The position numbers were made by a program, and so were the translations under genes. From Rhodovulum sp. ES.010 (GTDB lineage Bacteria; Pseudomonadota; Alphaproteobacteria; Rhodobacterales; Rhodobacteraceae), in NCBI RefSeq assembly GCF_900142935.1, contig NZ_FSRS01000001.1, positions 2,366,001 through 2,430,000 on the forward strand: DNA of 64,000 nt, read 5' to 3'. Of the stretch, positions 1 through 64,000 are shown piece by piece (positions within the stretch are counted from its first letter, which is position 1; each line of letters begins with the position of its first letter). The notes below the pieces were generated by a model. It did no database searches. It was given only the letters and a program-made list of their open reading frames with translations, and had not been told where the DNA came from.

Positions 1-1
1 C

Positions 2-106
2 CGCGCCGCGCCCGGACAGCCGATCGCGGTGGCGCCGGTCCCCGACCACGGCCTTGGACGGGCGATCAACGACCGGCTGCGCCGGGCCGCCGCACCGCGA
101 GACTGA
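2..106 (+). CDS. C-terminal end of an unidentified protein
   Basis: An open frame enters from the left edge and ends at a TGA at 104-106, giving about 34 residues that end in RRAAAPRD. The composition (Ala, Pro and Arg rich with a PVPDHGLGRAIND segment) looks like a real protein tail rather than random frame. Too little is present to name a family. It ends 3 bases before the convergent YqgE gene. Confidence 0.4.
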   Translation, partial: RAAPGQPIAVAPVPDHGLGRAINDRLRRAAAPRD

Positions 107-109
107 GAC

Positions 110-667
110 TCAGGCCCGCCCCGCTGCGGGCGACAGCATCAACGGGTCGATCCCGAGCGTGCCGAGCGCCCGCTCCCATTTGGTCGCATCGCTCTTGTCG
201 AAGACGAGGTCGGGCGCCGCATCGCAGGTGAGCCAGCCGTTCTCCTGGATCTCGCCCTCCAGCTGCCCCGGCCCCCAGCCGGCATAGCCAAGCGCCAGAA
301 GCGACTCGGCGGGGCCCTCGCCCCTGGCGATGTCCTCCAGGATATCCAGCGTCGCGGTCATGCCGAACCGGGTGTCGACCCGCAATGTCGTGTCGCTGCC
401 GGAATTGTAGTCGCCGCTGTGCAGGACGAACCCGCGCGCATGTTCCACCGGCCCGCCGAAATGCACCCGGATGTCGCGCGCGCCGGGGGCCTTTGGAATG
501 TCGAGCTGGTCGAGCAGGTCCGAGAAGGACAATTCCGCCATCGGCTTGTTGACGATCAGCCCCATCGCGCCCTCCTCGGAATAGGCACAGAGGAACACCA
601 CGCTCTTGTCGAAGCGCGGGTCGCCCATGCCTGGCATCGCGATCAGAAGCTTGCCGCCAAGTTGCAT
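110..667 (-). CDS. YqgE/AlgH family protein
   Basis: 185 residues, the usual length for the YqgE/AlgH (UPF0301) family. The start was set at the ATG opening [16 protein letters not shown], because this matches the family's normal N-terminus; an upstream extension would add low-complexity Arg/Ala sequence. Typical family segments are visible: a FDKSVVFLC strand near residue 20, a GLIVNKP segment near 40, and GGPVE plus [11 protein letters not shown] in the second half. The biochemical role of the family is not settled; the name AlgH comes from an alginate phenotype in Pseudomonas. It is divergent from a DsbD-like secreted protein gene starting 138 bases away. Confidence 0.88.
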
Positions 668-804
668 TCTGCACCTTCCGCTTGTGCGTTCCCTTGACAA
701 TGTGGCGCGGGCCGGGCCCGCGCAAGGGCGCGCGGGCACTATTTTCGCGGCCCTCTCGCCCGAAAGTGATTTCCTGCCCGCGGCGGCATCCCTATCTTGG
801 CGGC

Positions 805-1617
805 ATGAGTTACACCCTGTTCCGTTCCCTGTGCGCCGCCGCGCTGCTTGCCGCCGCGGCGGTCCCGACCGCAAACGCCGACGCGCCGGAAGGCGTGATC
901 AGCGCCGAGTTCATTCCCGGCTGGCAAACCGACCGCGGCACCTACATGGCCGGTCTGCACCTGCGGCTGGCCCCCGGCTGGAAGACCTACTGGCGCGCGC
1001 CCGGCGATGCCGGCATTCCGCCCCGCTTCGACTGGGCGGGGTCGCGGAACATTGCGGGCGCAGAGCTGCACTGGCCGACGCCGCGGGTGTTCGTCTCGAA
1101 CGGGTTGCGGACGATCGGCTACGAGAACGACGTCGTGCTTCCGATCGAGATCACCCCGCAGGAGGCCGGCCGGCCGATGGACCTGCGCGGCCGGGTCGAA
1201 CTTGGGGTCTGCCAGGACATCTGCATGCCGCTGGAGCTCAGCCTGACGGGCCACCTGCCCGACGCGCCCCGCCCGGCGCCGATCCGCGCCGCCCTCGCCG
1301 ACCGGCCGATGAGCGCGGGCGAAGCGCAGGTGCGGGGCGTGCGCTGCGCCGTCGAGCCGATTTCGGACGGGCTGCGGCTGACCGCCGAGATCGACCTGCC
1401 CACGCTCGGGGGGCGCGAGGCGGCGGTGTTCGAACTGGCCGACCCGTCGATCTGGATCTCGGAGGCGGACATGACGCGTGACGGCGACCGCCTCGTTGCG
1501 CGCGCCGACCTGGTGCCGGTGAGCGGACAGCCCTTCGCGCTCGACCGCTCCACGGTGCGGATCACGCTTCTGGGGGAGAGCCGGGCCGTCGATATCCGCG
1601 GCTGCACGGGGCGCTGA
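805..1617 (+). CDS. Secreted DsbD N-terminal-domain-like protein
   Basis: 270 residues. A signal peptide (residues 1 to about 26, ending in ANADA) is followed by a domain like the periplasmic N-terminal domain of the thiol-disulfide reductase DsbD. The family segments [19 protein letters not shown] and [10 protein letters not shown] are present, and the CQDIC pair near residue 138 is in the place of the redox Cys of DsbD-alpha. There are no membrane helices or thioredoxin domain, so this is a stand-alone periplasmic domain. Its likely role is passing reducing equivalents in envelope thiol maintenance; that is inference from the family. Start chosen at the ATG that gives a clean signal peptide. 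Convergent with the RND permease gene. Confidence 0.8.
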
Positions 1618-1665
1618 CCGCCCCAGGGCCGCGCAAGTGCCGCGCCGGGACGTCCCGGAGAATTG

Positions 1666-4600
1666 TCACGCGCGGCGCGACCGGACCGCACCGCGCCGGC
1701 TGAACACGAGGGCAGCGACGGCGTAGACCAGGATCAGGAACACGCCCGACGCGGCGACGAAGAGCGCCAGGGCCACGCCCATGCCCGCCGCCTCGCCCAG
1801 CCCGGGCCAGATCGCGGCGAGCGCGCCCGACACGGTGCCCGTCACCATCGCCGCCCCCAGCGTCATCGCGAAGAGCACGCCGAGACCCAGCGCCGCGCCC
1901 CCTGCCACGACCGCCATGCCGCGCGCGCGGGAGGACACGCCGAAGGCATGGCGCACGGCCCGCACCTGCCGGCCGATATCGTGCTGCGCCGCCAGCAACG
2001 CCGGGACCACCAGCAGCACCAGCACCACGCCGAAGCCCAGCCCGTAGACCAGCGTGATGACGGTGGGTTTCAGGAACTGCGCCTGCTGCGAGGTTTCGAA
2101 CAGAAGCGGCGCAAGGCCCAGAACGGTCGTCAGCGTGGTCAGGATCACGGGCCGGAGCCGATCCGCCGCCGCATCCACGATGGCCGGCTCCAGCCCGCGC
2201 GTTTCGGCGTATTCGTCGACCGTGCTGACCAGGACGATCGAGTCGTTGATGATGATTCCCACCATCCCGATCAGGCCGACCACGGTGAACATCGACAGCG
2301 GCACGTCCCAGACCATGTGGCCGTAGATCGTGCCCACCAGCCCGAACGGGATGATCGCCATTACCACCGCGGGCCGCGTCCAGCTCGAGAAGATCCAGGC
2401 CAGCACCAGATAGATGCCCAGAAGGCAGAGGATCAGCCCGTCGCGCGCATCCGACAGGAATTCCCGCTCCTGCTCGGCCAGCCCCGACAGCCGCCAGGCG
2501 ACGCCCTTTTCGCTTTCGATCCGGGGCAGGATCACCTCGCGCAGCTCGTCCATGATCTCTTCGGCGCGGGCCGGATCGTCCTCGGACAGGTCGCCGCTGA
2601 CCGAGACGACTCTCAGGCCGTTCTCGCGCCGGACGGTCGAGAAGCCGGTGCGCTCTTCCACCGTCACGAGATCGGCCAGCGGCAGGTATTCGCCCGAGGG
2701 CGCGCGCAGGAGCGTGCGTTCGAGGAAATCCGACGTCAGCTCGCCCGCGGGCAGTTCCACGCGGATCGCCGAAGACCGCGGGCCGTCGGGGAAGGTGGCG
2801 GCCTCGATGCCGTTGAGCCGGTCGCGCAACACCCGCCCGAGGCTGTCGATGGTGAAGCCCAGCGCCGCGCCCTGGGGCGTGAGGTCGAGGATCAGTTCCT
2901 CCTTGTCGTAGGCCATGCTGTCCTCGAGCGCGGAGACCTCGCCATAGGGGGCGAGCGCGGTCTTCAGCGCCTCGGCCGCCGATTTCAGCGTGTCGGCCTC
3001 GGCGCCGTAGAACTGCACGTCGAGCGCGTCGCCGCCCGGCCCCGACCGCCAGCCGCGGAAACTGACCGTCTCGGCCTTCGGGTGCTGGCGGACCTCGTCC
3101 TGCAAGGCGGCCACGAACTGGAACGAGGAATAGGGCCGCAGGTCGGGGTCGATCAGCTCGATCGCGATGGACCCCAGGAGATCGACATCCTTGGTGTCCG
3201 CGCCCGACAGCCCGCGCCCGGTATTGCCGCCGATTTCGGCGATCACGTAGTCGACGGGGTTGCGGCCGTGTTCCTCTGCGTAGCGGTCGGCCACCGCCTC
3301 GGTCGCGCGCTGCATCTCGCGCATCATCTCCAGCGTGTCGGCGCGGGTGGCGCCCGGCAGCATCGCGAAATTGCCCGAGACGGAACTCTGCTCGGGCGCG
3401 TTGAAGAAGCGCCACGGGATGTCGCCGCGGATGAACAGCGCGACCTGGCCGGCCAGCAGCACCACGGTCAACGCCAGAACCGGGTAGCGCGCCCGGATCA
3501 CGAACCACATGAAGGGCCGGAACAGCCGCTCGCGCGTCCAGCGGAAGGCGCGGTTGAAGACGCGCGAGGGCAGGTCGTACCAGTGGTCTTTCGCCGAGTG
3601 CATCAGCGCGTGCGCCATGTGGTTCGGGAGGATCAGGAAGCACTCCACCAGCGAAGCGGTCAGCACCGCGATCACGGTGAAGGGGATGTCGGCGATCATG
3701 TGGCCGAACCGCCCGCCCACGGCGACCAGCGCGAAGAAGGCGATGATCGTGGTCAGGGTCGCGGAAAACACCGGCGCCGACATCCGCCGCGCGGCGTTCT
3801 CGGCGGCGGTCACCGGGTCCTCGCCCAGCTGGCGCGCCCGGAAATCGGCATGCTCGCCCACCACGATCGCGTCGTCGACCACGATGCCCAGCGTGATGAT
3901 CAGCGCGAAGAGCGAGATCATGTTGAGGGTGAGTCCCGCCACATACATCAGCGCGATGGTGGCCAGCATCGCGACGGGAATGCCGGCCGCGACCCAGAAG
4001 GCGGTGCGCGCGTTGAGAAACAGGAACAACAACGCCAGCACCAGACCCAGCCCCAGCAGCCCGTTGTCGAGCAGGATGTCGAGCCGGCCCGAGATGTATT
4101 CGGCGCGGGTGCGGATCAGGTCGACCGAGACGCCTTCGGGCAGGGTCGTCTCGAGATCGGCCACGACGCCCTCGACCCGGCGCTGCAACGCGATCGCGTC
4201 GCCCCGGTCGGACCGGTCCACCCGGATCGAGATCGCCGGGTCCTCGCCCACGAAATAGGTGCGCTCGCGGTCCACGCCCTCGACGCGCAATGTGGCGACG
4301 TCGCCGACGGTCAGCGCCGAGCCGTCCGGGTTCGAGCGCAGGACCAGCGCGGCGATCTGGTCGGCCGCGCGCGTCTCCACGCCGGTCCGCACCCGCGCGT
4401 TGCCGCCGCCCACGTCGCCGGCCGGGGCGGTGTCGACCTCGGCCGCGATCACCGCGGCGATCTCGGCCATGGTCACGTCGTGGCGGATGAGTTCCGCGGA
4501 CGGCACCTCTATGATGGTCTCGGGCGCGGCGAGCCCCCGTATGGTCGTGCGCGTCACGCCCTCGGCGAAGAGCCGCGCCACCAGTTCGTCGGCGAACCGG

Positions 4601-5079
4601 CCCAGCTGGTCCACCGCCACGGGCCCGGTGAGGACGATGTCGGTCACCCGGTCGCGCCAGGCGCCGCGGCGCACCTCGGGCTCCTCGGCCTCCTCGGGCA
4701 GTTCGGTGATCCCGTCGACGGCAGCCTGCACCTCGTCGGCGGCGCGGCCCATGTCCCAGCCGGGCTCGAAATCCAGCGTGATCGAGGCCCGCCCCTCGGT
4801 GGAGCGGGAGCCGGTCTCCTCGACCCCCTCCACCGCCATCAGCGCGGGTTCGAGAAGCTGGACGATCCCGGCATCGACATCCTCGGCCCCCGCCCCTTCC
4901 CAGACGACCGAGACGGTGACGTTGTCGATCACGATATCGGGGAAGAACTGCGCCCGCATCCGCGGCGCGGCGGCCAGGCCCAGCGCGATCAGTACGACCA
5001 GCAACAGGTTGGCGGCCGTGCGGTGGCGGGCGAAGTAGGACAGAACCCCGCCGGCGGCGCTGGGGATGCGGCGCGCCAC
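1666..5079 (-). CDS. RND efflux permease (AcrB/HAE1-type)
   Basis: 1137 residues of an inner-membrane resistance-nodulation-division pump. The N-terminal helix runs through HRTAANLLLVVLIALG, then a large periplasmic loop, then helices 2-6. TM4 carries the acidic GIVVDDAIVVGEH motif expected for proton coupling. The second half repeats the design (SEQFLSDARDGLIL-like loop, then GIIINDSIVLV). It is about 80-100 residues longer than typical AcrB-like proteins, because two extra hydrophobic segments follow the last conserved helix (residues about 1040-1125). Co-transcribed behind its adaptor with 3 bases between them. Substrate unknown; no outer-membrane factor is adjacent. Confidence 0.92.
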   Translation of the reverse strand: MARRIPSAAGGVLSYFARHRTAANLLLVVLIALGLAAAPRMRAQFFPDIVIDNVTVSVVWEGAGAEDVDAGIVQLLEPALMAVEGVEETGSRSTEGRASITLDFEPGWDMGRAADEVQAAVDGITELPEEAEEPEVRRGAWRDRVTDIVLTGPVAVDQLGRFADELVARLFAEGVTRTTIRGLAAPETIIEVPSAELIRHDVTMAEIAAVIAAEVDTAPAGDVGGGNARVRTGVETRAADQIAALVLRSNPDGSALTVGDVATLRVEGVDRERTYFVGEDPAISIRVDRSDRGDAIALQRRVEGVVADLETTLPEGVSVDLIRTRAEYISGRLDILLDNGLLGLGLVLALLFLFLNARTAFWVAAGIPVAMLATIALMYVAGLTLNMISLFALIITLGIVVDDAIVVGEHADFRARQLGEDPVTAAENAARRMSAPVFSATLTTIIAFFALVAVGGRFGHMIADIPFTVIAVLTASLVECFLILPNHMAHALMHSAKDHWYDLPSRVFNRAFRWTRERLFRPFMWFVIRARYPVLALTVVLLAGQVALFIRGDIPWRFFNAPEQSSVSGNFAMLPGATRADTLEMMREMQRATEAVADRYAEEHGRNPVDYVIAEIGGNTGRGLSGADTKDVDLLGSIAIELIDPDLRPYSSFQFVAALQDEVRQHPKAETVSFRGWRSGPGGDALDVQFYGAEADTLKSAAEALKTALAPYGEVSALEDSMAYDKEELILDLTPQGAALGFTIDSLGRVLRDRLNGIEAATFPDGPRSSAIRVELPAGELTSDFLERTLLRAPSGEYLPLADLVTVEERTGFSTVRRENGLRVVSVSGDLSEDDPARAEEIMDELREVILPRIESEKGVAWRLSGLAEQEREFLSDARDGLILCLLGIYLVLAWIFSSWTRPAVVMAIIPFGLVGTIYGHMVWDVPLSMFTVVGLIGMVGIIINDSIVLVSTVDEYAETRGLEPAIVDAAADRLRPVILTTLTTVLGLAPLLFETSQQAQFLKPTVITLVYGLGFGVVLVLLVVPALLAAQHDIGRQVRAVRHAFGVSSRARGMAVVAGGAALGLGVLFAMTLGAAMVTGTVSGALAAIWPGLGEAAGMGVALALFVAASGVFLILVYAVAALVFSRRGAVRSRRA

Positions 5080-5082
5080 GGC

Positions 5083-6537
5083 CTAGCCCCCCATCCGGGA
5101 TTCGATCCGCTCGACCATGCCGGCGGGCACGAGGTCCTGTTCCAGCTGGGCCCTGACCCGCGCCTTGGCCTCGCTGGGCATCATCGCGCTGCCCTCGATG
5201 AAGGCGATAAGGGCGGCCCGGCGCTCGGGCGTCAGCGCGACCATCTCAGGCGGCGCGGGCGCGGCATCCGCCTCGGGACGGATCGGGCGCACCTTGATGC
5301 CGGCGCCCAGAAGCGGTGTGCGTTCGGCCACCACCTCGCGCCCGGCAAGCCCCGCGGCCCGCACGATCACGTCGTCGCCCTGGCGCCGCAACAGTTCCAC
5401 CGGGGCGCTCTCCAGCCTGTCGTTCCCGGTCAGCACCAGCACCTCGGAGGCGGCGTTCAGCGCCGTCGACGGCAACCGCGCGACCCGGTCGAGCGCCGGC
5501 TCCTGCAACCGGACCGTCACGAAATCGCCCGGCCGGAAGCCGGGGGCCGCGTCGAGCCGGGCATAGAGCAGCCGGCCCACCTGCCCCTCGGCCACCGCGC
5601 CGCTTTCGCGGGTCAGCTCTCCCGACGCCTCGAGATCGGCACCGAACACGTCCAGCACGGCCGTCACCGGCATCGGCTGCATCGCGCCGTCCTGCAACAG
5701 CCGCGTGTATTGCCCGGTCGAGACGCGGAAGGCGACTTCCAGCGCGTCCGGGTCGATCAGGTCGGCCACCCGCTCGTTCGCCGAGACCAGCCCGCCCTCG
5801 ACCAGCGAGACGTCGCTGAGCACGCCGCCGAAGGCCGCGCGCAACTCGGTGTCGGCAAGGTCGCGCTCGGCCTCGGCCAGGGCGATGCGCGCGCGGGCCA
5901 ACGCGGTGCGGGCCGTGGCCAGCGCGGCCTCGGCCTGGGCGACGGACTGGCGGCGCGCGACCACCGCCTGGCTCGCGGCCGCCGCGGCGAACTCCGCCTC
6001 CTCCACCATGGCGTCGGTGCCGACCCCGCGGTCACGCAGGTCGCGCTGGCGGCCCAGGGCCTGCGCGCGCAACCGCGCCTGGTCTTCGGTCGCGACCAGT
6101 TCCTCGCGCGCCAACTCCAGCGTGCGTTCGGCATCGGCCAGGTCGGCCTCGGACTCCTCGAGGTCGGTTCGCGCGATGTCGAGCGCCCATCGCGCGTCGC
6201 TCGGGTCCACCCGCAGGATCACCTCGCCCGCCGCGACGCGCCCGCCTTCCTCGAACGCGGGGTGCAGCTCGACCACACGCCCGCCGGCCGCGGCGCGCAG
6301 TTCAAGCGTGCGGCGCGAGCGGACCTCGCCGAAGGCGGTCAGGACGGGAGCGATGGTCCGGGGCTCCACCCGCACGACATTGACCGAGAAGACCCGCTCC
6401 CGCGCCGGGCGCTCGCGCGGTTCGTCGGACAGACGCGCCTGGATCGCCGAGGTGACGGAATGGCCCGCATAGGCCAGCAGACCGGCAGTCACCGCCAGCA
6501 GGAACAGCCCGACGAGGCTCCGGCGGAGAAATCCCAT
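5083..6537 (-). CDS. RND periplasmic adaptor (membrane fusion protein)
   Basis: 484 residues. An N-terminal anchor helix (LVGLFLLAVTAGLLAYAGH) is followed by a beta/lipoyl half, a long alpha hairpin of Arg/Ala/Glu heptads (about residues 110-235), a second lipoyl half (ELRAAFGGVLSDVSLVEGG) and a beta-barrel region. This is the order expected of HlyD/AcrA adaptors, which bridge the RND pump to an outer-membrane channel. The start was placed at MGFLRRS because AAGGAAG sits 7 bases upstream of that ATG. First gene of a two-gene operon with the permease. Confidence 0.9.
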   Translation of the reverse strand: MGFLRRSLVGLFLLAVTAGLLAYAGHSVTSAIQARLSDEPRERPARERVFSVNVVRVEPRTIAPVLTAFGEVRSRRTLELRAAAGGRVVELHPAFEEGGRVAAGEVILRVDPSDARWALDIARTDLEESEADLADAERTLELAREELVATEDQARLRAQALGRQRDLRDRGVGTDAMVEEAEFAAAAASQAVVARRQSVAQAEAALATARTALARARIALAEAERDLADTELRAAFGGVLSDVSLVEGGLVSANERVADLIDPDALEVAFRVSTGQYTRLLQDGAMQPMPVTAVLDVFGADLEASGELTRESGAVAEGQVGRLLYARLDAAPGFRPGDFVTVRLQEPALDRVARLPSTALNAASEVLVLTGNDRLESAPVELLRRQGDDVIVRAAGLAGREVVAERTPLLGAGIKVRPIRPEADAAPAPPEMVALTPERRAALIAFIEGSAMMPSEAKARVRAQLEQDLVPAGMVERIESRMGG

Positions 6538-6639
6538 TTGCCAACTTCCTTTTCCGGCCGGGGAAACCGTCACGCGCGTCAATCACATAGTGGCCGGGCG
6601 CGCGGGCGCCAAGCCACTAATGCGTTACGCAGGATGCAG

Positions 6640-7182
6640 CTATTTCCGTCGCCGGTGTTCGTCGAGGCGGGGAAAGATCTCGACGAAGTTGCAGGGGCGG
6701 TGCCGGTAATCGAACTGGTGGACGAGGATCTCGTCCCAGGCATCCTTGCAGGCGCCGGGGCTGCCGGGCAGCGCGAAGAGGTAGGTGCCCCGGGCCACCC
6801 CGCCGGTCGCGCGGCTTTGCACCGCGGAGGTGCCGATCTTCTGCATCGAGACGATGGTAAAGACCGTGGCGAAGGCCTCGATCTCCTTTTCGTAGACGTC
6901 CCGGTGCGCGTCGACGGTGACGTCGCGCCCCGTGAGCCCGGTGCCGCCGGTGGAGATCACCACGTCGATCTCGGGGTCGGCGCACCACGCGCGCAACTGC
7001 TCGGCGATGGTCGGCCGCTCGTCGGGCACGATCCTGCGGTCGGCGACGACATGGCCCGCCCCTTCGATCCGGTCGACCAGGGTCTGGCCGGAGCGGTCCT
7101 CCTCGGGCGTGCGGGTATCGGACACGGTCAGCACCGCGACCCGGACGGGCACGAACGCCTTGGCCTCGTCGATCCCGCTCAC
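6640..7182 (-). CDS. moaB: Molybdenum cofactor biosynthesis protein B
   Basis: 180 residues. MoaB/MogA-fold protein that in the Moco pathway activates molybdopterin by adenylylation before molybdate insertion. Family motifs seen: VAVLTVSDTRTPEEDRSG near residue 15, ISTGGTGLTGRDVT near 78, and FALPGSPGACKDAWDEIL near 138. The start is a GTG whose bases overlap the TGA of the upstream phosphoesterase gene (GTGA), so the genes are translationally coupled. No better start exists in frame. Gene set with the window's other Moco genes, moaD and moaE at 18 kb. Confidence 0.9.
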   Translation of the reverse strand: MSGIDEAKAFVPVRVAVLTVSDTRTPEEDRSGQTLVDRIEGAGHVVADRRIVPDERPTIAEQLRAWCADPEIDVVISTGGTGLTGRDVTVDAHRDVYEKEIEAFATVFTIVSMQKIGTSAVQSRATGGVARGTYLFALPGSPGACKDAWDEILVHQFDYRHRPCNFVEIFPRLDEHRRRK

Positions 7183-7784
7183 GCCGCGCCCTCGATCTCG
7201 AACCAGTTGACCGAGGGGCCGAGATTCACCACGCGGGTCTCGCCGATCATGCCCGCCTTCCCCCAGCAGTCGTGGATGTGGCCACAAAGCGCGAGTTGCG
7301 GACGGCAGCGCTTGATGACCTCGCGGATCGCGACGGACCCCACCGACTGGCCCGTGGACGTGACATCGGCCACGCCCTTGGGCGGGGAGTGGACGACCAG
7401 CACGTCGGTCTTGACGCAACCGGCCATCAACTCTTCGGCCTCCGCCTCGGTCAGGTCGCAGGACCAGTCGCCGAACGGCGTGGGCGGCACACCGTAACCG
7501 AGGCCGAAGAACCGCACGCCGCCGATCTCGCAACCGTCGCCGTGCAGCACATGGGCGCCCCGGGGCGCGGCCAGTCGCAATTCCTCGTCGCTTTCACAAT
7601 TGCCGGGCACCATCACGAAGGGGCGGTCGATGCCCGACAGCATCTCCATGGCCTGGTCCAACCCCTCGCGGCGGTTGCAGAAATCGCCCGCGCCGATCAC
7701 CACGTCGGCCTCCGGCGCGGCGGCGACCAGTTGCGCGGCGGCGCGCCGCGAAAGGTGCAGGTCGGAAAAGGCGAGTATCTTCAT
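7179..7784 (-). CDS. Calcineurin-like metallophosphoesterase
   Basis: 201 residues with the dinuclear-metal phosphoesterase signature in order: FSDLHLS near residue 6 (D-x-H), GAGDFCN near 33 (GD), PGNCESD near 60 (GNC/D), VVHSPPKG near 128 and CGHIHD near 165 (GH-x-H). It is of the short YfcE-like architecture; the substrate cannot be read from sequence. AGGAG lies 5 bases before the ATG. The ATG overlaps the stop of the uracil-DNA glycosylase gene (ATGA) and the stop overlaps the GTG of moaB, so the three genes form one tight operon. Confidence 0.85.
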   Translation of the reverse strand: MKILAFSDLHLSRRAAAQLVAAAPEADVVIGAGDFCNRREGLDQAMEMLSGIDRPFVMVPGNCESDEELRLAAPRGAHVLHGDGCEIGGVRFFGLGYGVPPTPFGDWSCDLTEAEAEELMAGCVKTDVLVVHSPPKGVADVTSTGQSVGSVAIREVIKRCRPQLALCGHIHDCWGKAGMIGETRVVNLGPSVNWFEIEGAA

Positions 7785-8575
7785 GGGGTCTCCTTCAGGC
7801 GGGCCTGCAGCATCAGCAGATCGTGCCAGGCCTCGCGTTTCGCATGCGGGTTTCGAAGCAGGTAGGCGGGGTGGAACATCGGCAGCGCCGGGCGACCGAG
7901 CGCCTCGCCCCACTTGCCGCGCAGGCGCGTGATTCCCTTGCGGCCCAGAAGCGCGCCGCAGGAATGGTTGCCCATCAGCACCAGCACGTCCGGGTCCACC
8001 AGCGCCACGTGGCGTTCGACGAAGGGCAGCAGCATCGCCACCTCGTGGGGTTTCGGGTCGCGGTTCTGCGGCGGGCGCCAAGGCAGGATGTTGGTGATGT
8101 AGAGCGCCTTTTCGGCCGCCGGGGCCGCCCGGCCCATCCCGATGCAGTCGAACATCCGGTCCAGAAGCTGCCCGGCACGGCCGACGAAGGGCTTGCCCTG
8201 GATATCCTCATCGCGGCCCGGCGCCTCGCCGATCACCATGACGCGGGCCGCCGGGTTGCCGTCGGCGAAGACGAGGTTGCGCGCGCCCTTCTTCAGTTCG
8301 CAATGGGCGAAGTCGCCAAGCGCCGCGCGCAGCGCGTCGAGATCGCGGGCCGCGGAGGCCGCGGCGTGGGCGACCTCGACCGGGTCCACCTCGGGCGCGG
8401 GCGGCGGGAGGTCCGGGCGCGGCGGCGTCTGCGGCCCGGCGGCCGGCACGGCGGGGCGGGGCGGCTCGGCCTCGTAGCGGTTCACGGGCGTATCCCCGAT
8501 CGCCTCGGTCGCGCCGAGTTCGATCTGCCAGCGCAGCAGCGCCAGCGCCGTATGCCCGTCCAGTCCCGACTCCAT
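7781..8575 (-). CDS. Family 4 uracil-DNA glycosylase
   Basis: 264 residues. Removes uracil arising from cytosine deamination or misincorporation. The C-terminal two thirds carry the family 4 signature: HCELKKGARNLVFADGN (with a cluster Cys), the catalytic GEAPGRDEDIQGKPFVG segment near residue 130, NILPWRPPQNRDP, and HPAYLLRNPHAKR near the end. The N-terminal 95 residues are a Pro/Ala-rich extension often seen in alphaproteobacterial members. First gene of the operon with the phosphoesterase and moaB. Divergent from pyrB. Confidence 0.9.
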   Translation of the reverse strand: MESGLDGHTALALLRWQIELGATEAIGDTPVNRYEAEPPRPAVPAAGPQTPPRPDLPPPAPEVDPVEVAHAAASAARDLDALRAALGDFAHCELKKGARNLVFADGNPAARVMVIGEAPGRDEDIQGKPFVGRAGQLLDRMFDCIGMGRAAPAAEKALYITNILPWRPPQNRDPKPHEVAMLLPFVERHVALVDPDVLVLMGNHSCGALLGRKGITRLRGKWGEALGRPALPMFHPAYLLRNPHAKREAWHDLLMLQARLKETP

Positions 8576-8678
8576 GGCCAGAGGCTAGGCCGCGCCGCGG
8601 GCGGCGGCAATGGGCATCGGGTCCCTTGCCGGGCCCCGGCACGCTTCCTATAAGCGGGGCGATCATGTCGGAGGCCCC

Positions 8679-9638
8679 ATGACGTTCCGCTTGCGCCACC
8701 TGCTGGGCATCGAGCCGCTCGGTCCGGGCGATATCCGCGCCGTCCTCGACCTCGCCGACCAATATGTCGACCTCAGCCGCAGCACGACGAAGCATTCCGA
8801 TATCCTGGCCGGGCTGACCCAGATCAACATGTTCTTCGAGGCCTCCACCCGCACCCAGGCGAGCTTCGAGATCGCGGGCAAGCGCCTTGGCGCGGACGTG
8901 ATGAACATGGCGATGCAGGCGTCCAGCATCAAAAAGGGCGAGACGCTGATCGACACGGCGCTGACGCTGAACGCGATGCATCCCGACCTGCTGGTGGTGC
9001 GGCATCCGCAATCGGGGGCGGTGGATCTGCTGGCGCAAAAGGTCAATTGCGCGGTGCTGAACGCGGGCGACGGGCGGCACGAACACCCGACCCAGGCGCT
9101 TCTCGACGCGTTGACGATCCGGCGGGCCAAGGGGCGGCTGCACCGGCTGGTGGTGGCGATCTGCGGCGACATCGCGCATAGCCGCGTGGCCCGGTCGAAC
9201 ATTCAGCTGCTGGGCAAGATGGAGAACCGGGTGCGCCTGATCGGCCCGCCCACGCTGATCCCCGCGCGGGCCGCCGAGTTCGGGGTCGAGGTCTATGACG
9301 ACATGCGCGAGGGGCTGGCGGGCGCCGACGTGGTGGTGATGCTGCGCCTCCAGAAAGAGCGGATGGATGGAGGCTTCATCCCCTCGGAGCGCGAATACTA
9401 CCACCGCTTCGGGCTGGACGCCGAGAAGCTGGCCCATGCCAAGGACGACGCCATCGTGATGCATCCCGGGCCGATGAACCGCGGCGTGGAGATCGACGGC
9501 ACGCTGGCCGACGACATCAACCGATCCGTGATCCAGGAACAGGTCGAGATGGGGGTGGCGGTCAGGATGGCGGCGATGGACCTTCTGGCGCGGAACCTGC
9601 GCGCCGAACGCGCCGGGGAGGGCGGCGTCTATGTTTGA
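8679..9638 (+). CDS. pyrB: Aspartate carbamoyltransferase catalytic subunit
   Basis: 319 residues. Condenses carbamoyl phosphate with aspartate in de novo pyrimidine synthesis. The carbamoyl-phosphate site [13 protein letters not shown] is at residues 46-58, [13 protein letters not shown] near 130, and [11 protein letters not shown] near 260. Start at the ATG opening [14 protein letters not shown], which gives the normal N-terminus and has GGAGG 5-10 bases upstream. The end overlaps the next gene by 8 bases, and pyrB is followed by a dihydroorotase homologue, as in pyrB-pyrC' operons. Confidence 0.95.
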
Positions 9639-10059
9639 TCCGACCAAGGAAACGCCGCCGGAGGCGGACGAGCGGGCGGTGGCGCGCTTCCGCGCCGACC
9701 GCGGCACCTACATCAAGGCGCATCTGTTGCTGGCGCTCGTGGGCGGTGCGGTGGCAACGGCCGTGCTGGCGGCGATCGGCAATCCTCACCCCTGGGTCGG
9801 GATCGTGGCCGCGGTGCTGGGTGTCGGCGTGCGCGGCGCCTACCTGATGAGCGAGGAACTGTCGGCGGTCTGGACGCTGACCGACCGCGCGCTGGTCGGC
9901 CCAGACGGGCGGCGCGTGCTTCTGGAAAACGTCGAGAAGGTGCGCAAGCTCGGCAGCGCGGCGCAGGTGATCACGCGGACCGGCGACAAGCACCTGATCA
10001 AGTTCCTCGCCGACCCCGACGCGGTGCGCGCGCAGATCGATGGGGCGCGGGGCGCATGA
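9631..10059 (+). CDS. Small membrane protein with PH-like domain
   Basis: 142 residues, not a named family. A basic N-terminus is followed by two hydrophobic segments (about residues 31-50 and 55-72). A soluble tail of about 70 residues ([25 protein letters not shown]) reads like a small bacterial PH-type domain. It overlaps pyrB by 8 bases and the next gene by 4 bases, so it is co-translated inside the pyrimidine operon. Its role there is unknown. Confidence 0.7.
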
Positions 10060-11330
10060 GGACGGCCTTCACCGACGCCCGCCTGATCGACCCCGAGGCC
10101 GGGACCGACGCGCCCGGGTGGCTGCTGGTCGAGGACGGGACGATCCGCGCCACCGGCACCGGCGAGGCGCCCGCGGCCGAGCGTGTCGTCGACTGCGCCG
10201 GCAAGTGCCTCGCCCCCGGTATCGTCGATATCGGCGTGAAGGTCTGCGAACCGGGCGAGCGGCACAAGGAGAGCTTCGGCTCGGCCGGAGCGGCGGCCGC
10301 GGCCGGCGGCGTGACCACGATGGTCACGCGTCCCGACACGGTGCCGGCCATCGACACCCCCGAAGTGCTGGAATTCGTCATCCGCCGCGCGCGCGAGGCC
10401 AGCCCGATCCGCATCAGGCCGATGGCCGCGCTGACAAAGGGGCGCGCCGGGCGCGAGATGGTCGAGATCGGATTCCTGCAGGATGCGGGCGCCGTAGCCT
10501 TCACCGATGGCGACAGGGTGGTCGAGAACACCAAGGTGCTGAGCCGCGCCATGACCTATGCGCGCAGCCTGGGCGCGCTGGTCATGGCGCACCCGCAGGA
10601 GCCGGGCCTGTCGGACGGGGCCTGCGCGACCAGCGGCAAGTTCGCCTCGCTGCGCGGGCTTCCGGCGGTCTCGCCCATGGCGGAACGCATGGCGCTGGAT
10701 CGCGACCTGGCGCTGGTCGAGATGACCGGCGTCAAATACCACGCCGACCAGATCACCGCGGCCCGCGCCCTGCCGGCGCTGGAACGCGCCAAAGCCAACG
10801 GCCGCGACGTGACCGCGGGCGTGTCGATCCACCACCTCACGCTGAACGAGCTGGACGTCGGCGACTACCGCACCTTCTTCAAGGTGAAACCGCCGCTCAG
10901 GGCCGAGGACGACCGGGTGGCCCTGGTGGAGGCGGTCGGCACGGGGCTCATCGACGTGATCTCCTCGATGCACACGCCGCAGGACGAGGAATCGAAACGC
11001 CTGCCCTTCGAGGAGGCGGCCAGCGGCGCGGTGGGGCTGGAGACGCTTCTGCCCGCGGCGATGCGGCTGTATCACGCCGGCGCCATCGACCTGCCGCGGC
11101 TGTGGCGCGCGCTGTCGCTGAACCCGGCGCGGCGGCTGGGACTGGAGGGCGGCCGCCTGGCGGCAGGCGCGCCGGCGGACCTGGTGCTGTTCGACCCCGA
11201 GTCTCCGTTTGTCCTGAACAGGTTCGCGCTTCGGTCGAAGTCGAAGAACACGCCGTTCGACGGGGCCAGGATGCAGGGCCGCGTGCTGGGCACCTGGGTG
11301 GCTGGCAGCCGCGTTTTCGGAGAGGACTAG
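10056..11330 (+). CDS. Dihydroorotase-like protein, probably inactive (PyrX/PyrC' type)
   Basis: 424 residues of the amidohydrolase/dihydroorotase family, full length. In active class I enzymes the segment after the first beta strands reads D-x-H-x-H-x-R-EPG and binds zinc. Here residues 58-67 are DIGVKVCEPG: the two His are Gly60 and Lys62 and the Arg is Cys64. The late D-H-A-P-H type segment is also altered (SSMHTPQDEESK near 308). This matches the non-catalytic PyrC' proteins that accompany and structurally support ATCase in some bacteria. A catalytic PyrC would then be encoded elsewhere. Overlaps the upstream small-protein gene by 4 bases. Confidence 0.85.
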   Translation: MRTAFTDARLIDPEAGTDAPGWLLVEDGTIRATGTGEAPAAERVVDCAGKCLAPGIVDIGVKVCEPGERHKESFGSAGAAAAAGGVTTMVTRPDTVPAIDTPEVLEFVIRRAREASPIRIRPMAALTKGRAGREMVEIGFLQDAGAVAFTDGDRVVENTKVLSRAMTYARSLGALVMAHPQEPGLSDGACATSGKFASLRGLPAVSPMAERMALDRDLALVEMTGVKYHADQITAARALPALERAKANGRDVTAGVSIHHLTLNELDVGDYRTFFKVKPPLRAEDDRVALVEAVGTGLIDVISSMHTPQDEESKRLPFEEAASGAVGLETLLPAAMRLYHAGAIDLPRLWRALSLNPARRLGLEGGRLAAGAPADLVLFDPESPFVLNRFALRSKSKNTPFDGARMQGRVLGTWVAGSRVFGED

Positions 11331-11333
11331 ACG

Positions 11334-11942
11334 ATGCCCGTTTTCGACACCGCGCCGCTGATCCTGGGTCTGGTCGCGCTGGCGGCCTATCTGCTGGGTG
11401 CGGTGCCCTTCGGCATCGTGATGGCACGCCTGTTCGGGCTGGGCGATTTGCGCAAGATCGGCTCGGGCAATATCGGCGCGACGAACGTGCTGCGCACCGG
11501 CAACAAGCTGGCGGCGTTCCTGACGCTGGCGCTGGACGCGGGCAAGGGCGGCATCGCGGTGCTGATCGCCCGTGCGCTGGCCGGCGAGGACGCGGCGCAA
11601 GTCGCCGGGCTCGCCGCCTTCCTGGGCCATGTTTTCCCGGTTTACCTGGGGTTCAGGGGCGGCAAGGGCGTGGCCACCTTCCTGGGCACGCTGCTGGCGC
11701 TGGCCTGGCCGGTGGGGCTGGCGGCCTGCGGGACGTGGCTGATCGTGGCGGCGGCGCTGCGCTATTCGTCGCTGTCGGCACTTGTCGCGGCGGGGCTGGC
11801 GCCGGTCTGGGCGATCGTGCTTGGGCATGGCGACATGGCGGTTCTGGGCGCGCTTCTGGCGGTGCTGATCTATGTCCGCCACGCGGAGAATATCCGCCGG
11901 CTGCGGGCCGGGACCGAGACCAGGATCGGCAAGAAGGGCTGA
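11334..11942 (+). CDS. plsY: Acyl-phosphate:glycerol-3-phosphate acyltransferase
   Basis: 202 residues, polytopic inner-membrane enzyme that makes lysophosphatidic acid from acyl-phosphate and glycerol-3-phosphate. Conserved PlsY segments are present: [15 protein letters not shown] near residue 20, [15 protein letters not shown] near 44, and [14 protein letters not shown] near 108. Starts 3 bases after the pyrC'-like gene, so probably in the same transcript. Convergent with gshA. Confidence 0.95.
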
Positions 11943-11956
11943 CCGGCAAGCGCCGG
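11943..11956. terminator. Possible weak stem-loop between convergent plsY and gshA
   Basis: CCGGC and GCCGG arms separated by AAGC directly after the plsY stop. There is no T run on either strand, so intrinsic termination is uncertain. Confidence 0.25.
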
Positions 11957-12021
11957 ACGCCATAGCCGCATGTGAGTGCCGTGTGGCCTTTGTCAGCTCC
12001 GGTGCGCCCGCCGGGCCGGTG

Positions 12022-13392
12022 TCAGTAGCTGAACTCGGCGTAAATCCGGCTGAGATCGCCCTGCCAATCGCCGTGATACTGTTCCAGCAACTCGTCCGCG
12101 GGCGCCTTGCCGGTCTCGACGCTGTCTTCCAGCGCGTGCAGGAAGTGGCGTTCGTCCTGCACCATGCCGCCGAGGCCGGGGCGCGCCCGCGCCTTGAGGC
12201 CCGAGCGGGCGATCAGAACCACCTCGGCGGCGAGCGACAGCATCGAACGCCCGTTCACCACAGCCTGAAGCCCGTCGACCGAGGCGGCCACGCGCCAGGC
12301 CTCGCGGGTTTCGGCATCCCAGTGCTTGACCAGGTCCCAGGCGGCATCCAGCGCCGACTGATTGTAGGTCAGCCCCACCCAAAGCGCGGGCAGCGCGCAG
12401 AGCCGCCGCCACGGGCCGCCATCGGCGCCACGCATTTCGATGAACTTCTTGATGCGGGCCTCGGGGAAGATCGTGGTCAGGTGGTCGGCCCAGTCCGAGA
12501 GCGTCGGCGTCTCGCCCGGCAGGGCCGGCAGCTTGCCGTTCAGGAAATCGCGGAAGGACTGGCCCAGCGCGTCGATGTATTCCCCGTCGCGGTAGACGAA
12601 ATACATCGGTACGTCCAAGGCATAGTCCACCCACCGCTCGAAGCCGAACCCGTCCTCGAACACGAAGGGCAGCATGCCGGTCCGCGCGGGGTCGAGGTCG
12701 CGCCAGACGCGGGAGCGCCAGGACTTGTGACCGTTGGGCTTGCCCTCGAGGAAGGGCGAGTTGGCGAAAAGCGCGGTGGCGACGGGTTGCAGCGCCAGTG
12801 CGACGCGCAGCTTTTTCACCATGTCGGCCTCGGAGGCGAAGTCGAGATTCACCTGCACGGTGCAGGTGCGATACATCATCGTCTTGCCCATGGTGCCGAC
12901 GCGGTCCATGTAGTCGGTCATCAGCCGATAGCGCCCCTTGGGCATCATCGGCATGTCCTCGTGGCGCCAGATCGGTGCGGCGCCGAGGCCGATGAAGCCC
13001 ACCCCGATCTCGTCGGCGACATCCTTCACCTCGCGCAGGTGCTCGTTCACCTCGTCGCAGGTCTGGTGGATGGTCTCCAGCGGCGCGCCGGAGAGCTCGA
13101 GCTGGCCGCCCGGCTCCAGGCTGACATTCGCGCCGTCCTTCTGCAGGCCGATGATGTTGTCCGACTCGAAGATCGGGTCCCAGCCGTGGCGGTCGCGCAG
13201 GCCCTCCAGCACCGCCTTGACCGAGTGGGGGCCGTCATAGGGGATGGGCTTCAGCGTATCCTTGCAATAGCCGAACTTCTCGTGCTCGGTGCCGATCCGC
13301 CAGTCGTCCTTCGGCTTGCAGCCGGCCTCGAGATATTCAGCCAATTGGGCATGGGACTCGATCGGGCCGCCGCCGGACTGGGGAATGGACAT
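12022..13392 (-). CDS. gshA: Glutamate-cysteine ligase (plant/alphaproteobacterial type)
   Basis: 456 residues, the usual length of the alphaproteobacterial/plant glutamate-cysteine ligase, the first enzyme of glutathione synthesis. Family segments: RIGTEHEKFGY near residue 37, LEPGGQLELSGAP near 76, CTVQVNLDFASEADM near 157, and FIEMRGADGGPW near 327. Glutathione is the cofactor of the formaldehyde oxidation enzymes at 37-39 kb, so the gene also matters for methylotrophy here. Single gene; the next minus-strand gene upstream starts 60 bases away. Confidence 0.95.
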   Translation of the reverse strand: MSIPQSGGGPIESHAQLAEYLEAGCKPKDDWRIGTEHEKFGYCKDTLKPIPYDGPHSVKAVLEGLRDRHGWDPIFESDNIIGLQKDGANVSLEPGGQLELSGAPLETIHQTCDEVNEHLREVKDVADEIGVGFIGLGAAPIWRHEDMPMMPKGRYRLMTDYMDRVGTMGKTMMYRTCTVQVNLDFASEADMVKKLRVALALQPVATALFANSPFLEGKPNGHKSWRSRVWRDLDPARTGMLPFVFEDGFGFERWVDYALDVPMYFVYRDGEYIDALGQSFRDFLNGKLPALPGETPTLSDWADHLTTIFPEARIKKFIEMRGADGGPWRRLCALPALWVGLTYNQSALDAAWDLVKHWDAETREAWRVAASVDGLQAVVNGRSMLSLAAEVVLIARSGLKARARPGLGGMVQDERHFLHALEDSVETGKAPADELLEQYHGDWQGDLSRIYAEFSY

Positions 13393-13452
13393 GGGGCAAC
13401 GGCCTCCGGTTCGTTCGCGTCGTTCGGCCCGTCACCTGCGGCGGTCGGTCGC

Positions 13453-13968
13453 TCAAGTCAAGGCCGGACGGCCCTCCCGGCGCCAGACCGTGACCGGCCC
13501 GTCACTCGGGGGCCTGTCGAGCGCGGCGAGGATATGCCCGGCCCGCGCGCCGGGCAATGAGACGAAAGCATCGAACAGGGCATCCGCACCCTTGGCGGCG
13601 GCGGGGATCGTGACTGTCGGATAGCCCTCTTGCGACAGGCGCCAGCAGCGCGCGCCCTGCCGGTCGAAGACCATCTCGACGGTATCGAGTTCGCTGAGCG
13701 CGACAAAGCCGCCGTTGTCCGGCGCAAGATAGGTAATCTGGCCCTCGTCCACCTGCACCACGCCCGGCGCGCGGCCCTCGGCATGGAAGCGAAGCTGCCG
13801 GATCGCCGCGACGGCCAGTCCGGCCCCGACAAGCACGAAGAGCACCCCCAGCCCCTGATAGAAATAGCCGCCGAAGCCGAACACCCAGCCCCCCACGGCC
13901 GCGACGAACAGCGCCCCGAAGAGATCGCGCCAGCGCAACAGCCGCGCGAGGATCTCGGGCCGGATCAT
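13453..13968 (-). CDS. Conserved membrane protein of unknown function
   Basis: 171 residues. Two hydrophobic segments at the N-terminus (about residues 18-55, FGALFVAAVGGWVFGFGGY and GVLFVLVGAGLAVAA) are followed by a beta-rich soluble domain with a FVALSELDTVEMVFDR segment. The shape resembles short PH-like membrane proteins. The ATG overlaps the rsmE stop by 4 bases (ATGA), so it follows rsmE in one operon. No function can be assigned. Confidence 0.7.
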   Translation of the reverse strand: MIRPEILARLLRWRDLFGALFVAAVGGWVFGFGGYFYQGLGVLFVLVGAGLAVAAIRQLRFHAEGRAPGVVQVDEGQITYLAPDNGGFVALSELDTVEMVFDRQGARCWRLSQEGYPTVTIPAAAKGADALFDAFVSLPGARAGHILAALDRPPSDGPVTVWRREGRPALT

Positions 13969-14699
13969 GCCCAGTCCCCCAGCGCCTGCTGCCAGACGGT
14001 CAGCGCCGCCACCGCCGCCGTGTCGGCGCGCAGCACGCGCGGGCCGAGGCTGACCGGATGCGCAAAGGGCAGCGCGCGGAGGCGGTCGCGCTCGGCCTCC
14101 GAGAACCCGCCTTCGGGGCCGATGAGAATTGCCCAGGGGCCGGGGGCGGCGTCGCCCAGCGCGCGGCCCGCACCGGCCAGCATCTCGTCGCAGAACATCA
14201 GCCGGCGGCCGTGGGGCCAGCCCTCCAGCACCTCGGACAGTTTCCGCATCTCGCAGACCTCTGGCACGAAGGTGCCGCCGCATTGCTCGGCCGCCTCGAC
14301 GGCATGGGCCTGCAGCCGGTCGCGGCGGATTCGCTCGGCATTGGTGAAATCGGTCTGCACGGGGCAGATGCGCGCCGCGCCCATCTCGGCCGCCTTCTCG
14401 ACGATGAAATCGGTGCGCGCCTTCTTGATCGGCGCGAAGAACAGCCACAGGTCCGGGGGCGGCTGCAAGGGCCGGGTTTGCGCCTCGCAGACCAGCGTGC
14501 CGCCCTTCTTGCCGGCCTCGGCCACGCGGGCCAGCCATTCGCCCGACCGGCCGTCGAAGACCAGCACCCGGTCGCCGGCGGCAAGCCGCATCACGGAAAA
14601 GAGATAATGCGCCTGATCCCGCGACAGAGGAACGGTTTGCCCCTCCCCCAAGGGCTGCTCTACATAGAGCCTGATTTTCGCTGACCGGCTATCGCTCAT
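13965..14699 (-). CDS. rsmE: 16S rRNA m3U1498 methyltransferase
   Basis: 244 residues. SPOUT-class methyltransferase that methylates U1498 of 16S rRNA using S-adenosylmethionine. An N-terminal PUA-like domain (RDQAHYLFSVMRL) precedes the trefoil-knot domain, with the knot motifs LIGPEGGFSEAERD near residue 186 and LGPRVLRADTA near 218. The start was placed at MSDSRSAKIRLYV; its ATG shares bases with the possible upstream ATG of divergent ubiA, so the two promoters must lie within or at each other's 5' ends. Confidence 0.92.
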   Translation of the reverse strand: MSDSRSAKIRLYVEQPLGEGQTVPLSRDQAHYLFSVMRLAAGDRVLVFDGRSGEWLARVAEAGKKGGTLVCEAQTRPLQPPPDLWLFFAPIKKARTDFIVEKAAEMGAARICPVQTDFTNAERIRRDRLQAHAVEAAEQCGGTFVPEVCEMRKLSEVLEGWPHGRRLMFCDEMLAGAGRALGDAAPGPWAILIGPEGGFSEAERDRLRALPFAHPVSLGPRVLRADTAAVAALTVWQQALGDWA

Positions 14700-14712
14700 G
14701 GGGGTCATTGAT

Positions 14713-15678
14713 ATGCCTGACACCGCCGAAACGCCAGAGCCGCAGGGCCAGGTCGCCGATGCCTACAAGGGCAACTGGGTCGACCGCGAGGCACCCGATT
14801 GGGCGCGGCCCTATCTGCGGCTGTCGCGCGCGGACCGTCCGATCGGGACGTGGCTCTTGCTGCTGCCCTGCTGGTGGGGCGTGGCGCTGGCCGCGGCCGG
14901 CACGGGGTTCCGCTGGATCGACATCTGGATCGTGCTCGGCACCGGGATCGGCGCGTGGCTGATGCGGGGGGCGGGCTGCACCTGGAACGACATCACCGAC
15001 CGCGAGATCGACGCGGGCGTGGCGCGCACCCGGTCGCGGCCGATTCCCTCGGGGCAGGTGTCGGTGACGAACGCGGTCGTCTGGATGGTGCTGCAATCGC
15101 TGACCGCGTTCCTGATCCTCATCACCTTCAACGGGGCTGCCATCGCCATGGGCGTGGCCTCGCTGGGGCTTGTCGCGATCTATCCCTTCGCCAAGCGGTT
15201 CACCTACTGGCCGCAGATCTTCCTTGGGCTCGCGTTCAACTGGGGCGCGCTTCTGGCCTGGGTCGCGCATACCGGCTCGCTGGGCTGGCCGGCGGTGTTC
15301 CTCTATGCCGCGGGCATCTGCTGGACGATCTTCTACGACACGATCTACGCCCACCAGGACAAGGAGGACGACGCCCTGATCGGGGTGAAGTCCACCGCCC
15401 TGCTGTTCGGCGACCAGACCGCGCTGCGCCTGCAGCAGTTCCTGGTCGCGAGCCTGATCCTGATGGCGCTCGCGGCGCTGGGTGCGATCGGCCCGGCCGA
15501 GAACCGGACCGCCGTCATCGTGGCGCTGATGGGGGTGGCGGGCTTCGGCGCGCATCTCTACTGGCAGTTGCGCCAGCTCGATATCGACGACGGCGACACC
15601 TGTCTTGCATTGTTCCGCGCGAACCGCGATGCCGGGCTCATTCCGGTGCTGTTCTTCGGCCTCGCGGTCCTGGCATGA
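14713..15678 (+). CDS. ubiA: 4-hydroxybenzoate polyprenyltransferase
   Basis: About 321 residues, polytopic membrane prenyltransferase of ubiquinone synthesis. The two Asp-rich prenyl-diphosphate sites are seen: NDITDREIDAGVARTRSRP near residue 90 and YDTIYAHQDKEDD near 210. Start taken at MPDTAETPE because the GGGGG at 14700-14704 gives a ribosome site; an in-frame ATG at 14698 is an alternative and would overlap the divergent rsmE start. Confidence 0.93.
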   Translation: MPDTAETPEPQGQVADAYKGNWVDREAPDWARPYLRLSRADRPIGTWLLLLPCWWGVALAAAGTGFRWIDIWIVLGTGIGAWLMRGAGCTWNDITDREIDAGVARTRSRPIPSGQVSVTNAVVWMVLQSLTAFLILITFNGAAIAMGVASLGLVAIYPFAKRFTYWPQIFLGLAFNWGALLAWVAHTGSLGWPAVFLYAAGICWTIFYDTIYAHQDKEDDALIGVKSTALLFGDQTALRLQQFLVASLILMALAALGAIGPAENRTAVIVALMGVAGFGAHLYWQLRQLDIDDGDTCLALFRANRDAGLIPVLFFGLAVLA

Positions 15679-15742
15679 TGGCGCAGCGCCCGTGCCCGCC
15701 CAGAGAGGAACGTCCCGTGACCCCGACCGCCGGGAGACGCGC

Positions 15743-17641
15743 ATGACCCACCTGGCCTATCGCCTGCTGACGCCCGCCGTGATCGCGCTGGCCGCCGGGC
15801 TTTGCCTGATCGCGGCGCTGGCGGCGGTGGACCTGCTGGAGTCGCGCACCGGCAAGGCGGTGCGCACCGCGCTTGCCGAGGCGGGGATCGACTGGGCCAC
15901 CGCGGAGGCCGACGGCATGCTGGTGCATCTCGCCGGCACCGCCCCCGACGAGGCGGCGCGGTTCCACGCGCTTTCGGCGGCCGGGGCGGTGGTCGACGCG
16001 GCCCATGTGCTCGACGGGATCGAGGTCGAGCCGCCCAACGCGCTGTCCCCGCCCGAGTTCGGGGTGGAGCTGCTGCGCAACGACGGCGGCATCTCGGTCA
16101 TCGGGCTGCTGCCCGAGGCCACCGACCGCGACGCGCTGGCCCGCACCCTGTCGCGCATCGCCGGGCGTAAGACCGTCACCGACATGCTGGACAGCGCCAG
16201 TCACCCGGCCCCGGACGGGTGGGAAGCCGCGCTCGACTTCGGGCTGGAGGCGCTCGAACGTCTGGAGAGCGCCAAGGTCTCGATCGCGCCCGGCCGCGTG
16301 GCGATCAACGCGATCTCGGACAGCGCGGCCCGGAAGGCGCGGCTGGAACGCGATCTTGCCGCCGCGGCGCCCGAGGGGCTGGAACTCGCCCTCGACATTT
16401 CCGCGCCCCGGCCGATGATCGCGCCGTTCACCCTGCGCTTCCTGCTGGACGACGGCGGCGCCCGTTTCGACGCCTGCGCCACCGACAGCGCGGTCGCGAC
16501 CGAGGCGATTCTCGACGCCGCCCGGCAGGTCGGCTATGTCGGCACGCCCGACTGCCTGCTGGGCCTCGGCGTGCCCGATCCGGGCTGGGGGCAGGCGGTG
16601 GCCGAGGGGATCGCGGCGCTCGGCCGGATCGGCGGCGGGGCGCTGACCTTCTCGGACGGCGACGTGACGCTGGTGGCCCGGACCGGCAGCGACCGGGCGC
16701 GGTTCGACAAGGCCGTCGCCGATTTCGAGGCCGCGCTGCCGGCGCCGTTCGACCTGCACGCGGTCCTTGCCGAACCGGTCAAGGTGGATGGAAGCGGCGG
16801 CGAGGACGGTCCCGCCGAGTTCGTCGCCACCCTCAGCCCCGAGGGCCTGGTCCAGTTGCGCGGTCGGGTGCCCGACGCGCTGGCGCTGGCGGCGGCCGAA
16901 AGCTATGCGCGGTCGCGCTTCGGCCGCGAGCGCATCCACGCGGCGATGCGCATCGACCCGGCATTGCCCGAGGGCTGGCCGCTGCGCATGCTGGCCGGGC
17001 TCGAGGCGCTTTCGCAGCTGCGCAACGGGTCGGTGATCGTGCAGGCCGGCTTCGTGAAACTCAGCGGGCTCACGATGGACGACACCGCGAAGGCGCGAAT
17101 CGCGCGCACGCTTTCGGACCGGCTGGGGGACGCGCAGGATTTCCAGCTGGAGATCACCTATCGGGCGCCGCCGGCGGTGCCCGACAACCGGCCCTCGCCC
17201 GCGCAATGCGTGGCCCGGATCGGCGAGATCCTCGCCAAGGAGAAGATCACCTTCGCGCCCGGCTCGACGGACATCGAGGGGTCGGCGGTGCGGGTGGTCG
17301 ACCGGATCGCCGACGTGCTGCGCGGCTGCCCCGGCGCACGGATCGAGATCGGCGGGCACACCGACAGCCAGGGCGGCGAGGAAATGAACGCCTCGCTCAG
17401 CCAGCGCCGGGCAGAGGCGGTGCTGACCGCGCTGATGGCGCGGCGCGTGCTGACCTCGAACCTGACCGCGAAAGGGTATGGCGAAAGCCGGCCGATCGCG
17501 GATAACGGAACCGAGGACGGCCGCGAGGCGAACCGACGGATCGAGTTCCGCCTGATCCCGGCGGAGGATACGGACGCAAGCGAACAACCCGATCAAGACA
17601 CCGCGACGGCGGGCGACGGAGGAGAGGATGGACAGGACTGA
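15743..17641 (+). CDS. OmpA-family protein with BON-like repeats
   Basis: 632 residues. The N-terminal hydrophobic segment (LTPAVIALAAGLCLIAALAAV) is a signal anchor. The long middle contains BON-like repeats (GIDWATAEADGMLVHLAGTAPD and later GLVQLRGRVPDALALAAA). The C-terminal 115 residues are an OmpA-like peptidoglycan-binding domain with FAPGSTDIEGSA, IEIGGHTDSQG and LSQRRAEAVLTALMARRV, ending NRRIEFRL. It likely tethers the envelope to peptidoglycan. GGGAG is 7 bases before the ATG. Overlaps the next small gene by 14 bases. Confidence 0.88.
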   Translation: MTHLAYRLLTPAVIALAAGLCLIAALAAVDLLESRTGKAVRTALAEAGIDWATAEADGMLVHLAGTAPDEAARFHALSAAGAVVDAAHVLDGIEVEPPNALSPPEFGVELLRNDGGISVIGLLPEATDRDALARTLSRIAGRKTVTDMLDSASHPAPDGWEAALDFGLEALERLESAKVSIAPGRVAINAISDSAARKARLERDLAAAAPEGLELALDISAPRPMIAPFTLRFLLDDGGARFDACATDSAVATEAILDAARQVGYVGTPDCLLGLGVPDPGWGQAVAEGIAALGRIGGGALTFSDGDVTLVARTGSDRARFDKAVADFEAALPAPFDLHAVLAEPVKVDGSGGEDGPAEFVATLSPEGLVQLRGRVPDALALAAAESYARSRFGRERIHAAMRIDPALPEGWPLRMLAGLEALSQLRNGSVIVQAGFVKLSGLTMDDTAKARIARTLSDRLGDAQDFQLEITYRAPPAVPDNRPSPAQCVARIGEILAKEKITFAPGSTDIEGSAVRVVDRIADVLRGCPGARIEIGGHTDSQGGEEMNASLSQRRAEAVLTALMARRVLTSNLTAKGYGESRPIADNGTEDGREANRRIEFRLIPAEDTDASEQPDQDTATAGDGGEDGQD

Positions 17642-17954
17642 GTTCGTGATCGTTACGGCGCTGGTGTTGTTCGCGGCGTTCCTCCTGGGATGGGCCGCCT
17701 CCTGGCTGGTGGGGCGCCTGACGCGCGTGACGCACGAGAACATGGACGATCTCGACCACATGGCGCATGCCCTGCACGAGGCCGAGGAAAGCCGCGACCA
17801 GGCGATCGCCTATCTGCATCAGCGCGAAGCCGAGCTGACCAACCGTCTCAGCCAGTCCGAGGCGGAACTGCGCGCGGCGATGGACGGGCTGAGGGACGCG
17901 CGCCACGAGGCCGACGAACTGCGCGCCTATGTCGAACGGATCAGCGCGGACTAG
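17628..17954 (+). CDS. Small membrane-anchored coiled-coil protein
   Basis: 108 residues. One N-terminal transmembrane segment (about residues 7-29, VIVTALVLFAAFLLGWAASWLVG) precedes a charged helix of about 70 residues with heptad pattern (EAEESRDQAIAYLHQREAEL), likely a coiled coil. Starts inside the last 14 bases of the OmpA-family gene, so probably translated with it and part of the same envelope function. Not a named family. Confidence 0.7.
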   Translation: MDRTEFVIVTALVLFAAFLLGWAASWLVGRLTRVTHENMDDLDHMAHALHEAEESRDQAIAYLHQREAELTNRLSQSEAELRAAMDGLRDARHEADELRAYVERISAD

Positions 17955-17992
17955 CGCCTGACGCCGCGACGGTCGGCCCGCCGCCTGCGGCC

Positions 17993-18430
17993 TCACCAGC
18001 GGCCCAGCGCGGCCTCGTCCTCGTCCTTCGCCGCCACCCAGGCCGCGCCGTCGGCGCCGTATTCCTTCTTCCAGAACGGCGCCCGGGATTTCAGGAAGTC
18101 CATCAGGAACTCGGCCGCGGCAAAGGCATCGGCGCGATGCGGCGCGGCGGTGGCGACCATCATGATCGTCTCGCCCGGCCGCATCGGGCCGACGCGGTGG
18201 ATCACGAGACAGTCCTTCAAGGCCCAGCGCGCGACGGCCTCGGACGCGATCTTCGCGAGCGCCGCCTCGGTCATGCCCGGATAGTGTTCCAGCTCCATCC
18301 GGTCGAGCCCGCCATCGTCGCGCACCCGCCCCGCGAAGGTCACCACCGCGCCCACGTCGGGGCGCCCGGCGGCGAAGCTCGCGCATTCCGCGCCGAAATC
18401 GAACGGCTCGGCCTGGACGCGCACCCGCAC
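17993..18430 (-). CDS. moaE: Molybdopterin synthase catalytic subunit
   Basis: 145 residues. The large subunit of molybdopterin synthase, which with MoaD inserts the dithiolene sulfurs into cyclic pyranopterin. Family segments: VGAVVTFAGRVRD near residue 27, LEHYPGMTEAAL near 47, HRVGPMRPGE near 78, and the catalytic Lys region PFWKKEYG near 117. Last gene of uvrC-pgsA-moaD-moaE, 3 bases after moaD. Confidence 0.95.
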   Translation of the reverse strand: MRVRVQAEPFDFGAECASFAAGRPDVGAVVTFAGRVRDDGGLDRMELEHYPGMTEAALAKIASEAVARWALKDCLVIHRVGPMRPGETIMMVATAAPHRADAFAAAEFLMDFLKSRAPFWKKEYGADGAAWVAAKDEDEAALGRW

Positions 18431-18433
18431 CGG

Positions 18434-18682
18434 TCAGCCCCCCGTCATCGGCGGGAAGAACGCCACCTCGCGCACGCCGGCCAGCGGCGCGTCGAATTCG
18501 GCCAGGTCCTGGTCCACCGCGACGCGCAGCGCCGAAAGGTCGGCGAAGGCCGCGGCATACCGCTCCTCCCGCGCCTTCAACTCCTCGACGAGCTCCGCGA
18601 CCGTGGCGGCGGAGGTCTCGACCCGTTCCTTCGGCAGGCCGATCCGTTCGCGGACCCAGGCGAAATACAGCACGTCGATCAT
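18434..18682 (-). CDS. moaD: Molybdopterin synthase sulfur carrier subunit
   Basis: 82 residues, ubiquitin-like fold, ending in the Gly-Gly tail (PPMTGG) that is thiocarboxylated to donate sulfur. It starts MIDVLYFAWVRERIG. The ATG overlaps the pgsA stop by 4 bases (ATGA), and moaE follows after 3 bases. Confidence 0.95.
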   Translation of the reverse strand: MIDVLYFAWVRERIGLPKERVETSAATVAELVEELKAREERYAAAFADLSALRVAVDQDLAEFDAPLAGVREVAFFPPMTGG

Positions 18683-19245
18683 TTGCCCGTCTCCTCCCGC
18701 AGATGGGGCCAGGCCTTGAGAAAATACTCCGTTCCGGTCACGAAGGTCAGCCCCGCGGCAAGCAGCAGCAGCCCCGTGCCCAGCACCTCCACCGCCGCGG
18801 AGGCGAAGAGGCCATGGGCGAGCAGCACGGTCAGCGCCACCATCTGCACCGTGGTCTTCCACTTGGCGAGCCTGGTCACCTGAAGCTGGCGCGCGCTCGC
18901 GCCCAGGAATTCCCGCAGCCCCGAGACGAACACCTCGCGGAACACGATGACGCCGGCGGCGAGGGTGATCCAGAGCGGCATCCCGAACTGCGCCACCACC
19001 ACCAGCAGCGCCACCAGCACCATGGCCTTGTCGGCAATCGGGTCGACCATCGCGCCGAAGCGGCTGGTCTGGTTCCAGGCGCGCGCGATGTAGCCGTCCA
19101 CCCAGTCGGTGATCGAGGCGCCGACGAAGACCAGCACCGCGACGAGGTCGGCGGTCGGGCTGTCCCAGACGAAGTAGATCAGCGGGAACAGCAGCGCGGC
19201 GAACAGGCGCAGCACCGAGAGGATGTTGGGCAGGGTCCATGTCAT
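18679..19245 (-). CDS. pgsA: CDP-diacylglycerol-glycerol-3-phosphate 3-phosphatidyltransferase
   Basis: 188 residues, polytopic membrane enzyme of phosphatidylglycerol synthesis. The CDP-alcohol phosphotransferase motif D-x2-D-G-x2-A-R-x8-G-x3-D-x3-D is complete across DWVDGYIARAWNQ and FGAMVDPIADK (about residues 46-68). Lies 18 bases after uvrC and overlaps moaD by 4 bases. Confidence 0.94.
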   Translation of the reverse strand: MTWTLPNILSVLRLFAALLFPLIYFVWDSPTADLVAVLVFVGASITDWVDGYIARAWNQTSRFGAMVDPIADKAMVLVALLVVVAQFGMPLWITLAAGVIVFREVFVSGLREFLGASARQLQVTRLAKWKTTVQMVALTVLLAHGLFASAAVEVLGTGLLLLAAGLTFVTGTEYFLKAWPHLREETGK

Positions 19246-19263
19246 GCCCCGCTCCTTACCGCG

Positions 19264-21144
19264 TCAGCCGCGCTCATGGAAGAAGGCGTGGATCTTCTCG
19301 GCCAGGCTGTCGGAAATGCCGTCCACGGCCTTGAGGTCGGCCAGCCCCGCCCGGCTGACCGCCTTGGCGCTGCCGAAATGGGTGAGCAGCGCGCGCTTGC
19401 GGGTAGCACCCACGCCGGGGATTTCGTCCAGCGGCGTCGCGCCCACGGCCTTGGACCGCTTCTGGCGATGCGCGCCGATGGCGAAGCGGTGCGCCTCGTC
19501 GCGCAGGCGCTGGGTGAAATACAGCACCGGGTCGTTGCGCTTCAGCGCGAAGGGGCGCTGGCCGGGGCGGTGGAACTCCTCTTTCCCGGCGTCGCGGTCG
19601 ATGCCCTTGGCGACGCCGACCACGGGGATGTCCTCGACGCCCAGATCGCCGAGGATACCCGCCACCGCCGCGACCTGTCCGGCGCCGCCGTCGATCAGCA
19701 GCAGGTCCGGCCAGGTTTCGCCCTCGCGGTCGGGGTCTTCCTTCAGCAGACGCTGGAAGCGGCGGGTGAGAACCTCCTTCATCATGCCGAAATCGTCACC
19801 CGGCGTCAGGCTGTCGCCGCGGATGTTGAACTTGCGATACTGGCTTTTGACAAAGCCCTCGGGGCCGGCCACGACCATCGCGCCCACCGCGTTGGTGCCC
19901 TGAATGTGGGAGTTGTCGTAGATCTCGATCCGCTTCGGCGGCGCGTCGAGGTCGAACGCCTCGGCCAGCCCGGCGAGCAGCTTGCCCTGGGCGGCGCTTT
20001 CGGCCAGCCGGCGGCCCAGGCTTTCGCGGGCGTTGCGGGCGGCGCCGGCGACGAGGTCGGCCTTTTCGCCGCGCTGGGGCATCGCGATCTGGACCTTGCG
20101 GCCCGCGCGCTCCGACAGGGCCTCCTGCATCAGCGCCCGGTCCTCGATGTCGTGGGACAGCAGGATCAGCCGGGGCGGCTCCTTGTTCTCGTAGAACTGG
20201 CCGAGGAAGCCGCGCAGAACCTCGGCCGCATCGGCGCCCGAGCCGGTTTTCGGATAGTAGTCGCGGTTGCCCCAGTTCTGGTTCGCGCGGATGAAGAACA
20301 CCTGCACGCAGGCCTGCCCGCCCTCCATGTGGAGCGCGACGACGTCGGCCTCGGCCACGCCGCGGGGGTTGATGCCCTGTACCGACTGCACCTGCGTCAG
20401 CGCGCGAATGCGGTCGCGCAGCGCGGCGGCGCGCTCGAATTCCAGCGCCTCGGCGGCGGCCTCCATCTCGGCGGCCAGCGCCTCCTGCACACCGGTGGAT
20501 TTGCCCTGCAGGAAGCGTTCGGCGTCGCGCACCGAAGCCGCGTACGCCTCTTCGGAGATGCGCCCGACGCAGGGGCCGGAACAGCGCTTGATCTGGTAAA
20601 GCAGACAGGGCCGCGTCCGGCTTTCGAACATCGAATCCGAGCAGTTCCTGAGCAGGAACACCTTCTGCAGCTGGTTCAGCGTGCGGTTGACCGCGCCCGC
20701 CGACGCGAAGGGGCCGAAATAGGCGCCCTTCTCGGTCTTGGCGCCGCGATGTTTCCGGATCTGGGGGAAGGGATGATCCTTGGGGATCAGGATGTTCGGG
20801 AAGCTCTTGTCGTCGCGCAGCAGCACGTTGTAGCGCGGCTTGAGCTGCTTGATGAGGTTCTGCTCCAGCAGGAGCGCCTCGGTCTCGGTGCGCGTGCTGA
20901 GGAACATCATCGAAGCGGTCTCGCGGATCATCCGCGCGATCCGCGCCGAATGGCCCGAGGGCTTGGCGTAGTTCGCCACCCGCTTCTTCAGGTTCCGCGC
21001 CTTGCCGACGTAAAGGACCCGGCTCTCGGCATCGAGCATCCGGTAGACGCCGGGGGAGTTGTCCAGCGTCGGCAGGTAGGACTGGATGCAGGCATGTCCC
21101 GTGGGCCGGGCGTCCACGTCGGGGTCGGTCGTCGGTGCGGTCAT
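19264..21144 (-). CDS. uvrC: Excinuclease ABC subunit C
   Basis: 626 residues, makes both incisions in UvrABC nucleotide excision repair. The N-terminal GIY-YIG nuclease ([20 protein letters not shown], about residues 33-52), the central UVR helix pair ([15 protein letters not shown] near 231), the RNase H-like 5' nuclease region ([13 protein letters not shown] near 410) and C-terminal helix-hairpin-helix units ([19 protein letters not shown]) are all present. First gene of the uvrC-pgsA-moaD-moaE operon. Its promoter must lie in the AT-rich spacer upstream. Confidence 0.96.
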
Positions 21145-21445
21145 GTCAGGCAGATCGTGATTCCTCGCCTTGGCTGCAACGCAAAATGACTTGTATCAAG
21201 ACAAAACATGTCCACGAAATCTGTGGATAAGTCTGCGCATAAGCTTGGGGCGTCGCGAAATTTTAATTGTTTTCCGCCCCGTTCAATGGTTTGCTCAATT
21301 TTTAGGCGACATATCATGCCATTGATTTACAAGGATTATTTCTTGCGCCCGGACAAATCTCTGAAATTCCTAAAGAATTCGTGAAGATAATATGACCCTC
21401 CGACGGGCGGTGGAAAAGTTAACGGACGCGGCGAGCGCGGGACGC
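21145..21445. promoter_or_regulatory. AT-rich spacer upstream of uvrC with a DnaA-box-like site
   Basis: About 300 bases without a gene between uvrC and the SDR gene. The part from about 21180 to 21400 is markedly AT rich against the GC-rich surroundings. TGTGGATAA at 21222-21230 is an exact match to the reverse complement of the classic DnaA box. It forms an inverted repeat with TCCAC at 21211-21215 (arms of 5, spacer of 7). A weaker match (GGTGGAAAA, two mismatches) lies at 21409-21417. The region must hold the uvrC operon promoter. Whether DnaA acts here is unknown. Confidence 0.5.
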
Positions 21446-22228
21446 CTACTCCACCCCGAGCACGTCAGGGGTTTGCCAGGCCAGGTGCTGCCCGCCATCG
21501 ACGCAGATCAGCTGCCCGGTAACCCCCGGCGCGGCGAGGAAATAATCGAGCGCCGCACAGATCTCGTCGGGGCTTCCGCCGCGCCCGAGGATCGTCGCGG
21601 CGCGCTGCCGGGCGAAGTGATCCTCGCTCTGCCGGCCGCCGCGCAGCGTCGGCCCCGGACCGATCGCGTTGACCCGGATCGCCGGGGCCAGCGCCTGGGC
21701 CGCCGTGCGGGTAAAGGCCCAAAGGCCCATCTTCGCCAGCGTGTAGGTCATGAACTCGGGCGTCGGCTTCAGCACCCGCTGGTCGATCATGTTGACGACG
21801 AGCCCGGAGGCGCAGGGCTCGCCCGCTTCGCAAACCCCATGCTCGGGGGCCTGGTGCGCGAATGCCTGCGTCAGCAGGAACGGGGCGCGCAGGTTCGACC
21901 CGATGTGTCGGTCCCAGCTTTCGCGCGTCGCGGTGTGGATCGTGTCGTGTTCGAAGATCGAGGCGTTGTTGACCAGCACGGTCAGCGGCCCGCCCAGCGC
22001 CTCGGCCGCGCGGCCGACCAGCGCGCCGGCCTCCGTTTCGTCCAGCAGGTCGGCCTGCAGCGTGGCGGCCCGGCGGCCCAGCGCGCGAATTTCGGCGGCG
22101 GTCTCTTCGGCCGCCTCGGCGCTGCCGGCGTAATGCACCGCCACGTCGACGCCGCGCTCGGCCAGGTGAAGCGCCATCGACCGGCCCAGGCGCCTGGCCC
22201 CTCCGGTCACGAGTGCCCGTTCCGTCAT
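21446..22228 (-). CDS. SDR family oxidoreductase, pteridine reductase-like
   Basis: 260 residues. Short-chain dehydrogenase with the N-terminal cofactor motif TGGARRLG (TGxxxRxG, the pattern of NADPH-dependent pteridine reductases and FolM rather than the common TGxxxGxG), NNASIFE near residue 88, catalytic YTLAK near 158 and a C-terminal VDGGQHL. A role in reducing dihydropterins or dihydrofolate is plausible from this motif but unproven. Its start overlaps the end of the antiporter gene by 4 bases, making it the last gene of the S49-CaCA-SDR operon. Confidence 0.85.
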   Translation of the reverse strand: MTERALVTGGARRLGRSMALHLAERGVDVAVHYAGSAEAAEETAAEIRALGRRAATLQADLLDETEAGALVGRAAEALGGPLTVLVNNASIFEHDTIHTATRESWDRHIGSNLRAPFLLTQAFAHQAPEHGVCEAGEPCASGLVVNMIDQRVLKPTPEFMTYTLAKMGLWAFTRTAAQALAPAIRVNAIGPGPTLRGGRQSEDHFARQRAATILGRGGSPDEICAALDYFLAAPGVTGQLICVDGGQHLAWQTPDVLGVE

Positions 22229-23232
22229 GTCAGCACCATCAGGATGTAAAGAGCGTACAAGCCGAGGAAAACGGCGCCCCAGGCGCGGCCCAGCCCCCAC
22301 TTCAGGAAGATGAAGGGCACCAGCAGGACCGAAGCCCCCAGCATCACCCACAGGTCGAACCGCAGCATTTCGGCCGGCACGGGGATATCGCCGACCAGGC
22401 TTGCCAAGCCGATGATCGCGAGCAGGTTGAACATGTTCGACCCGATCACGTTGCCCATCGCCACATCCGCCTGCCGGCGCAGCGCCGCCATGACCGTGGT
22501 TGCCAGCTCGGGAAGCGAGGTGCCGAGGGCCACCAGCGTGAGGCCGATCACCGTCTCGGACACGCCCAGGGTGCGGGCGATGTTCATGGAACTGTCGACC
22601 AGCAGATCGGCGCCCAGGGGCAGGCCCAGCAGGCCGAGCGCCAGGAACACCAGGATCTTGGGCCAGCCGAGGCTGGGGTCGGCGCCTTCGATCTCGTCGA
22701 TCTCCGGCTCGGCGGGCGCGTCCGGGGCCGCGCCTGCGCCCGGATCAGGCGTTGGCCCTGCCAGCACGGCGTTGTCGCGGCGGTAGTTACGGGCCGACAG
22801 GAAGGCGTCGGCCAGCACGACGGTCAGCACCGCCAAGAGCGCGAGCCCATGGACCCAGGTCAATGGCCCGACGAGGCACAACGAGAGGAAGAACAGGCTG
22901 GCCGCCAGCATCAGGGTGTAGGTGCGGCGCGTGTCGCATTCGTGGGTGCTGAGCCCCGTCATCAGCGCCGGCACGCCCAGAACGAGCAGCACGTTGGCCG
23001 TGTTCGACCCCACGACATTGCCCAACGCGATGCCCGGCGCGTTCTCGAGCACCGCCTTGACGGAGATCAGGAGTTCCGGCGCCGACGTGCCGAAGGCCAC
23101 GATGGTCAGGCTGACGATCAGCGCCGGCACGCCGAGCCGGAGCGAGAGGTTGACCGCGCCCCGCACCAGGCTGTCGCCGGCCAGAAGCAGGATCGTGAGC
23201 CCGAGCGCGGCATAGAGCAGATCGACGATCAC
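22225..23232 (-). CDS. CaCA-family calcium/sodium antiporter
   Basis: 335 residues, about ten membrane helices in two inverted repeats joined by an acidic cytoplasmic loop (DAPAEPEIDEIEGADPS near residue 175). Each repeat carries the alpha-repeat signature: FGTSAPELLISVKA near residue 47 and LGTSLPELATTVMA near 245. Exchanges cations (Ca2+ or others) against Na+ or H+ across the inner membrane; specificity cannot be read. Sits between a 60-residue protein and the SDR gene in one operon. Confidence 0.92.
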   Translation of the reverse strand: MIVDLLYAALGLTILLLAGDSLVRGAVNLSLRLGVPALIVSLTIVAFGTSAPELLISVKAVLENAPGIALGNVVGSNTANVLLVLGVPALMTGLSTHECDTRRTYTLMLAASLFFLSLCLVGPLTWVHGLALLAVLTVVLADAFLSARNYRRDNAVLAGPTPDPGAGAAPDAPAEPEIDEIEGADPSLGWPKILVFLALGLLGLPLGADLLVDSSMNIARTLGVSETVIGLTLVALGTSLPELATTVMAALRRQADVAMGNVIGSNMFNLLAIIGLASLVGDIPVPAEMLRFDLWVMLGASVLLVPFIFLKWGLGRAWGAVFLGLYALYILMVLT

Positions 23233-23238
23233 GTGGCG

Positions 23239-23421
23239 TCAGCCCTTTCCGCAGGGGCAGGGCCCGCTGCCGATCCGGTGCCGTCCGCAATGGAGGCATT
23301 TCGCTGGCCGCGCCCGGCCCAGCGAGAGACGCCCCGCCCGGGGGCGCGGCAGGCGCAGGCGGCCGAACATGGCGAGCACCGCCATGCCGACCAGGAACAG
23401 GGACACGATCTTGACTATCAT
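23239..23421 (-). CDS. Small membrane protein with C-terminal zinc-ribbon-like Cys
   Basis: 60 residues. One N-terminal hydrophobic helix (IVKIVSLFLVGMAVLAMFG) is followed by a basic linker and a C-terminal CLHCG ... CPCGKG cysteine pattern that could hold a metal. Small proteins of this layout commonly lie next to an S49 peptidase in Rhodobacteraceae, which supports it being real. 3 bases after the peptidase gene and 6 before the antiporter gene. Confidence 0.75.
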   Translation of the reverse strand: MIVKIVSLFLVGMAVLAMFGRLRLPRPRAGRLSLGRARPAKCLHCGRHRIGSGPCPCGKG

Positions 23422-23424
23422 CGC

Positions 23425-24225
23425 TCAGAGCCCGTAACGCGCCCAGAGCGCGCGTGCTTCGACTTCCTCGGCGATCGCCGCAACCGAGGGCGCGCCGAGC
23501 CGCGTCCACAGCCCCCGGCGCGGCGTGTGCAGCGCGAATCTCACCTTGTCGCCGAATCGTTCCTTCATCTTCGGCACAAGGTGTCCGATGCCGTCGGCCA
23601 GGCCGAGCTTGACCGCCTCGTCACCGGCCCAGACATCCCCGGTGAACAGGTTCGTGTCGGTGGCGAGCTTCGCGCCGCGGCGCGCGCGCACATGCGCCTT
23701 GAACGCCTCGTGAATCGGGGTCTGAAGCTGCATCAGCCGCTCCACGTCCTCCGATTTCTCCGGCTGGAACGGGTCGAGAAAGCTCTTGCTCTCGCCCGCG
23801 GTGTGCACCCGCCGCTCCACGCCGTAGCGGGCGATCAGCTCGGGAAAACCGAAGCCCGCGTAGATCACCCCGATGGAGCCGAGGAGCGAGGCGCGGTCGG
23901 CCCAGATCTCGTCCGCCGCGCAGGCGAGCCAGTAGCCGCCCGAGGCGGCCACATCCTCGACGAAGGCATAGACCGGCAGCTCGTGCTCCTGCGCCAGCCG
24001 GCGGATCCGGGCGGCGATCAGCGCGCTTTGCACGGGCGACCCGCCGGGCGAGTTGATCGCGAGCGCCACCGCCCTGGGCCGGCCGCGCCGGAACGCCCGC
24101 TCGATCACCTGGGCAAGACCCGCGTCGGACAGGCTCGTGCCCCGCGGCGAGGCCGCGATGGGGCCGGAGAGACGGACCACCGACACAAGGGGGCCGGATT
24201 TCAGGAAGGGGAGCCAACGTTGCAT
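23425..24225 (-). CDS. S49 family signal-peptide-peptidase-like serine protease
   Basis: 266 residues, the short SppA/SohB-like form. The Ser nucleophile lies in EDVAASGGYWLACAADEIWA (near residue 110) and the general-base Lys in GESKSFLDPFQP (near 160). Substrates in the family are membrane-inserted signal peptides or small membrane proteins. The start was taken at MQRWLPFLKSG; a start 12 codons upstream adds an atypical N-terminus. First gene of the operon with the small Cys protein, antiporter and SDR. Confidence 0.88.
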   Translation of the reverse strand: MQRWLPFLKSGPLVSVVRLSGPIAASPRGTSLSDAGLAQVIERAFRRGRPRAVALAINSPGGSPVQSALIAARIRRLAQEHELPVYAFVEDVAASGGYWLACAADEIWADRASLLGSIGVIYAGFGFPELIARYGVERRVHTAGESKSFLDPFQPEKSEDVERLMQLQTPIHEAFKAHVRARRGAKLATDTNLFTGDVWAGDEAVKLGLADGIGHLVPKMKERFGDKVRFALHTPRRGLWTRLGAPSVAAIAEEVEARALWARYGL

Positions 24226-24351
24226 GGCCTCGCATGTAGGCCGGGCGAAAGCCCCGAACAAGGCGGCAGTTCAAATGGCCCGCACCTGTTGCGCCATCGC
24301 CGCCCGCGCTCCCGGCGGCGCCGGTCGCCCAAGCGCGGCGGCCGCACGCGG

Positions 24352-24564
24352 TCAGACATCCTTTTGCGCGGTATCGAGGTAGCGGCAGGTCCAGCGCGAA
24401 ATCGTCCAGTCCGGATGCGTCCGCACCCAGCGGGCCAACTCGGGCTGGGCGCCCATCGTGCAGGTCATGGGCGAGATCTCGGTGAAGATCAGGCTGCGTT
24501 CCTCGCAGAGGCCGGGGGCGGTCTGGGCCGCGCTGAAACAGGCGATGAAGACGAGTTCGATCAT
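24352..24564 (-). CDS. Small secreted Cys-containing protein
   Basis: 70 residues. The short hydrophobic N-terminus (MIELVFIACFSAAQTAPG) looks like a signal peptide. The mature part has three Cys (LCEERSL, MTCTMGAQPELARW, WTCRYLD) and a Trp-rich HPDWTISRW segment, consistent with a small disulfide-bonded periplasmic protein. I recognise the pattern as recurring in Rhodobacteraceae but know no function. It stands alone between the peptidase operon and the ABC cluster. Confidence 0.7.
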   Translation of the reverse strand: MIELVFIACFSAAQTAPGLCEERSLIFTEISPMTCTMGAQPELARWVRTHPDWTISRWTCRYLDTAQKDV

Positions 24565-24744
24565 GGGGGACCTCGCTGGTCAGCTCCTGCCGCAAGGTTG
24601 GCAGGAAACCCTTCGCGAAGCGTTGACGCACCGCCGGGCGGACGCAATGCTGCGCTGCGGCGCGATGAATGCTGCAGACGCAAATCCGACATTTGAGCAG
24701 TCCTTGCGGCATCTGCCCTGTTTCCGGGCAATCCCTGCCCGTCT

Positions 24745-25536
24745 CTAGCCGCGCCGCCGCATCAGGCCGCGCGCCGGGTCGTACCCGACGAGCGACAGCA
24801 GGAAGAAGACGACGAATCCTGCGCAGACCCAGAACAGCGCCCAGGGGTTGAAGCTGCCATAGAGCGAAAACCGGATCAGTTCGACCGCGTGGGTAAAGGG
24901 GTTCGCCGCGCAGATGTCGCGCAACAGGTCCGAGCTCTCGGCCATCTTCCACAGCGGGTAGAGCGCCGTGGACAGGAAGAACATCGGGAAGATCACGAAG
25001 TTCATCACGCCGGCGAAATTCTCCAGTTGCTTGACCGTCGAGGAGATCAGCAAGCCCAGCGCGCCCAGCATCAGCCCCGAGAGCACCAGCGCCGGAAACA
25101 CATAGAGATAGCCCAGGGGCGGCATGGCGATCCCGAAGAGGGCGGCGATCCCGAGGAAGGCGTAGACCTGCAACAGCGAAACCGCGACGCCGGCAAGCAG
25201 CTTGCAGAACAACAGCCACCAGCGCGGCTGCGGCGAGGTCAGCAAGAGCCGCATCGAACCCATTTCCTGATCGTAGACCAGCGCCAGCGAGGACTGCATC
25301 CCGTTGAACAGCTGGATCATCCCGCAAAGGCCGGGGACGATGTAGACCTCATAGGTGATGTAGGTCTGGTAGGGCGGGATAATCGACAGACCCAGCGCCG
25401 CGCGGAACCCCGCGGCGAAGACCACGAGCCAGACCAGCGGCCGCACCAGCGCCGAGAGAAAGCGCCCCCGCTGGTGCACGAACCGCAGAGCTTCGCGCGT
25501 GACGATGGCGGTCAGGGACGTCAGCCAGCCTTTCAT
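24745..25536 (-). CDS. ABC-2 type permease of the PQQ-associated ABC system
   Basis: 263 residues, six membrane helices of ABC-2 type. The N-terminus TREALRFVHQRGRFLSALVRPLVW and the LVYDQEMGSMRLLLTSP segment near residue 90 are typical of the permease linked to PQQ-dependent alcohol dehydrogenase systems (PedC-like). Equivalent subunits in the Methylobacterium lut cluster move lanthanides; that link is from recalled family relations, not shown by sequence alone. Translationally coupled to the ATPase gene (4-base overlap). Last gene of an eight-gene minus-strand run from 31324. Confidence 0.85.
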   Translation of the reverse strand: MKGWLTSLTAIVTREALRFVHQRGRFLSALVRPLVWLVVFAAGFRAALGLSIIPPYQTYITYEVYIVPGLCGMIQLFNGMQSSLALVYDQEMGSMRLLLTSPQPRWWLLFCKLLAGVAVSLLQVYAFLGIAALFGIAMPPLGYLYVFPALVLSGLMLGALGLLISSTVKQLENFAGVMNFVIFPMFFLSTALYPLWKMAESSDLLRDICAANPFTHAVELIRFSLYGSFNPWALFWVCAGFVVFFLLSLVGYDPARGLMRRRG

Positions 25537-26267
25537 GCCCGCGCCTCGTTGCCGCCGGTCATCTCGATGAAGGCGTCGATCAGCGGGCGGTTGCCCGCCA
25601 CCTCGGCCGCCGTCGCCTGTTGCAGCACGCGGCCGCGATGCAGCACCACCACGTCATCCCCGGGCTCGATCTCGTCCACCAGATGCGTGGCCCAGAGCAC
25701 GCTCAGCCCCTCGGCGGCCAGGTCGTGCACATGGTCGGTGATCGCGCGTCGCGCCGCGGTATCGAGGCCGACGGTCGGTTCGTCGAGCAGAAGCACCTCG
25801 GGGTCGTGGACCAGCGCACGCGCGATCTCCATCCGCCGCCGGTGCCCGCCGTTCAGCGCGCGCACCGTCTCGCCCGACCGTTCGCGCATGTTGAGCCTGT
25901 CGAGGGCGGCGGCGATCCGCCGCTCGGCATCGCGTCCCGACAGGCCATGCAGGGCCGCGAAATAGCGCATGTTGCGCATCACCGTCATGTCGAGGTCCAG
26001 CGTCGGCTGCTGAAAGACGATACCGATGCGGCTGAGCGCGTCGAGCGGCGCGCGCGCAATGTCGTGGCCGGCAACCTCGATGGTACCCTGCCGGGTCACC
26101 AGAAGCCGCGTGAGCAGGGAAAACAGGCTGGACTTGCCCGCGCCGTTCGGGCCGAGGAGTGCGCAGAACCGGCCACGCCCGAGGGTGAAGGACACGTCGT
26201 CCAGCGCCGTCTTCGCCCCATAACTGAGACTGACATGCGCAACGCGGATCGCGGGGCTTCCGGTCAT
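25533..26267 (-). CDS. ATP-binding subunit of the PQQ-associated ABC system
   Basis: 244 residues. Walker A LGPNGAGKSS near residue 38, Q-loop region GIVFQQPTLDLDM, ABC signature ALNGGHRRRMEIARAL near 128 (LNGGH in place of LSGGQ), Walker B VLLLDEPTVGLD, and H-loop ATHLVDE. It matches the ATPase subset that accompanies PQQ-dependent alcohol dehydrogenases. Overlaps the second ATPase gene by 4 bases and the permease gene by 4 bases. Confidence 0.88.
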   Translation of the reverse strand: MTGSPAIRVAHVSLSYGAKTALDDVSFTLGRGRFCALLGPNGAGKSSLFSLLTRLLVTRQGTIEVAGHDIARAPLDALSRIGIVFQQPTLDLDMTVMRNMRYFAALHGLSGRDAERRIAAALDRLNMRERSGETVRALNGGHRRRMEIARALVHDPEVLLLDEPTVGLDTAARRAITDHVHDLAAEGLSVLWATHLVDEIEPGDDVVVLHRGRVLQQATAAEVAGNRPLIDAFIEMTGGNEARA

Positions 26268-26884
26268 CGGGACGCCTTCGCGCGGGGGGCGGACGGGCGC
26301 AGCGTGGCCGGGGTGCCTTCCAGCAGCAGGATGCGGTCGGCCAGCCGCTCGGCCTCCGCCCGCGCATGGGTGACGAAGAGCGTCGCCGGACGCGCCTCTG
26401 CGATCAGCGTTTCGGTGAGCGCCAGCATGGTCTCTGCCGTCTCCGCGTCGAGCGAGACGAAGGGTTCGTCCATGATAAGAAGCTCGGGCGGCCCGGCGAA
26501 GGCGCGGGCCAGCGCGAGGCGCCGCTGCTGGCCGAGCGAGAGCTGGCCGGGATAGGCGCGCGCCTTGTCGGCGATGCCGACGCGCGCCAGCATCTCGCGC
26601 GCTGCCGCCCGCGTCAGGCCGGGATGGACGATGCGCAGGTTGGCCAGCGCGCTCCGCCAGGGCAGGAGTGTCGGCTCCTGGAACACGAAGGCCAGCCGCT
26701 CGGGCCGCGCCACCTCGCCCTCGAAGTCCGGGTCGAGGCCCGCGACGATCCTCAGCAGCGTCGACTTGCCGATCCCCGAAGGCCCGAGCAGCGCGACGGT
26801 TTCGCCCGGCGCCACCTCGAAGGCGATGGGGCCGAGCACGGGCGTGGACCCGAAGGACTTACCGCGAACATCGACCCGGGTCAT
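26264..26884 (-). CDS. ATP-binding subunit of NitT/TauT-type ABC importer
   Basis: 206 residues, compact ATPase of the nitrate/sulfonate/taurine importer group. Walker A LLGPSGIGKST at about residue 32, Q-loop FVFQEPTLLPW, signature LSLGQQRRLALARAF near 115, and Walker B LLIMDEPFVSLD. The C-terminal accessory region is minimal. The start ATG overlaps the stop of the cognate permease (ATGA). The only unusual point is its place inside a quinoprotein operon. Confidence 0.9.
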   Translation of the reverse strand: MTRVDVRGKSFGSTPVLGPIAFEVAPGETVALLGPSGIGKSTLLRIVAGLDPDFEGEVARPERLAFVFQEPTLLPWRSALANLRIVHPGLTRAAAREMLARVGIADKARAYPGQLSLGQQRRLALARAFAGPPELLIMDEPFVSLDAETAETMLALTETLIAEARPATLFVTHARAEAERLADRILLLEGTPATLRPSAPRAKASR

Positions 26885-27630
26885 GCGTCGCGCCAGCGCC
26901 GCGCGCGCCGCTCCCAGGGCTGGAGGATCAGCCACTCGACGGCCAGCATCACCGCGATGAAGGACAGGGCATAGACCAGCACCATGCCCACCTCGAAGAG
27001 TTGGAAATAGAGGTGGATCTGGAACCCGATCCCGCTGGACCGGCCCAGGAACTCGACCACGAGGACGATCTTCCAGATCACCGCCACCCCGCCGCGCGCC
27101 GCCGCCGCGATGAAAGGCGCGAGTTGCGGCAGCAGCACATGGCGCAGCCGCGCCCGGCCACTCATACGGTAGACCCGCGCCATCGCGTCGAGATCGGGCG
27201 ACAGCGCGCGCGCGCCCTCGCGGATCGTCACCGTCACGTTCGGCACCTTGTTCAGCGTCACCGCCGTGATCGCCGCGATCTCGTTCAGCCCGATCCAGAG
27301 GTAGCACAACACGATCAGCACCAGCGCGGGCAGGTTCAGGAACACCACCAGCCAGGGGTCGAGCCAGCGGTCGAGCCGCGGATTGCGCCCCATCGCGAAG
27401 CCCAGGATCAGCCCCAGCCCCATGGCCAGCGCAAAGGCCCAGGCGACGCGGATCAGCGTCTGGCCGAGGTGATACGGCAAGGCCCCCGCGCGCATCTCGG
27501 CAAGGAACGGGCCCACCAGGGCGAAGGGCTGCGGCAAGACCTGCGGATCGGCGGTCAACGCCGCCGCGACGACCCAGAGGCCCAGCAGGCCAAGCAGCGA
27601 AACCGCCGGGACGCCGAGCCGTGCGAGCAT
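26881..27630 (-). CDS. Permease of NitT/TauT-type ABC importer
   Basis: 249 residues with about six helices. The binding-protein-dependent transport signature is in the C-terminal half (LNEIAAITAVTLNKVPNVTVTIREG, here broken by position: Glu-Ile-Ala at about residue 127, then VPNVTVTIREGARAL). Lies 9 bases after the substrate-binding protein gene and overlaps the ATPase gene by 4 bases. The transported compound is unknown. Confidence 0.9.
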   Translation of the reverse strand: MLARLGVPAVSLLGLLGLWVVAAALTADPQVLPQPFALVGPFLAEMRAGALPYHLGQTLIRVAWAFALAMGLGLILGFAMGRNPRLDRWLDPWLVVFLNLPALVLIVLCYLWIGLNEIAAITAVTLNKVPNVTVTIREGARALSPDLDAMARVYRMSGRARLRHVLLPQLAPFIAAAARGGVAVIWKIVLVVEFLGRSSGIGFQIHLYFQLFEVGMVLVYALSFIAVMLAVEWLILQPWERRARRWRDA

Positions 27631-27639
27631 GCGCCGCGC

Positions 27640-28611
27640 TCACTCGACGTCGACGAACAGGCCCGCGGGCAAGGTCGTGGCCTGGCCCACCAGGTCCTCT
27701 CCGCCGAGTTCGGCCATCAGATTCAGGAACATGTCGGCGGCCTCGGGATCGACATTGCCCGCTTGCGGGATCCCGGCGCGCCAGGCGTCGCGCAGCCGCA
27801 CGAACTCGGCATCGGACTTGGCGTTCATGATCGGGCGGATCGCCTCCCATGCCGCGTCGCTTTCCAGCAGCAGCGCCTTGGCATCGCGCGAAGCGGCGTA
27901 AAGCGCCTTGCCGATCCCCGGGTGCGCGTCGAGGAAGCCGTCCTTCAGCACGTAGCTGAGAAGCGGGGTCTCGGGGTCGAGCCCCAGCGCCTCGGACGCC
28001 GTGCCGACCGAGATCAGCTCGCGCATGCCGGCCGCCTGCATCTTGGCGAGGAAGTGCCAGAAATTGATCGCCCCGTCGGTCTCGCCCGAAAGCCCGGCCT
28101 TGAAGATCAGCGGCGGCGCGCCGAAGACCTGCTCGGTGCGGGCCTGAAGGTCGATGCCGTATTCGCGGCTGGCATAGGCGCGCAGGATCAGCCAGCTCTT
28201 GTCGAGCGGGCCGCCGGCGATGCCGATCTTGCCGCCATCCAGATCAGTCAGGTCTTCCGCGTCGCTGTCCTCGGGCACGACCAGCCCGCCCACAGCGGTG
28301 GAATAGGGAATCGCCACGTAGTCCTTGCCGGCGGCCCGCTGACGGGCGACCCAGATCCAGTCGGCGACCGCCATGTCGGCCTCGCCGCCCTCCAGCGCCA
28401 CGCGGGTGCCGCCGTTGTCGGCATAGGGCTCCACCACGAGGTCGAACCCGTGGGCGATATCGAAGCCGTTTGCCTCGATGGTGGCGAGTTCCCAGTTCAC
28501 GGTGCCGATCTTGAGCACCGCGGCCCGGAGTTTCGGCACGTCCTCGGCAAGTGCCGGCACTACGGCAAGCGCGAGCGCGGCAGCGCAGAGAGCGGTGCGA
28601 ACGAGGGTCAT
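27640..28611 (-). CDS. Substrate-binding protein of NitT/TauT-type ABC importer
   Basis: 323 residues. A signal peptide (LCAAALALAVVPALAE) precedes a two-lobed NMT1/THI5-like binding protein (KIGTVNWELATIEANGFD near residue 34, then GGEADMAVADWIWVARQRAA near 92). The ligand is not deducible. Being inside the methanol-oxidation cluster, candidates are a lanthanide chelate, PQQ or a pathway compound, all inference. It opens the importer trio; a 147-residue secreted protein gene precedes it by 67 bases. Confidence 0.88.
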   Translation of the reverse strand: MTLVRTALCAAALALAVVPALAEDVPKLRAAVLKIGTVNWELATIEANGFDIAHGFDLVVEPYADNGGTRVALEGGEADMAVADWIWVARQRAAGKDYVAIPYSTAVGGLVVPEDSDAEDLTDLDGGKIGIAGGPLDKSWLILRAYASREYGIDLQARTEQVFGAPPLIFKAGLSGETDGAINFWHFLAKMQAAGMRELISVGTASEALGLDPETPLLSYVLKDGFLDAHPGIGKALYAASRDAKALLLESDAAWEAIRPIMNAKSDAEFVRLRDAWRAGIPQAGNVDPEAADMFLNLMAELGGEDLVGQATTLPAGLFVDVE

Positions 28612-28678
28612 GGCTGTGCCTCCTGCTGGTTTCGGGCCCGGCCCGGCCCGGAAGCTAGGCGCCGGGCGATATCTCCGG

Positions 28679-29122
28679 TCAACGGATTGCGAACTGGACG
28701 CGCTGGCTGTCCCCGGTGGAGCCGGGGATTTTCAACTCGACGGAGCCGGGCTTGATCGCGACGAAGGAAATCCGCGCCGCGCCGGCGGCGTCGAATTCCA
28801 GGCTGTCCACGGCCATCGGGCGGATCTCGATGTCGTTGATGACGATCTCGTTGATCCAGATGTTGCGGAAAAACCCGGGACCCGACAGCGCCAGCTCGGC
28901 CGAGCCGTCGGCGGTGATCTCCAGCTCGTAATAGGCGCCCGACTGCAGCTCGACGGGCTGGTCGCCCGAATGCAGCGGCTGGCCCGAGGCCAGCGTCAAT
29001 TCGATCGGCGCGCCGCGGTTGCAACTGGCCAGAAGCCCGGCGAAACCCAGTTCGTCGCAGAGCGGCGCGGCGGCGGCGGGGCCCGCCATCAGCGCCGCGG
29101 CAAGCGCCAGTGAACATCTCAT
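28679..29122 (-). CDS. Secreted beta-rich protein of the quinoprotein cluster
   Basis: 147 residues. A signal peptide (LALAAALMAGPAAAA) is followed by a short Cys-containing segment (CDELGFAGLLASC, probably one disulfide) and an all-beta domain of about 100 residues with alternating hydrophobics (FFRNIWINEIVINDIEIRP). The fold could be cupredoxin-like or jelly-roll, but no His/Cys/Met copper set is evident. It lies between the beta-propeller and the importer genes. No named family; function unknown. Confidence 0.7.
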   Translation of the reverse strand: MRCSLALAAALMAGPAAAAPLCDELGFAGLLASCNRGAPIELTLASGQPLHSGDQPVELQSGAYYELEITADGSAELALSGPGFFRNIWINEIVINDIEIRPMAVDSLEFDAAGAARISFVAIKPGSVELKIPGSTGDSQRVQFAIR

Positions 29123-29159
29123 TCCGTTTCCTCCCTCGGTATCCGTTTTTCCTGCCGTC

Positions 29160-30140
29160 TCACTCCGGCGCCACGACCACGCCCCAGGGCTGCTGGCCGA
29201 CCTGGACCGAGCGGATCGCCTTGCGGGCTTCGACGTCGATCACCGTGATGTCGTTGGAATTGCCGTTCGTCGTCAGCAGGTATTTCTCGTCAGGCGTGAA
29301 CGCGAGTTGCCAGACCCGCTGGCCGACCATGATGTAGTCGACGACCTCGTGGCTTTCCTGGTCGATCACCGCCACCCGGTTGGCCGGCCCCAGCGCCACG
29401 AAGAGCCACTTGCCGTCCGAGGTCGCCTTGGCGCCCACCGGCTGCAGCCATTCCGGCAGCACGCCCGGCACCTCGAACTCGATCTTGTAGGACAGGCTCG
29501 GCGTGCCGTCCCCGGCGATGTCGATCACGCTGACCGTTCCGCCGATCTCGGCGGTCACGAAAAGCTTCTCGCCATCGGCCGTGTATTGCGCGTAGCGGGG
29601 GCGCTGGTCGACGAGGATATTGTGCTTGATCTCGAAATCCTCGGTCGAGATGAAATGCGCCATGTTCGTGGTCTCGGAGGTGTTGATGACCACCGAGGCG
29701 TCGGGGCTGATCGCCATCCCCTCGGGCTCCACCCCCACCGGCACCTCGGCCAGCACCTGGCGGGTTTCGGTATCGACCACCGTCACCAGGTTGTCGTCCT
29801 CGTTGGCGATGTAGAGCGGGTTGCCCGAATGATCGAGCACGAAGAGTTCCGGGTCGGGCCCCGAGGGCAGGGTGTAGAGTTCCTCGTAGGTCTCGGCGTC
29901 GAAGACCCGCACCGTGTCGTCGTCCGAGGCGCAGACATAGACCAGCGCGCCGTCCGGGCTCATGGTGATGCCGCGGGGACGGTTGCCGGCCGGAAACTCG
30001 TGGATCACCTCCCAGGTATCGCTGTCGATCACCGTGACCGTGTTGCCCTTCTCGTTGGACACGAAGACCTTGTTGGCCAGCGCGGGCGAGGCGAGAAGCG
30101 TGGTGGCCAGAAGAGCGATGCGCAGCATCTTGGACCTCAT
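29160..30140 (-). CDS. PQQ-associated YVTN beta-propeller protein
   Basis: 326 residues. Signal peptide (MLRIALLATTLLASPALA), then about seven repeats of the YVTN type: VFVSNEKGNTVTVIDSDTW, YVCASDDDTVRVFD, YIANEDDNLVTVVD, FVTAEIGGTVSVIDI, FVALGPANRVAVID, TNGNSNDITVIDV. It fits the beta-propeller family associated with PQQ-dependent catabolism. Likely a periplasmic partner of the PQQ-associated ABC system. Its ATG overlaps the stop of the upstream binding-protein gene by 4 bases, which fixed the start. Confidence 0.9.
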   Translation of the reverse strand: MRSKMLRIALLATTLLASPALANKVFVSNEKGNTVTVIDSDTWEVIHEFPAGNRPRGITMSPDGALVYVCASDDDTVRVFDAETYEELYTLPSGPDPELFVLDHSGNPLYIANEDDNLVTVVDTETRQVLAEVPVGVEPEGMAISPDASVVINTSETTNMAHFISTEDFEIKHNILVDQRPRYAQYTADGEKLFVTAEIGGTVSVIDIAGDGTPSLSYKIEFEVPGVLPEWLQPVGAKATSDGKWLFVALGPANRVAVIDQESHEVVDYIMVGQRVWQLAFTPDEKYLLTTNGNSNDITVIDVEARKAIRSVQVGQQPWGVVVAPE

Positions 30141-31324
30141 TCGAAAGCGTTGCAGTCGGACTCGGGCGCGTCGAGGCCCATCGTGTCGAGCGGCGAGCGC
30201 TGGTGCAGAAAGCCGTCCTGGGGAGAGACGCTTACGTTGATCCGGCCGTCGTAAAGCAGCACCGGCTGACGCAACTGGCCGTTCCAGGGGCGGAACGTCA
30301 CCGGCACGCCCTTGAACGCCGCGAGTTCGAATTCCTCGCCCAGCACGTACTCCCTGATGGTCGCGGGGTCGGCCGACCCGGTGCGCGTCACCGCCTCGCC
30401 GATGACGCGCAGCGCAAGCCAGACCTGGTAGTCCTCGGGGCGGACATAGCGGCCCGTCAGCGCCTCGAAGCGGGTCTGGAACTGCGTCGCGCCCCAGGCC
30501 TCCAGCGTGGGATTGAAGGTGTTGGGGCGCAGCCCGGCCGAGCCCAGCACCGGGCGCGGTTCCCACAGGTGGAACGGCAGATAGGGCACGAAGACGTCGG
30601 AGGCGTCCGCGGCGATCACCACGTCGTGGTCGCGCGCATCCTGGGTGAAGACCGGCAATTGCCGCTGCACCAGGACATGGCCGGTATCGGTGCGGCGCGA
30701 GCCGCCGGTATCCTCGAACTCGCGTTCCTCGACGATCCGTGCGCCGAATTTCCGGGCCGCGGCGCGGTAGGCGTCGGCCAGCGCGCGGTCGGGCGGGTTC
30801 GACCCGTGGATCAGGAACCAGCGGTCCCAATTCTTCCAGATCGCGAACTGCGCCACCGCATCGGCCATCATCGCGTTGCTGGGCACCACATGCAGCAGGT
30901 TCGCCCGGCACGCCGCGTCGCGGAGCGCCGTTTCCTGCGCCGCTGCATTCAGCACCAGCACATCGGACCCGGCGCGGTCGGCCAGCCGGACCACGTCTTC
31001 GCCCCGGCCCAGAACGACGACCAGACCGAGACCGTCGGCAAGCATCTCGTCGAGCGCCGCATCGGCCGCCTCGGGCGGGGCCAGCGCCGTTTCAATGGCG
31101 TATGTGTGGCCGAGGAACCGCCCCGTGCTGGCGTTGTCCTCCTCGCCGAGCGCCGCCCCCGCGAAGCCGAGATCGTCGGGCACGATGTCGAACCGCGAAA
31201 TCGGCGCGAGGCGGGGATAATCGATGCGGAGCACGCCGGCGCGCACCTCGACTGCCCATGCCGCGCCGGCACCGCTGGTCAAAGCCATCAGGCCCGCCAG
31301 AAGCAGGCCGTACACCCTTGGCAT
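30137..31324 (-). CDS. Substrate-binding protein of the PQQ-associated ABC system
   Basis: 395 residues, type I periplasmic binding fold like branched-chain amino-acid receptors. A signal peptide (LLLAGLMALTSGAGAAWA) leads the protein, with family segments such as FLIHGSNPPDRALADAYRAA near residue 168 and NTFNPTLEAWGATQF near 270. It fits the binding protein of PQQ-dependent alcohol dehydrogenase ABC systems; the Methylobacterium lanthanide-uptake protein LutA is, as I recall, of this group. GGGAGG is 6 bases before the ATG. First gene of the minus-strand operon running to 24745. Confidence 0.88.
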   Translation of the reverse strand: MPRVYGLLLAGLMALTSGAGAAWAVEVRAGVLRIDYPRLAPISRFDIVPDDLGFAGAALGEEDNASTGRFLGHTYAIETALAPPEAADAALDEMLADGLGLVVVLGRGEDVVRLADRAGSDVLVLNAAAQETALRDAACRANLLHVVPSNAMMADAVAQFAIWKNWDRWFLIHGSNPPDRALADAYRAAARKFGARIVEEREFEDTGGSRRTDTGHVLVQRQLPVFTQDARDHDVVIAADASDVFVPYLPFHLWEPRPVLGSAGLRPNTFNPTLEAWGATQFQTRFEALTGRYVRPEDYQVWLALRVIGEAVTRTGSADPATIREYVLGEEFELAAFKGVPVTFRPWNGQLRQPVLLYDGRINVSVSPQDGFLHQRSPLDTMGLDAPESDCNAFE

Positions 31325-31410
31325 GCCAATCCTCCCCTGCGCCTCTTTCCGGGCGCCGGATCGATCCTGCCAGAACGCGGGCGCGAGGGGAAACATATAC
31401 TTAAGGCGCA

Positions 31411-31438
31411 TTGCGCAAAGCCGGGGCCGTACTAGGCT
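31411..31438 (+). promoter_or_regulatory. Candidate promoter giving a nearly leaderless transcript
   Basis: TTGCGC at 31411-31416, a 16-base spacer, and TAGGCT at 31433-31438. Transcription would begin at or just before the ATG at 31445, and no good ribosome site precedes that ATG. The call rests on hexamer resemblance and spacing only. Confidence 0.35.
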
Positions 31439-31444
31439 TGGACG

Positions 31445-31963
31445 ATGTTGACGCATGTCCTGACCCGTTGCGCGGCGCTGGTCCTTGCGGGGATCATCGC
31501 TGGGCCGCTGGCGGCCCAACCGGCACTGGAGCCCGGGGCAGAGGTGGCCTTCCTGGGCCTGACCTTCATCGACACCTCCACCGAAGGCGCCTATTTCGGC
31601 GCGCGCGAGGACGAGCAGGCGCGCATCGGGCTGCTGGAGCGCGAAGTGCGCACGCGGTTCGAGGCCGAAGGCTTCGACCTGGTCGACCTCGCCCCGATCG
31701 CCGAGGAACTCGACCGCATCGTGAACCCGGCGGAGTGCTATGGCTGCGACGTGCGCATGGCGCAGAAGCTCGGCGCCGATTACGTTCTGGTCGGCGAAGT
31801 GCAGAAGGTGTCGAACCTGATCCTGTCGATGAACCTCGTGATGCGCGAGACGGACGAGGGCGCGATGGTGCGCGGCCTGTCAGTCGATATCCGCTCGAAC
31901 AGCGACGAGTCCTGGTTGCGGGGCATGCGCTACATCCTGAAAAACCATTTCTTCAAGGAGTGA
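31445..31963 (+). CDS. DUF3280-type secreted protein
   Basis: 172 residues. A signal peptide (LVLAGIIAGPLAAQ) is followed by a domain of the DUF3280/DUF2380 kind with VAFLGLTFIDTSTEG near residue 37, a CYGCD pair near 99, and GADYVLVGEVQKVSNLIL near 110. Such proteins recur in PQQ-dehydrogenase gene clusters; their task is unknown. Divergent from the PQQ-associated binding-protein gene, and 5 bases before the SoxYZ-like carrier gene. Confidence 0.78.
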   Translation: MLTHVLTRCAALVLAGIIAGPLAAQPALEPGAEVAFLGLTFIDTSTEGAYFGAREDEQARIGLLEREVRTRFEAEGFDLVDLAPIAEELDRIVNPAECYGCDVRMAQKLGADYVLVGEVQKVSNLILSMNLVMRETDEGAMVRGLSVDIRSNSDESWLRGMRYILKNHFFKE

Positions 31964-31968
31964 GGACA

Positions 31969-32796
31969 ATGTCCCCTGCCCGTCTGCCGACAGCCGCCGC
32001 GTTGTGCCTGTCGGTCGTGATGCTCGCGGCGCCGGTTACGGCCGCCACCGCATGGGAGGATATCCGCGCAAGCCTTTACGGAGACCGGCCGATCACGGAG
32101 GCCGGCACGCATATCGCGGTCGAAAGCCCCTATCGGACCGGCAATGACGCCCGCACGCCCATCGGCATCCGTGTGACGGGGCCGAATGGCCGGCTGGTCG
32201 ACCGGGTCAGCGTGATCCTCGACGAGAACCCGATGCCGGTCTCGGCGGTGCTCGACCTCGCCCGGCCAATGCCCTCGGTGTTCTTCGAGGTCACGCTGCG
32301 CTTCAACGGCCCGACGCCGCTGCACGTGGTGGCCGAAACCGCGGACGGACAACTTTACGTGACCGAGGCCTTCGTGAAGACCTCGGGCCAGGGAGCCTGC
32401 GCCGCCCCGCCGGGCACCGACCCCGACGCCGCCCTGGCAAGCCTCGGCGAGATGACCATCGAGATGCAGGCGCCGGCGTCGTCGGGGGATGCGGCGGCAC
32501 GGCTGGGGGCGCTCGCGGGGCGGGAAGCCCGGGTCGACGTGAATATCAGCCATCCCAGCCATTCCGGCCTGCAGATGGACCAGATCTCGCTGTTGTTCAT
32601 CCCGATGCGCTATGTCGAAACCCTCGACATCGACCTCGACGGCCAGCCCTATGCGCAGGTGACGGGCAGCATCTCTCTGAGCGAGAATCCGCGGATCGGC
32701 CTGTCGGCGCCCGGCGCGACGCGGTCGGTGGGGGTGACCATGACCGATACCGACGGCACCGTGACCCGGGCCGAACGCAGCTTGCCGGGTTACTGA
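31969..32796 (+). CDS. Quinoprotein-associated SoxYZ-like carrier (copy 1)
   Basis: 275 residues. Signal peptide, an N-terminal SoxY-like half (AWEDIRASLYGDRPI, then RVSVILDENPMPVSAVLDL) and a C-terminal SoxZ-like half (NISHPSHSGLQMDQISLLFIP near residue 192) in one chain. The single mature Cys144 (SGQGACAAPPG) sits at the junction, where SoxY carries its sulfur-binding Cys arm. There are no Sox oxidation genes nearby. It belongs to the fused carrier group tied to quinoprotein dehydrogenases. Its end overlaps the convergent CXXCW gene by 7 bases. Confidence 0.88.
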   Translation: MSPARLPTAAALCLSVVMLAAPVTAATAWEDIRASLYGDRPITEAGTHIAVESPYRTGNDARTPIGIRVTGPNGRLVDRVSVILDENPMPVSAVLDLARPMPSVFFEVTLRFNGPTPLHVVAETADGQLYVTEAFVKTSGQGACAAPPGTDPDAALASLGEMTIEMQAPASSGDAAARLGALAGREARVDVNISHPSHSGLQMDQISLLFIPMRYVETLDIDLDGQPYAQVTGSISLSENPRIGLSAPGATRSVGVTMTDTDGTVTRAERSLPGY

Positions 32797-33344
32797 GCGC
32801 CGGGTTCGTCCGGTTCGGCCTCCAGCCGCTCGACGGGGTAGTCGAAGAAGGTCCAGCCGTCGGTGCCCTCGGGGAACCAGTAGACTCCGGTGTAGCCGTC
32901 CTCGAGCGCGCGCTTGGCGGCGTTCCAGCTCATCCAGCAGTCGTCGAGGCAGAAGAACAGGACCGGATGCGCGGTGTCGCCGCCGGTCGCCTTGTCCAGT
33001 CCCGCGCGGAAATAGGCATGGGTCACTTCGGCGATGGCGCCGTAGCCCACGTTCGGCAGCCAGATCGCCCCCGGAATGGAATAGCGCGGCTTGTCGCGCC
33101 AGATCGTGCCTTCGGGCAGGTTGGCGGGCCGGGGGGCGCGCGGGTTCACGTCGATGAAGGCCACATCGCCGGTTTCCCAGAGCGCGTGCGCCTCTTCCGG
33201 CCCCACCACGGTGCCGCCCGCAAGCGTCTCGGGCACCGGGCTTCGGTAGTCCTCCATCCGATAGCCCTCCGGCTCGGCCACCTGGGCGGCGGCAGGCTGC
33301 GCCAGGGCGAGGAGCAGCGCGAGGCCCGCGCTCCGGGCCGTCAT
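32790..33344 (-). CDS. PQQ-associated CXXCW-motif rhodanese-like protein
   Basis: 184 residues. Signal peptide (LALLLALAQPAAAQ), then a rhodanese-like fold with FIDVNPRAPRP near residue 63 and the active-site-like loop FFCLDDCWMSWNAAKRAL near 130. The spacing seen is C-x3-C-W, in the place that gives the family its CXXCW name. Likely a periplasmic thiol/persulfide protein partnering the SoxYZ-like carriers; this is inference. The ATG overlaps the stop of the MoxJ-like gene (ATGA). Confidence 0.88.
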   Translation of the reverse strand: MTARSAGLALLLALAQPAAAQVAEPEGYRMEDYRSPVPETLAGGTVVGPEEAHALWETGDVAFIDVNPRAPRPANLPEGTIWRDKPRYSIPGAIWLPNVGYGAIAEVTHAYFRAGLDKATGGDTAHPVLFFCLDDCWMSWNAAKRALEDGYTGVYWFPEGTDGWTFFDYPVERLEAEPDEPGAQ

Positions 33345-34213
33345 TGCCCGCTGTCGAGCACCGACGTCCCGAAATCTTCCAGAAGCGGCACGCCCGCCTC
33401 GCGCAGGATCGCGTTGATCTCGTCCTGGTTGCGTCGGATCAGCGAGTTGAGTTGGCGTTGCCAGACCTTCTCGCCCTGCCGGACGCCCATCGTGATGCGG
33501 TAGAACAGCCGCGGCGGCAATTCCTCGTGGATCAGCGGAATGACCTTGAACTCGGGGTAGCCCTCCTTGACCAGCGGCCCGCCGATCGGCCCCCAGAGCA
33601 GCGCACCGTCGATCTCGCCGGCCTTGAGGGACGCCAGCATGTCGGGACCGGGCGACTCGTAACGCCGGTCGACCATCAGGTGGTAGGGGCGCGCCTTCGC
33701 GACCAGCCCATGGCGGGCAATATGCGTCGCCGGCGGGCTGCCCGCGACGACACCGAGCGAACTGCCCTGGAGCGCCGGGTCGGACAGCGCCTCGACCCCG
33801 GCCAGCGGCCCGTCCTTCGGCACCACCAGCACATAGGCCGAGGTGAAATAGTGGTTGGTGTTCAGCACCAGCTCGTGGCCCTGGGCATAGCCCATCACCA
33901 CGTCGCAGCGATTGGCGCGCAGGGTGTTGCGGATGAAGCCGGTCGCCATCGGATACCAGGTGTAGTCGACCGGAAGCTCCAGTTTGGCAGCGAAGAGTTC
34001 GGCCAGCCGGTTCTCGTAGCCGGTGCCGTCCTCGCTGGACATCGGATAGTTCGCGGGATCGGCGCAAACCCGGAACGCGGTCTGCGAGACCAGGTCCGAG
34101 GTTTGCGCCAGCCCGACACCCGCCTGGGAGGTCAGCAGGGCCGCGCCGATCGTCGCCGCGACGAGGCGTTTAGCCCCCCGCCATGCATGCATCTTCGAAC
34201 TCGCGAATGGCAT
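33341..34213 (-). CDS. xoxJ: Quinoprotein-associated periplasmic binding protein (MoxJ/XoxJ type)
   Basis: About 290 residues. Signal peptide (LVAATIGAALLTSQAGVGLA), then a type II periplasmic binding fold with FRVCADPANYPMSSEDGTGYE near residue 47, split here at the Pro: FRVCADPANYP then MSSEDGTGYENRL. XoxJ is thought to assist activation of XoxF. Start taken at MPFASSK because AAGGAAG lies upstream; MHAWRG at 34192 is an alternative. Either start overlaps the cytochrome gene. Confidence 0.87.
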   Translation of the reverse strand: MPFASSKMHAWRGAKRLVAATIGAALLTSQAGVGLAQTSDLVSQTAFRVCADPANYPMSSEDGTGYENRLAELFAAKLELPVDYTWYPMATGFIRNTLRANRCDVVMGYAQGHELVLNTNHYFTSAYVLVVPKDGPLAGVEALSDPALQGSSLGVVAGSPPATHIARHGLVAKARPYHLMVDRRYESPGPDMLASLKAGEIDGALLWGPIGGPLVKEGYPEFKVIPLIHEELPPRLFYRITMGVRQGEKVWQRQLNSLIRRNQDEINAILREAGVPLLEDFGTSVLDSGQ

Positions 34214-34700
34214 CGGCCTTGGCTTCCTTCTGGGCCGGGCGGCCGCGGGGCAACGCACCATCGCCGCGGGCCTCGAGATAGACATAGATGTCGTCGATGT
34301 AGCACATCACGTTCTTGTTCGTCCCGAAGGACGGCATCACGTTCTGATGCGAGGCGTCGACATTCTCGATGCCGTTGGAAACCGTGTAGACGAAATCGTA
34401 GTAGTCCATGCGCACGACCGCGTCCTTCAGCGGCGGCGCATAGGTCGACCCCATGCCGTCGGGCCCGTGACACACGTGGCATTCCGCGTGGTAGCGACGA
34501 AAACCGGAAAAGGTCAGCCAGTCGACGGTCCCGTCCTCGGCAATGAAATAGGTCGGCACGCCGTCGTCGTTGTAGTAGCGCCCTTCCTCCTTGTAGGCGG
34601 CCGGGCCGTCACCCGCGATTTCGCGGTTCTCCGTCGCGCCGCCGGCGCCGGCGACACCCGCGACCGCGCTGAAGACCAGCACGCGTGCAATACTCTTCAT
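34170..34700 (-). CDS. xoxG: Cytochrome cL, electron acceptor of methanol dehydrogenase
   Basis: 176 residues. Signal peptide (MKSIARVLVFSAVAGVAGAG), heme-binding CHVCH near residue 73, and candidate axial Met in NVMPSFG near 121. The surrounding GFRRYHAECHVCHGPDGMGS segment matches MoxG/XoxG cytochromes that take electrons from XoxF. GGAGG lies 6 bases before the ATG. Follows xoxF after a strong stem-loop. Confidence 0.92.
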   Translation of the reverse strand: MKSIARVLVFSAVAGVAGAGGATENREIAGDGPAAYKEEGRYYNDDGVPTYFIAEDGTVDWLTFSGFRRYHAECHVCHGPDGMGSTYAPPLKDAVVRMDYYDFVYTVSNGIENVDASHQNVMPSFGTNKNVMCYIDDIYVYLEARGDGALPRGRPAQKEAKADAIREFEDACMAGG

Positions 34701-34738
34701 GGTTCCTCCCTGGACATCGTATCGGTCCCTTCTTGGGA

Positions 34739-34768
34739 ATTGGCACGGGCCCTCGGACCCGTGCCAAT
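34739..34768. terminator. Stem-loop between xoxF and xoxG
   Basis: A perfect 11-base inverted repeat (ATTGGCACGGG, 34739-34749, and CCCGTGCCAAT, 34758-34768) with an 8-base loop lies between the xoxF stop and the xoxG start. There is no clear U tract, so it may stabilise xoxF mRNA or reduce read-through to the cytochrome rather than end transcription. Confidence 0.6.
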
Positions 34769-34789
34769 CCTTTCGCATATGCGCGCCGA

Positions 34790-36592
34790 TCAGTCGGGCA
34801 GCGCGAAGACGGTCAGTTGCCCGCCGAGCGCCGTGTAGTCGCTGAGCGCGGCATAGCCGCCCACGGCGCCCAGACCCTCGTTCGGGTTGGTCAGACCGGC
34901 CGCCAGACCGATCCCGGCCCAGCCACCGACACCCGACAGGATGCCGATATACTGCTTGTCGTCATGGGTGTAGGTCATGACGTTGCCGATGATCCCCGAC
35001 GGGGTCTTGAAGCGGTAAAGCTCCTCGCCGGTCTCCGAGTCCACGGCCTTCAGGTACCCTTCGAGCGTGCCGTAGAACACCACGTCGCCCGCGGTGGCCA
35101 GGGCGCCCGACCAGACCGAGAACTGCTCGGGGATCGACCACTTGATCTCGCCGTTGATGTTGTCCCAGGCGATGAAGTTGCCCATGCCGCCATGGCTGTC
35201 GGGCGCCGGGTACATCGACAGCGTCGCGCCCACATAGGGCTGGCCGGCGGTGTAGCTGACCCGGAAAGGTTCGTAGTCCATGCAGACATGGTTCGTCGGG
35301 ATGTAGAACGTTTCGGTCTTCGGCGAGTAGGCCGAGGGCTGCTGGTCCTTGGTGCCGAGCGCCGCCGGGCAGATGCCGGTGGTGTTCACGTCCTCGCCGT
35401 TCTGCGCGGTCGAGTATTCCGACACCACCTGCGGCCGGCCGTAGGTCTCGGACTCGGGATCCATGTCGACGCCGGTCGTCCAGTTCACCGCCGGGTCGTA
35501 CTTCGCGGCAACCAGAAGCTCGCCGGTCTCGCGGTCCATCGTGTAGGACAGGCCGTTCCGGTCGGGATGGGTGAGAAGCTTGCGCATCTCGCCGTCCACT
35601 TCCTGATCCGTGAGGATCATCTCGTTGACGCCGTCATAGTCCCACTCGTCATGCGGCGTCATCTGGTAGAGCCACTTGGCCATCCCGGTATCGGGGTCGC
35701 GGGCGAAGATCGTCATCGAGTACTTGTTGTCGCCCGGACGCTGGGACGGGTTCCAGGTCGAGGGGTTCCCTGTGCCGTAGTAGAACAGGTCGAGTTCCGG
35801 GTCGTAGCTGTACCAGCCCCAGGTGGTGCCGCCGCCGATCTGCCACTGGTCGCCTTCCCAGCTCTCGAGCGACGAGTTCTCGCCGATCGGCTCGCCCAGG
35901 TTGGTCGTCGCCTCCGGGTCGACCAGCATTTCCTCGTCCGGGCCCATCGAATAGGCGCGCCAGACCTGCTCGCCCGAGTTCATGTCATATGCGGTCACGT
36001 GGCCGCGCACGCCGAACTCGCCGCCCGAGATGCCGACGATGATCTTGTCCTTGACCGGCAGCACGGTCGCGGTGTTCGTCTCGCCCTTGGAGGGATCGCC
36101 ATTGACCGCGGTCCAGACGACTTCGCCGGTCTCGGCGTCCAGGGCCACGACGGTGGTGTCGGCCTGGTGCAGGAAGATCTTGCCCTCGGCATAGGCCACG
36201 CCGCGGTTCACGGTGTCGCAGCACATCACCGGGATGACGCTGGAGTCCTGCTTGGGCTCGTATTTCCACTTGATCCGCCCGTCATCGTTCAGGTCGAGCG
36301 CGTAGACGATGTTCGGGAACGGCGTATGCACGTACATCGTGTCGCCGATCACCAGCGGGCTGCCCTCGTGGCCGCGCAGAACGCCGGTCGAGAAGGTCCA
36401 GGCCACCTGCAGGTCGCCCACGTTGTCGCGGTTGATCTGGTCGAGCTCGGAATAGCGCTGGTTGGCGTAGTCCCCGGTCTGGATCACCCACTGGCCGGGG
36501 TCGTTTATCAGCTCGATCAACGCCTCGTTGGCCATCGCCGCCGTGCCGACGCTCAGCGCCGCGACAGAGGTGAAAGCGAGAAGGTTCTTCAT
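34790..36592 (-). CDS. xoxF: Lanthanide-dependent methanol dehydrogenase
   Basis: 600 residues, PQQ-containing eight-bladed propeller of the periplasm that oxidises methanol. Signal peptide [21 protein letters not shown]. The vicinal disulfide CCDTV (Cys124-125) is present. The catalytic Asp318 is followed two residues later by Asp320 ([12 protein letters not shown]); calcium MxaF has Ala at that site, and the extra Asp is the accepted marker of lanthanide binding. The start was moved to the ATG at 36592 because AGGGAG lies 7 bases upstream. No mxaI small-subunit gene is in the window. Confidence 0.95.
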
Positions 36593-36668
36593 GGTCAACT
36601 CCCTAGAGATTCTCTTGGTGGTCTTGGTTCCGCCCGGCCCCCTCGGGCACGGCTCGGAACAGGCGCGT

Positions 36669-36701
36669 CACCGGCGTTCGTTCTCTCCTCCCCCGCCGGT
36701 G
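36669..36701. repeat. Inverted repeat in the xoxF leader
   Basis: CACCGGCG (36669-36676) and CGCCGGTG (36694-36701) form 8-base arms around a 17-base pyrimidine-rich spacer, 77 bases upstream of the xoxF ATG. It could be a regulator site or an mRNA leader hairpin. Confidence 0.45.
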
Positions 36702-36782
36702 CGGCACTCGGGTCTTGTCGGCGGTCTCTCCTCTTTCTTTTCGGCGGATCGGGTGGTCGGCCCGGCTCCACCGTGTTGCGGT

Positions 36783-37619
36783 TCAGTGCTGTGGCCGGCA
36801 CAAACGTTCGGCGTGCCATGCCACATGATCCCCGGCGAAGGTCGCCACGAAAAAGTAACTGTGGTCGTAGCCCGGCTGCATCCGGACCACGCCCGATTGC
36901 CGCCGTCCGGCGAAGGCTTCGGTCAGCGCCTCCGGGCGTAACAGGTCCAGGAACTGGTCGCCCGCGCCCTGATCGATCAGGATCGAATCCTTCCAGCCAT
37001 GTTCCCGCAGCAGCAGCGCGGCATCGTAGCACGCCCAGGCGGATTCGTCGTCGCCCAGATAGGCGCTGAGTTGTTTGCGGCCCCAGTCCGACCGGGTCGG
37101 ATTGGCGATGGGCGCGAAGGCCGAGAGCGATGCGAACCGGTCGGGATTGCGCAGCGCAAGCGTCAGCGCCCCGTGCCCGCCCATCGAATGGCCGGTGATC
37201 CCGTGCCGGTCGGCAAGGGGAAACTGGTCGAGCACCACCCCGCGCAACTCCTCCAGCACGTAGTCGTACATCCGGAAATGCGGCTCCCACGGCGCGCGCG
37301 TCGCATTCACGTAGAAGCCCGCCCCCTGGCCGAGGTCATAGGCCTCGTCGTCGGCCACCCCCTCGCCCCGCGGCGAGGTGTCGGGAAAGACGACGGCAAT
37401 CCCGTGCTCGGCGGCATGTTCCTGGAACCCGCCCTTCACCATCGCGTTCTCGTGGGTGCAGGTCAGCCCCGAGAGATACCAGAGGACCGGAACGGGCCCG
37501 TCCTCGGCCTGGGGCGGCAGGTAGACGCCGAAGGTCATGTCCACGCCGCAGGCGCGCGACGGGTGGGTGCAGACCATCTGCACGCCCCCGAAGCACCTGT
37601 TCTGCGTGACGACGTTCAT
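36783..37619 (-). CDS. fghA: S-formylglutathione hydrolase
   Basis: 278 residues. Hydrolyses S-formylglutathione to formate and glutathione, the second step of formaldehyde oxidation. An esterase-D-type alpha/beta hydrolase: nucleophile motif GHSMGGHGAL near residue 145, N-terminal CFGGVQMVCTHPS, LSGLTCTHENAMVKGG near 50 and FVATFAGDHVAWHA at the end. Lies 10 bases after the formaldehyde dehydrogenase gene and upstream of xoxF. Confidence 0.95.
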   Translation of the reverse strand: MNVVTQNRCFGGVQMVCTHPSRACGVDMTFGVYLPPQAEDGPVPVLWYLSGLTCTHENAMVKGGFQEHAAEHGIAVVFPDTSPRGEGVADDEAYDLGQGAGFYVNATRAPWEPHFRMYDYVLEELRGVVLDQFPLADRHGITGHSMGGHGALTLALRNPDRFASLSAFAPIANPTRSDWGRKQLSAYLGDDESAWACYDAALLLREHGWKDSILIDQGAGDQFLDLLRPEALTEAFAGRRQSGVVRMQPGYDHSYFFVATFAGDHVAWHAERLCRPQH

Positions 37620-37629
37620 GCCCGCCCCC

Positions 37630-38742
<1,113 letters not shown>

Positions 38743-38834
38743 GCACGTCCTCCCCAATGTCCCATTCGTTCGGCCAAAGTATGAAAGCCGCCCCACGGTG
38801 CGACAATTGCGACCTTGGTGGGTATTGGGCGCGA

Positions 38835-38862
38835 TGGACAGCCACGCGATCCTCGCTAGACT
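38835..38862 (+). promoter_or_regulatory. Candidate sigma-70-type promoter for the 200-residue protein
   Basis: TGGACA at 38835-38840, a 16-base spacer, and TAGACT at 38857-38862, 20 bases before the ATG at 38883. Resemblance to TTGACA/TANNNT with correct spacing. Confidence 0.45.
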
Positions 38863-38882
38863 TGCGCGCAAGGGAGGGAACG

Positions 38883-39485
38883 ATGCGGACATTCGCGATC
38901 ATGGCAACGGCCGCGCTGGCGATGACGGCCCCGGCGCAGGCCGCCGATTTCTCCGACCCGACCTGGCCCTGCATCCAGCGCAAGGTCGAGCGGCTCTCAC
39001 CCGGGCTGATGTGGCCCCACCCCATCGAGGAAATGGAGCATTCGCCGGAAACGGCTGCTGCGATCGACGACCTTGCCGCACGCATCGCGCTGCGTCGGGT
39101 ATCGCTGGACGAACTCGCGCCGCGGATCGAGGCGTTCGTCGCCGCGCACGGGTCCGACCCCGCGTTGCTCGGCCAGGTGTTCAAGGCCGGCTTCGAACGC
39201 CTGTCGGCCCAGCGCCGGGCGATCATCGCGGGCATCGAGGACTATTCGCTCAAGCAGATCGCACTGTCCGAACGGATCGACGAGACGCGGGTCGAGATGA
39301 ATCGCCTGATGGAAGCAGACGCGCCCGACTACGACCGGGTGGACGCGCTGGAAGAACGGCTCGCCTGGGACGAGCGCATCTTCACCGACCGCGCACAATC
39401 GCTGACCTATGTCTGCGAAACGCCGATCCTGCTGGAAAAGCGGTTGCACGCCATCGCGCGGATGCTCCTGGACGCCGCCGGGTAG
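38883..39485 (+). CDS. Secreted helical protein of the methanol oxidation cluster
   Basis: 200 residues. Signal peptide ([17 protein letters not shown]), then a mostly alpha-helical protein with [18 protein letters not shown] near residue 27 and a C-terminal [13 protein letters not shown]. The two Cys could pair. The central part (residues about 55-170) is charged and helical with repeated Glu/Arg, possibly coiled coil. GGGAGG lies 5 bases before the ATG. No family name known. Divergent from the formaldehyde dehydrogenase gene. Confidence 0.75.
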
Positions 39486-39488
39486 GCG

Positions 39489-40541
39489 TCACTCCCACTC
39501 CAGTTCGGTGAAGGCCACCGTGGCGTTGCGGGCGTTGAACGCCTCGAAAAGCTCCCAGCGGTCCCGCTCGGATCGCGCGATGCCGTCCACCGCGGCGCCC
39601 AACCGCGCGCCCTCCGCAATGGCCGCGCGGGTGTCGCCGGCAAGCACGTCGAGATAGCGCGCGGTGTCCGCGCCCCCCTGGGGCCAGGGCAGCACCGGCC
39701 CGCCATGGCCGGGCACCACCCGCGCCGCCGGCATCTGCCGCATCTCACCCAGCACCGCCTGCCAGCCGCGCAGCGACCCGTCGAGCGCCGGCACATGCCT
39801 ATCGAACACCAGATCACCCGCGATCAGCGTGCCGCTCGCCCGGTCGAACGCGGTCAGGTCGTTGCCGGTATGCGCGGGCGGCCAGGCGCGCAGGTCGAGT
39901 TCCCGGTCGCCGAGGTCGATCGTGGCCGTCTCGGCGACGGCGACATCCACCGCCGGGGCGGCGGTGCCGATCAGGGCGTCGGGGCCGATCAGCCGCGCGA
40001 AACTCTCCAGGTAGTTCGCCTGCCGGTCGGCCAGGGCGCGGGCGAGCGCCTCATGGGCGACTACCTGCGCGCCGGCCTCGACGAAGGGCGCGGCACCGAA
40101 GAGGTGGTCGGGATGCATGTGGGTCAGGATGACGTGGCTGACCGGCAGATCGGTCTGCGCCCGGACGGCCCGCCAGAGCGCCTCGCCCACCGCCCGCGCC
40201 CCGCCCGTATCGATCACCGCGACCGACCGCGTGCCGACGATCACGGCAAGGTTGGCCACGTCGGCCCCGTTCGCGCGATCCGGTTCGGCCAACACGCCCC
40301 GGTGCACCCAGAGCCCCGGCGCCGCCTCCGACAGGGCCAGCGCCGGGCCGGCCGGGCGGCATGTCGGTTCGCCCTGCGCCACGAGTCCGCCCGCAGCCCC
40401 CCCGCCGTCCGGCGGCCGCGCGGCCAGGGCCGCGACGCAGGCGTCCCGCCCGGCCGCCTCGTAGCCCGGCAGCAGGACCGGCCGACAGGTCTCGAGCGCG
40501 GCGGCGAGACAGAGCGTCACGACGGCCTCGAACATGGGCAT
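39489..40541 (-). CDS. Quinoprotein relay zinc metallohydrolase (SoxH-like)
   Basis: 350 residues. N-terminal signal-like segment, then a metallo-beta-lactamase domain with the zinc motif THMHPDHLFGA near residue 146, AHTGNDLTAFD near 228, LIAGDLVF near 243 and VPGHGGPV near 278. An N-terminal domain of about 95 residues with Cys pairs is typical of the quinoprotein relay type 2 hydrolases. The start at 40541 follows a G-rich ribosome site; 40535 is an alternative. Convergent with the 200-residue protein gene and divergent from SoxYZ copy 2. Confidence 0.87.
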   Translation of the reverse strand: MPMFEAVVTLCLAAALETCRPVLLPGYEAAGRDACVAALAARPPDGGGAAGGLVAQGEPTCRPAGPALALSEAAPGLWVHRGVLAEPDRANGADVANLAVIVGTRSVAVIDTGGARAVGEALWRAVRAQTDLPVSHVILTHMHPDHLFGAAPFVEAGAQVVAHEALARALADRQANYLESFARLIGPDALIGTAAPAVDVAVAETATIDLGDRELDLRAWPPAHTGNDLTAFDRASGTLIAGDLVFDRHVPALDGSLRGWQAVLGEMRQMPAARVVPGHGGPVLPWPQGGADTARYLDVLAGDTRAAIAEGARLGAAVDGIARSERDRWELFEAFNARNATVAFTELEWE

Positions 40542-40678
40542 CGCCCCCCGGTGAGATCGCGCATGAAGCGTGCCCGGCCACGCAAGCGTGATCCATACCG
40601 ACCTTTGGCGGATGTCCTGTGGGGCCTTTTTGTGGCAAGATACCGCATCACGCACGTGCAAGAGGGAGGACGCGTCCG

Positions 40679-41485
40679 ATGAAACTGGCGTTCGCCGCCG
40701 CGCTGTCGGCGCTGCTTTGCGCACCCGCGCTGGCCGACGCGCCCAAGGCCAACCCGCTGACCGACAGCCCGATCTGGTCCGATCTCCGTGCCGACATCGT
40801 GGGCGATATCCCGATCGCCGAGGCCGCAGGGCTGTTTGAGGTCGAGGCGCCCTACCGCGCCAACGACGCGGCCACCGTGCCGATCACGATCCGCCAGACC
40901 GACCCGTCGCGCCCCCTGCGGGGCGCCAAGGTCGTGATCGACGAAAATCCCGCACCCGTCGCGGCCGATTTCACCTTCGGTCCGGCGATGGCCCCGGTCG
41001 ACTTGGAATTCCGTGTCCGGGTGAACCAGTATTCAAACGTCCGCGTGATCGCCGAGGCCGAGGGCGGTCACTACATGACGGGGCGCTTCGTCAAGGCCTC
41101 GGGCGGCTGCTCGGCACCGGCGACGCGCGACCCCGAGCAGGCACTGGCCGCGATGGGGCAGATGCGGCTGAAGCATTTCGGCGACGCGCCGGGGATGTCG
41201 ACCGCGCGGCGCGAGGCGCAGATCATGATCCGCCACCCGAACTATTCGGGGCTTCAGCGCAACCAGATCACCCAGCTTTTCATCGGGGCGCATTTCATCG
41301 ACCGGCTCGACGTGTACCAAGGAGACGACCTGCTGTTCAGCATGGCGGGCGGCATCTCGATCAGCGAGAACCCGGTCTTCCGGTTCGCCTACACCGACAA
41401 CGGCGCGCCGGCGCTCACCGTCAAGGCCCATGACACGGAGGGAAACGTATTCGACCGCGTTCTGCCGAAGGACGGGCAGATCTGA
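40679..41485 (+). CDS. Quinoprotein-associated SoxYZ-like carrier (copy 2)
   Basis: 268 residues, a diverged paralogue of the carrier at 31969. Signal peptide (LAFAAALSALLCAPALAD), SoxY-like half (WSDLRADIVGDIPIAEAAG, KVVIDENPAPVAADF), carrier Cys144 in SGGCSAPATRD, and SoxZ-like half (IMIRHPNYSGLQRNQITQLFI). It conserves the same domain order and junction Cys as copy 1. AGGGAGGA precedes the ATG. Divergent from the zinc hydrolase gene. Confidence 0.88.
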   Translation: MKLAFAAALSALLCAPALADAPKANPLTDSPIWSDLRADIVGDIPIAEAAGLFEVEAPYRANDAATVPITIRQTDPSRPLRGAKVVIDENPAPVAADFTFGPAMAPVDLEFRVRVNQYSNVRVIAEAEGGHYMTGRFVKASGGCSAPATRDPEQALAAMGQMRLKHFGDAPGMSTARREAQIMIRHPNYSGLQRNQITQLFIGAHFIDRLDVYQGDDLLFSMAGGISISENPVFRFAYTDNGAPALTVKAHDTEGNVFDRVLPKDGQI

Positions 41486-41536
41486 CTGTCGCGCGGCCCA
41501 CCGCTTCTTCTTGGCCCAAATACTCCCGCCGGAGGC

Positions 41537-41556
41537 GCCGCGCGCTGGCGCGCGGC
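41537..41556. terminator. GC-rich hairpin between convergent genes
   Basis: GCCGCGCG and CGCGCGGC form a perfect 8-base stem with a CTGG loop between the convergent SoxYZ copy 2 and 118-residue protein genes. Just before it, at 41514-41531, is an AAATACTCCCGCCGGAGG-type sequence that I associate with recurring intergenic elements in Rhodobacteraceae. Probably a shared terminator. Confidence 0.5.
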
Positions 41557-41599
41557 CACGCGACTGCCGCGCGGGGCCTACCGGACGCGCCGGGGCGCC

Positions 41600-41956
41600 T
41601 CAGAAACAGAGGATCTCGGCCTCGGCCTGGGCGCGGCGCAACTCCGCGACCATCTCGTTCGCCATCGCCGCAGTGCGGAAGATCGACATCCGCTCCCCGC
41701 CGACCTGGCGCATCGACAGCACGGTTTCGGCCTCGACATAATCCTCGTAGGGGATGATCGACGCGATCACGTCGATCGAACAGGCGCATTTCTCCAACAC
41801 GTCGCGCCCCTGCCCGTTTACCGCCATGCAGCCGAACACGTAATCGGCCCGCGCCGCCGTGGGATAGTCGTTCAGCTGCCCGGCCATGTCCTGCGCCCCG
41901 CCGCCGGCCGGGATCGCGGCGCCGAGGAGCGCGAGCATCACCGCCAGGCGTTTCAT
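41600..41956 (-). CDS. Small secreted Cys protein of the quinoprotein cluster
   Basis: 118 residues. Signal peptide (MLALLGAAIPAGGGAQ), then a helical protein with four Cys (FGCMAVNGQG, KCACSID, ILCF at the very end). The ADYVFGCMAVNGQ and CACSIDVIASIIPYEDYVEA segments look conserved. It overlaps the upstream 226-residue gene by 4 bases, so they are co-translated. Function unknown. Confidence 0.72.
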   Translation of the reverse strand: MKRLAVMLALLGAAIPAGGGAQDMAGQLNDYPTAARADYVFGCMAVNGQGRDVLEKCACSIDVIASIIPYEDYVEAETVLSMRQVGGERMSIFRTAAMANEMVAELRRAQAEAEILCF

Positions 41957-42633
41957 TGCTGCCCCTCCGTCTGCACCGCCCGCAGCGCAAGGCGCGACTC
42001 GTAAAGCGGCGGCGCACCGTCTGCCCCGGGCACCTCGGCGCTGAGGGACAGGTACCAGCCGGGCACCTGCTCGGACATGGTGAGGGTCAGCGCCAGCGCG
42101 CCGAAGCCCTGCATCCGGTCGCGGTTGGGATCGTCCTGGAACGGGCGCAGCACCAGCCGCCGCGCCAGGACCGGCTCGCCGCGATAGGATGCCTCGACCG
42201 TCTCGGCGCCCGCCGGCGCGAACAGCGCGTCCTTGATCCGGTTGCGGATGTAGAACGGGCTGCCCCCCGCGGTCTCGGCCATGTCGCGGATCACGGTTTC
42301 CATGAAATACATCGCGACCGGGTTACCGACCGCGGCCGGGAAGGTCCCGATGGCGTGCTGCCCGTCGTCGGCAACGAGCCGAAGAACCGCGTCCCCGCCA
42401 TCGGCCGCGGCCCCCACGAGTTCGAGTTCCACCGCGCCGCCGATCGGTTCGCCCTCGGGCCCGCCTTCGGCGACGTCGCGGGCATAGACCAGCGTCGCCG
42501 CGCCCGGCAGCGCGTCAAGCGTGCCCTTGCGGAACACCAGGTCGAAGCCCGCCGGGTCCGCGCCATCGGCGGCCAGCGCCGCACCGGCCGAGAGCGCCAC
42601 GCCCGCCAGCGCCGCCACGATTGTCTTGCGCAT
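41953..42633 (-). CDS. Secreted protein of unknown function, quinoprotein cluster
   Basis: 226 residues. Signal peptide (VAALAGVALSAGAALA), then a beta-rich domain with FDLVFRKGTLDALPGAATLVY near residue 30, GNPVAMYFMETVIRDMAE near 103 and an IRNRIKDALF helix. GGGAGG lies 7 bases before the ATG. Co-translated with the 118-residue protein. Resembles lipoprotein-localisation or envelope beta proteins only in general shape; not assigned. Confidence 0.72.
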   Translation of the reverse strand: MRKTIVAALAGVALSAGAALAADGADPAGFDLVFRKGTLDALPGAATLVYARDVAEGGPEGEPIGGAVELELVGAAADGGDAVLRLVADDGQHAIGTFPAAVGNPVAMYFMETVIRDMAETAGGSPFYIRNRIKDALFAPAGAETVEASYRGEPVLARRLVLRPFQDDPNRDRMQGFGALALTLTMSEQVPGWYLSLSAEVPGADGAPPLYESRLALRAVQTEGQQ

Positions 42634-42679
42634 GCCAAATCCTCCCATCTGGTTCAGCCTAGCCGCCCGGCCGCCCCTG

Positions 42680-44914
42680 TCATGCGATACTTTCGTCGGA
42701 AGCCCGGGACGCGGCCCGGGTCTTCCAGTCGATCAGGGGCCGAAGCCGGGCCGGCTGCACCGGCTTTCGCACCAGCGTGACGTCCTCGCGCTCCGCCGCC
42801 CGGTCCAGCGTCTCGCCGCGATCGGCGGTGATCATGATCGCCGGGACATGGGCCCCTGTCGTCCGCCGCAGCGCCCGAATCGTCTTCAGCCCGTTGTCGC
42901 CTGCGTCGAGCTGGTAGTCGGCCAGGATCACGTCGGGCGCCATGCCGAGTTCCTCGACGAGGCGCACCGCCTCATCGGTCGAGGCCGCGGCCAGCACACC
43001 CGCCCCCCAGCTTTCCAGCTTCCGCGAGGTGGCGAACAGCACCTCGGCATCATTTTCGACGACCAGCACGATCAGGTCCAGATCGTCGCGGTCGGAGCCG
43101 GCCCCAGCGCCGTCGGGCGCCGGGCAATCCGGGCGCGTCGGGGCCGTCTCGATCTCGATCGAGAACACCGAGCCGCGGCCGGGCTTCGAGCGCACCGCCA
43201 ACCTGTGGCCCAGGTGACGGCAGGTCCGTTCGACGATCGACAGGCCCAGCCCCATGCCCGAGCCCGGCGGCACGTTGTCGGCGCGGGTAAATTCTTCGAA
43301 GATCCGCGCCTGGTCCTTGCGCGAAATGCCGATGCCGGTATCCCAGACTTCCAGCACCACCTTGTCGCCCCGCCGCCGGCAGCCCACCAGCACCCGGCCG
43401 CTCTCGGTATACTGGATCGCGTTCACCACGAGGTTCTGCAGCGACCGGGTCAGGTATTGCCGGTCGCTGCGCACCCACGCCGTGCAGGGCACCACGTCCA
43501 GGCGCAGGCCCTTCTCGGCGGCCACCATGGCCTGGTCCTCGGCCACCGACCGCATCACCGTGCCGAGGCAGAACTCGGTCGGGCTGAGCGCCGAGCCGGT
43601 GCTTTCCAGCCGCGACAGGTCGAGCAGCGCCTGAAGCAGCGATTCCATCGAGCCGAACGAGCCGGCCAGCCGGTCGACCAGCGCCGCCATCGCCGTGCCT
43701 TCGGCCATCTCGGACAGGGTCGCGATCAACAGCTTTGCCGCGTTGACCGGCTGCAGAAGATCATGGCTGGCGGCCGCGAGAAAGCGGGTCTTGGACGACA
43801 TCGCGGCCTCGACCTCGGCCTTGGCGAGGCGCAACTGCTCCTCGACGCGCATCTGGTCGTCATGCTGCTCGCGCAGCCGCCGGTTGGCCTCGGTCAATTC
43901 GCGCGTCCGCTCGCGCACCCGCTCTTCCAGAAGCTCGGTGGCCTGCGATTCCAGCGTCACGTCGGCGATGTCGGCCAGGAACCCCCGGTCGGGCAGCAGA
44001 TGCACATGGAGGTCGAGCACCCGGCCGCTGGCGTGGTGCAATCGCTTGCGCAGACGCCCGTCGCGGCGCAGGTCGGCCGGCCAGCGGTCGGCATCGGCCA
44101 TGTCGTCCGCCGCGACCAGCCGGTTGTCGCGCACGTAGCGCAGGATCGCGGAGAACTCGACGCCGGCCTGCACCAGCGTGTAGGGCAGGCCCAGCAACTC
44201 GCGGAAGCGCGCGTTGCGGATCGTGACCTCGCCCGCCCTCGAGAACGTGCAAAGCCCCAGCGTCATGTGGTCGAAGGCGGCCTGCAGGTAATGCGCCTGC
44301 ATGTCGATCAGCAGGTCCTTCTCCAGCCGGTTCTTGCGCACGATGTCGGTGATCTCGGTCTGCAGAAGGATGATGTTGCCGGTGCGGGTGCGCTGCTGGC
44401 TGATCTGGAACCACCGGTCGTTCTCGAACTCCAGCACGAAGGTCATGCTGGCGCCGCCTGCCGGCCCCCGGATCGCCTGGGCGAGTTCGCGGCACGCCTT
44501 TTCGGGGTCGGCCAGATGGCGGCTGGCCTGAAGCGCGCGAAAATAGTCCTCGACGGTCAGCCCGGGCAGGATGCGCGCCGAGATGTCGGGCAGGATCGAC
44601 TTGAAGAGGTCGTTGCACACCTCCAGCCGGCCCTCGTTGAAAAGCGCGAAGCCGCCCTCCAGCGCGTCCAGCGCCTCGGACAGCCGGCGCTGGGTCTGCT
44701 CGCGGTCGACGCGGGCGAGTTCGAGCTCGGTCGAGGTGCGTTCGAGGTCGCGGGTCTTGGCCCAGACCTGCCCCTGCAGCGCCACCGCCGACTGAAACAG
44801 CGCATAGGGCGAATCGCCAACCTCGTGCTGGCGGCTCGCGCGCCGGATCAGTGCGTCGATGATCCTGGCCTGGCGGGCGATCTGTTCCTCTGGCGGGGCA
44901 TCGCGGTCGATCAT
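42680..44914 (-). CDS. Hybrid sensor histidine kinase/response regulator
   Basis: 744 residues, no membrane segment. A coiled coil (residues about 48-82), a PAS domain (84-195), a second PAS (205-325), a coiled coil, HisKA with the phospho-acceptor His384 in AASHDLLQPVNAAKLL, HATPase with N-box near 494, DTGIGI (525-530) and GMGLGL (553-558), then a REC domain with phospho-Asp666. The HDLLQPVNA box is typical of the NahK/ErcS' type of kinases that act in ethanol/methanol oxidation control. Overlaps the FIST gene by 4 bases. Probably signals to the adjacent NarL-type regulator. Confidence 0.92.
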   Translation of the reverse strand: MIDRDAPPEEQIARQARIIDALIRRASRQHEVGDSPYALFQSAVALQGQVWAKTRDLERTSTELELARVDREQTQRRLSEALDALEGGFALFNEGRLEVCNDLFKSILPDISARILPGLTVEDYFRALQASRHLADPEKACRELAQAIRGPAGGASMTFVLEFENDRWFQISQQRTRTGNIILLQTEITDIVRKNRLEKDLLIDMQAHYLQAAFDHMTLGLCTFSRAGEVTIRNARFRELLGLPYTLVQAGVEFSAILRYVRDNRLVAADDMADADRWPADLRRDGRLRKRLHHASGRVLDLHVHLLPDRGFLADIADVTLESQATELLEERVRERTRELTEANRRLREQHDDQMRVEEQLRLAKAEVEAAMSSKTRFLAAASHDLLQPVNAAKLLIATLSEMAEGTAMAALVDRLAGSFGSMESLLQALLDLSRLESTGSALSPTEFCLGTVMRSVAEDQAMVAAEKGLRLDVVPCTAWVRSDRQYLTRSLQNLVVNAIQYTESGRVLVGCRRRGDKVVLEVWDTGIGISRKDQARIFEEFTRADNVPPGSGMGLGLSIVERTCRHLGHRLAVRSKPGRGSVFSIEIETAPTRPDCPAPDGAGAGSDRDDLDLIVLVVENDAEVLFATSRKLESWGAGVLAAASTDEAVRLVEELGMAPDVILADYQLDAGDNGLKTIRALRRTTGAHVPAIMITADRGETLDRAAEREDVTLVRKPVQPARLRPLIDWKTRAASRASDESIA

Positions 44915-46074
44915 GCCAGCGCCCCCCGCCGCGCCTCGAAGAAGGCGACGCCCACGAAGGTCTGGTTCACATGGACGCCGCAATGCTGTTCGCCATATGT
45001 GTTGAAGCCCAGCACCCGCCGGTCGCACAATCGACCCGACACCGCCGCGCCCAACTGCTTCTGCTCGATCTCGAGTTTCCTGAGCACGCAGTCGAAACCG
45101 AGGATGAAGTCGGGCGCGCGGCCAGCCTCGTCCGTGACGTCGAGCCCTTCTTCGAGGGTGCGCAGGATCTCGCGCCCCCGGCCCAGCGTCAGCAACAGGC
45201 CGTCGTCGATGGCCGACAGGAAGGCCAGCGCACCATCGTCGATCACCTTCTGGATGGCGCGGACGTGATACATGCTCTTGTTGCGCACGAGGACCGGGTT
45301 CTCGGCGAAGACCTGCGGCGAAAGCTGCTCGACCTGGCAGCCGACGAGGCGGGCGTATTCCTGGGCCGCCGGCGCGCCGTTCAGTTCGATCACCAGCCGT
45401 TCCTCGGGCACCGCCTGCGTCACAACCATCAGCCGGTCGGTCGGCAGGAAATGGTCGAATCCGAGCCCCGCGAAATCGCAGGCCGTCTCGATCAGGACCA
45501 GCAGCGCGGCGTCGCTGTGGAACCGCCCCTCATGGAACACCGCCGTCCGGCGAAAGTTCAGCCCGTCCCCGGCCGAGCCGCCGAACACCGGCAGGTCCCC
45601 GAGCCCGGCGGCGAGCGCGGCCACCAGGTTGTCCTCCTGCTTGGACAACCCGTCGGCGAAGATCAGCGCCAGACGGTTCCACTGGGCGGTATGGGAGAAT
45701 TTTGCCGTGAGCCTCTGCGCCTCGGCGGTCACCCGGGCGATCGACAGCGGGTTCAGCGGTTCGATCAACAGGGTCGCACAGCGGAAGTGCACGCGCGGGA
45801 AGGCGAGCAGCATCAGCGCGTCGTCCTCGTAGCCCGCGGGCGTGATCTGCCCCGCGGTGGTGCACCCGAAGACCGGTATGCCCGCGAAGGTCCGGTCCAA
45901 TGCCTCGGCCAACGGGCCGAGGGGCAGGGTGTCGGGCACGAACACCAGCACGAAGCAGCTTTGTGCGAGGTCGAGCTGGGCGGCGGCCTCGCGCACGGCG
46001 GCCTCGGCATCCCCGGCGCGCGACAGCCCGACCCCGACCGTGCAGGCCCCTGAACTGTCCGCCAGCGTCAGCAT
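44911..46074 (-). CDS. FIST N- and C-domain signal protein
   Basis: 387 residues. The FIST_N and FIST_C domains form a sensory module thought to bind small molecules such as amino acids. Seen: VFGCTTAGQITPAGYEDDAL near residue 72, VFGGSAGDGL near 160 (FIST_N), and IFAENPVLVRNKSMYHVRA-like sequence followed by GFDCVLRKLEIEQKQL in FIST_C. Coupled by a 4-base overlap to the hybrid kinase, so it likely supplies the input signal. Follows the response-regulator gene by 12 bases. Confidence 0.9.
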   Translation of the reverse strand: MLTLADSSGACTVGVGLSRAGDAEAAVREAAAQLDLAQSCFVLVFVPDTLPLGPLAEALDRTFAGIPVFGCTTAGQITPAGYEDDALMLLAFPRVHFRCATLLIEPLNPLSIARVTAEAQRLTAKFSHTAQWNRLALIFADGLSKQEDNLVAALAAGLGDLPVFGGSAGDGLNFRRTAVFHEGRFHSDAALLVLIETACDFAGLGFDHFLPTDRLMVVTQAVPEERLVIELNGAPAAQEYARLVGCQVEQLSPQVFAENPVLVRNKSMYHVRAIQKVIDDGALAFLSAIDDGLLLTLGRGREILRTLEEGLDVTDEAGRAPDFILGFDCVLRKLEIEQKQLGAAVSGRLCDRRVLGFNTYGEQHCGVHVNQTFVGVAFFEARRGALA

Positions 46075-46086
46075 TCGGGCGCGCGC

Positions 46087-46821
46087 CTACTGGCCGAGGA
46101 ACGCGCGCGCGTCCGGTTCGGCGAAGGCACCGCCCATGTCGAGATTGACGCTTTCGACCAGCACCGCGGCCTGGGTCCGGTTCTGCACGCCGAGCCGGCG
46201 CAGAAGCGCGGTGATGTGCGCCTTGACCGTCGCCTCGGCCAGCGAGAGTTCGTGCGCGATCTGCTTGTTCGGCTTGCCCGCGCAGATCAGCCGCATGATG
46301 CGGGCCTGCTGCGGCGTCAACTCGGCAATCCTCTGGCTGACCTCCTGGACCGTGGGCATCCGTGCCGGGGCGGCGCCTGCCGCACAGCTTTCGCGAAAGG
46401 CCGGCGGCAAGTAGCGGCGACCCGCCGTGACCTCGGTCAGCGCCGCGCGAAGCTCCCCGGTGTCGGCATCCTTGGCAATGAAGCCCGCCGCCCCGCCCTC
46501 CATCAGCGCGGCGACCAAATCGGGCGAGGTCAGCGCCGAGATTACCAGCATCGGCACATCCGGGATTCGCTCGCGCACCCGGAAAAAGCCCGAAAGCCCG
46601 GTGACGTCGGGCAGCTTGAGGTCCAGCATGACGAGGTCGGGCGCGAAGCCAGGGCCGAGTTGGGCCAGGCCATCGGCAAGGTTGGTCGCGGTGCGGATCT
46701 CGCAGGCGTCGAAAACACGGGCAAGAGCGGTGGCAAGGGCGTCACCATAAAGCGGATGATCGTCGATCACCAGGATCGAGCGCACACGGTTCGCGCTCGG
46801 TTCAACCGAGTCGTGGTTCAT
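46087..46821 (-). CDS. NarL/LuxR-type response regulator
   Basis: 244 residues. Receiver domain with acidic pocket ILVIDDHPLYGDAL (Asp20-21), phospho-Asp67 in LVMLDLKLPD and the switch Ser/Lys region. A LuxR-type helix-turn-helix lies at about 175-235 (LTPQQARIMRLICAGKPNKQIA, split here by position: helix 2 near 190, recognition helix with ATVKAHITALLRRLG near 205). The start was set at MNHDSVEP with GGGAGGA 7 bases upstream. Operon order: regulator, FIST, hybrid kinase. Probable controller of the methanol oxidation genes. Confidence 0.9.
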   Translation of the reverse strand: MNHDSVEPSANRVRSILVIDDHPLYGDALATALARVFDACEIRTATNLADGLAQLGPGFAPDLVMLDLKLPDVTGLSGFFRVRERIPDVPMLVISALTSPDLVAALMEGGAAGFIAKDADTGELRAALTEVTAGRRYLPPAFRESCAAGAAPARMPTVQEVSQRIAELTPQQARIMRLICAGKPNKQIAHELSLAEATVKAHITALLRRLGVQNRTQAAVLVESVNLDMGGAFAEPDARAFLGQ

Positions 46822-47071
46822 AGAAAGTTCCTCCCGAGCCGAACGATAGCAAACGCCCCCCGCCCTGCGCAACGTCGGCAGGGACCTCTTCCGGGGCGCC
46901 GGATGCGGTCACGGCGGGTTTCATCGGTGCGGCGTCGCACCTCTCTTGGCCTGCAAGACCACCCGTGGCATGCGAGGTTGTTGATCCGCGTCGCGGCGAC
47001 GGAATACCCTTCCCGAACCGGGCGGGAACAACCGGCAAGGGGTTGGCTGTGCAGATCGGAGGAAACGAGCG

Positions 47072-47926
47072 GTGCTGTCCATGACGGAAACGAAACACGA
47101 GGACTGGATCGGCCGCGTCGAGGAGCGGACCGGCTGCCTGACGACGGAGCTTGCCGGCATGCTGATGGGCGCGCTGGGACACGAGGCGGCCGCGGCGCCC
47201 GCGATCGAGGCCGGAGCGCCGATGCCGACGCTGTGGCACTGGGCGGCCTTTCCGGAATTCGTGCCCCTCGGCGATCTGGGCACCGACGGCCACCCCCGGC
47301 TCGGCCGGTTCCTGCCGCCGCTGTCCTATTCGCGGCGGATGTGGGCCGGCGGACGCCTGCGCTTCGAGGGCGGCTTCGCAATCGGCGAGACGCTGCACAA
47401 GCGCTCGGAAATCCTCGGGATCGACGAAAAGCAGGGGGCAACGGGGCCGATGGTCTTCGTCAAGGTCGGCCACGCGATCGAGGGCAAGGACGGCCAGATC
47501 GCGGAGGAACAGGATATCGTCTACCTCGACATCCCCGACACGTTCCGGGCTCCGAAGAAGCTGCCGCTGCCCGAGGCCCCGGCCTTCGACGAACCCGTGG
47601 CGGTCAACGAGGCGCGGCTCTTCCGCTATTCCGCGGCGACCTACAACGCCCACCGCATCCACTACGACCTGCCCTATGCGCGCGAGGTCGAGAAATACCC
47701 CGCCCTCATCGTCCACGGCCCGATGCAGGCCACGCTGCTGATGGAGGCGGGCCTGCGGCACACCGGCGGGGCGCCCCGCGCGTTCCGCTTCCGCGGCGTG
47801 CACCCGATGTTCGCCGACGAGGACATGCGCCTTCTGGGCACGCGCGGCGCGGACGGCGCGCTGGAGCTCTGCACCGCCACGCCGTCCGGGCACCAGTGCC
47901 TGCAGGCCCGGCTGGAGGTCGCGTGA
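47072..47926 (+). CDS. meh: Probable 3-methylfumaryl-CoA (mesaconyl-C4-CoA) hydratase
   Basis: 284 residues, double hot-dog dehydratase/hydratase of the MaoC/HTD2 type. The hydratase-like segment FRYSAATYNAHRIHYDLPYA near residue 193 and ALIVHGPMQATLL near 212 hold the likely catalytic residues. Meh converts mesaconyl-C4-CoA to citramalyl-CoA in the 3-hydroxypropionate bicycle. The naming rests on the adjoining Mct-like gene. GTG start, with CGGAGGA 9 bases upstream; an ATG at 47081 is the alternative. The stop overlaps the next ATG by one base. Confidence 0.78.
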   Translation: MLSMTETKHEDWIGRVEERTGCLTTELAGMLMGALGHEAAAAPAIEAGAPMPTLWHWAAFPEFVPLGDLGTDGHPRLGRFLPPLSYSRRMWAGGRLRFEGGFAIGETLHKRSEILGIDEKQGATGPMVFVKVGHAIEGKDGQIAEEQDIVYLDIPDTFRAPKKLPLPEAPAFDEPVAVNEARLFRYSAATYNAHRIHYDLPYAREVEKYPALIVHGPMQATLLMEAGLRHTGGAPRAFRFRGVHPMFADEDMRLLGTRGADGALELCTATPSGHQCLQARLEVA

Positions 47927-49137
47927 TGGGGGTGCTGAAGGGCATGCGCGTCGTCGAGGGCTCCGCCTTCGTCGCGATTCCGCTCGCGGGGATGACGCTG
48001 GCGCAGATGGGCGCGGACGTGATCCGCTTCGACCGGCTGGAAGGCGGTCTCGACTACACACGCTGGCCGGTCACGCAGGACGGCCGCAGCCTGTTCTGGG
48101 CCGGGCTCAACAAGGGCAAACGCTCGATCGCGATCGACATGAAGAACCCGCGCGGGCGCGAGTTGATCACCGAGATCATCTGCGCCCCGGGCGAGGATGC
48201 GGGGCTGTTCCTGACCAACCTTCGGGTCCGCGGCTGGATGGATTACGAGACGCTGTCCACCCACCGGCCCGACCTGGTCATGGTCTCGCTGCTCGGCGAC
48301 CGGCACGGGCGGCCGGCGGTGGATTACACCGTGAACCCGTCGGTCGGCTTTCCCGACGCCACCGGCCCCGAGGGCAGCACCGACCCCGTCGCGCATGTGC
48401 TGCCCGCCTGGGACTGCATCGCCGGCAACATGGCGGTCTCGGGCCTGCTGGCGGCGGAACGCCACCGGCTGCGCACCGGCGCGGGCCAGTCGGTGGAACT
48501 GACGCTGAAGGACGTGGCCGCGGCGATGCTGGGCAATCTCGGCATCATCGGCGAGGTCGCGGTGAACGGGGTCGACCGACCCAAGGGCGGCAACGCCCTT
48601 TACGGCGCCTACGGACAGGATTTCGTCTGCGCCGACGGAGAGCGCGTTATGGTGATCGGGCTGACCGAGCGGCAATGGCGCGGCCTGCTGAAAGTCACCG
48701 GCATGGCGGACCGGATGGCCGCCCTGGAACTGGAACTCGGCGAAAGCCTCTCGGACGAGGGGGCGCGCTGGCGCCACCGCGCGCGGATCACGCAAGTCCT
48801 TGCGCCCTGGTTCGCTTCCCGTGCCCCGGCCGAGTTCGCCGAGGCGTTCGAGGCGGCCGGCATCACCTGGTCGACCTTTCGCAGCTTCGCCCGCGCGGTC
48901 CGCGAAGACCCCGACCTGTCGCCCGAGAACCCGCTCTTCTCCGAGTTGGACCAACCCGGCATCGGCCGTTACGCGGTGCCCGGATCGCCGTTCAGCTTCT
49001 CGGCCGAGGGCCGCGAGCCCCCCGTGCCGGCCCCGGCGCTCGGCCAGCATACCGAGGAGATCCTGGCCGACGTGGTGCGCCTGCCCGAGGGCGAGATCGG
49101 CCGGCTCTTCGACGAGGGCATCGTGAAGGGCGCCTGA
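47926..49137 (+). CDS. mct: Probable 2-methylfumaryl-CoA isomerase (mesaconyl-CoA C1-C4 CoA transferase)
   Basis: 403 residues of the CaiB/BaiF CoA-transferase family. The N-terminus GMRVVEGSAFVAIPLAGMT, the GGLDYTRWPVT segment near residue 40 and VNGVDRPKGGNALYGAYGQD near 210 match Mct. The family catalytic Asp is in PAWDCIAGNMA near 162. Mct moves CoA within mesaconate from the C1 to the C4 carboxyl. Co-translated behind meh. Start chosen at the ATG that overlaps the meh stop (TGATG). Confidence 0.82.
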   Translation: MGVLKGMRVVEGSAFVAIPLAGMTLAQMGADVIRFDRLEGGLDYTRWPVTQDGRSLFWAGLNKGKRSIAIDMKNPRGRELITEIICAPGEDAGLFLTNLRVRGWMDYETLSTHRPDLVMVSLLGDRHGRPAVDYTVNPSVGFPDATGPEGSTDPVAHVLPAWDCIAGNMAVSGLLAAERHRLRTGAGQSVELTLKDVAAAMLGNLGIIGEVAVNGVDRPKGGNALYGAYGQDFVCADGERVMVIGLTERQWRGLLKVTGMADRMAALELELGESLSDEGARWRHRARITQVLAPWFASRAPAEFAEAFEAAGITWSTFRSFARAVREDPDLSPENPLFSELDQPGIGRYAVPGSPFSFSAEGREPPVPAPALGQHTEEILADVVRLPEGEIGRLFDEGIVKGA

Positions 49138-49156
49138 CCCGCCCCGCGGCCCGAGA

Positions 49157-49939
49157 TCAGCCGGGAAAGATCTTTGCCATCTCGGCGTCGAACCGGGCCC
49201 AGGTCATGGTGGCCTTGTTACCGGCGTAACCATGGTAATGCGACCTGCCGCTGGATGTGGGCAGGCCCGCCCAGATCCGCGCGAGATTGTTCATGAAGCG
49301 GGTGCGGCCGATCGTGCCGGCGAGAAACGCGCCATACCCCGCCTCCTCCAGCAGGAGGTCGGCAAGACGGTCCTGCACCGCCGGCGAAAAGACCGTGCGA
49401 TGGTCGAGGCCCAGATGTTTCACCAGCCTTTTCAGCGTGGCCGGAATGAACTGGTAGCGGCCGATGGCATGGGGCTGGCCGGGCGTGGCGGCGATCCAGG
49501 CGTAAATCTCCGCGATGGTCATCTCGGTCGGCTTCTCGGCCGGCCGCCGCTTGGCGCCATGCTGGACCGCGTCGTAGCCATGCCGCGGTGATTCGGCACG
49601 GCTGATCAAGTGCCGGATCCGCTCGGCCTGGGCTGCCCCGTCGCCAAACGCCGCAGGCGGATGGAAAACCGCAAGGTCAGCCCCCTGGTTCTTTGCCGGC
49701 GGCACGTCACCCGGACGGGGCGCGAAAAGGCTTCCGCCCTCGCGCCCGGCGAAAAGGCTTGCGCCGCGGGCCTGACCGGCCGACGCGGGCGCGCGCGGCA
49801 CCAGGGGGGCCATCGCGCCTTGGGCCCGGAACAGCGAGCTTCCGGCCAGGAGCGACATCGGTTCCGCCTGGGCATCACGCGGGCCGGCCATCGCGACGAG
49901 GGCCAGCGCGGTCGCCAGGACCGGGCCTGCAGGGTTCAT
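49157..49939 (-). CDS. Secreted lysozyme-like (muramidase-fold) protein
   Basis: 260 residues. Signal peptide (LATALALVAMAGPRDAQA), a low-complexity linker of about 70 residues (Pro/Ala/Gly), then a lysozyme-like domain: LISRAESPRHGYDAVQHGA with the candidate catalytic Glu near residue 112, EIYAWIAATPGQPHAIGRYQFIP near 140, and a C-terminal RIWAGLPTSSGRSHYHGY. It would cut peptidoglycan in the periplasm. GAGGTGAG precedes the ATG. Convergent with mct. Confidence 0.8.
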   Translation of the reverse strand: MNPAGPVLATALALVAMAGPRDAQAEPMSLLAGSSLFRAQGAMAPLVPRAPASAGQARGASLFAGREGGSLFAPRPGDVPPAKNQGADLAVFHPPAAFGDGAAQAERIRHLISRAESPRHGYDAVQHGAKRRPAEKPTEMTIAEIYAWIAATPGQPHAIGRYQFIPATLKRLVKHLGLDHRTVFSPAVQDRLADLLLEEAGYGAFLAGTIGRTRFMNNLARIWAGLPTSSGRSHYHGYAGNKATMTWARFDAEMAKIFPG

Positions 49940-50155
49940 TCTCACCTCGTTCTGAGCGCAAGATCTCGAGGCGAGAGTCCCCGGAAGAGGTTCACATTTG
50001 GTTTCGGACTTGGCGGAATCGGCCGAAAACCGGTTGCCGACCTCCACGCTAAGGACACGGGATGTCGCATGGTCGTCGTCAAACGAGGGCCGTGGTTACC
50101 GACCCGGGATCGAAAAGAACGCCCCTTACCGACGCGACCGTGTTGAACCGCCCGG

Positions 50156-50644
50156 TCAGGCCGCCGCTTGCAGGTTGACCGAGCTACGGGCCAACTCCGT
50201 CAGCTTCGCGTCCGCCGCCTTCGCCTCCCCGAGGATGCGCCGCAGCGTCTTAGTGTCGTCCAGCCCGAGTTGCTCGGCCCAGGCGACAAGCGTGCCTTAG
50301 ACGGCGATCGCATAGTGCTGGATGCGCTGGGCCGGCGCGATGAGTGCGGCGTCGCGCACATTCTCGTCGGCAATGGTGCCGAACCATTTCTGCGTCTCGG
50401 CGACGATGGCCTGCATCGCCTGGTCGACATGCAGGCCGGGCGTCGCACCATGCCCCTCGATCAGAGTGCTGACTGTATCGGCATGGGCGCGCGTCTCGCG
50501 TATCTCGTCGGCCAGAAACTGCCGAAGTGCCGGGTCCGTCGCCTTGTCGGTCACGACGTGCAGCGCGTTGGCGATCTGCGTCTCGAAGGACCGGGCCTCC
50601 TGCAGTTCCGTCAGATCGAGCGTTCGAAGACCCTCGACTTCCAT
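50156..50644 (-). pseudogene. YciF/DUF892 ferritin-like gene with internal stop
   Basis: A 163-codon frame of the DUF892 (YciE/YciF) ferritin-like family: MEVEGLRTLDLTELQEARSF, then VRDAALIAPAQRIQHYAIAV. A TAA at 50297-50299 ends it after 115 residues. The same frame then continues with GTLVAWAEQLGLDDTKTLRR and runs to a TGA at 50156, exactly the missing helix of the family. The family usually reads HYEIAGYGT here, so TAA replaces a Tyr codon. AGAGGAG precedes the ATG. Either a recent nonsense mutation or a read error; the truncated product lacks the last ferritin helix. Confidence 0.85.
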
Positions 50645-50907
50645 GATGGCTCCTCTTCGCTGAGTATCGCGCAGGTGCGATGGACGGGGCGCCGCCGCGA
50701 ACGCGCCAGCGGGCAGCCGCCAGGCCCGGGTCGCATCCGCGTCGCGGACCAGCCTCCGTTTCGGCATCGCGAGGGAGACCGGTCCTACCGGACCTTCGCG
50801 GTCGTGCCGTCGCCGGTCAGGCTTGCCCCTGTCGTCCGTGTCCGGACAGGACGGTCCATACAGCCCAACGTCCGAAATCGCGCGACGCTCTGGCAGGGGC
50901 CGGGCCG

Positions 50908-51828
50908 CTAGCGCCGCACGCCCCCGTGACCGTAGAGATCGGCGTTCCGGTGCGCATGGTCGGGATGCTCGAATTCCAGCGTGCTGTGGCCGATTCCGAA
51001 ATCGGCGTGCAGCCGTTCCTTGATCTCGGTCTTGATCGCCTCGATCCGTTGCCAACCCTCCGCCGTCACGACGACGTGACAATCGAGCGCGTTCTCATGC
51101 TCCTGCATACGCCAGAGGTGGACATGATGCACGTCGCGCACCTCCGCCACCGACCGCATCGCCGCGATCACCGCGGCGCTGTCGATATCGGGTGGGCTGC
51201 CGAGCATCAGGATCCGCACCGGGCCGCCGATCTCGGTCAGCGCGAGGTAGAGGATGTAGAGCGCGATGCCGATGGTGATCGCCGGATCGACCCAGTGGAC
51301 GCCGTAGAGAATGACCAGCGCGCCGCCCGCTACCACCGCGACCGAAGCAACGGCATCGGTCAGGTTATGCAGGAACAGGGCGCGAATGTTGACGCTGCCG
51401 CCCCGGATCGACCAGGTCAGCAGCGCGGTCAACGCGTCGACGACCAGCGCCACGCCCCCCAGCACGACGACGACCCAGCCCGTGACCTCTGGCGGGTCGA
51501 GCAGGCGCATGCCGCCCTCGTAGAGCAGGTAGGCGCCAACCAGGATCAGCGTGGTGTAGTTGACCAGCGCCGCCACCACCTCGATCCGGGCATAGCCGAA
51601 GGTCATGCGCGCGTCCGGCGGCCGCCGCGCTATCTTGCGCGCGGCAAAGGCGATGGCAAGCGAGGCCATGTCCGAGAAATTGTGCAACGCATCCGCGATC
51701 AGCGCGAGACTGCCGGAGAGCAAGCCGCCCAGGACCTGCGCAACGGTCAGCAGCGCGTTCGCCCAGATCGCGATCGAAACCCGCCGGTCGCCGGTCTCGA
51801 GGTCGAGATGGACATGGTCATGGGCCAC
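50908..51828 (-). CDS. Cation diffusion facilitator (CDF) family transporter
   Basis: 306 residues, six membrane helices and a C-terminal cytoplasmic metallochaperone-like domain. Metal-site motifs HNFSD in TM2 (near residue 49) and HNLTD in TM5 (near 150) are the zinc-type pairs. The His-rich N-terminus (MAHDHVHLDLE) and C-terminus (EHPDHAHRNADLYGHGG) probably bind metal. Exports Zn2+ or a similar divalent cation. Single gene. Confidence 0.92.
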   Translation of the reverse strand: MAHDHVHLDLETGDRRVSIAIWANALLTVAQVLGGLLSGSLALIADALHNFSDMASLAIAFAARKIARRPPDARMTFGYARIEVVAALVNYTTLILVGAYLLYEGGMRLLDPPEVTGWVVVVLGGVALVVDALTALLTWSIRGGSVNIRALFLHNLTDAVASVAVVAGGALVILYGVHWVDPAITIGIALYILYLALTEIGGPVRILMLGSPPDIDSAAVIAAMRSVAEVRDVHHVHLWRMQEHENALDCHVVVTAEGWQRIEAIKTEIKERLHADFGIGHSTLEFEHPDHAHRNADLYGHGGVRR

Positions 51829-51993
51829 GGGCGCACCTCCGGAGTCTCGCCTGCCGTTCCGACCGTGCCCGCGCCGCGCCCGAGGGCGCCGAGCCGGTCC
51901 GCGGGCACCCTAGCGCCAAGCGGGCGGCGCGGACAGGGCCGAGTGTGGGCGCAATGGGCCCGGCCCGCCAGCGCGGCACTCCGGCGCGACGCG

Positions 51994-52314
51994 TCAGCGT
52001 GGCATGCGTCGCCGGGGCGGGCGGCGCACCACCCGGCACGCCGCGAGGACGCCCGCGCCGAGCGAAACCAAGGCGACCGCAACCGCCGTGAGACCGGCCG
52101 TCGGCACGCCGCCCGGAAGCAACAGTTGCGCGAGGACCGAAATGAGCCAGAAGGGCGGGGCCGAAACCAGCGCCAGCACCGAAGCGAAGATCAGGTAGGC
52201 TGCGAGCGGGCGCTGATCGGGATGGCGCCACCGCTGCGCAAAGGGCCAGCATGCCGCCAACAGCACGACGGCCGCGATCAGCAGGATGGGCGGATAGGGC
52301 GGTGGAAAGAACAT
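51994..52314 (-). CDS. Small membrane protein, unknown
   Basis: 106 residues with three hydrophobic segments (about residues 9-25, 38-62, 72-93) and a basic C-terminus (RRPPRRRMPR). Not a recognised family. Stands alone between the CDF gene and the 117-residue protein gene. Hydrophobic periodicity supports a real protein. Confidence 0.5.
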   Translation of the reverse strand: MFFPPPYPPILLIAAVVLLAACWPFAQRWRHPDQRPLAAYLIFASVLALVSAPPFWLISVLAQLLLPGGVPTAGLTAVAVALVSLGAGVLAACRVVRRPPRRRMPR

Positions 52315-52472
52315 GGCATGCTCCCCAGAACGGCGGCGGGCTTGGGCGCGCGGACAGCGCGCCCCGGCTGCCAGTTGCACGTGTGGCAGGACGTTTGGCG
52401 CAGAGCCGCCGGGACAAGAAGACCTTGGCCGCGCCGTGACCGCGAGGGCGACAGCGAGGTCGCACCTGCAGG

Positions 52473-52826
52473 CTAGCGGCGGAAGTATCCCCGGACCCGC
52501 CGGGCCAGGTTGGTCACGCTGTAGCGGCGCAGGTCGCTGCGCTCGACGCCGCCGTAGTTGTGCACCTCGGGCGCCTCTCTGGGCTCTTCGTCCGCCAGCT
52601 TCGCCCGCGCCTGGAGCGCGAAGATGGCCGCCTCGACCTCTTCGGCGGGCGCGCCCTCGGCCTGCCCGTCGGTCACGCGGGCAAGCCATCGCTGCAGCAG
52701 GTCCAGCTTGAGCTCGTAGTCGTAGCGCGGCGCGTCGACGATCTCCATCGGGTCGCCAAAGAACCGGTCCGGGTGTTCCCGGAGGTCCTTGAGGCTCCTA
52801 ACATCGTTATCGGCGTTATCGGCCAT
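52473..52826 (-). CDS. Conserved soluble protein downstream of the ECF sigma gene
   Basis: 117 residues, helical and charged. REHPDRFFGDPMEIVDAPRYD near residue 17 (given here around Pro) and LKLDLLQRWLARV near 39 look conserved; the C-terminus is RRVRGYFRR. AGGAG lies 10 bases before the ATG. About 200 bases separate it from the sigma-factor gene, with a stem-loop between, so it may be co-regulated. Function unknown; an anti-sigma role is possible but nothing in the sequence shows it. Confidence 0.65.
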   Translation of the reverse strand: MADNADNDVRSLKDLREHPDRFFGDPMEIVDAPRYDYELKLDLLQRWLARVTDGQAEGAPAEEVEAAIFALQARAKLADEEPREAPEVHNYGGVERSDLRRYSVTNLARRVRGYFRR

Positions 52827-52984
52827 GCGCTCCTGTCCATGCCCCGGGCGTCTGTACCCGTGCCGACACCAACGCCCGTAACCCGCGCGCGCTCCGCGTC
52901 GGACGTGCGCCGCAGCCGCGCGACCGCAACGCGCCCCAGGGAGAAATCCGGGCGGGCGCGATGGCCCCTTGCGGGGTGTTTTGA

Positions 52985-53014
52985 GGCGGGCGAGGGATAC
53001 AGCCCCCGCCCGCC
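52985..53014. terminator. Stem-loop after the ECF sigma gene
   Basis: GGCGGGCG (52985-52992) and CGCCCGCC (53007-53014) form an 8-base perfect stem with further inner pairing, 9 bases after the sigma-factor stop on the minus strand. No T tract, so a terminator is only likely, not certain. Confidence 0.4.
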
Positions 53015-53023
53015 GGGCAACGC

Positions 53024-53590
53024 CTAGTTGGGGACCACGCCTTCCGCGCCGCCAGAGGCAACGGCCTGATCCGCCAGCGTGGCACGGGCGCGGGATAGGC
53101 GGCTGCGCACCGTCCCCTCGGCCACGTCGAGGCGCCGGGCGATCTGTTTCTGGCTCAGCTTCGAGAACGCGCTGAGCATCAGCACGTCGCGGTCGCAACG
53201 GCGCAGGCGCCCAAGCCCGCGGGCCAGATCGACGACCTCCATCCAGTCCTCCTGAGAGCCCTTGCGGCTCATCTGCGGGTAGCCTTCCTTCAACTCGACA
53301 TGGGTGCCGCGGCGCTTGCGCCTGCGGCACTTGTCGAAGTGGATGTTCCGAAGGATCGTGAACAGCCACTTGCCCAGATGGGTGCCTGGCTCGAACCGGT
53401 GCTGGTTGCGGATGGCGCGCAGCATGCAGTCCTGGACAAGGTCCTCGGCGTCCACCGGGTCGCGGGTCAGCGACAGGGCATAGTTCCGGAGATCCGGGAT
53501 CTCGTTAGTCAGATCTTCCTCGAAGCTCTCGGCGTCGCCACGGGGCGGACACGGTCGAGCGGTCGTCTCTGTGAGATTCGTATGTTTCAT
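53024..53590 (-). CDS. ECF-type RNA polymerase sigma factor
   Basis: 188 residues. Sigma region 2 (DPVDAEDLVQDCMLRAIRN near residue 46, KWLFTILRNIHFDKCRRRKR near 75) and region 4 (LSQKQIARRLDVAEGTVRSR near 150). Region 2 resembles EcfG-like general stress sigma factors, but no NepR or PhyR gene is adjacent. A TTATC-CGCG-GTTAA dyad lies 34 bases upstream of the ATG. No obvious anti-sigma gene follows; the downstream 117-residue protein is unassigned. Confidence 0.88.
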   Translation of the reverse strand: MKHTNLTETTARPCPPRGDAESFEEDLTNEIPDLRNYALSLTRDPVDAEDLVQDCMLRAIRNQHRFEPGTHLGKWLFTILRNIHFDKCRRRKRRGTHVELKEGYPQMSRKGSQEDWMEVVDLARGLGRLRRCDRDVLMLSAFSKLSQKQIARRLDVAEGTVRSRLSRARATLADQAVASGGAEGVVPN

Positions 53591-53624
53591 GTGGGCACCC
53601 TAGGCCAGCGCCCCGCCGAGCCAA

Positions 53625-53638
53625 TTATCCGCGGTTAA
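53625..53638. promoter_or_regulatory. Dyad A of the TTAAC-N4-GTTAA set
   Basis: TTATC-CGCG-GTTAA, one mismatch from a perfect dyad, embedded in the longer near-palindrome AATTATCCGCGGTTAATT (53623-53640). It is 34 bases upstream of the ECF sigma start. Confidence 0.6.
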
Positions 53639-53770
53639 TTGCCGCGGCTTTCCGTGTCGTAAAGCTCTGAACGCTGCGTCGGTCGACCGGCCCGCGCATG
53701 ACAGCAGCCGGGCACATGCGCAAGCCGACGCCCGGCTGGGTCGGACACCGCGGCACCATGAGCGATCGTC

Positions 53771-53972
53771 TCAGTCGTCGAGGACGAAGGTCACCTTCAT
53801 CGTGACCTTGTACTGGTCCTCACCGCTTTCGTTGACGATGAGTGCCTGATCCTTCACCCAGCAGGACTTCACGTCGCGCAGCGTCTCCTTGGCGCGCGCC
53901 CCCCTCTTTAAGAGCTTCCTCGAAGCCAGCGCTGGACATCGCGGTCAGTTCGGTCCTGCGTGCAACAGACAT
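53771..53972 (-). pseudogene. Frameshifted dodecin gene
   Basis: Dodecin is a small flavin-storage dodecamer of about 67 residues. The start MSVARRTELTAMSSAGFEEAL and the end QYKVTMKVTFVLDD are clear dodecin ends but lie in different frames. The total length from ATG to stop is 202 bases, not a multiple of three. The break falls in a run of six C (coding strand G) at 53899-53904, after FEEALKEG. The following frame reads ARAKETLRDVKSCWVKDQA. A 2-base loss (or 1-base gain) explains it. Mutation or homopolymer read error. Confidence 0.85.
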
Positions 53973-54161
53973 GACTCCGCCTTTCCGCTTGCGGTTCACC
54001 CCATCAACGCGGCGCATACGGGGACGCTGCGACTCGTCGGGCGGCAGCGCCGCCGCGCCACAAGGCGGACGGACTCGCATATGGTCGGCAAGATGGCCGC
54101 GTTGTGGTGGCGGCCGGCGCGGCGCCCAAGGCGCATGGCGCACGGCGCACGCGGCGAAGGC

Positions 54162-55604
54162 TCAGCCGCGCGCGCAACCCTCGTCGACCGGCACATCCTG
54201 ACAGGTGATCGCGTCGAGTTCGTCGAGGGACACGTCACAGCCCGCAAGCGCCTCGCGCAGCGCGCGGCGCAGCACTTCCTCGTGGGTCGGGTGATAGGCC
54301 GGCATGCGTAGCAATGCGCCAAGATCGGCGTCCTTGTCGATGGCGAAGGCCAAGAGATGGCCCATATGCTCAGCCTCCGGTCCCACGATCGCCGCCCCGA
54401 GAAGCCGCGCGGTCGCCTTCTCGGCATAAAGGCGCATGGCGCCTCCCGCCCCCCGCTGCACCAGCACCCGCCCGGTGCTGTCGAGCGATGCGCCGCCGAC
54501 GGCGATCCGTTCGTGCCGGTCGGCAAGCTCGTCCCATGTCGCGCCCGCGACGGCGATCTGCGGCTCGCAGAAGACCAGCCGAAGCGGCACCCGGCGGCGG
54601 AATGCGGCGTCCTGCCCGCGGGCGGCGAAATGGCCGGCGATTCGGCCCTCGTCCGCCGCCTCATGCAACAGCGCCGGCCCAGCGCCCGCGTCTCCGGCGA
54701 AATAGAGCCGGGCGCCGGGCGGGTTGAGACAGCCGCGCGGCAGGTCGGGCCGCCCGTCCTCGCCGAGATCGAGCCCCAGCCGGTCGAGCCCGAGCCCGTC
54801 GAGATTGGGCGCCCGTCCCATCGCGGCGAGCACGAGGTCGACCTCGACCGCGCCCTCGTCCCAGCGCATCGCGATGGCGCCGCCCTCGCCGGGTTCCGGC
54901 GCGGCCTCTGCGCGGACGATGCGCATCTCGCCCTTCAGCGCCTCGCGCAGCCGGTCGAGCAGATCCGGGTCATCGAGGCCGCCAAGCGTCGCCGACGGAT
55001 CGAACCCCGTGACCTCGACCCCGAGCCGCGCCATCGCCTGGCCGAGTTCGAGCCCGACGGGCCCGAGGCCGACAACGGCCATCCGCCGGGGCAGGGCGTC
55101 GAGTTCGAAGACCTCCTCGGTGGTCACGATCCGGTCGCCGAACCGCGCGCGCCAAGGCTCCGGCACGATGGGCCGCGTGCCCGTCGCGATCACGGTCGCG
55201 GCGGGGCGGAACCGATGCGCACCGGCGCACAGGACGCCGTCCGGCCCGAAGACCGCGGCGTGCGGCACCAGATGCGTCTCCCGCCAGTCCGCCATGCCGT
55301 CCAGCACGCCGCCGACCAGCCGGTCGCGCAATTCGCGGGTGCGGGCAAGGACCATTGCCCCGTCGGCGCGCAGGGCGTCCCCCCCGGCGATGCCGAGATC
55401 GGGCAGCGCCTCGCGCCGCTTGAAATCGTGGGCGGATTGCAGCAGCGCCTTGGACGGCATGCAGGCCGCCCGCGCACAGGTCGTGCCCAGCGGGCCGGGG
55501 TCGAAGACGCGATAGCTATCGGTGACCTTGGCGACCTCGGCCCGCGCCGAAAGCCCGGCGGTGCCGGCGCCGAGGATCGCGACATCGAGAGGCTGGGAAG
55601 TCAT
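54162..55604 (-). CDS. Dihydrolipoamide dehydrogenase-like flavin disulfide reductase
   Basis: 480 residues. FAD-binding GAGTAGLSA near residue 11, the redox disulfide in GTTCARAACMPSK (C-x4-C, near 40-52), second dinucleotide motif GLGPVGLELGQAMARLG near 180, FAD contact FAGDAGAGPALLHEA near 300, and the C-terminal catalytic HPTHEEVLRRALRE. A stand-alone member, not next to a 2-oxoacid dehydrogenase, so the substrate (lipoamide, mycothiol-like, mercury) is open. The GTTC variant of the usual GGTC motif and the poor Gly loop GTAGLSAR suggest a divergent subgroup. Confidence 0.88.
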   Translation of the reverse strand: MTSQPLDVAILGAGTAGLSARAEVAKVTDSYRVFDPGPLGTTCARAACMPSKALLQSAHDFKRREALPDLGIAGGDALRADGAMVLARTRELRDRLVGGVLDGMADWRETHLVPHAAVFGPDGVLCAGAHRFRPAATVIATGTRPIVPEPWRARFGDRIVTTEEVFELDALPRRMAVVGLGPVGLELGQAMARLGVEVTGFDPSATLGGLDDPDLLDRLREALKGEMRIVRAEAAPEPGEGGAIAMRWDEGAVEVDLVLAAMGRAPNLDGLGLDRLGLDLGEDGRPDLPRGCLNPPGARLYFAGDAGAGPALLHEAADEGRIAGHFAARGQDAAFRRRVPLRLVFCEPQIAVAGATWDELADRHERIAVGGASLDSTGRVLVQRGAGGAMRLYAEKATARLLGAAIVGPEAEHMGHLLAFAIDKDADLGALLRMPAYHPTHEEVLRRALREALAGCDVSLDELDAITCQDVPVDEGCARG

Positions 55605-55905
55605 CGTGGGTCAGTCTCCGTCGCGGCGTCGTTTTCCGGGCCGCCGATGAGGGGTGCCAGGCTGGCCTGCAGGCCGATATCGCCGGGCATGCGGCTATCA
55701 ACCATCACGCCGTGAAGGTGGGGCGGGCACCGATGCGGGGGGCGGTCAGAGACGCGGCAGCCGGTGATCTGGTCAGCAGAGGGCTCAGAATGCGCCGCGT
55801 TCCCTTCGGCGCATGGCTGACTCTCCTTCGGCGTTGGCGGCTTCCGAACCCCGCGTTCTGCCGGTGCCTGTATCCGCAACCGCCCAAGTCTGCCGGTTTC
55901 ACGCA
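55605..55905. other. Non-coding stretch upstream of the flavin reductase
   Basis: About 300 bases between the flavin reductase start and the end of the 93-residue ORF. It presumably contains the reductase promoter. I see no TTAAC dyad, hairpin or convincing small gene in it. Confidence 0.4.
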
Positions 55906-56187
55906 TCAACTGGCCCCCGGGCGCCCGCCCGCAGGGGGTGGCAGCGTCACGCGGGAGCGGTGGAAGAGCGCGCGGATCGCATGGCGCATCCGCCCCGGTT
56001 GGCGGCTCGACGGGAGGTCTTCGCCGGGGAGGGAAAGCCCGTGCCGGGCCGTATGCGGGACACCCGGCGCGGCGTGCAGCAGCGCCGCCAACTGGGCATC
56101 GGCCAACAGGACCGTCACCCTCGTCCTGCACGCTGCGGCCGCCATGGCACGGCGAAGTTCGGCATCCGGGTCGAGTTTGCCGGCCAT
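55906..56187 (-). CDS. Small unidentified protein of the stress island
   Basis: 93 residues. The first 45 (AGKLDPDAELRRAMAAAACR and on) are helical; the rest is basic and Pro-rich. Support for it being a gene is a strong ribosome site (GGAGGAG, 6 bases before the ATG) and the perfect TTAAC-GGGG-GTTAA dyad 62 bases upstream. No family recognised. Confidence 0.5.
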   Translation of the reverse strand: MAGKLDPDAELRRAMAAAACRTRVTVLLADAQLAALLHAAPGVPHTARHGLSLPGEDLPSSRQPGRMRHAIRALFHRSRVTLPPPAGGRPGAS

Positions 56188-56249
56188 GTTGCACTCCTCC
56201 AATCCGCGTTCGTCTCGCCCATCACTGCACGCGGGGCATGCCGCATGCC

Positions 56250-56263
56250 TTAACGGGGGTTAA
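56250..56263. promoter_or_regulatory. Dyad B of the TTAAC-N4-GTTAA set
   Basis: TTAAC-GGGG-GTTAA, both half-sites perfect, 62 bases upstream of the ATG of the 93-residue protein. Confidence 0.65.
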
Positions 56264-56303
56264 GTCGCGCCAGGCGCGGGCGCGTAGCGCGCATGCGCGG
56301 CAT

Positions 56304-56660
56304 TCAGCCCGCGGCTCCTTCGGTTTCGGTCGCGGACCGCCCCTCGTCCAGCCACGTCCGCGCGAGCGCTTCCTCCGCGACGGGGAAGAAGCGCATCTCG
56401 GCCTTCGCGAAGGGCGCCGACAGGGCAGTGCCCCATTCCTCGAGGGACGTCTCTCCAACCACCGCGATGCGGCCGAAATCGCCGCGGTGCTTCAGATCGA
56501 ATTTCAGGTCCCGCCAGAGCGCGCTTATGTCCCAGCCACGGAAATCCTCCAGCCGGATCAGCAGGCGCAAAGCTCCGGTCGCCAGGTCGATGGCATGTTC
56601 CAGTTCCGGCACCGCATCCTCGTAGTCCCGGACCGTCAGGCCCCCGAAGACCCGAAGCAC
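56304..56660 (-). CDS. SpoIIAA-like (STAS/SEC14-type) protein, possibly N-truncated
   Basis: 118 residues from a GTG. The SpoIIAA-like domain is clear: LEDFRGWDISALWRDLKFDL near residue 37, DFGRIAVVGETSLEEWGTAL near 61 and RFFPVAEEALARTWLDEG near 90. The first beta strand is short. Upstream in the same frame the sequence reads ITIEHG, a TAG (56676-56678), then GTDRIVLRVFGG, which looks like the missing N-terminus interrupted by a stop. No good ribosome site serves the GTG. Last gene of the phasin operon. Confidence 0.65.
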   Translation of the reverse strand: MLRVFGGLTVRDYEDAVPELEHAIDLATGALRLLIRLEDFRGWDISALWRDLKFDLKHRGDFGRIAVVGETSLEEWGTALSAPFAKAEMRFFPVAEEALARTWLDEGRSATETEGAAG

Positions 56661-56721
56661 GATCCGGTCCGTGCCCTATCCATGCTCGATGGTGATAAGG
56701 ATGTGCGCCTCACGCCTCGCC

Positions 56722-57303
56722 CTACTGGCGCATGGCCCGTGCCAACGCGATCTCCGAGATTCCGAGGAACAGAAGATCAATGCCCACCAGAAGGCCGATC
56801 GCCCAAAGCGCGGTCCCCGGCAGACCGATCAGCAACAGCACCCCGAGAGCGGTGGACAGCAAAGCGGAGAACGCGAACCACCCCCAGCCCCGGAGGCGCG
56901 GCAGGTCGGCCCGGCGGCGATAGGGCGGGCTGAGATACCAGCTGGCGACCAGTTTCGCGATGCCGCCGGCGATGAAGAAGGCCGCAAGGATCATCGTCAG
57001 CGCCACCACGGCCTCGACCGGATACAGCAGCAGGACCGCGCCGGCCACGACCGACAGCAGGCCGAAGACCAGCGTCCAGAGCTTCGATTCGACGCCCTTG
57101 GCGAAAATGGCCCGGGCCAGATGAAACAGGCCCGAGACGGCCAGGGCCGCGCCCAGCACGAGGTTGGTTGCCAGCGTGGCCGCGAACGGAAACAGGATGG
57201 CGAGCGCACCGACGACGATCGTGGCCCCGCCGCAGACCAGAAGCCAGGTCGCGACGTTCTGCCGGTCCTCGGGGGCGTTCGGGACGGTCTCGGAGATGCT
57301 CAT
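56722..57303 (-). CDS. HdeD family membrane protein
   Basis: 193 residues with six membrane helices as pairs of DUF308 repeats (LVCGGATIVVGALAILFPF, LVLGAALAVSGLFHLARAIF, LVFGLLSVVAGAVLLLYP, LTMILAAFFIAGGIAKLV). HdeD proteins support acid or general stress resistance in the inner membrane. Start at MSISETVP, with GAGGCGAC upstream. Lies 68 bases after the sll1863-like gene and 61 before the SpoIIAA-like gene. Confidence 0.9.
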   Translation of the reverse strand: MSISETVPNAPEDRQNVATWLLVCGGATIVVGALAILFPFAATLATNLVLGAALAVSGLFHLARAIFAKGVESKLWTLVFGLLSVVAGAVLLLYPVEAVVALTMILAAFFIAGGIAKLVASWYLSPPYRRRADLPRLRGWGWFAFSALLSTALGVLLLIGLPGTALWAIGLLVGIDLLFLGISEIALARAMRQ

Positions 57304-57371
57304 CGTGTCGCCTCTTTCCTGCCAGAACTGCACGCGATGGCGCGGACCGCGCCCGCGCCACCCGCAACGGG

Positions 57372-57659
57372 TTACGAAAAGCGATTCGCGGCGGATTTCA
57401 CCGCCGATTCCAGTTCGTTCCAGGCCTTCTCGATGCCGCTCTTCAGGTCCTTCCACGCCTCGCCCCGCGAGCTGTCCAACTCGTCCAGCCTGTCCTGCGC
57501 CTCGGCCTGCCGGGCGCGCAGCTTCTCGATCTGCTTGTCATATTCGACCCTGGCATCGGCGCCGGCCTCCACGGCCTTCGCCTGGAGCTTGTCGATCTCG
57601 GCGCGCCACTGGTCCAGCCTTGCCTGGATCTTCTGGCGGTATGCGTCCTTCTCGTCCAT
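57372..57659 (-). CDS. sll1863-like coiled-coil stress protein
   Basis: 95 residues, almost entirely one helix with heptad character: AYRQKIQARLDQWRAEIDKL near residue 6, EYDKQIEKLRARQAEAQDRL near 39 and WKDLKSGIEKAWNELESAV near 69. It has the layout of the sll1863-type stress-response proteins. A perfect GGAGG lies 6 bases before the ATG. Second gene of the phasin operon. Confidence 0.78.
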   Translation of the reverse strand: MDEKDAYRQKIQARLDQWRAEIDKLQAKAVEAGADARVEYDKQIEKLRARQAEAQDRLDELDSSRGEAWKDLKSGIEKAWNELESAVKSAANRFS

Positions 57660-57693
57660 CTGAACCTCCTTCATATGGTCCTGTAAATCTCGC

Positions 57694-58128
57694 TCAGACC
57701 GGGGTGGCGCCCTTCGTGGAGCGGCGGGCGACCCTGGTCCGCGACACCGCTTCCGCCACGCCTTCATTCGCAGCCTCCACCTCCGCGCTTGCGAGCCGAC
57801 CGACGCAGCGCGACCACAAATCCACCCAGTCGCCGAGATCGTCGGCAACGCGTTGCATCGACTGACTCTGCCAGTCCGCCATCGCCTGCAGGGCGGCTTG
57901 AGGCGCCACCCCCGCACCTTGCATCTCGTGCATGACTTCAAGCGCCGACTGCGCGGCCTCGTGACGGCGCCGAAACCACTTTTTCGCGGCCCCCTCGACC
58001 TCCTCGAGGATGTCCTCCTGGGCTCTCCAGAAATGCTCCAGCTGCGGCGCAGCAACGGGCCCAAGAGCAAACACACCCTGCGCCTGGCGCACCATGTCGC
58101 CGAGGGTAACGTCCGTTTCCTTCGCCAT
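57694..58128 (-). CDS. Phasin-like protein
   Basis: 144 residues, helical, of the phasin family that coats polyhydroxyalkanoate granules. The QNVFALGPVAAPQLEHFW-like start (QGVFALGPVAAPQLEHFW near residue 17) and the amphipathic SALEVMHEMQGAGVAPQAAL segment fit, with an Arg/Lys-rich tail. It is the first gene of the operon running phasin, sll1863-like, HdeD, SpoIIAA-like. Dyad C lies 65 bases upstream. Some phasin-like proteins act as stress chaperones rather than on granules. Confidence 0.78.
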   Translation of the reverse strand: MAKETDVTLGDMVRQAQGVFALGPVAAPQLEHFWRAQEDILEEVEGAAKKWFRRRHEAAQSALEVMHEMQGAGVAPQAALQAMADWQSQSMQRVADDLGDWVDLWSRCVGRLASAEVEAANEGVAEAVSRTRVARRSTKGATPV

Positions 58129-58193
58129 GGCGGTCGCTCCTGCGCTTTACGTCCAAATTCCGCCCAGTAGATGCGGAGCCGACGCAGACCGCA

Positions 58194-58207
58194 TTAACCT
58201 GCGTAAA
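58194..58207. promoter_or_regulatory. Dyad C of the TTAAC-N4-GTTAA set
   Basis: TTAAC-CTGC-GTAAA, one half-site perfect. 65 bases upstream of the phasin operon on the minus strand and 181 bases before the divergent Crp/Fnr gene. Confidence 0.55.
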
Positions 58208-58388
58208 CTGTCGCTCGGCAATCCGACGCCGAGCACCCCATTGGTCGACGCCCGCAAGCGAAAGATGAGAAGCTCCCTTTTTCCAATGGGTTGAACAGCG
58301 CCACACCCCGGCGGGACACGCGTGCCCAGCAACGCCAACCGCCGCGCCCGGCCGCCCGGCGCGCTTCCGCATTGAAAAGGGGGCCGAA

Positions 58389-59255
58389 ATGGACAACCAT
58401 GAGAACAGCAGGGGGTGGGGTTGTATTTCAAGGCTCGTGGCCGATTGGGCGCCTTGGCCACGCGATTCTCTGGGTTCACCGTCACAGCGGGAAGATATGG
58501 TACTGGCACCGGAACATTCGAAAGACGAAACCTTGGCGCGGGATATCTTGCCGCCGACGTGGCAGCGCCTTGAAGCCGCGTCCTCTGCGGCGCTGTCGGA
58601 CACGCTCGGCCGCCACATTCGGGAGCGGCCTGCCGCCGAGACGCTGAAACTGGAAGGCGACGGGGTTCGCTCGGTCTTCTTCCTCCTCTCGGGGTGGTTC
58701 GCCGTGTCCAAATCGATGGAGGACGGGCATCGGCAGATTCTCGACCTGATGCTGGCCGGCGACGTTCTCAACCCGGGGTCGGCGGACGCAAGCGCCAGCG
58801 CCGTGCATATAGAGGTGCTGGCCGACGTGGCCTTCTCGGCCGTGCCGCTCGACGTCTGGGAACGGTTGCTCGACGAGCAGCCGCAGATACGCAGGCTTCA
58901 CGATACCAACATGAAGGCGTCCATGGCGCGCATGGCCGAACGCATGCTCCGTTTGGGCAAGGGCAGCGCGGCAAGCCGGATCGCCTACGCGCTCATCGAG
59001 CTTTGCATGCGGCTCGACGCGATCGGCGCGGCCGAAGAAGACGGGTTCCACGTGCCGCTCACGCAGCAGCAACTGGGCGATTTCACCGGTCTGTCGGCGG
59101 TCCATATCTGCCGCACCCTGCGGCGCATGTCGCGTAAGGAGATCATCTCGGTCGAAGAACACATGCACATCCTGATTCGCGACATGGACGCGCTCGCGGA
59201 GATCGCCGAAGTCGATCCCGACAGTTTGCGGAGCCAGATCATCCCGGCGGCCTGA
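58389..59255 (+). CDS. Crp/Fnr family transcriptional regulator
   Basis: 288 residues. The N-terminal segment of about 50 residues is unusual and Cys-poor (no FNR-type iron-sulfur Cys set). A cyclic-nucleotide-binding-like domain (about 55-165), the dimer helix, and a helix-turn-helix at about 224-247 (LTQQQLGDFTG, recognition helix with AVHICRTLRRM) follow. FNR reads its site through a Glu-x-x-Ser-Arg pattern; here the equivalent positions are Val-x-x-Cys-Arg. Start at 58389 with AAGGGGG 5 bases upstream; 58497 is an alternative start that would drop the extension. Divergent from the phasin operon. Confidence 0.88.
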   Translation: MDNHENSRGWGCISRLVADWAPWPRDSLGSPSQREDMVLAPEHSKDETLARDILPPTWQRLEAASSAALSDTLGRHIRERPAAETLKLEGDGVRSVFFLLSGWFAVSKSMEDGHRQILDLMLAGDVLNPGSADASASAVHIEVLADVAFSAVPLDVWERLLDEQPQIRRLHDTNMKASMARMAERMLRLGKGSAASRIAYALIELCMRLDAIGAAEEDGFHVPLTQQQLGDFTGLSAVHICRTLRRMSRKEIISVEEHMHILIRDMDALAEIAEVDPDSLRSQIIPAA

Positions 59256-59269
59256 CGCAGGGACCGGGG

Positions 59270-59680
59270 CTAACGCATCTCGGTGATCTCGCCCAGCGCC
59301 TGGCCGGCGAGTTCCTCGGACACGTTCTCGGCAATATCGCCGAGCGAGATCATGCCCACGATCCGCCGATCGCCATTGACCACCGGCAGGCGACGGATCT
59401 GCATTTCTCCCATCACTTCCGACGCCACGACCACTGGCTGGTCGGCCCGACAGGTCACCGGATCGGGTGACATGACCTCGCCCACCGGCCTGTCGACAGC
59501 GCCGTCCGGCATCGCACGTGTCACGATATCGCGGTCGGTGACCACACCGACAAGATCGTCTCCGGCCAGCACCGCAAGCGCCCCCACCCCATGCGCGCGC
59601 ATCAGCAAGGCCGCCTCGCGAATCGGCATCGACGGGTTTGCCACGACCGCCGGTGAAGACATGACATTTCGGACTTCCAT
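59270..59680 (-). CDS. CBS-domain pair protein
   Basis: 136 residues, two CBS domains (VRNVMSSPAVVANPSMPIRE near residue 3, VGEVMSPDPVTCRADQPVVV near 67). CBS pairs bind adenosine nucleotides and act as energy or redox sensors. Each domain carries the VTDRDI / MISLGDI ending. Start at MEVRNVM; dyad D is 62 bases upstream. Convergent with the Crp/Fnr gene. Confidence 0.9.
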   Translation of the reverse strand: MEVRNVMSSPAVVANPSMPIREAALLMRAHGVGALAVLAGDDLVGVVTDRDIVTRAMPDGAVDRPVGEVMSPDPVTCRADQPVVVASEVMGEMQIRRLPVVNGDRRIVGMISLGDIAENVSEELAGQALGEITEMR

Positions 59681-59742
59681 CGGTCTCTTTCCATTGTCTT
59701 CATTGGAGTGTCGTGGCGTAACATCCTGCACGGCATTTTTCG

Positions 59743-59756
59743 TTAACATCGGTCAA
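59743..59756. promoter_or_regulatory. Dyad D of the TTAAC-N4-GTTAA set
   Basis: TTAAC-ATCG-GTCAA, left half-site perfect, one mismatch in the right. 62 bases upstream of the CBS gene and 36 bases before the small plus-strand ORF at 59793. Confidence 0.55.
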
Positions 59757-59792
59757 GGCACGGGGCCTCTCGCGCCCGACCTCTCGGACCAA

Positions 59793-59957
59793 ATGCTGCA
59801 AGAGGTCATCGGCCATCTCGGCCCGTGGCCGCGCGATGCGCTGGCGGCGATGATCGACTACAGCCGCAGCAATACCGACATTGGGCGCTTTTGCGCACTC
59901 CCGGAGAAGACGGTCGCCGCGCTCCGCAAGCTTTGGAGCTGCCCCGGAGTGGGCTGA
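59793..59957 (+). CDS. Possible 54-residue protein
   Basis: A short ORF (MLQEVIGHLGPWPRDALAAM then TDIGRFCALPEKTVAALRKL) that reads like a small helical DNA-associated protein. No clear ribosome site. Listed because dyad D lies between it and the CBS gene and could serve both. Confidence 0.35.
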   Translation: MLQEVIGHLGPWPRDALAAMIDYSRSNTDIGRFCALPEKTVAALRKLWSCPGVG

Positions 59958-60000
59958 TCCCTGGCACGGGCCGGGGCGCTTTCGCCCAACCGCGCCGCTC

Positions 60001-60264
60001 TCAGGTTTCCGGGTAGTCGGGCCCGGACTCCCCTCCAGTCTTGCCGGCCGCGGGCTTGCCGCTCTGCATCTTCCAGTGCGGGTCTTCACTCTTGATCCAG
60101 CGTGAGATCGCGTAGGCCGCCGGCCATGTCAGGACGAGCCCCAAGGCAACGGCAAGCGCGATGGGCTGCCACGCGTAAAAGCCCAGGGCGAGCACGACGA
60201 TCACGAAACTGCCCACGAGGACGGAGCCCGTCATGAAGGTGAGCACGATGCTCAGGCGATCCAA
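60001..60264 (-). CDS. Small two-helix membrane protein with TTG start
   Basis: 87 residues. Two membrane helices (about residues 12-33 and 38-56: GSFVIVVLALGFYAWQPIAL) and a soluble basic tail (SRWIKSEDPHWKMQSGKPAA). The start is a TTG: AAGGAG lies 6 bases upstream of it and no in-frame ATG has one. Dyad E is 75 bases upstream. Not a named family. Confidence 0.65.
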   Translation of the reverse strand: MDRLSIVLTFMTGSVLVGSFVIVVLALGFYAWQPIALAVALGLVLTWPAAYAISRWIKSEDPHWKMQSGKPAAGKTGGESGPDYPET

Positions 60265-60339
60265 GAAAGCCTCCTTTCCGGCCCCCGGAAGGTGGGGGTC
60301 GCTTGCGGGAGCCTCCGCAAAGGCGCCGGTTGCGGCATT

Positions 60340-60353
60340 AACGCGCGTTAAGG
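60340..60353. promoter_or_regulatory. Dyad E of the TTAAC-N4-GTTAA set
   Basis: TTAAC-GCGC-GTTAA, a perfect 14-base palindrome in the divergent region between the small membrane protein (75 bases away) and the HhH protein (33 bases away). Confidence 0.65.
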
Positions 60354-60386
60354 ACCCGCGGGGCGGCTGCTGCCAGCCATGTGCAC

Positions 60387-61025
60387 ATGGTATCCTCGAC
60401 CGCAGCCCCCGCACGGACCGCCGCGCAACTGCCCGACCGTCATGGCACGTTATTTTCGCGCGAGTTGGGCATCGACCTCACGCAGGCGACGCCCGCGCCG
60501 CTCTTTCGCTGGCTCTGCGCCGCCTTGCTGATGAGCGCCAGGATTTTGCATCGCACCGCGCTCGATGCCGCGAGGGCGCTGGCCGCGGCCGGGTGGACCA
60601 CGGCGGACAAGATGGCCGCCAGCGCGTGGAAGGATCGCGTGCGCGTTCTCAACCGCGCGGGCTATGCCCGCTATGACGAAAGCACCGCGCGGATGCTGGG
60701 CGAGACGGCGGACCTTCTGATCGCGGAGTATGACGGCGATCTGCGCAACCTGCGTGCGGCCGCGGGCCGGGATTGCGCGGCGCAGCGTGCGCGGCTCAAG
60801 GCGTTCAAGGGCATCGGCGATGTCGGCGCCGACATCTTCTTCCGCGAGGTGCAGACGATCTGGACCGAACACTACCCGTTCATGGACGCCATGGCGCGCA
60901 AGGCGGCGCGGCGGCAGGGCCTGCCCGACGACGCCGATGCGCTTGCCGAACTGGTCGGGCGCGAACGCTATGCCGCTGTGCTTGCGGCGCTGGTCCGGGC
61001 CGAACTGGCCGACGGATCGGACTAG
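60387..61025 (+). CDS. HhH-GPD-like (endonuclease III fold) protein
   Basis: 212 residues. Helix-hairpin-helix segment LKAFKGIGDVGADIFFREVQ near residue 133 and a candidate catalytic Asp in PFMDAMARKAARRQG near 165. There is no iron-sulfur Cys cluster, and the family's catalytic Lys/Asp set is only partly visible, so activity is uncertain; it may only bind DNA. Start ATG 60387; a GTG at 60381 is possible. Dyad E lies just upstream. Confidence 0.72.
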   Translation: MVSSTAAPARTAAQLPDRHGTLFSRELGIDLTQATPAPLFRWLCAALLMSARILHRTALDAARALAAAGWTTADKMAASAWKDRVRVLNRAGYARYDESTARMLGETADLLIAEYDGDLRNLRAAAGRDCAAQRARLKAFKGIGDVGADIFFREVQTIWTEHYPFMDAMARKAARRQGLPDDADALAELVGRERYAAVLAALVRAELADGSD

Positions 61026-61049
61026 CGGACGGTGCCGTTGCGCGTCAGC

Positions 61050-61528
61050 TCAGTCCCTGTCCGACTTGCCGCGCGCCGCGCCGCCGGGAGACGGCATCGC
61101 GCCGTCATCGTCGTGCCGCGCGACCTGCACCCAGGTCGAAAGCGCCAGAACCGCGCCGAGCGAGAGGATCGCGGCGGCGATGCCCGGCAGGAATACGCCC
61201 GAGGTGGCCTCGATCTCGAGCAGGATGAGCTTGCGCACGACGGCAAGGACCCGATCACGATGACCGTCCTGACCTGCACGATTCCGCGCTGTCCGGCCGC
61301 CATCTGCTGCACCGAATGCGCCAGGTCGACCGCGATGATCGCGGCCAGCACCCGGTCGAACAGAAGCTGAAAGGTGGGGCAGTCGAGCGGGCTTGCGACA
61401 TCGAGCGTCGCCTCGAAGGTCGCGCGCAGGAAGCTGAACGTGGCGAGCACGATCACGATGGCCATCCCCGGCAGCAGCGCCGCCGAGATGATCCGCTCGA
61501 ACCAGGCATAGAGTGTTTCGAGATTCAA
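61050..61528 (-). pseudogene. Frameshifted PsiE-family (phosphate-starvation-inducible) gene
   Basis: The first frame gives LETLYAWFERIISAALLPG, TFSFLRATFEATLD and QLLFDRVLAAIIAVDLAHSV, then VRTVIVIG. A second frame continues VLAVVRKLILLEIEATSG and a last membrane helix (PGIAAAILSLGAVLALSTW). Joined, these form the PsiE-like four-helix membrane protein. The break is at a run of three C (coding G) at 61250-61252; one missing base restores the frame. The length, 479 bases, agrees with loss of one base. Probable TTG start at 61528 after GGGAGACAGGA. Confidence 0.8.
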
Positions 61529-61843
61529 TTCCTGTCTCCCTTGACTATGGCACAGGGCCAGCGGCCCATCGTTCCAACCAAGGCGCGCGGTCCGGCACCC
61601 GTGGCGGACAGACCGGTCACACGGCGCGCGCCGAGTGCGGGCCATGCGGGGAGCGCCTTTCGCAAGGAGCCGGGCCCGGACGGCAACCGGCGGTGACGCG
61701 CCGCTGGCCCTTCGGGCACGGGCACCGATGGACTCCGGGCCGCGCAGGTGAAACGCTGTGCGTATACTCCCGGTCTACGGTCGGCCGGGGGTCTTGCGGC
61801 CCGCGGAGGGCGTTGGAGCCTGTCGGTCACGAGGGGACCTGCG
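61529..61843. other. Gene-free stretch before trkH
   Basis: 315 bases between the broken PsiE-like gene and trkH. Very GC rich. I see no dyad, hairpin or small gene; it should hold the promoters of both neighbours. Confidence 0.4.
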
Positions 61844-63289
61844 ATGCGAGAGGGAGCCGATACATTGCGTGCCCGCGCGCGGGGCGGCGTTGTCCTACTG
61901 ACACTCGCCAAGCATGCACCGGCCTTCGCGATGCTCTACCTTCCCCCGGCGATCTGGGCAGCCGCCGATGGCACCTGGGCGCTAGCGGTGCATCTGCTCT
62001 GGCCATCCGCGGTTGCGATCGCGGTCTTCGCCGCGGTCTGGCGCATGCCCCTGCCCGACGATCTGGGCGCGCTGGAGGCGATGGTTGCCGTCGCGCTCGT
62101 GTTCCTGATCGGCGCGGTCGGGGCCGTGCCCGCGTTCCATGCCCTCGGCATGCCGCTGCCCGACGCGCTGTTCGAGGCGATGAGCGGGCTGACGACGACC
62201 GGCCTCTCGGTCGCCAGCGCCCCCGATGCCTGGCCCTTCGCCGCCCATGCCCTGCGCGCCTGGCTGCAATGGGTGGGCGGTCTCGTGATCGCGACGGCTG
62301 TGCTGGCGCTGATCCTGCCGGCCGGGGTTCCGACGCGCCGCCTGGGCGAGGCCGGCATGGACGAGGCCGACCGCATCGCCTCTACAAGGCGCAAGGCGCG
62401 GCAGCTTCTCTCGGTCTATCTGGGGCTGACGGTGCTGATGGGCGCGGCCACGCTTGCCGCCATCCCGGACGGGCGGGAGGCGGTGGTTCTGACGCTCGCG
62501 GCGATCTCGACCGGGGGGTTCGCCCCGCGCGCCGACAGCCTGGCCTCGTATTCGGGGCTTGCGCAGGGCGTCGTGATGCTGACCTGCCTGCTCGGCTCGG
62601 TTTCGCTCCTGACCTATGCGCTGGCGCTGAAGGGCCGGTTCGGCGACGCCTGGCACCTGGGGTCTCTGCGACGGGTTCTGTCGGCGCTTGCGATCCTGTG
62701 CGCGATCTATGCGGTAGCGCTTGCCGCCTCGGGCGACGTGACCGCGGCAGAGGGCTATCGCCGCCTGCTCGACCTTGTCTCGGCGCTGACGACAGCGGGG
62801 TATTCGACAGGCGGCATGCCGTTGCCCGGCTTCGCGATGACGCTGTTCTTCGTTGCCATGATCCTGGGCGCCGATACCGGGTCCACCGGCGGGGGGCTGA
62901 AGCTGTCGCGCGCGGTTCTGATGCTGCAGGCGTTCCGCTACGCGCTGCGCGCGCCCTCGATGCCCGAACGCTCGGTCACGCCGCTGCGCCAGGACGGCGA
63001 GAAGGTGGCGGATCGCACCATCATCGGTGTGCTGGCCCTCGCCTTCATCTATGCCGGGGCGGCCCTGCTGGTCTGCGGGCATTTCACCTGGCGCGGCTAT
63101 CCGCTGGCCCCCGCCCTGTTCGAGACGCTCTCGGCGCTCTCGACGGTGGGGCTATCCGCCGGACTCGTGGGCCCAGACCTGCCGTGGGACCTGAAACTGT
63201 CGTTGATCTTCGCGATGTGGCTGGGGCGCCTGGAGTTCATCGCGGTGCTCGTGCTGTTCCTGCCCCGCACCTGGCAGAAAGGACGCTGA
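61844..63289 (+). CDS. trkH: TrkH-type potassium channel/uptake subunit
   Basis: 481 residues, polytopic inner membrane. The four selectivity-filter-like loops of TrkH/KtrB are seen: MSGLTTTGLSVAS near residue 113, AISTGGFAPRADS near 219, ALTTAGYSTGGMP near 318 and ALSTVGLSAGLV near 432. Start at MREGADTL with GAGGGG 7 bases upstream. It pairs with the trkA gene 1 base downstream. Confidence 0.92.
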   Translation: MREGADTLRARARGGVVLLTLAKHAPAFAMLYLPPAIWAAADGTWALAVHLLWPSAVAIAVFAAVWRMPLPDDLGALEAMVAVALVFLIGAVGAVPAFHALGMPLPDALFEAMSGLTTTGLSVASAPDAWPFAAHALRAWLQWVGGLVIATAVLALILPAGVPTRRLGEAGMDEADRIASTRRKARQLLSVYLGLTVLMGAATLAAIPDGREAVVLTLAAISTGGFAPRADSLASYSGLAQGVVMLTCLLGSVSLLTYALALKGRFGDAWHLGSLRRVLSALAILCAIYAVALAASGDVTAAEGYRRLLDLVSALTTAGYSTGGMPLPGFAMTLFFVAMILGADTGSTGGGLKLSRAVLMLQAFRYALRAPSMPERSVTPLRQDGEKVADRTIIGVLALAFIYAGAALLVCGHFTWRGYPLAPALFETLSALSTVGLSAGLVGPDLPWDLKLSLIFAMWLGRLEFIAVLVLFLPRTWQKGR

Positions 63290-63290
63290 C

Positions 63291-63938
63291 ATGCGCGTTG
63301 TAATCCTGGGCGCCTCGCGTTTCGGCGAAACCATCGCCGAATACCTGATCGGCGCCGACCACGAGGTCGTGCTGATCGACAAGGACCGGACCCGGCTGGA
63401 AAAGCTCGCCGAACGGCTCGATTGCGGCATGATCGAGGGCGACGGCACGATGCCCACAGTCCTGCGCGAGGCGTTCCGCGACGAGAACGACGTGTTCATC
63501 GCAGTGACCAACGCCTCGGACGACAATATACTTGCGTCCGTCGTGGCCCGCTCGGTCGGGTTCGGGCGCGTCATCCCGCAGATCACCGCGAGCGAACTGA
63601 TCGACGTCTGCCACGAACTCGACCTCAACGACCTGATCAACCCGCATGCCACAGTCGCCGAGAATATCTGTGCGGGGCTCGTCGACCAGACGGCGATCGA
63701 CGAGGAAACGGCCTTGCGCAACCAGCTGGCGCTGAAACGGGTCTACGTGCCCGAGCGGATGGCCGGCGCAAGGTTCGGCGATATCGAGACCCCCGAGGAG
63801 GCGCGCGTTGTCGCCCTGATCCGAGACGAGGACGAGATGTTCGCCACGGAAGAAAGCGAACTCCGCGAGGGCGATTACCTGCTGTTCGTGGTCGACCGCG
63901 ACATGCTCGATGCCTTGTCGGACGCGTTTGCCGCCTGA
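63291..63938 (+). CDS. trkA: TrkA-type regulatory subunit of potassium uptake
   Basis: 215 residues, a single RCK unit: Rossmann NAD-binding domain with GASRFGETIAEYLIG (Gly-x-Ser-x-x-Gly in place of GxGxxG) near residue 7 and VLIDKDRTRL near 27, then a C-terminal RCK_C domain. Half the length of E. coli TrkA (two units), so it is closer to KtrA in build. The start follows the trkH stop by one base. Confidence 0.92.
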   Translation: MRVVILGASRFGETIAEYLIGADHEVVLIDKDRTRLEKLAERLDCGMIEGDGTMPTVLREAFRDENDVFIAVTNASDDNILASVVARSVGFGRVIPQITASELIDVCHELDLNDLINPHATVAENICAGLVDQTAIDEETALRNQLALKRVYVPERMAGARFGDIETPEEARVVALIRDEDEMFATEESELREGDYLLFVVDRDMLDALSDAFAA

Positions 63939-63980
63939 GGCGGGGCCGACGATCCGGAGGGCGGCACCGGGCGGGTCCAG

Positions 63981-64000
63981 ATGAACACGGCGACGGCCGA
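63981..64000 (+). CDS. Possible start of a further gene, cut by the window edge
   Basis: An ATG at 63981 (MNTATA) follows a GC-rich spacer after trkA, with GGGTCC upstream. Only six codons are in the window. Confidence 0.2.

What the first reader, a model, noticed from the sequence alone, without database searches (positions are those of the whole stretch)
53625..60353. Five TTAAC-N4-GTTAA dyads mark a putative undescribed Crp/Fnr-type regulon in a stress island
Sites at 53625 (TTATC-CGCG-GTTAA), 56250 (TTAAC-GGGG-GTTAA), 58194 (TTAAC-CTGC-GTAAA), 59743 (TTAAC-ATCG-GTCAA) and 60340 (TTAAC-GCGC-GTTAA). They share a fixed 5-4-5 layout and lie in non-coding DNA 34, 62, 65, 62 and 75 bases upstream of the ECF sigma factor, a small protein, the phasin/sll1863/HdeD/SpoIIAA operon, the CBS protein and a small membrane protein. 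TTAA is rare in this GC-rich DNA, and nearly every TTAA I can find between 49 and 64 kb is an arm of one of these sites. A 5-4-5 dyad is the Crp/Fnr-family operator layout (FNR reads TTGAT-N4-ATCAA), and the island encodes such a regulator at 58389. Distances near 62-75 suit activation from about -41. The link to this regulator is inference.
Basis: partly seen in the sequence, partly recalled or inferred. Interest (0 to 1): 0.85.

Follow-up and report, generated by a model that had tools for sequence, protein, structure and literature searches.

The report
Island operons with their own switch
Five short mirror-image DNA sites in a bacterium of the Rhodobacteraceae group look like the on-switches by which one local regulator protein turns on a small set of stress and storage genes; the switch type is familiar, but this regulator and its gene set seem undescribed.

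Summary
TTAAC-N4-GTTAA with at most one mismatch occurs 11 times in the 3.83-Mb genome, and 5 of the 11 lie at 53625-60351, including both perfect copies (chance about 4e-9). In 80 named loci around relatives of the 58389 regulator, the perfect dyad occurs 37 times, against 0-6 for its 29 letter permutations and 0-1 for the other spacings tried. A matrix built from those loci alone ranks the five window sites 1-5 in the window. Downstream of the dyads a -10 element sits at one fixed distance, which puts the dyad centre at -41.5, the class II activator position. CBS homologues occur only in regulator-carrying genomes (8 of 8, own included). Phasin-like genes carry the site in 5 of 8 carrier genomes (own included) and 0 of 8 non-carriers. 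The operator itself is not new: it is in print for Campylobacter NssR. New here is a Crp/Fnr subfamily with recognition helix V-H-x-C-R and its small island regulon. Weak points: no binding data, unknown signal, no genome-wide excess, hybrid sites that FnrL/Dnr may also read, no conservation for the ECF site.

The parts
53625..53638 (-). Operator 1 (TTATC-N4-GTTAA), 34 bp upstream of the ECF sigma gene; weakest site
   Evidence: matrix score 16.2, above the training minimum 13.3 but below the 5th percentile 17.5; no conservation
53597..53602 (-). Inferred -10 element TAGGGT of the ECF gene; the start point would be the A of its ATG (leaderless)
   Evidence: fixed spacing rule applied to the window; inference
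53024..53590 (-). ECF sigma factor
   Evidence: Sigma70_r2 and Sigma70_r4_2
56250..56263 (-). Operator 2 (perfect dyad), 62 bp upstream of a 93-aa ORF
   Evidence: score 23.4; inferred -10 CAGTGA at 56222-56227
55906..56187 (-). Small ORF, 93 aa, no homologue found
   Evidence: translation; no homologue in 80 loci; not scanned against family libraries
58194..58207 (-). Operator 3 (TTAAC-N4-GTAAA) between the phasin operon and the regulator gene
   Evidence: score 20.5; a site upstream of phasin homologues in 29 of 36 loci; inferred -10 TCTACT at 58166-58171
57694..58128 (-). Phasin-like protein, first gene of the operon
   Evidence: no Pfam hit itself; of five relatives one (L156, from a non-carrier genome) passes PF09361 Phasin_2 (32.4 bits, cut-off 24.9), four fall below it
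57372..57659 (-). sll1863-family stress protein
   Evidence: NF052504, 1.2e-34
56722..57303 (-). HdeD/DUF308 membrane protein
   Evidence: below curated cut-off; PF03729 above cut-off
56304..56660 (-). SpoIIAA-like protein
   Evidence: PF11964
58497..59255 (+). Crp/Fnr-type regulator, 252 aa from the ATG at 58497 (listed from 58389 as 288 aa); recognition helix GLSAVHICRTLRRM
   Evidence: cNMP_binding and HTH_Crp_2; most of the 120 relatives listed have 247-261 aa; alignment A1; model pLDDT 82
59743..59756 (-). Operator 4 (TTAAC-N4-GTCAA), 62 bp upstream of the CBS gene and 36 bp from the start of a divergent small ORF
   Evidence: score 21.9; a site upstream of CBS homologues in 25 of 61 loci and 5 of 8 family genomes, own included; inferred -10 TACGCC at 59715-59720
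59270..59680 (-). CBS-domain protein
   Evidence: PF00571 1.1e-29; homologues at E<=1e-25 only in regulator carriers, 8 of 8, own included
59793..59957 (+). Conserved small ORF (54 aa) divergent from the CBS gene, facing operator 4
   Evidence: homologues in 10 of 80 loci, 4 with a site within 220 bp upstream; cluster 11 (window plus 4 loci), T-7 in 5 of 5, A-11 in 4 of 5, the window being the one without A; no Pfam family
60338..60351 (-). Operator 5 (perfect dyad), 73 bp upstream of a small membrane protein gene
   Evidence: score 27.2, the best in 64 kb; the single locus with a homologue (L131) has the same perfect dyad at -79; inferred -10 GAGGCT at 60310-60315
60001..60264 (-). Small membrane-type protein (by eye), 87 aa, TTG start
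   Evidence: cluster 24; no family

Best explanation
The five dyads are operators of the Crp/Fnr-family protein encoded at 58497-59255. A dimer binds GCATTAAC-N4-GTTAATGC-like sites centred at -41.5 and activates, in class II fashion, sigma-70-type promoters of a small local regulon: the phasin/sll1863/HdeD/SpoIIAA operon, the CBS protein, the small membrane protein, the 93-aa ORF and, less surely, the ECF sigma factor. Its recognition helix carries Val and Cys where FNR has Glu209 and Ser212, which fits reading TTAAC instead of TTGAY. Shown by sequence: the clustering, conservation around regulator orthologues, spacing, non-coding location, -10 spacing and gene co-occurrence. Inferred: binding by this protein, activation rather than repression, and the physiological signal. 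Energy or oxygen limitation is suggested by the site-bearing genes of relatives (phasin, dodecin, Hsp20, thiolase; with weaker promoter evidence hibernation factor, PhaC and Usp).
For: In 80 orthologue loci (1.398 Mb): 37 perfect dyads against 0-6 for 29 permutations; only N4 enriched among N0-N12 (37, others 0-1); 68 of 80 loci have a site at <=1 mismatch. Coding-like location 4 of 147 real, 106 of 306 control sites, random positions 0.50. ANNNT (A-11, T-7) at +24 after the dyad in 90 of 293 directions, mean elsewhere 10.6, maximum 19 outside +23 to +25; 70 of 253 after redundancy removal, maximum elsewhere 18. A matrix trained without the window ranks the five sites 1-5 in 64 kb, next score 11.7. 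CBS co-occurrence 8 of 8, own included. Phasin-like gene with site: 5 of 8 carrier genomes (own included), 0 of 8 non-carriers, Fisher P 0.026. Own genome: 12 TTGAC-N4-GTCAA sites, none in the island. Helix V, H and R invariant in the ten-member alignment. More distant homologues: sites within 1.5 kb in 5 of 27, against 53 of 72 in the subfamily.
Against: No binding or expression data. No genome-wide excess: 19 perfect sites in nine carriers against 19 control matches, 17 in eleven non-carriers against 13. At <=1 mismatch one control arm, ATCAT, comes near (115 against 147; the other 28 give 0-25), and N3 gives 14. 12 of 80 loci have no site. Directions without a conserved gene show the -10 letters almost as often (30 of 110) as those with one (64 of 194). 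In the window only ECF and the membrane gene have both A-11 and T-7; the other three have one of the two. Little or no -10 support: ATPase beta-type subunit 0 of 9, HdeD 0 of 6, Usp 0 of 3, P-type ATPase 1 of 7, PhaC 1 of 3, hibernation factor 2 of 8, regulator's own direction 2 of 31. HdeD and SpoIIAA homologues in relatives have no site of their own (0 of 10, 0 of 8). ECF: no homologue in 80 loci and only the own genome of 198. The 80 loci are related and some share a genome.
Confidence: 0.85

Rival explanations
1. The sites are FnrL/Dnr boxes: another Crp/Fnr paralogue of the genome reads them, and the local regulator is incidental or redundant.
For: In Dinoroseobacter shibae the hybrid TTAAC-N4-GTCAA is an Fnr/Dnr site whose mutation was tested in a nirS-lacZ fusion (PMC5398030, passages read). 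Hybrids are the commonest variant here (63 in 80 loci). Phasin-like genes of four family genomes carry FNR-type sites (carriers G183 and G152, non-carriers G134 and G119).
Against: In the own genome the 12 TTGAC-N4-GTCAA sites all lie outside the island and both perfect TTAAC-N4-GTTAA sites inside it. Of the six other matches above the HTH_Crp_2 cut-off, three have E-T-x-[SC]-R helices, including the four-Cys FnrL-like L022, and none has V-H-I-C-R (seven matches below the cut-off were not read). Phasin-like genes of non-carriers lack the TTAAC type, 0 of 8.
Confidence: 0.1
2. CtrA (TTAA-N7-TTAA type) reads the sites.
For: CtrA shares the TTAAC half-site, noted in PMC7232146, which writes it TTAAC-N5-GTTAAC (passage read).
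Against: Spacing here is one base shorter: 37 perfect dyads at N4, 1 at N5, 0 at N6; TTAA-N7-TTAA occurs 6 times in 1.4 Mb.
Confidence: 0.01
3. The regulator is an NssR/HcpR2-type nitrosative-stress regulator in the strict sense, with NO as its signal.
For: NssR of Campylobacter jejuni has the same consensus TTAACnnnnGTTAA (PMC1274295, passage read); non-Glu at the CRP-181 position in both.
Against: NssR has A180/Q181; here the positions are A, S or N (rarely others) and Val. No globin among the ten cluster representatives scanned. The best NCBIfam matches are FnrL and FixK, both far below their cut-offs, and the best PDB matches FNR and FixK2. NssR itself was not compared by sequence.
Confidence: 0.05
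4. Chance AT-rich palindromes in spacers.
For: One-mismatch totals equal the reversed control genome-wide; spacers are usually AT-richer than genes in GC-rich genomes (recalled, not measured here).
Confidence: 0.01

Closest known systems
FNR / FnrL / FixK / DNR regulons of alphaproteobacteria
   Same: Crp/Fnr fold (best PDB hits A. fischeri FNR), 5-4-5 dyad, -41.5 position as reported for D. shibae nosR2 and hemA3, overlap in gene type with the microoxia-induced set of Bradyrhizobium (Usp, CBS, phasin, host attachment protein; PMC6515984 passages)
   Different: Recognition helix V-H-x-C-R instead of E-x-x-S-R, operator arm TTAAC instead of TTGAY, no N-terminal cysteine cluster, regulon confined largely to one island
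NssR of Campylobacter jejuni
   Same: Operator TTAACnnnnGTTAA and loss of Glu at the CRP-181 position (PMC1274295)
   Different: Other helix residues (A/Q against A-S-N/V), other targets (a globin, cgb), epsilonproteobacterium (recalled)
NnrR
   Same: Crp/Fnr member of alphaproteobacteria with non-canonical operator
   Different: Consensus ctTTGcgnnnncgCAAag; TTGCG-N4-CGCAA occurs 4 times against 37 TTAAC dyads in the 80 loci

Membership tests
Crp/Fnr superfamily | cNMP-binding-type sensor domain plus Crp-type HTH | tested here: met
   PF00027 and PF13545 above cut-off; FNR/CRP fold
Crp/Fnr superfamily | palindromic 5-4-5 operator and class II position -41.5 | tested here: met
   (from sequence; start points not measured)
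FNR/FixK/DNR subgroup | Glu209, Ser212, Arg213 in the recognition helix | tested here: not met
   Val, Cys, Arg in 77 of 78 loci aligned (L134 has Ser for Cys); L019 has Asn for Cys; FNR equivalence
FNR (Fe-S oxygen sensor) | N-terminal cysteine cluster | tested here: not met
   no Cys among invariant or nearly invariant columns outside the helix; the FnrL-like paralogue L022 has four N-terminal Cys
NnrR | TTGCG-N4-CGCAA operator | tested here: not met
   4 against 37
NssR | operator TTAACnnnnGTTAA | tested here: met
   consensus
NssR | A180/Q181 specificity residues | tested here: not met
   A/S/N and Val
NssR | sequence orthology and globin target | not tested
   NssR sequence not fetched; no globin among the ten cluster representatives scanned
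CtrA | TTAA-N7-TTAA spacing | tested here: not met
CRP | cAMP-binding residues | not tested
   ligand pocket not examined residue by residue

The most novel reading that the evidence does not exclude
A self-contained, horizontally moving storage-and-dormancy module (phasin, CBS and, in relatives, PhaC, thiolase, hibernation factor, Hsp20, dodecin, Usp) that carries its own Crp/Fnr activator with a re-tuned recognition helix. Loss of Glu209 and change of Ser212 to Cys would shift the operator from TTGAY to TTAAC, convergent with NssR, and so insulate the module partly from the host's FnrL network; hybrid TTAAC/TTGAC sites would be the points where both networks meet.
Probability: 0.5. Interest if true: 0.62.

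Novelty: new member of a known kind. Interest (0 to 1): 0.5.

Why it matters
It assigns an operator, a promoter geometry and a target set to a regulator subfamily for which the 120 listed relatives carry only generic names such as 'Crp/Fnr family transcriptional regulator' or 'CRP-like cAMP-binding protein', or none. By record titles it occurs in many Rhodobacteraceae and a few others such as Hoeflea, Martelella, Roseitalea and Oceaniradius. It gives a natural test of the published link between CRP residues 180/181 and operator letters, because two dissimilar regulators without Glu at 181 share TTAAC. It also predicts which genes of the storage/stasis set answer to it and not to FnrL.

Tried and rejected
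CtrA was rejected on spacing. NnrR was rejected on the operator. Chance was rejected. A regulon spread over the whole genome was rejected: outside the island only three TTDAC-N4-GTHAA sites are not of the TTGAC/TTGAC type (74281, 684787, 3473712). A first genome-contig scan with the single protein confirmed no relative; the alignment scan found 105, of which 80 were kept. Looking for a conserved ECF partner failed. No tRNA was found in the window that could mark an island edge. The solved-structure search and AlphaFold model place the fold but give no ligand. A paper search requiring three of four terms (Crp Fnr family, phasin, HdeD, CBS domain) returned none. 'TTAAC-N4-GTTAA' returned 0 papers; 'TTAACNNNNGTTAA' returned one, the NssR passage. 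Other searches showed no description of this regulator in their listings or in the passages I read; open-licence papers only. The CRP-180/181 to FNR-208/209 equivalence and the class II description are recalled, partly backed.
Full report
What was checked. The five dyads are present. At up to two mismatches the window holds 6 matches against 1.18 expected (0 of 100 shuffles reach 6). In the whole 3.83-Mb genome there are 11 sites at <=1 mismatch; 5 are in this 6.7-kb stretch, including the only two perfect ones. The probability of 5 or more of 11 in one stated stretch is about 8e-12, about 4e-9 over all such stretches. The total of 11 equals the reversed control pattern (11), so clustering is the signal. 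In 15 other members of the genus the pattern gives 1-11 sites per genome against 11-20 control matches.

The regulator. The 58389 ORF has a cNMP-type sensor domain and a Crp HTH; from ATG 58497 it is 252 aa, like most of its 120 listed relatives. At E<=1e-30 it occurs in 10 of 198 family genomes, own included, and in 1 of 16 genomes of its own genus, the own one, which suggests horizontal gain (inference). Its recognition helix GLSAVHICRTLRRM aligns with FNR's GLTVETISRLLGRF (profile alignment): Glu209 becomes Val and Ser212 becomes Cys. V, H and R are invariant in ten aligned members; 77 of the 78 loci aligned keep V-H-x-C-R (L134 has Ser; L131 and L138 were too short and left out). The own genome has 14 HTH_Crp_2 matches, 7 above the cut-off. 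I read those 7: the regulator, L022 (four N-terminal Cys and ETVSR, FnrL-like), L023 (ETLSR), L026 (ETICR), L025, L027 and L028 (GntR-like by eye). None of the six others has V-H-I-C-R; the 7 below the cut-off were not read.

Relatives. An alignment scan of genome contigs gave 105 relatives; the best 80 loci were kept, 1.398 Mb in all. There TTAAC-N4-GTTAA occurs 37 times exactly. The 29 other permutations of the same letters give 0-6, and spacings N0-N12 other than N4 give 0-1. Among all 1024 arms it ranks seventh, behind six arms made of G and C only. At <=1 mismatch it gives 147; one permutation, ATCAT, gives 115 and the other 28 give 0-25, so the one-mismatch count alone is less telling. 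The 147 sites lie in 68 of the 80 loci. The commonest changes are at arm position 3 (A to G 63, A to T 22); the flanks extend the palindrome to GCATTAAC-N4-GTTAATGC (window included). 78 of 147 sites lie within 1 kb of the regulator gene. 4 of 147 lie inside coding-like ORFs, against 106 of 306 control sites and half of random positions. The nine other carrier genomes partly coincide with the 80 loci (equal contig lengths), so they are not independent; 8 of their 19 perfect sites lie within 17 kb of the regulator.

Promoter geometry. For 163 site-gene pairs whose ORF is conserved in at least three loci (window included, the regulator's own direction left out), A stands at +24 after the dyad in 50% and T at +28 in 55%, the -11A and -7T of a -10 element. 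The pair ANNNT peaks at +24 (62 of 163; 21 and 17 at the neighbouring offsets; at most 14 elsewhere). Without using any ORF and without the window, 90 of 293 directions have it (mean elsewhere 10.6, maximum 19), while control palindromes show 17 of 612 at +24, below their own mean of 26.2. Those control sites show 51 at +23, unexplained; 15 of the 115 ATCAT-type control sites share one 14-mer. After removing similar flanks 70 of 253 remain. Directions without a conserved gene carry both letters in 30 of 110, those with one in 64 of 194: the element goes with the dyad more than with my list of conserved genes. A -10 at this distance puts the dyad centre at -41.5. In the window, the ECF gene (TAGGGT) and the membrane gene (GAGGCT) have both letters; phasin (TCTACT), CBS (TACGCC) and the 93-aa ORF (CAGTGA) have one. 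For the ECF gene the start point would be the A of its ATG.

Targets. Site-bearing gene clusters (window counted as a locus) include the phasin-like gene (30 loci), CBS (26), an ATP synthase alpha/beta-type subunit, ribosome hibernation factor and dodecin (8 each), Hsp20 (7), thiolase, P-type ATPase and HdeD (5 each), and PhaC and Usp (3 each) (families of these, phasin and CBS aside, checked on one representative each). Both -10 letters: dodecin 7 of 8, thiolase 5 of 6, Hsp20 4 of 8, CBS 14 of 28, phasin 11 of 34, hibernation factor 2 of 8, PhaC 1 of 3, P-type ATPase 1 of 7, ATPase subunit 0 of 9, HdeD 0 of 6, Usp 0 of 3, regulator's own direction 2 of 31. By tblastn, phasin homologues occur in 36 of 80 loci, 29 with a site within 220 bp; CBS in 61, 25 with a site; the regulator in 80, 18 with a site; the small membrane protein in 1, with the same perfect dyad; sll1863 in 13 (1 with site), HdeD in 10 and SpoIIAA in 8 (none with site); ECF in none. 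The 54-aa ORF facing operator 4 has homologues in 10 of 80 loci, 4 with a site. The phasin label rests on relatives: one of five scanned passes the Phasin_2 cut-off, and the window protein has no hit.

Link to the regulator. CBS homologues at E<=1e-25 are found in 8 of 198 family genomes, all 8 regulator carriers, own included (P 9e-13); 5 of the 8 have a site at <=1 mismatch upstream. Phasin-like genes are found in 16 of 198; a site lies upstream in 5 of 8 carrier genomes, own included, and 0 of 8 non-carriers (P 0.026). A second copy in G141 with a stop inside, without site, was not counted. 5 of these 27 have a TTAAC-type site within 1.5 kb, none of them among the five with E-x-x-S-R helices, of which three have FNR-type sites. 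In the subfamily it is 53 of 72 with full flanks (P 1.5e-6). A matrix trained only on the relatives gives the five window sites the five best scores in 64 kb (27.2 to 16.2; next 11.7; lowest training score 13.3).

Against and open. No excess of the motif exists genome-wide. 12 of 80 loci lack a site. Hybrid sites (63 in the loci) resemble FnrL/Dnr sites of D. shibae (passages read), so cross-talk is likely. The ECF site stands on its score and geometry alone. The signal is unknown: no Cys cluster was found, and the ligand pocket was not examined. Activation is inferred from geometry.

Comparison with the known. TTAACnnnnGTTAA is already in print as the NssR motif of Campylobacter jejuni, with A180/Q181 (passage read, PMC1274295), and the same paper ties residues 180/181 to operator letters (section read). 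The present regulator fits that rule but is not shown to be NssR. Dufour et al. describe eight alphaproteobacterial Crp/Fnr groups (section 8 read, PMC2908626); their figure is not held, so one of the groups may contain this subfamily. Verdict: a real, probably undescribed local regulon of a known kind.

Noticed in passing
window 53779-53980 (-): A dodecin gene is split over two reading frames; dodecin is a site-bearing regulon gene in 8 relatives.
   Followed up: partly
window 59793-59957 (+): A conserved 54-aa ORF without a Pfam family faces operator 4 divergently from the CBS gene; homologues in 10 of 80 loci, 4 with a site.
   Followed up: partly
window 60381-61025 (+): A 214-aa ORF diverges from operator 5; homologues in 2 of 80 loci, one (L088) with a dyad 72 bp upstream.
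   Followed up: no
G000:C1 893964-896178: Two Crp/Fnr paralogues (L023, L026) lie beside three TTGAC-N4-GTCAA sites, apparently a separate FNR-type locus.
   Followed up: no
G199:C12 10441 and 10487; likewise G002, G035, G183, G204, G208: Pairs of identical TTAACAGCTGTTAA 46-58 bp apart recur in at least six genomes, with and without the regulator; unexplained, perhaps another regulator's sites.
   Followed up: no
L060-L139: Control palindromes show an ANNNT excess at +23 (51 of 612), not explained.
   Followed up: no
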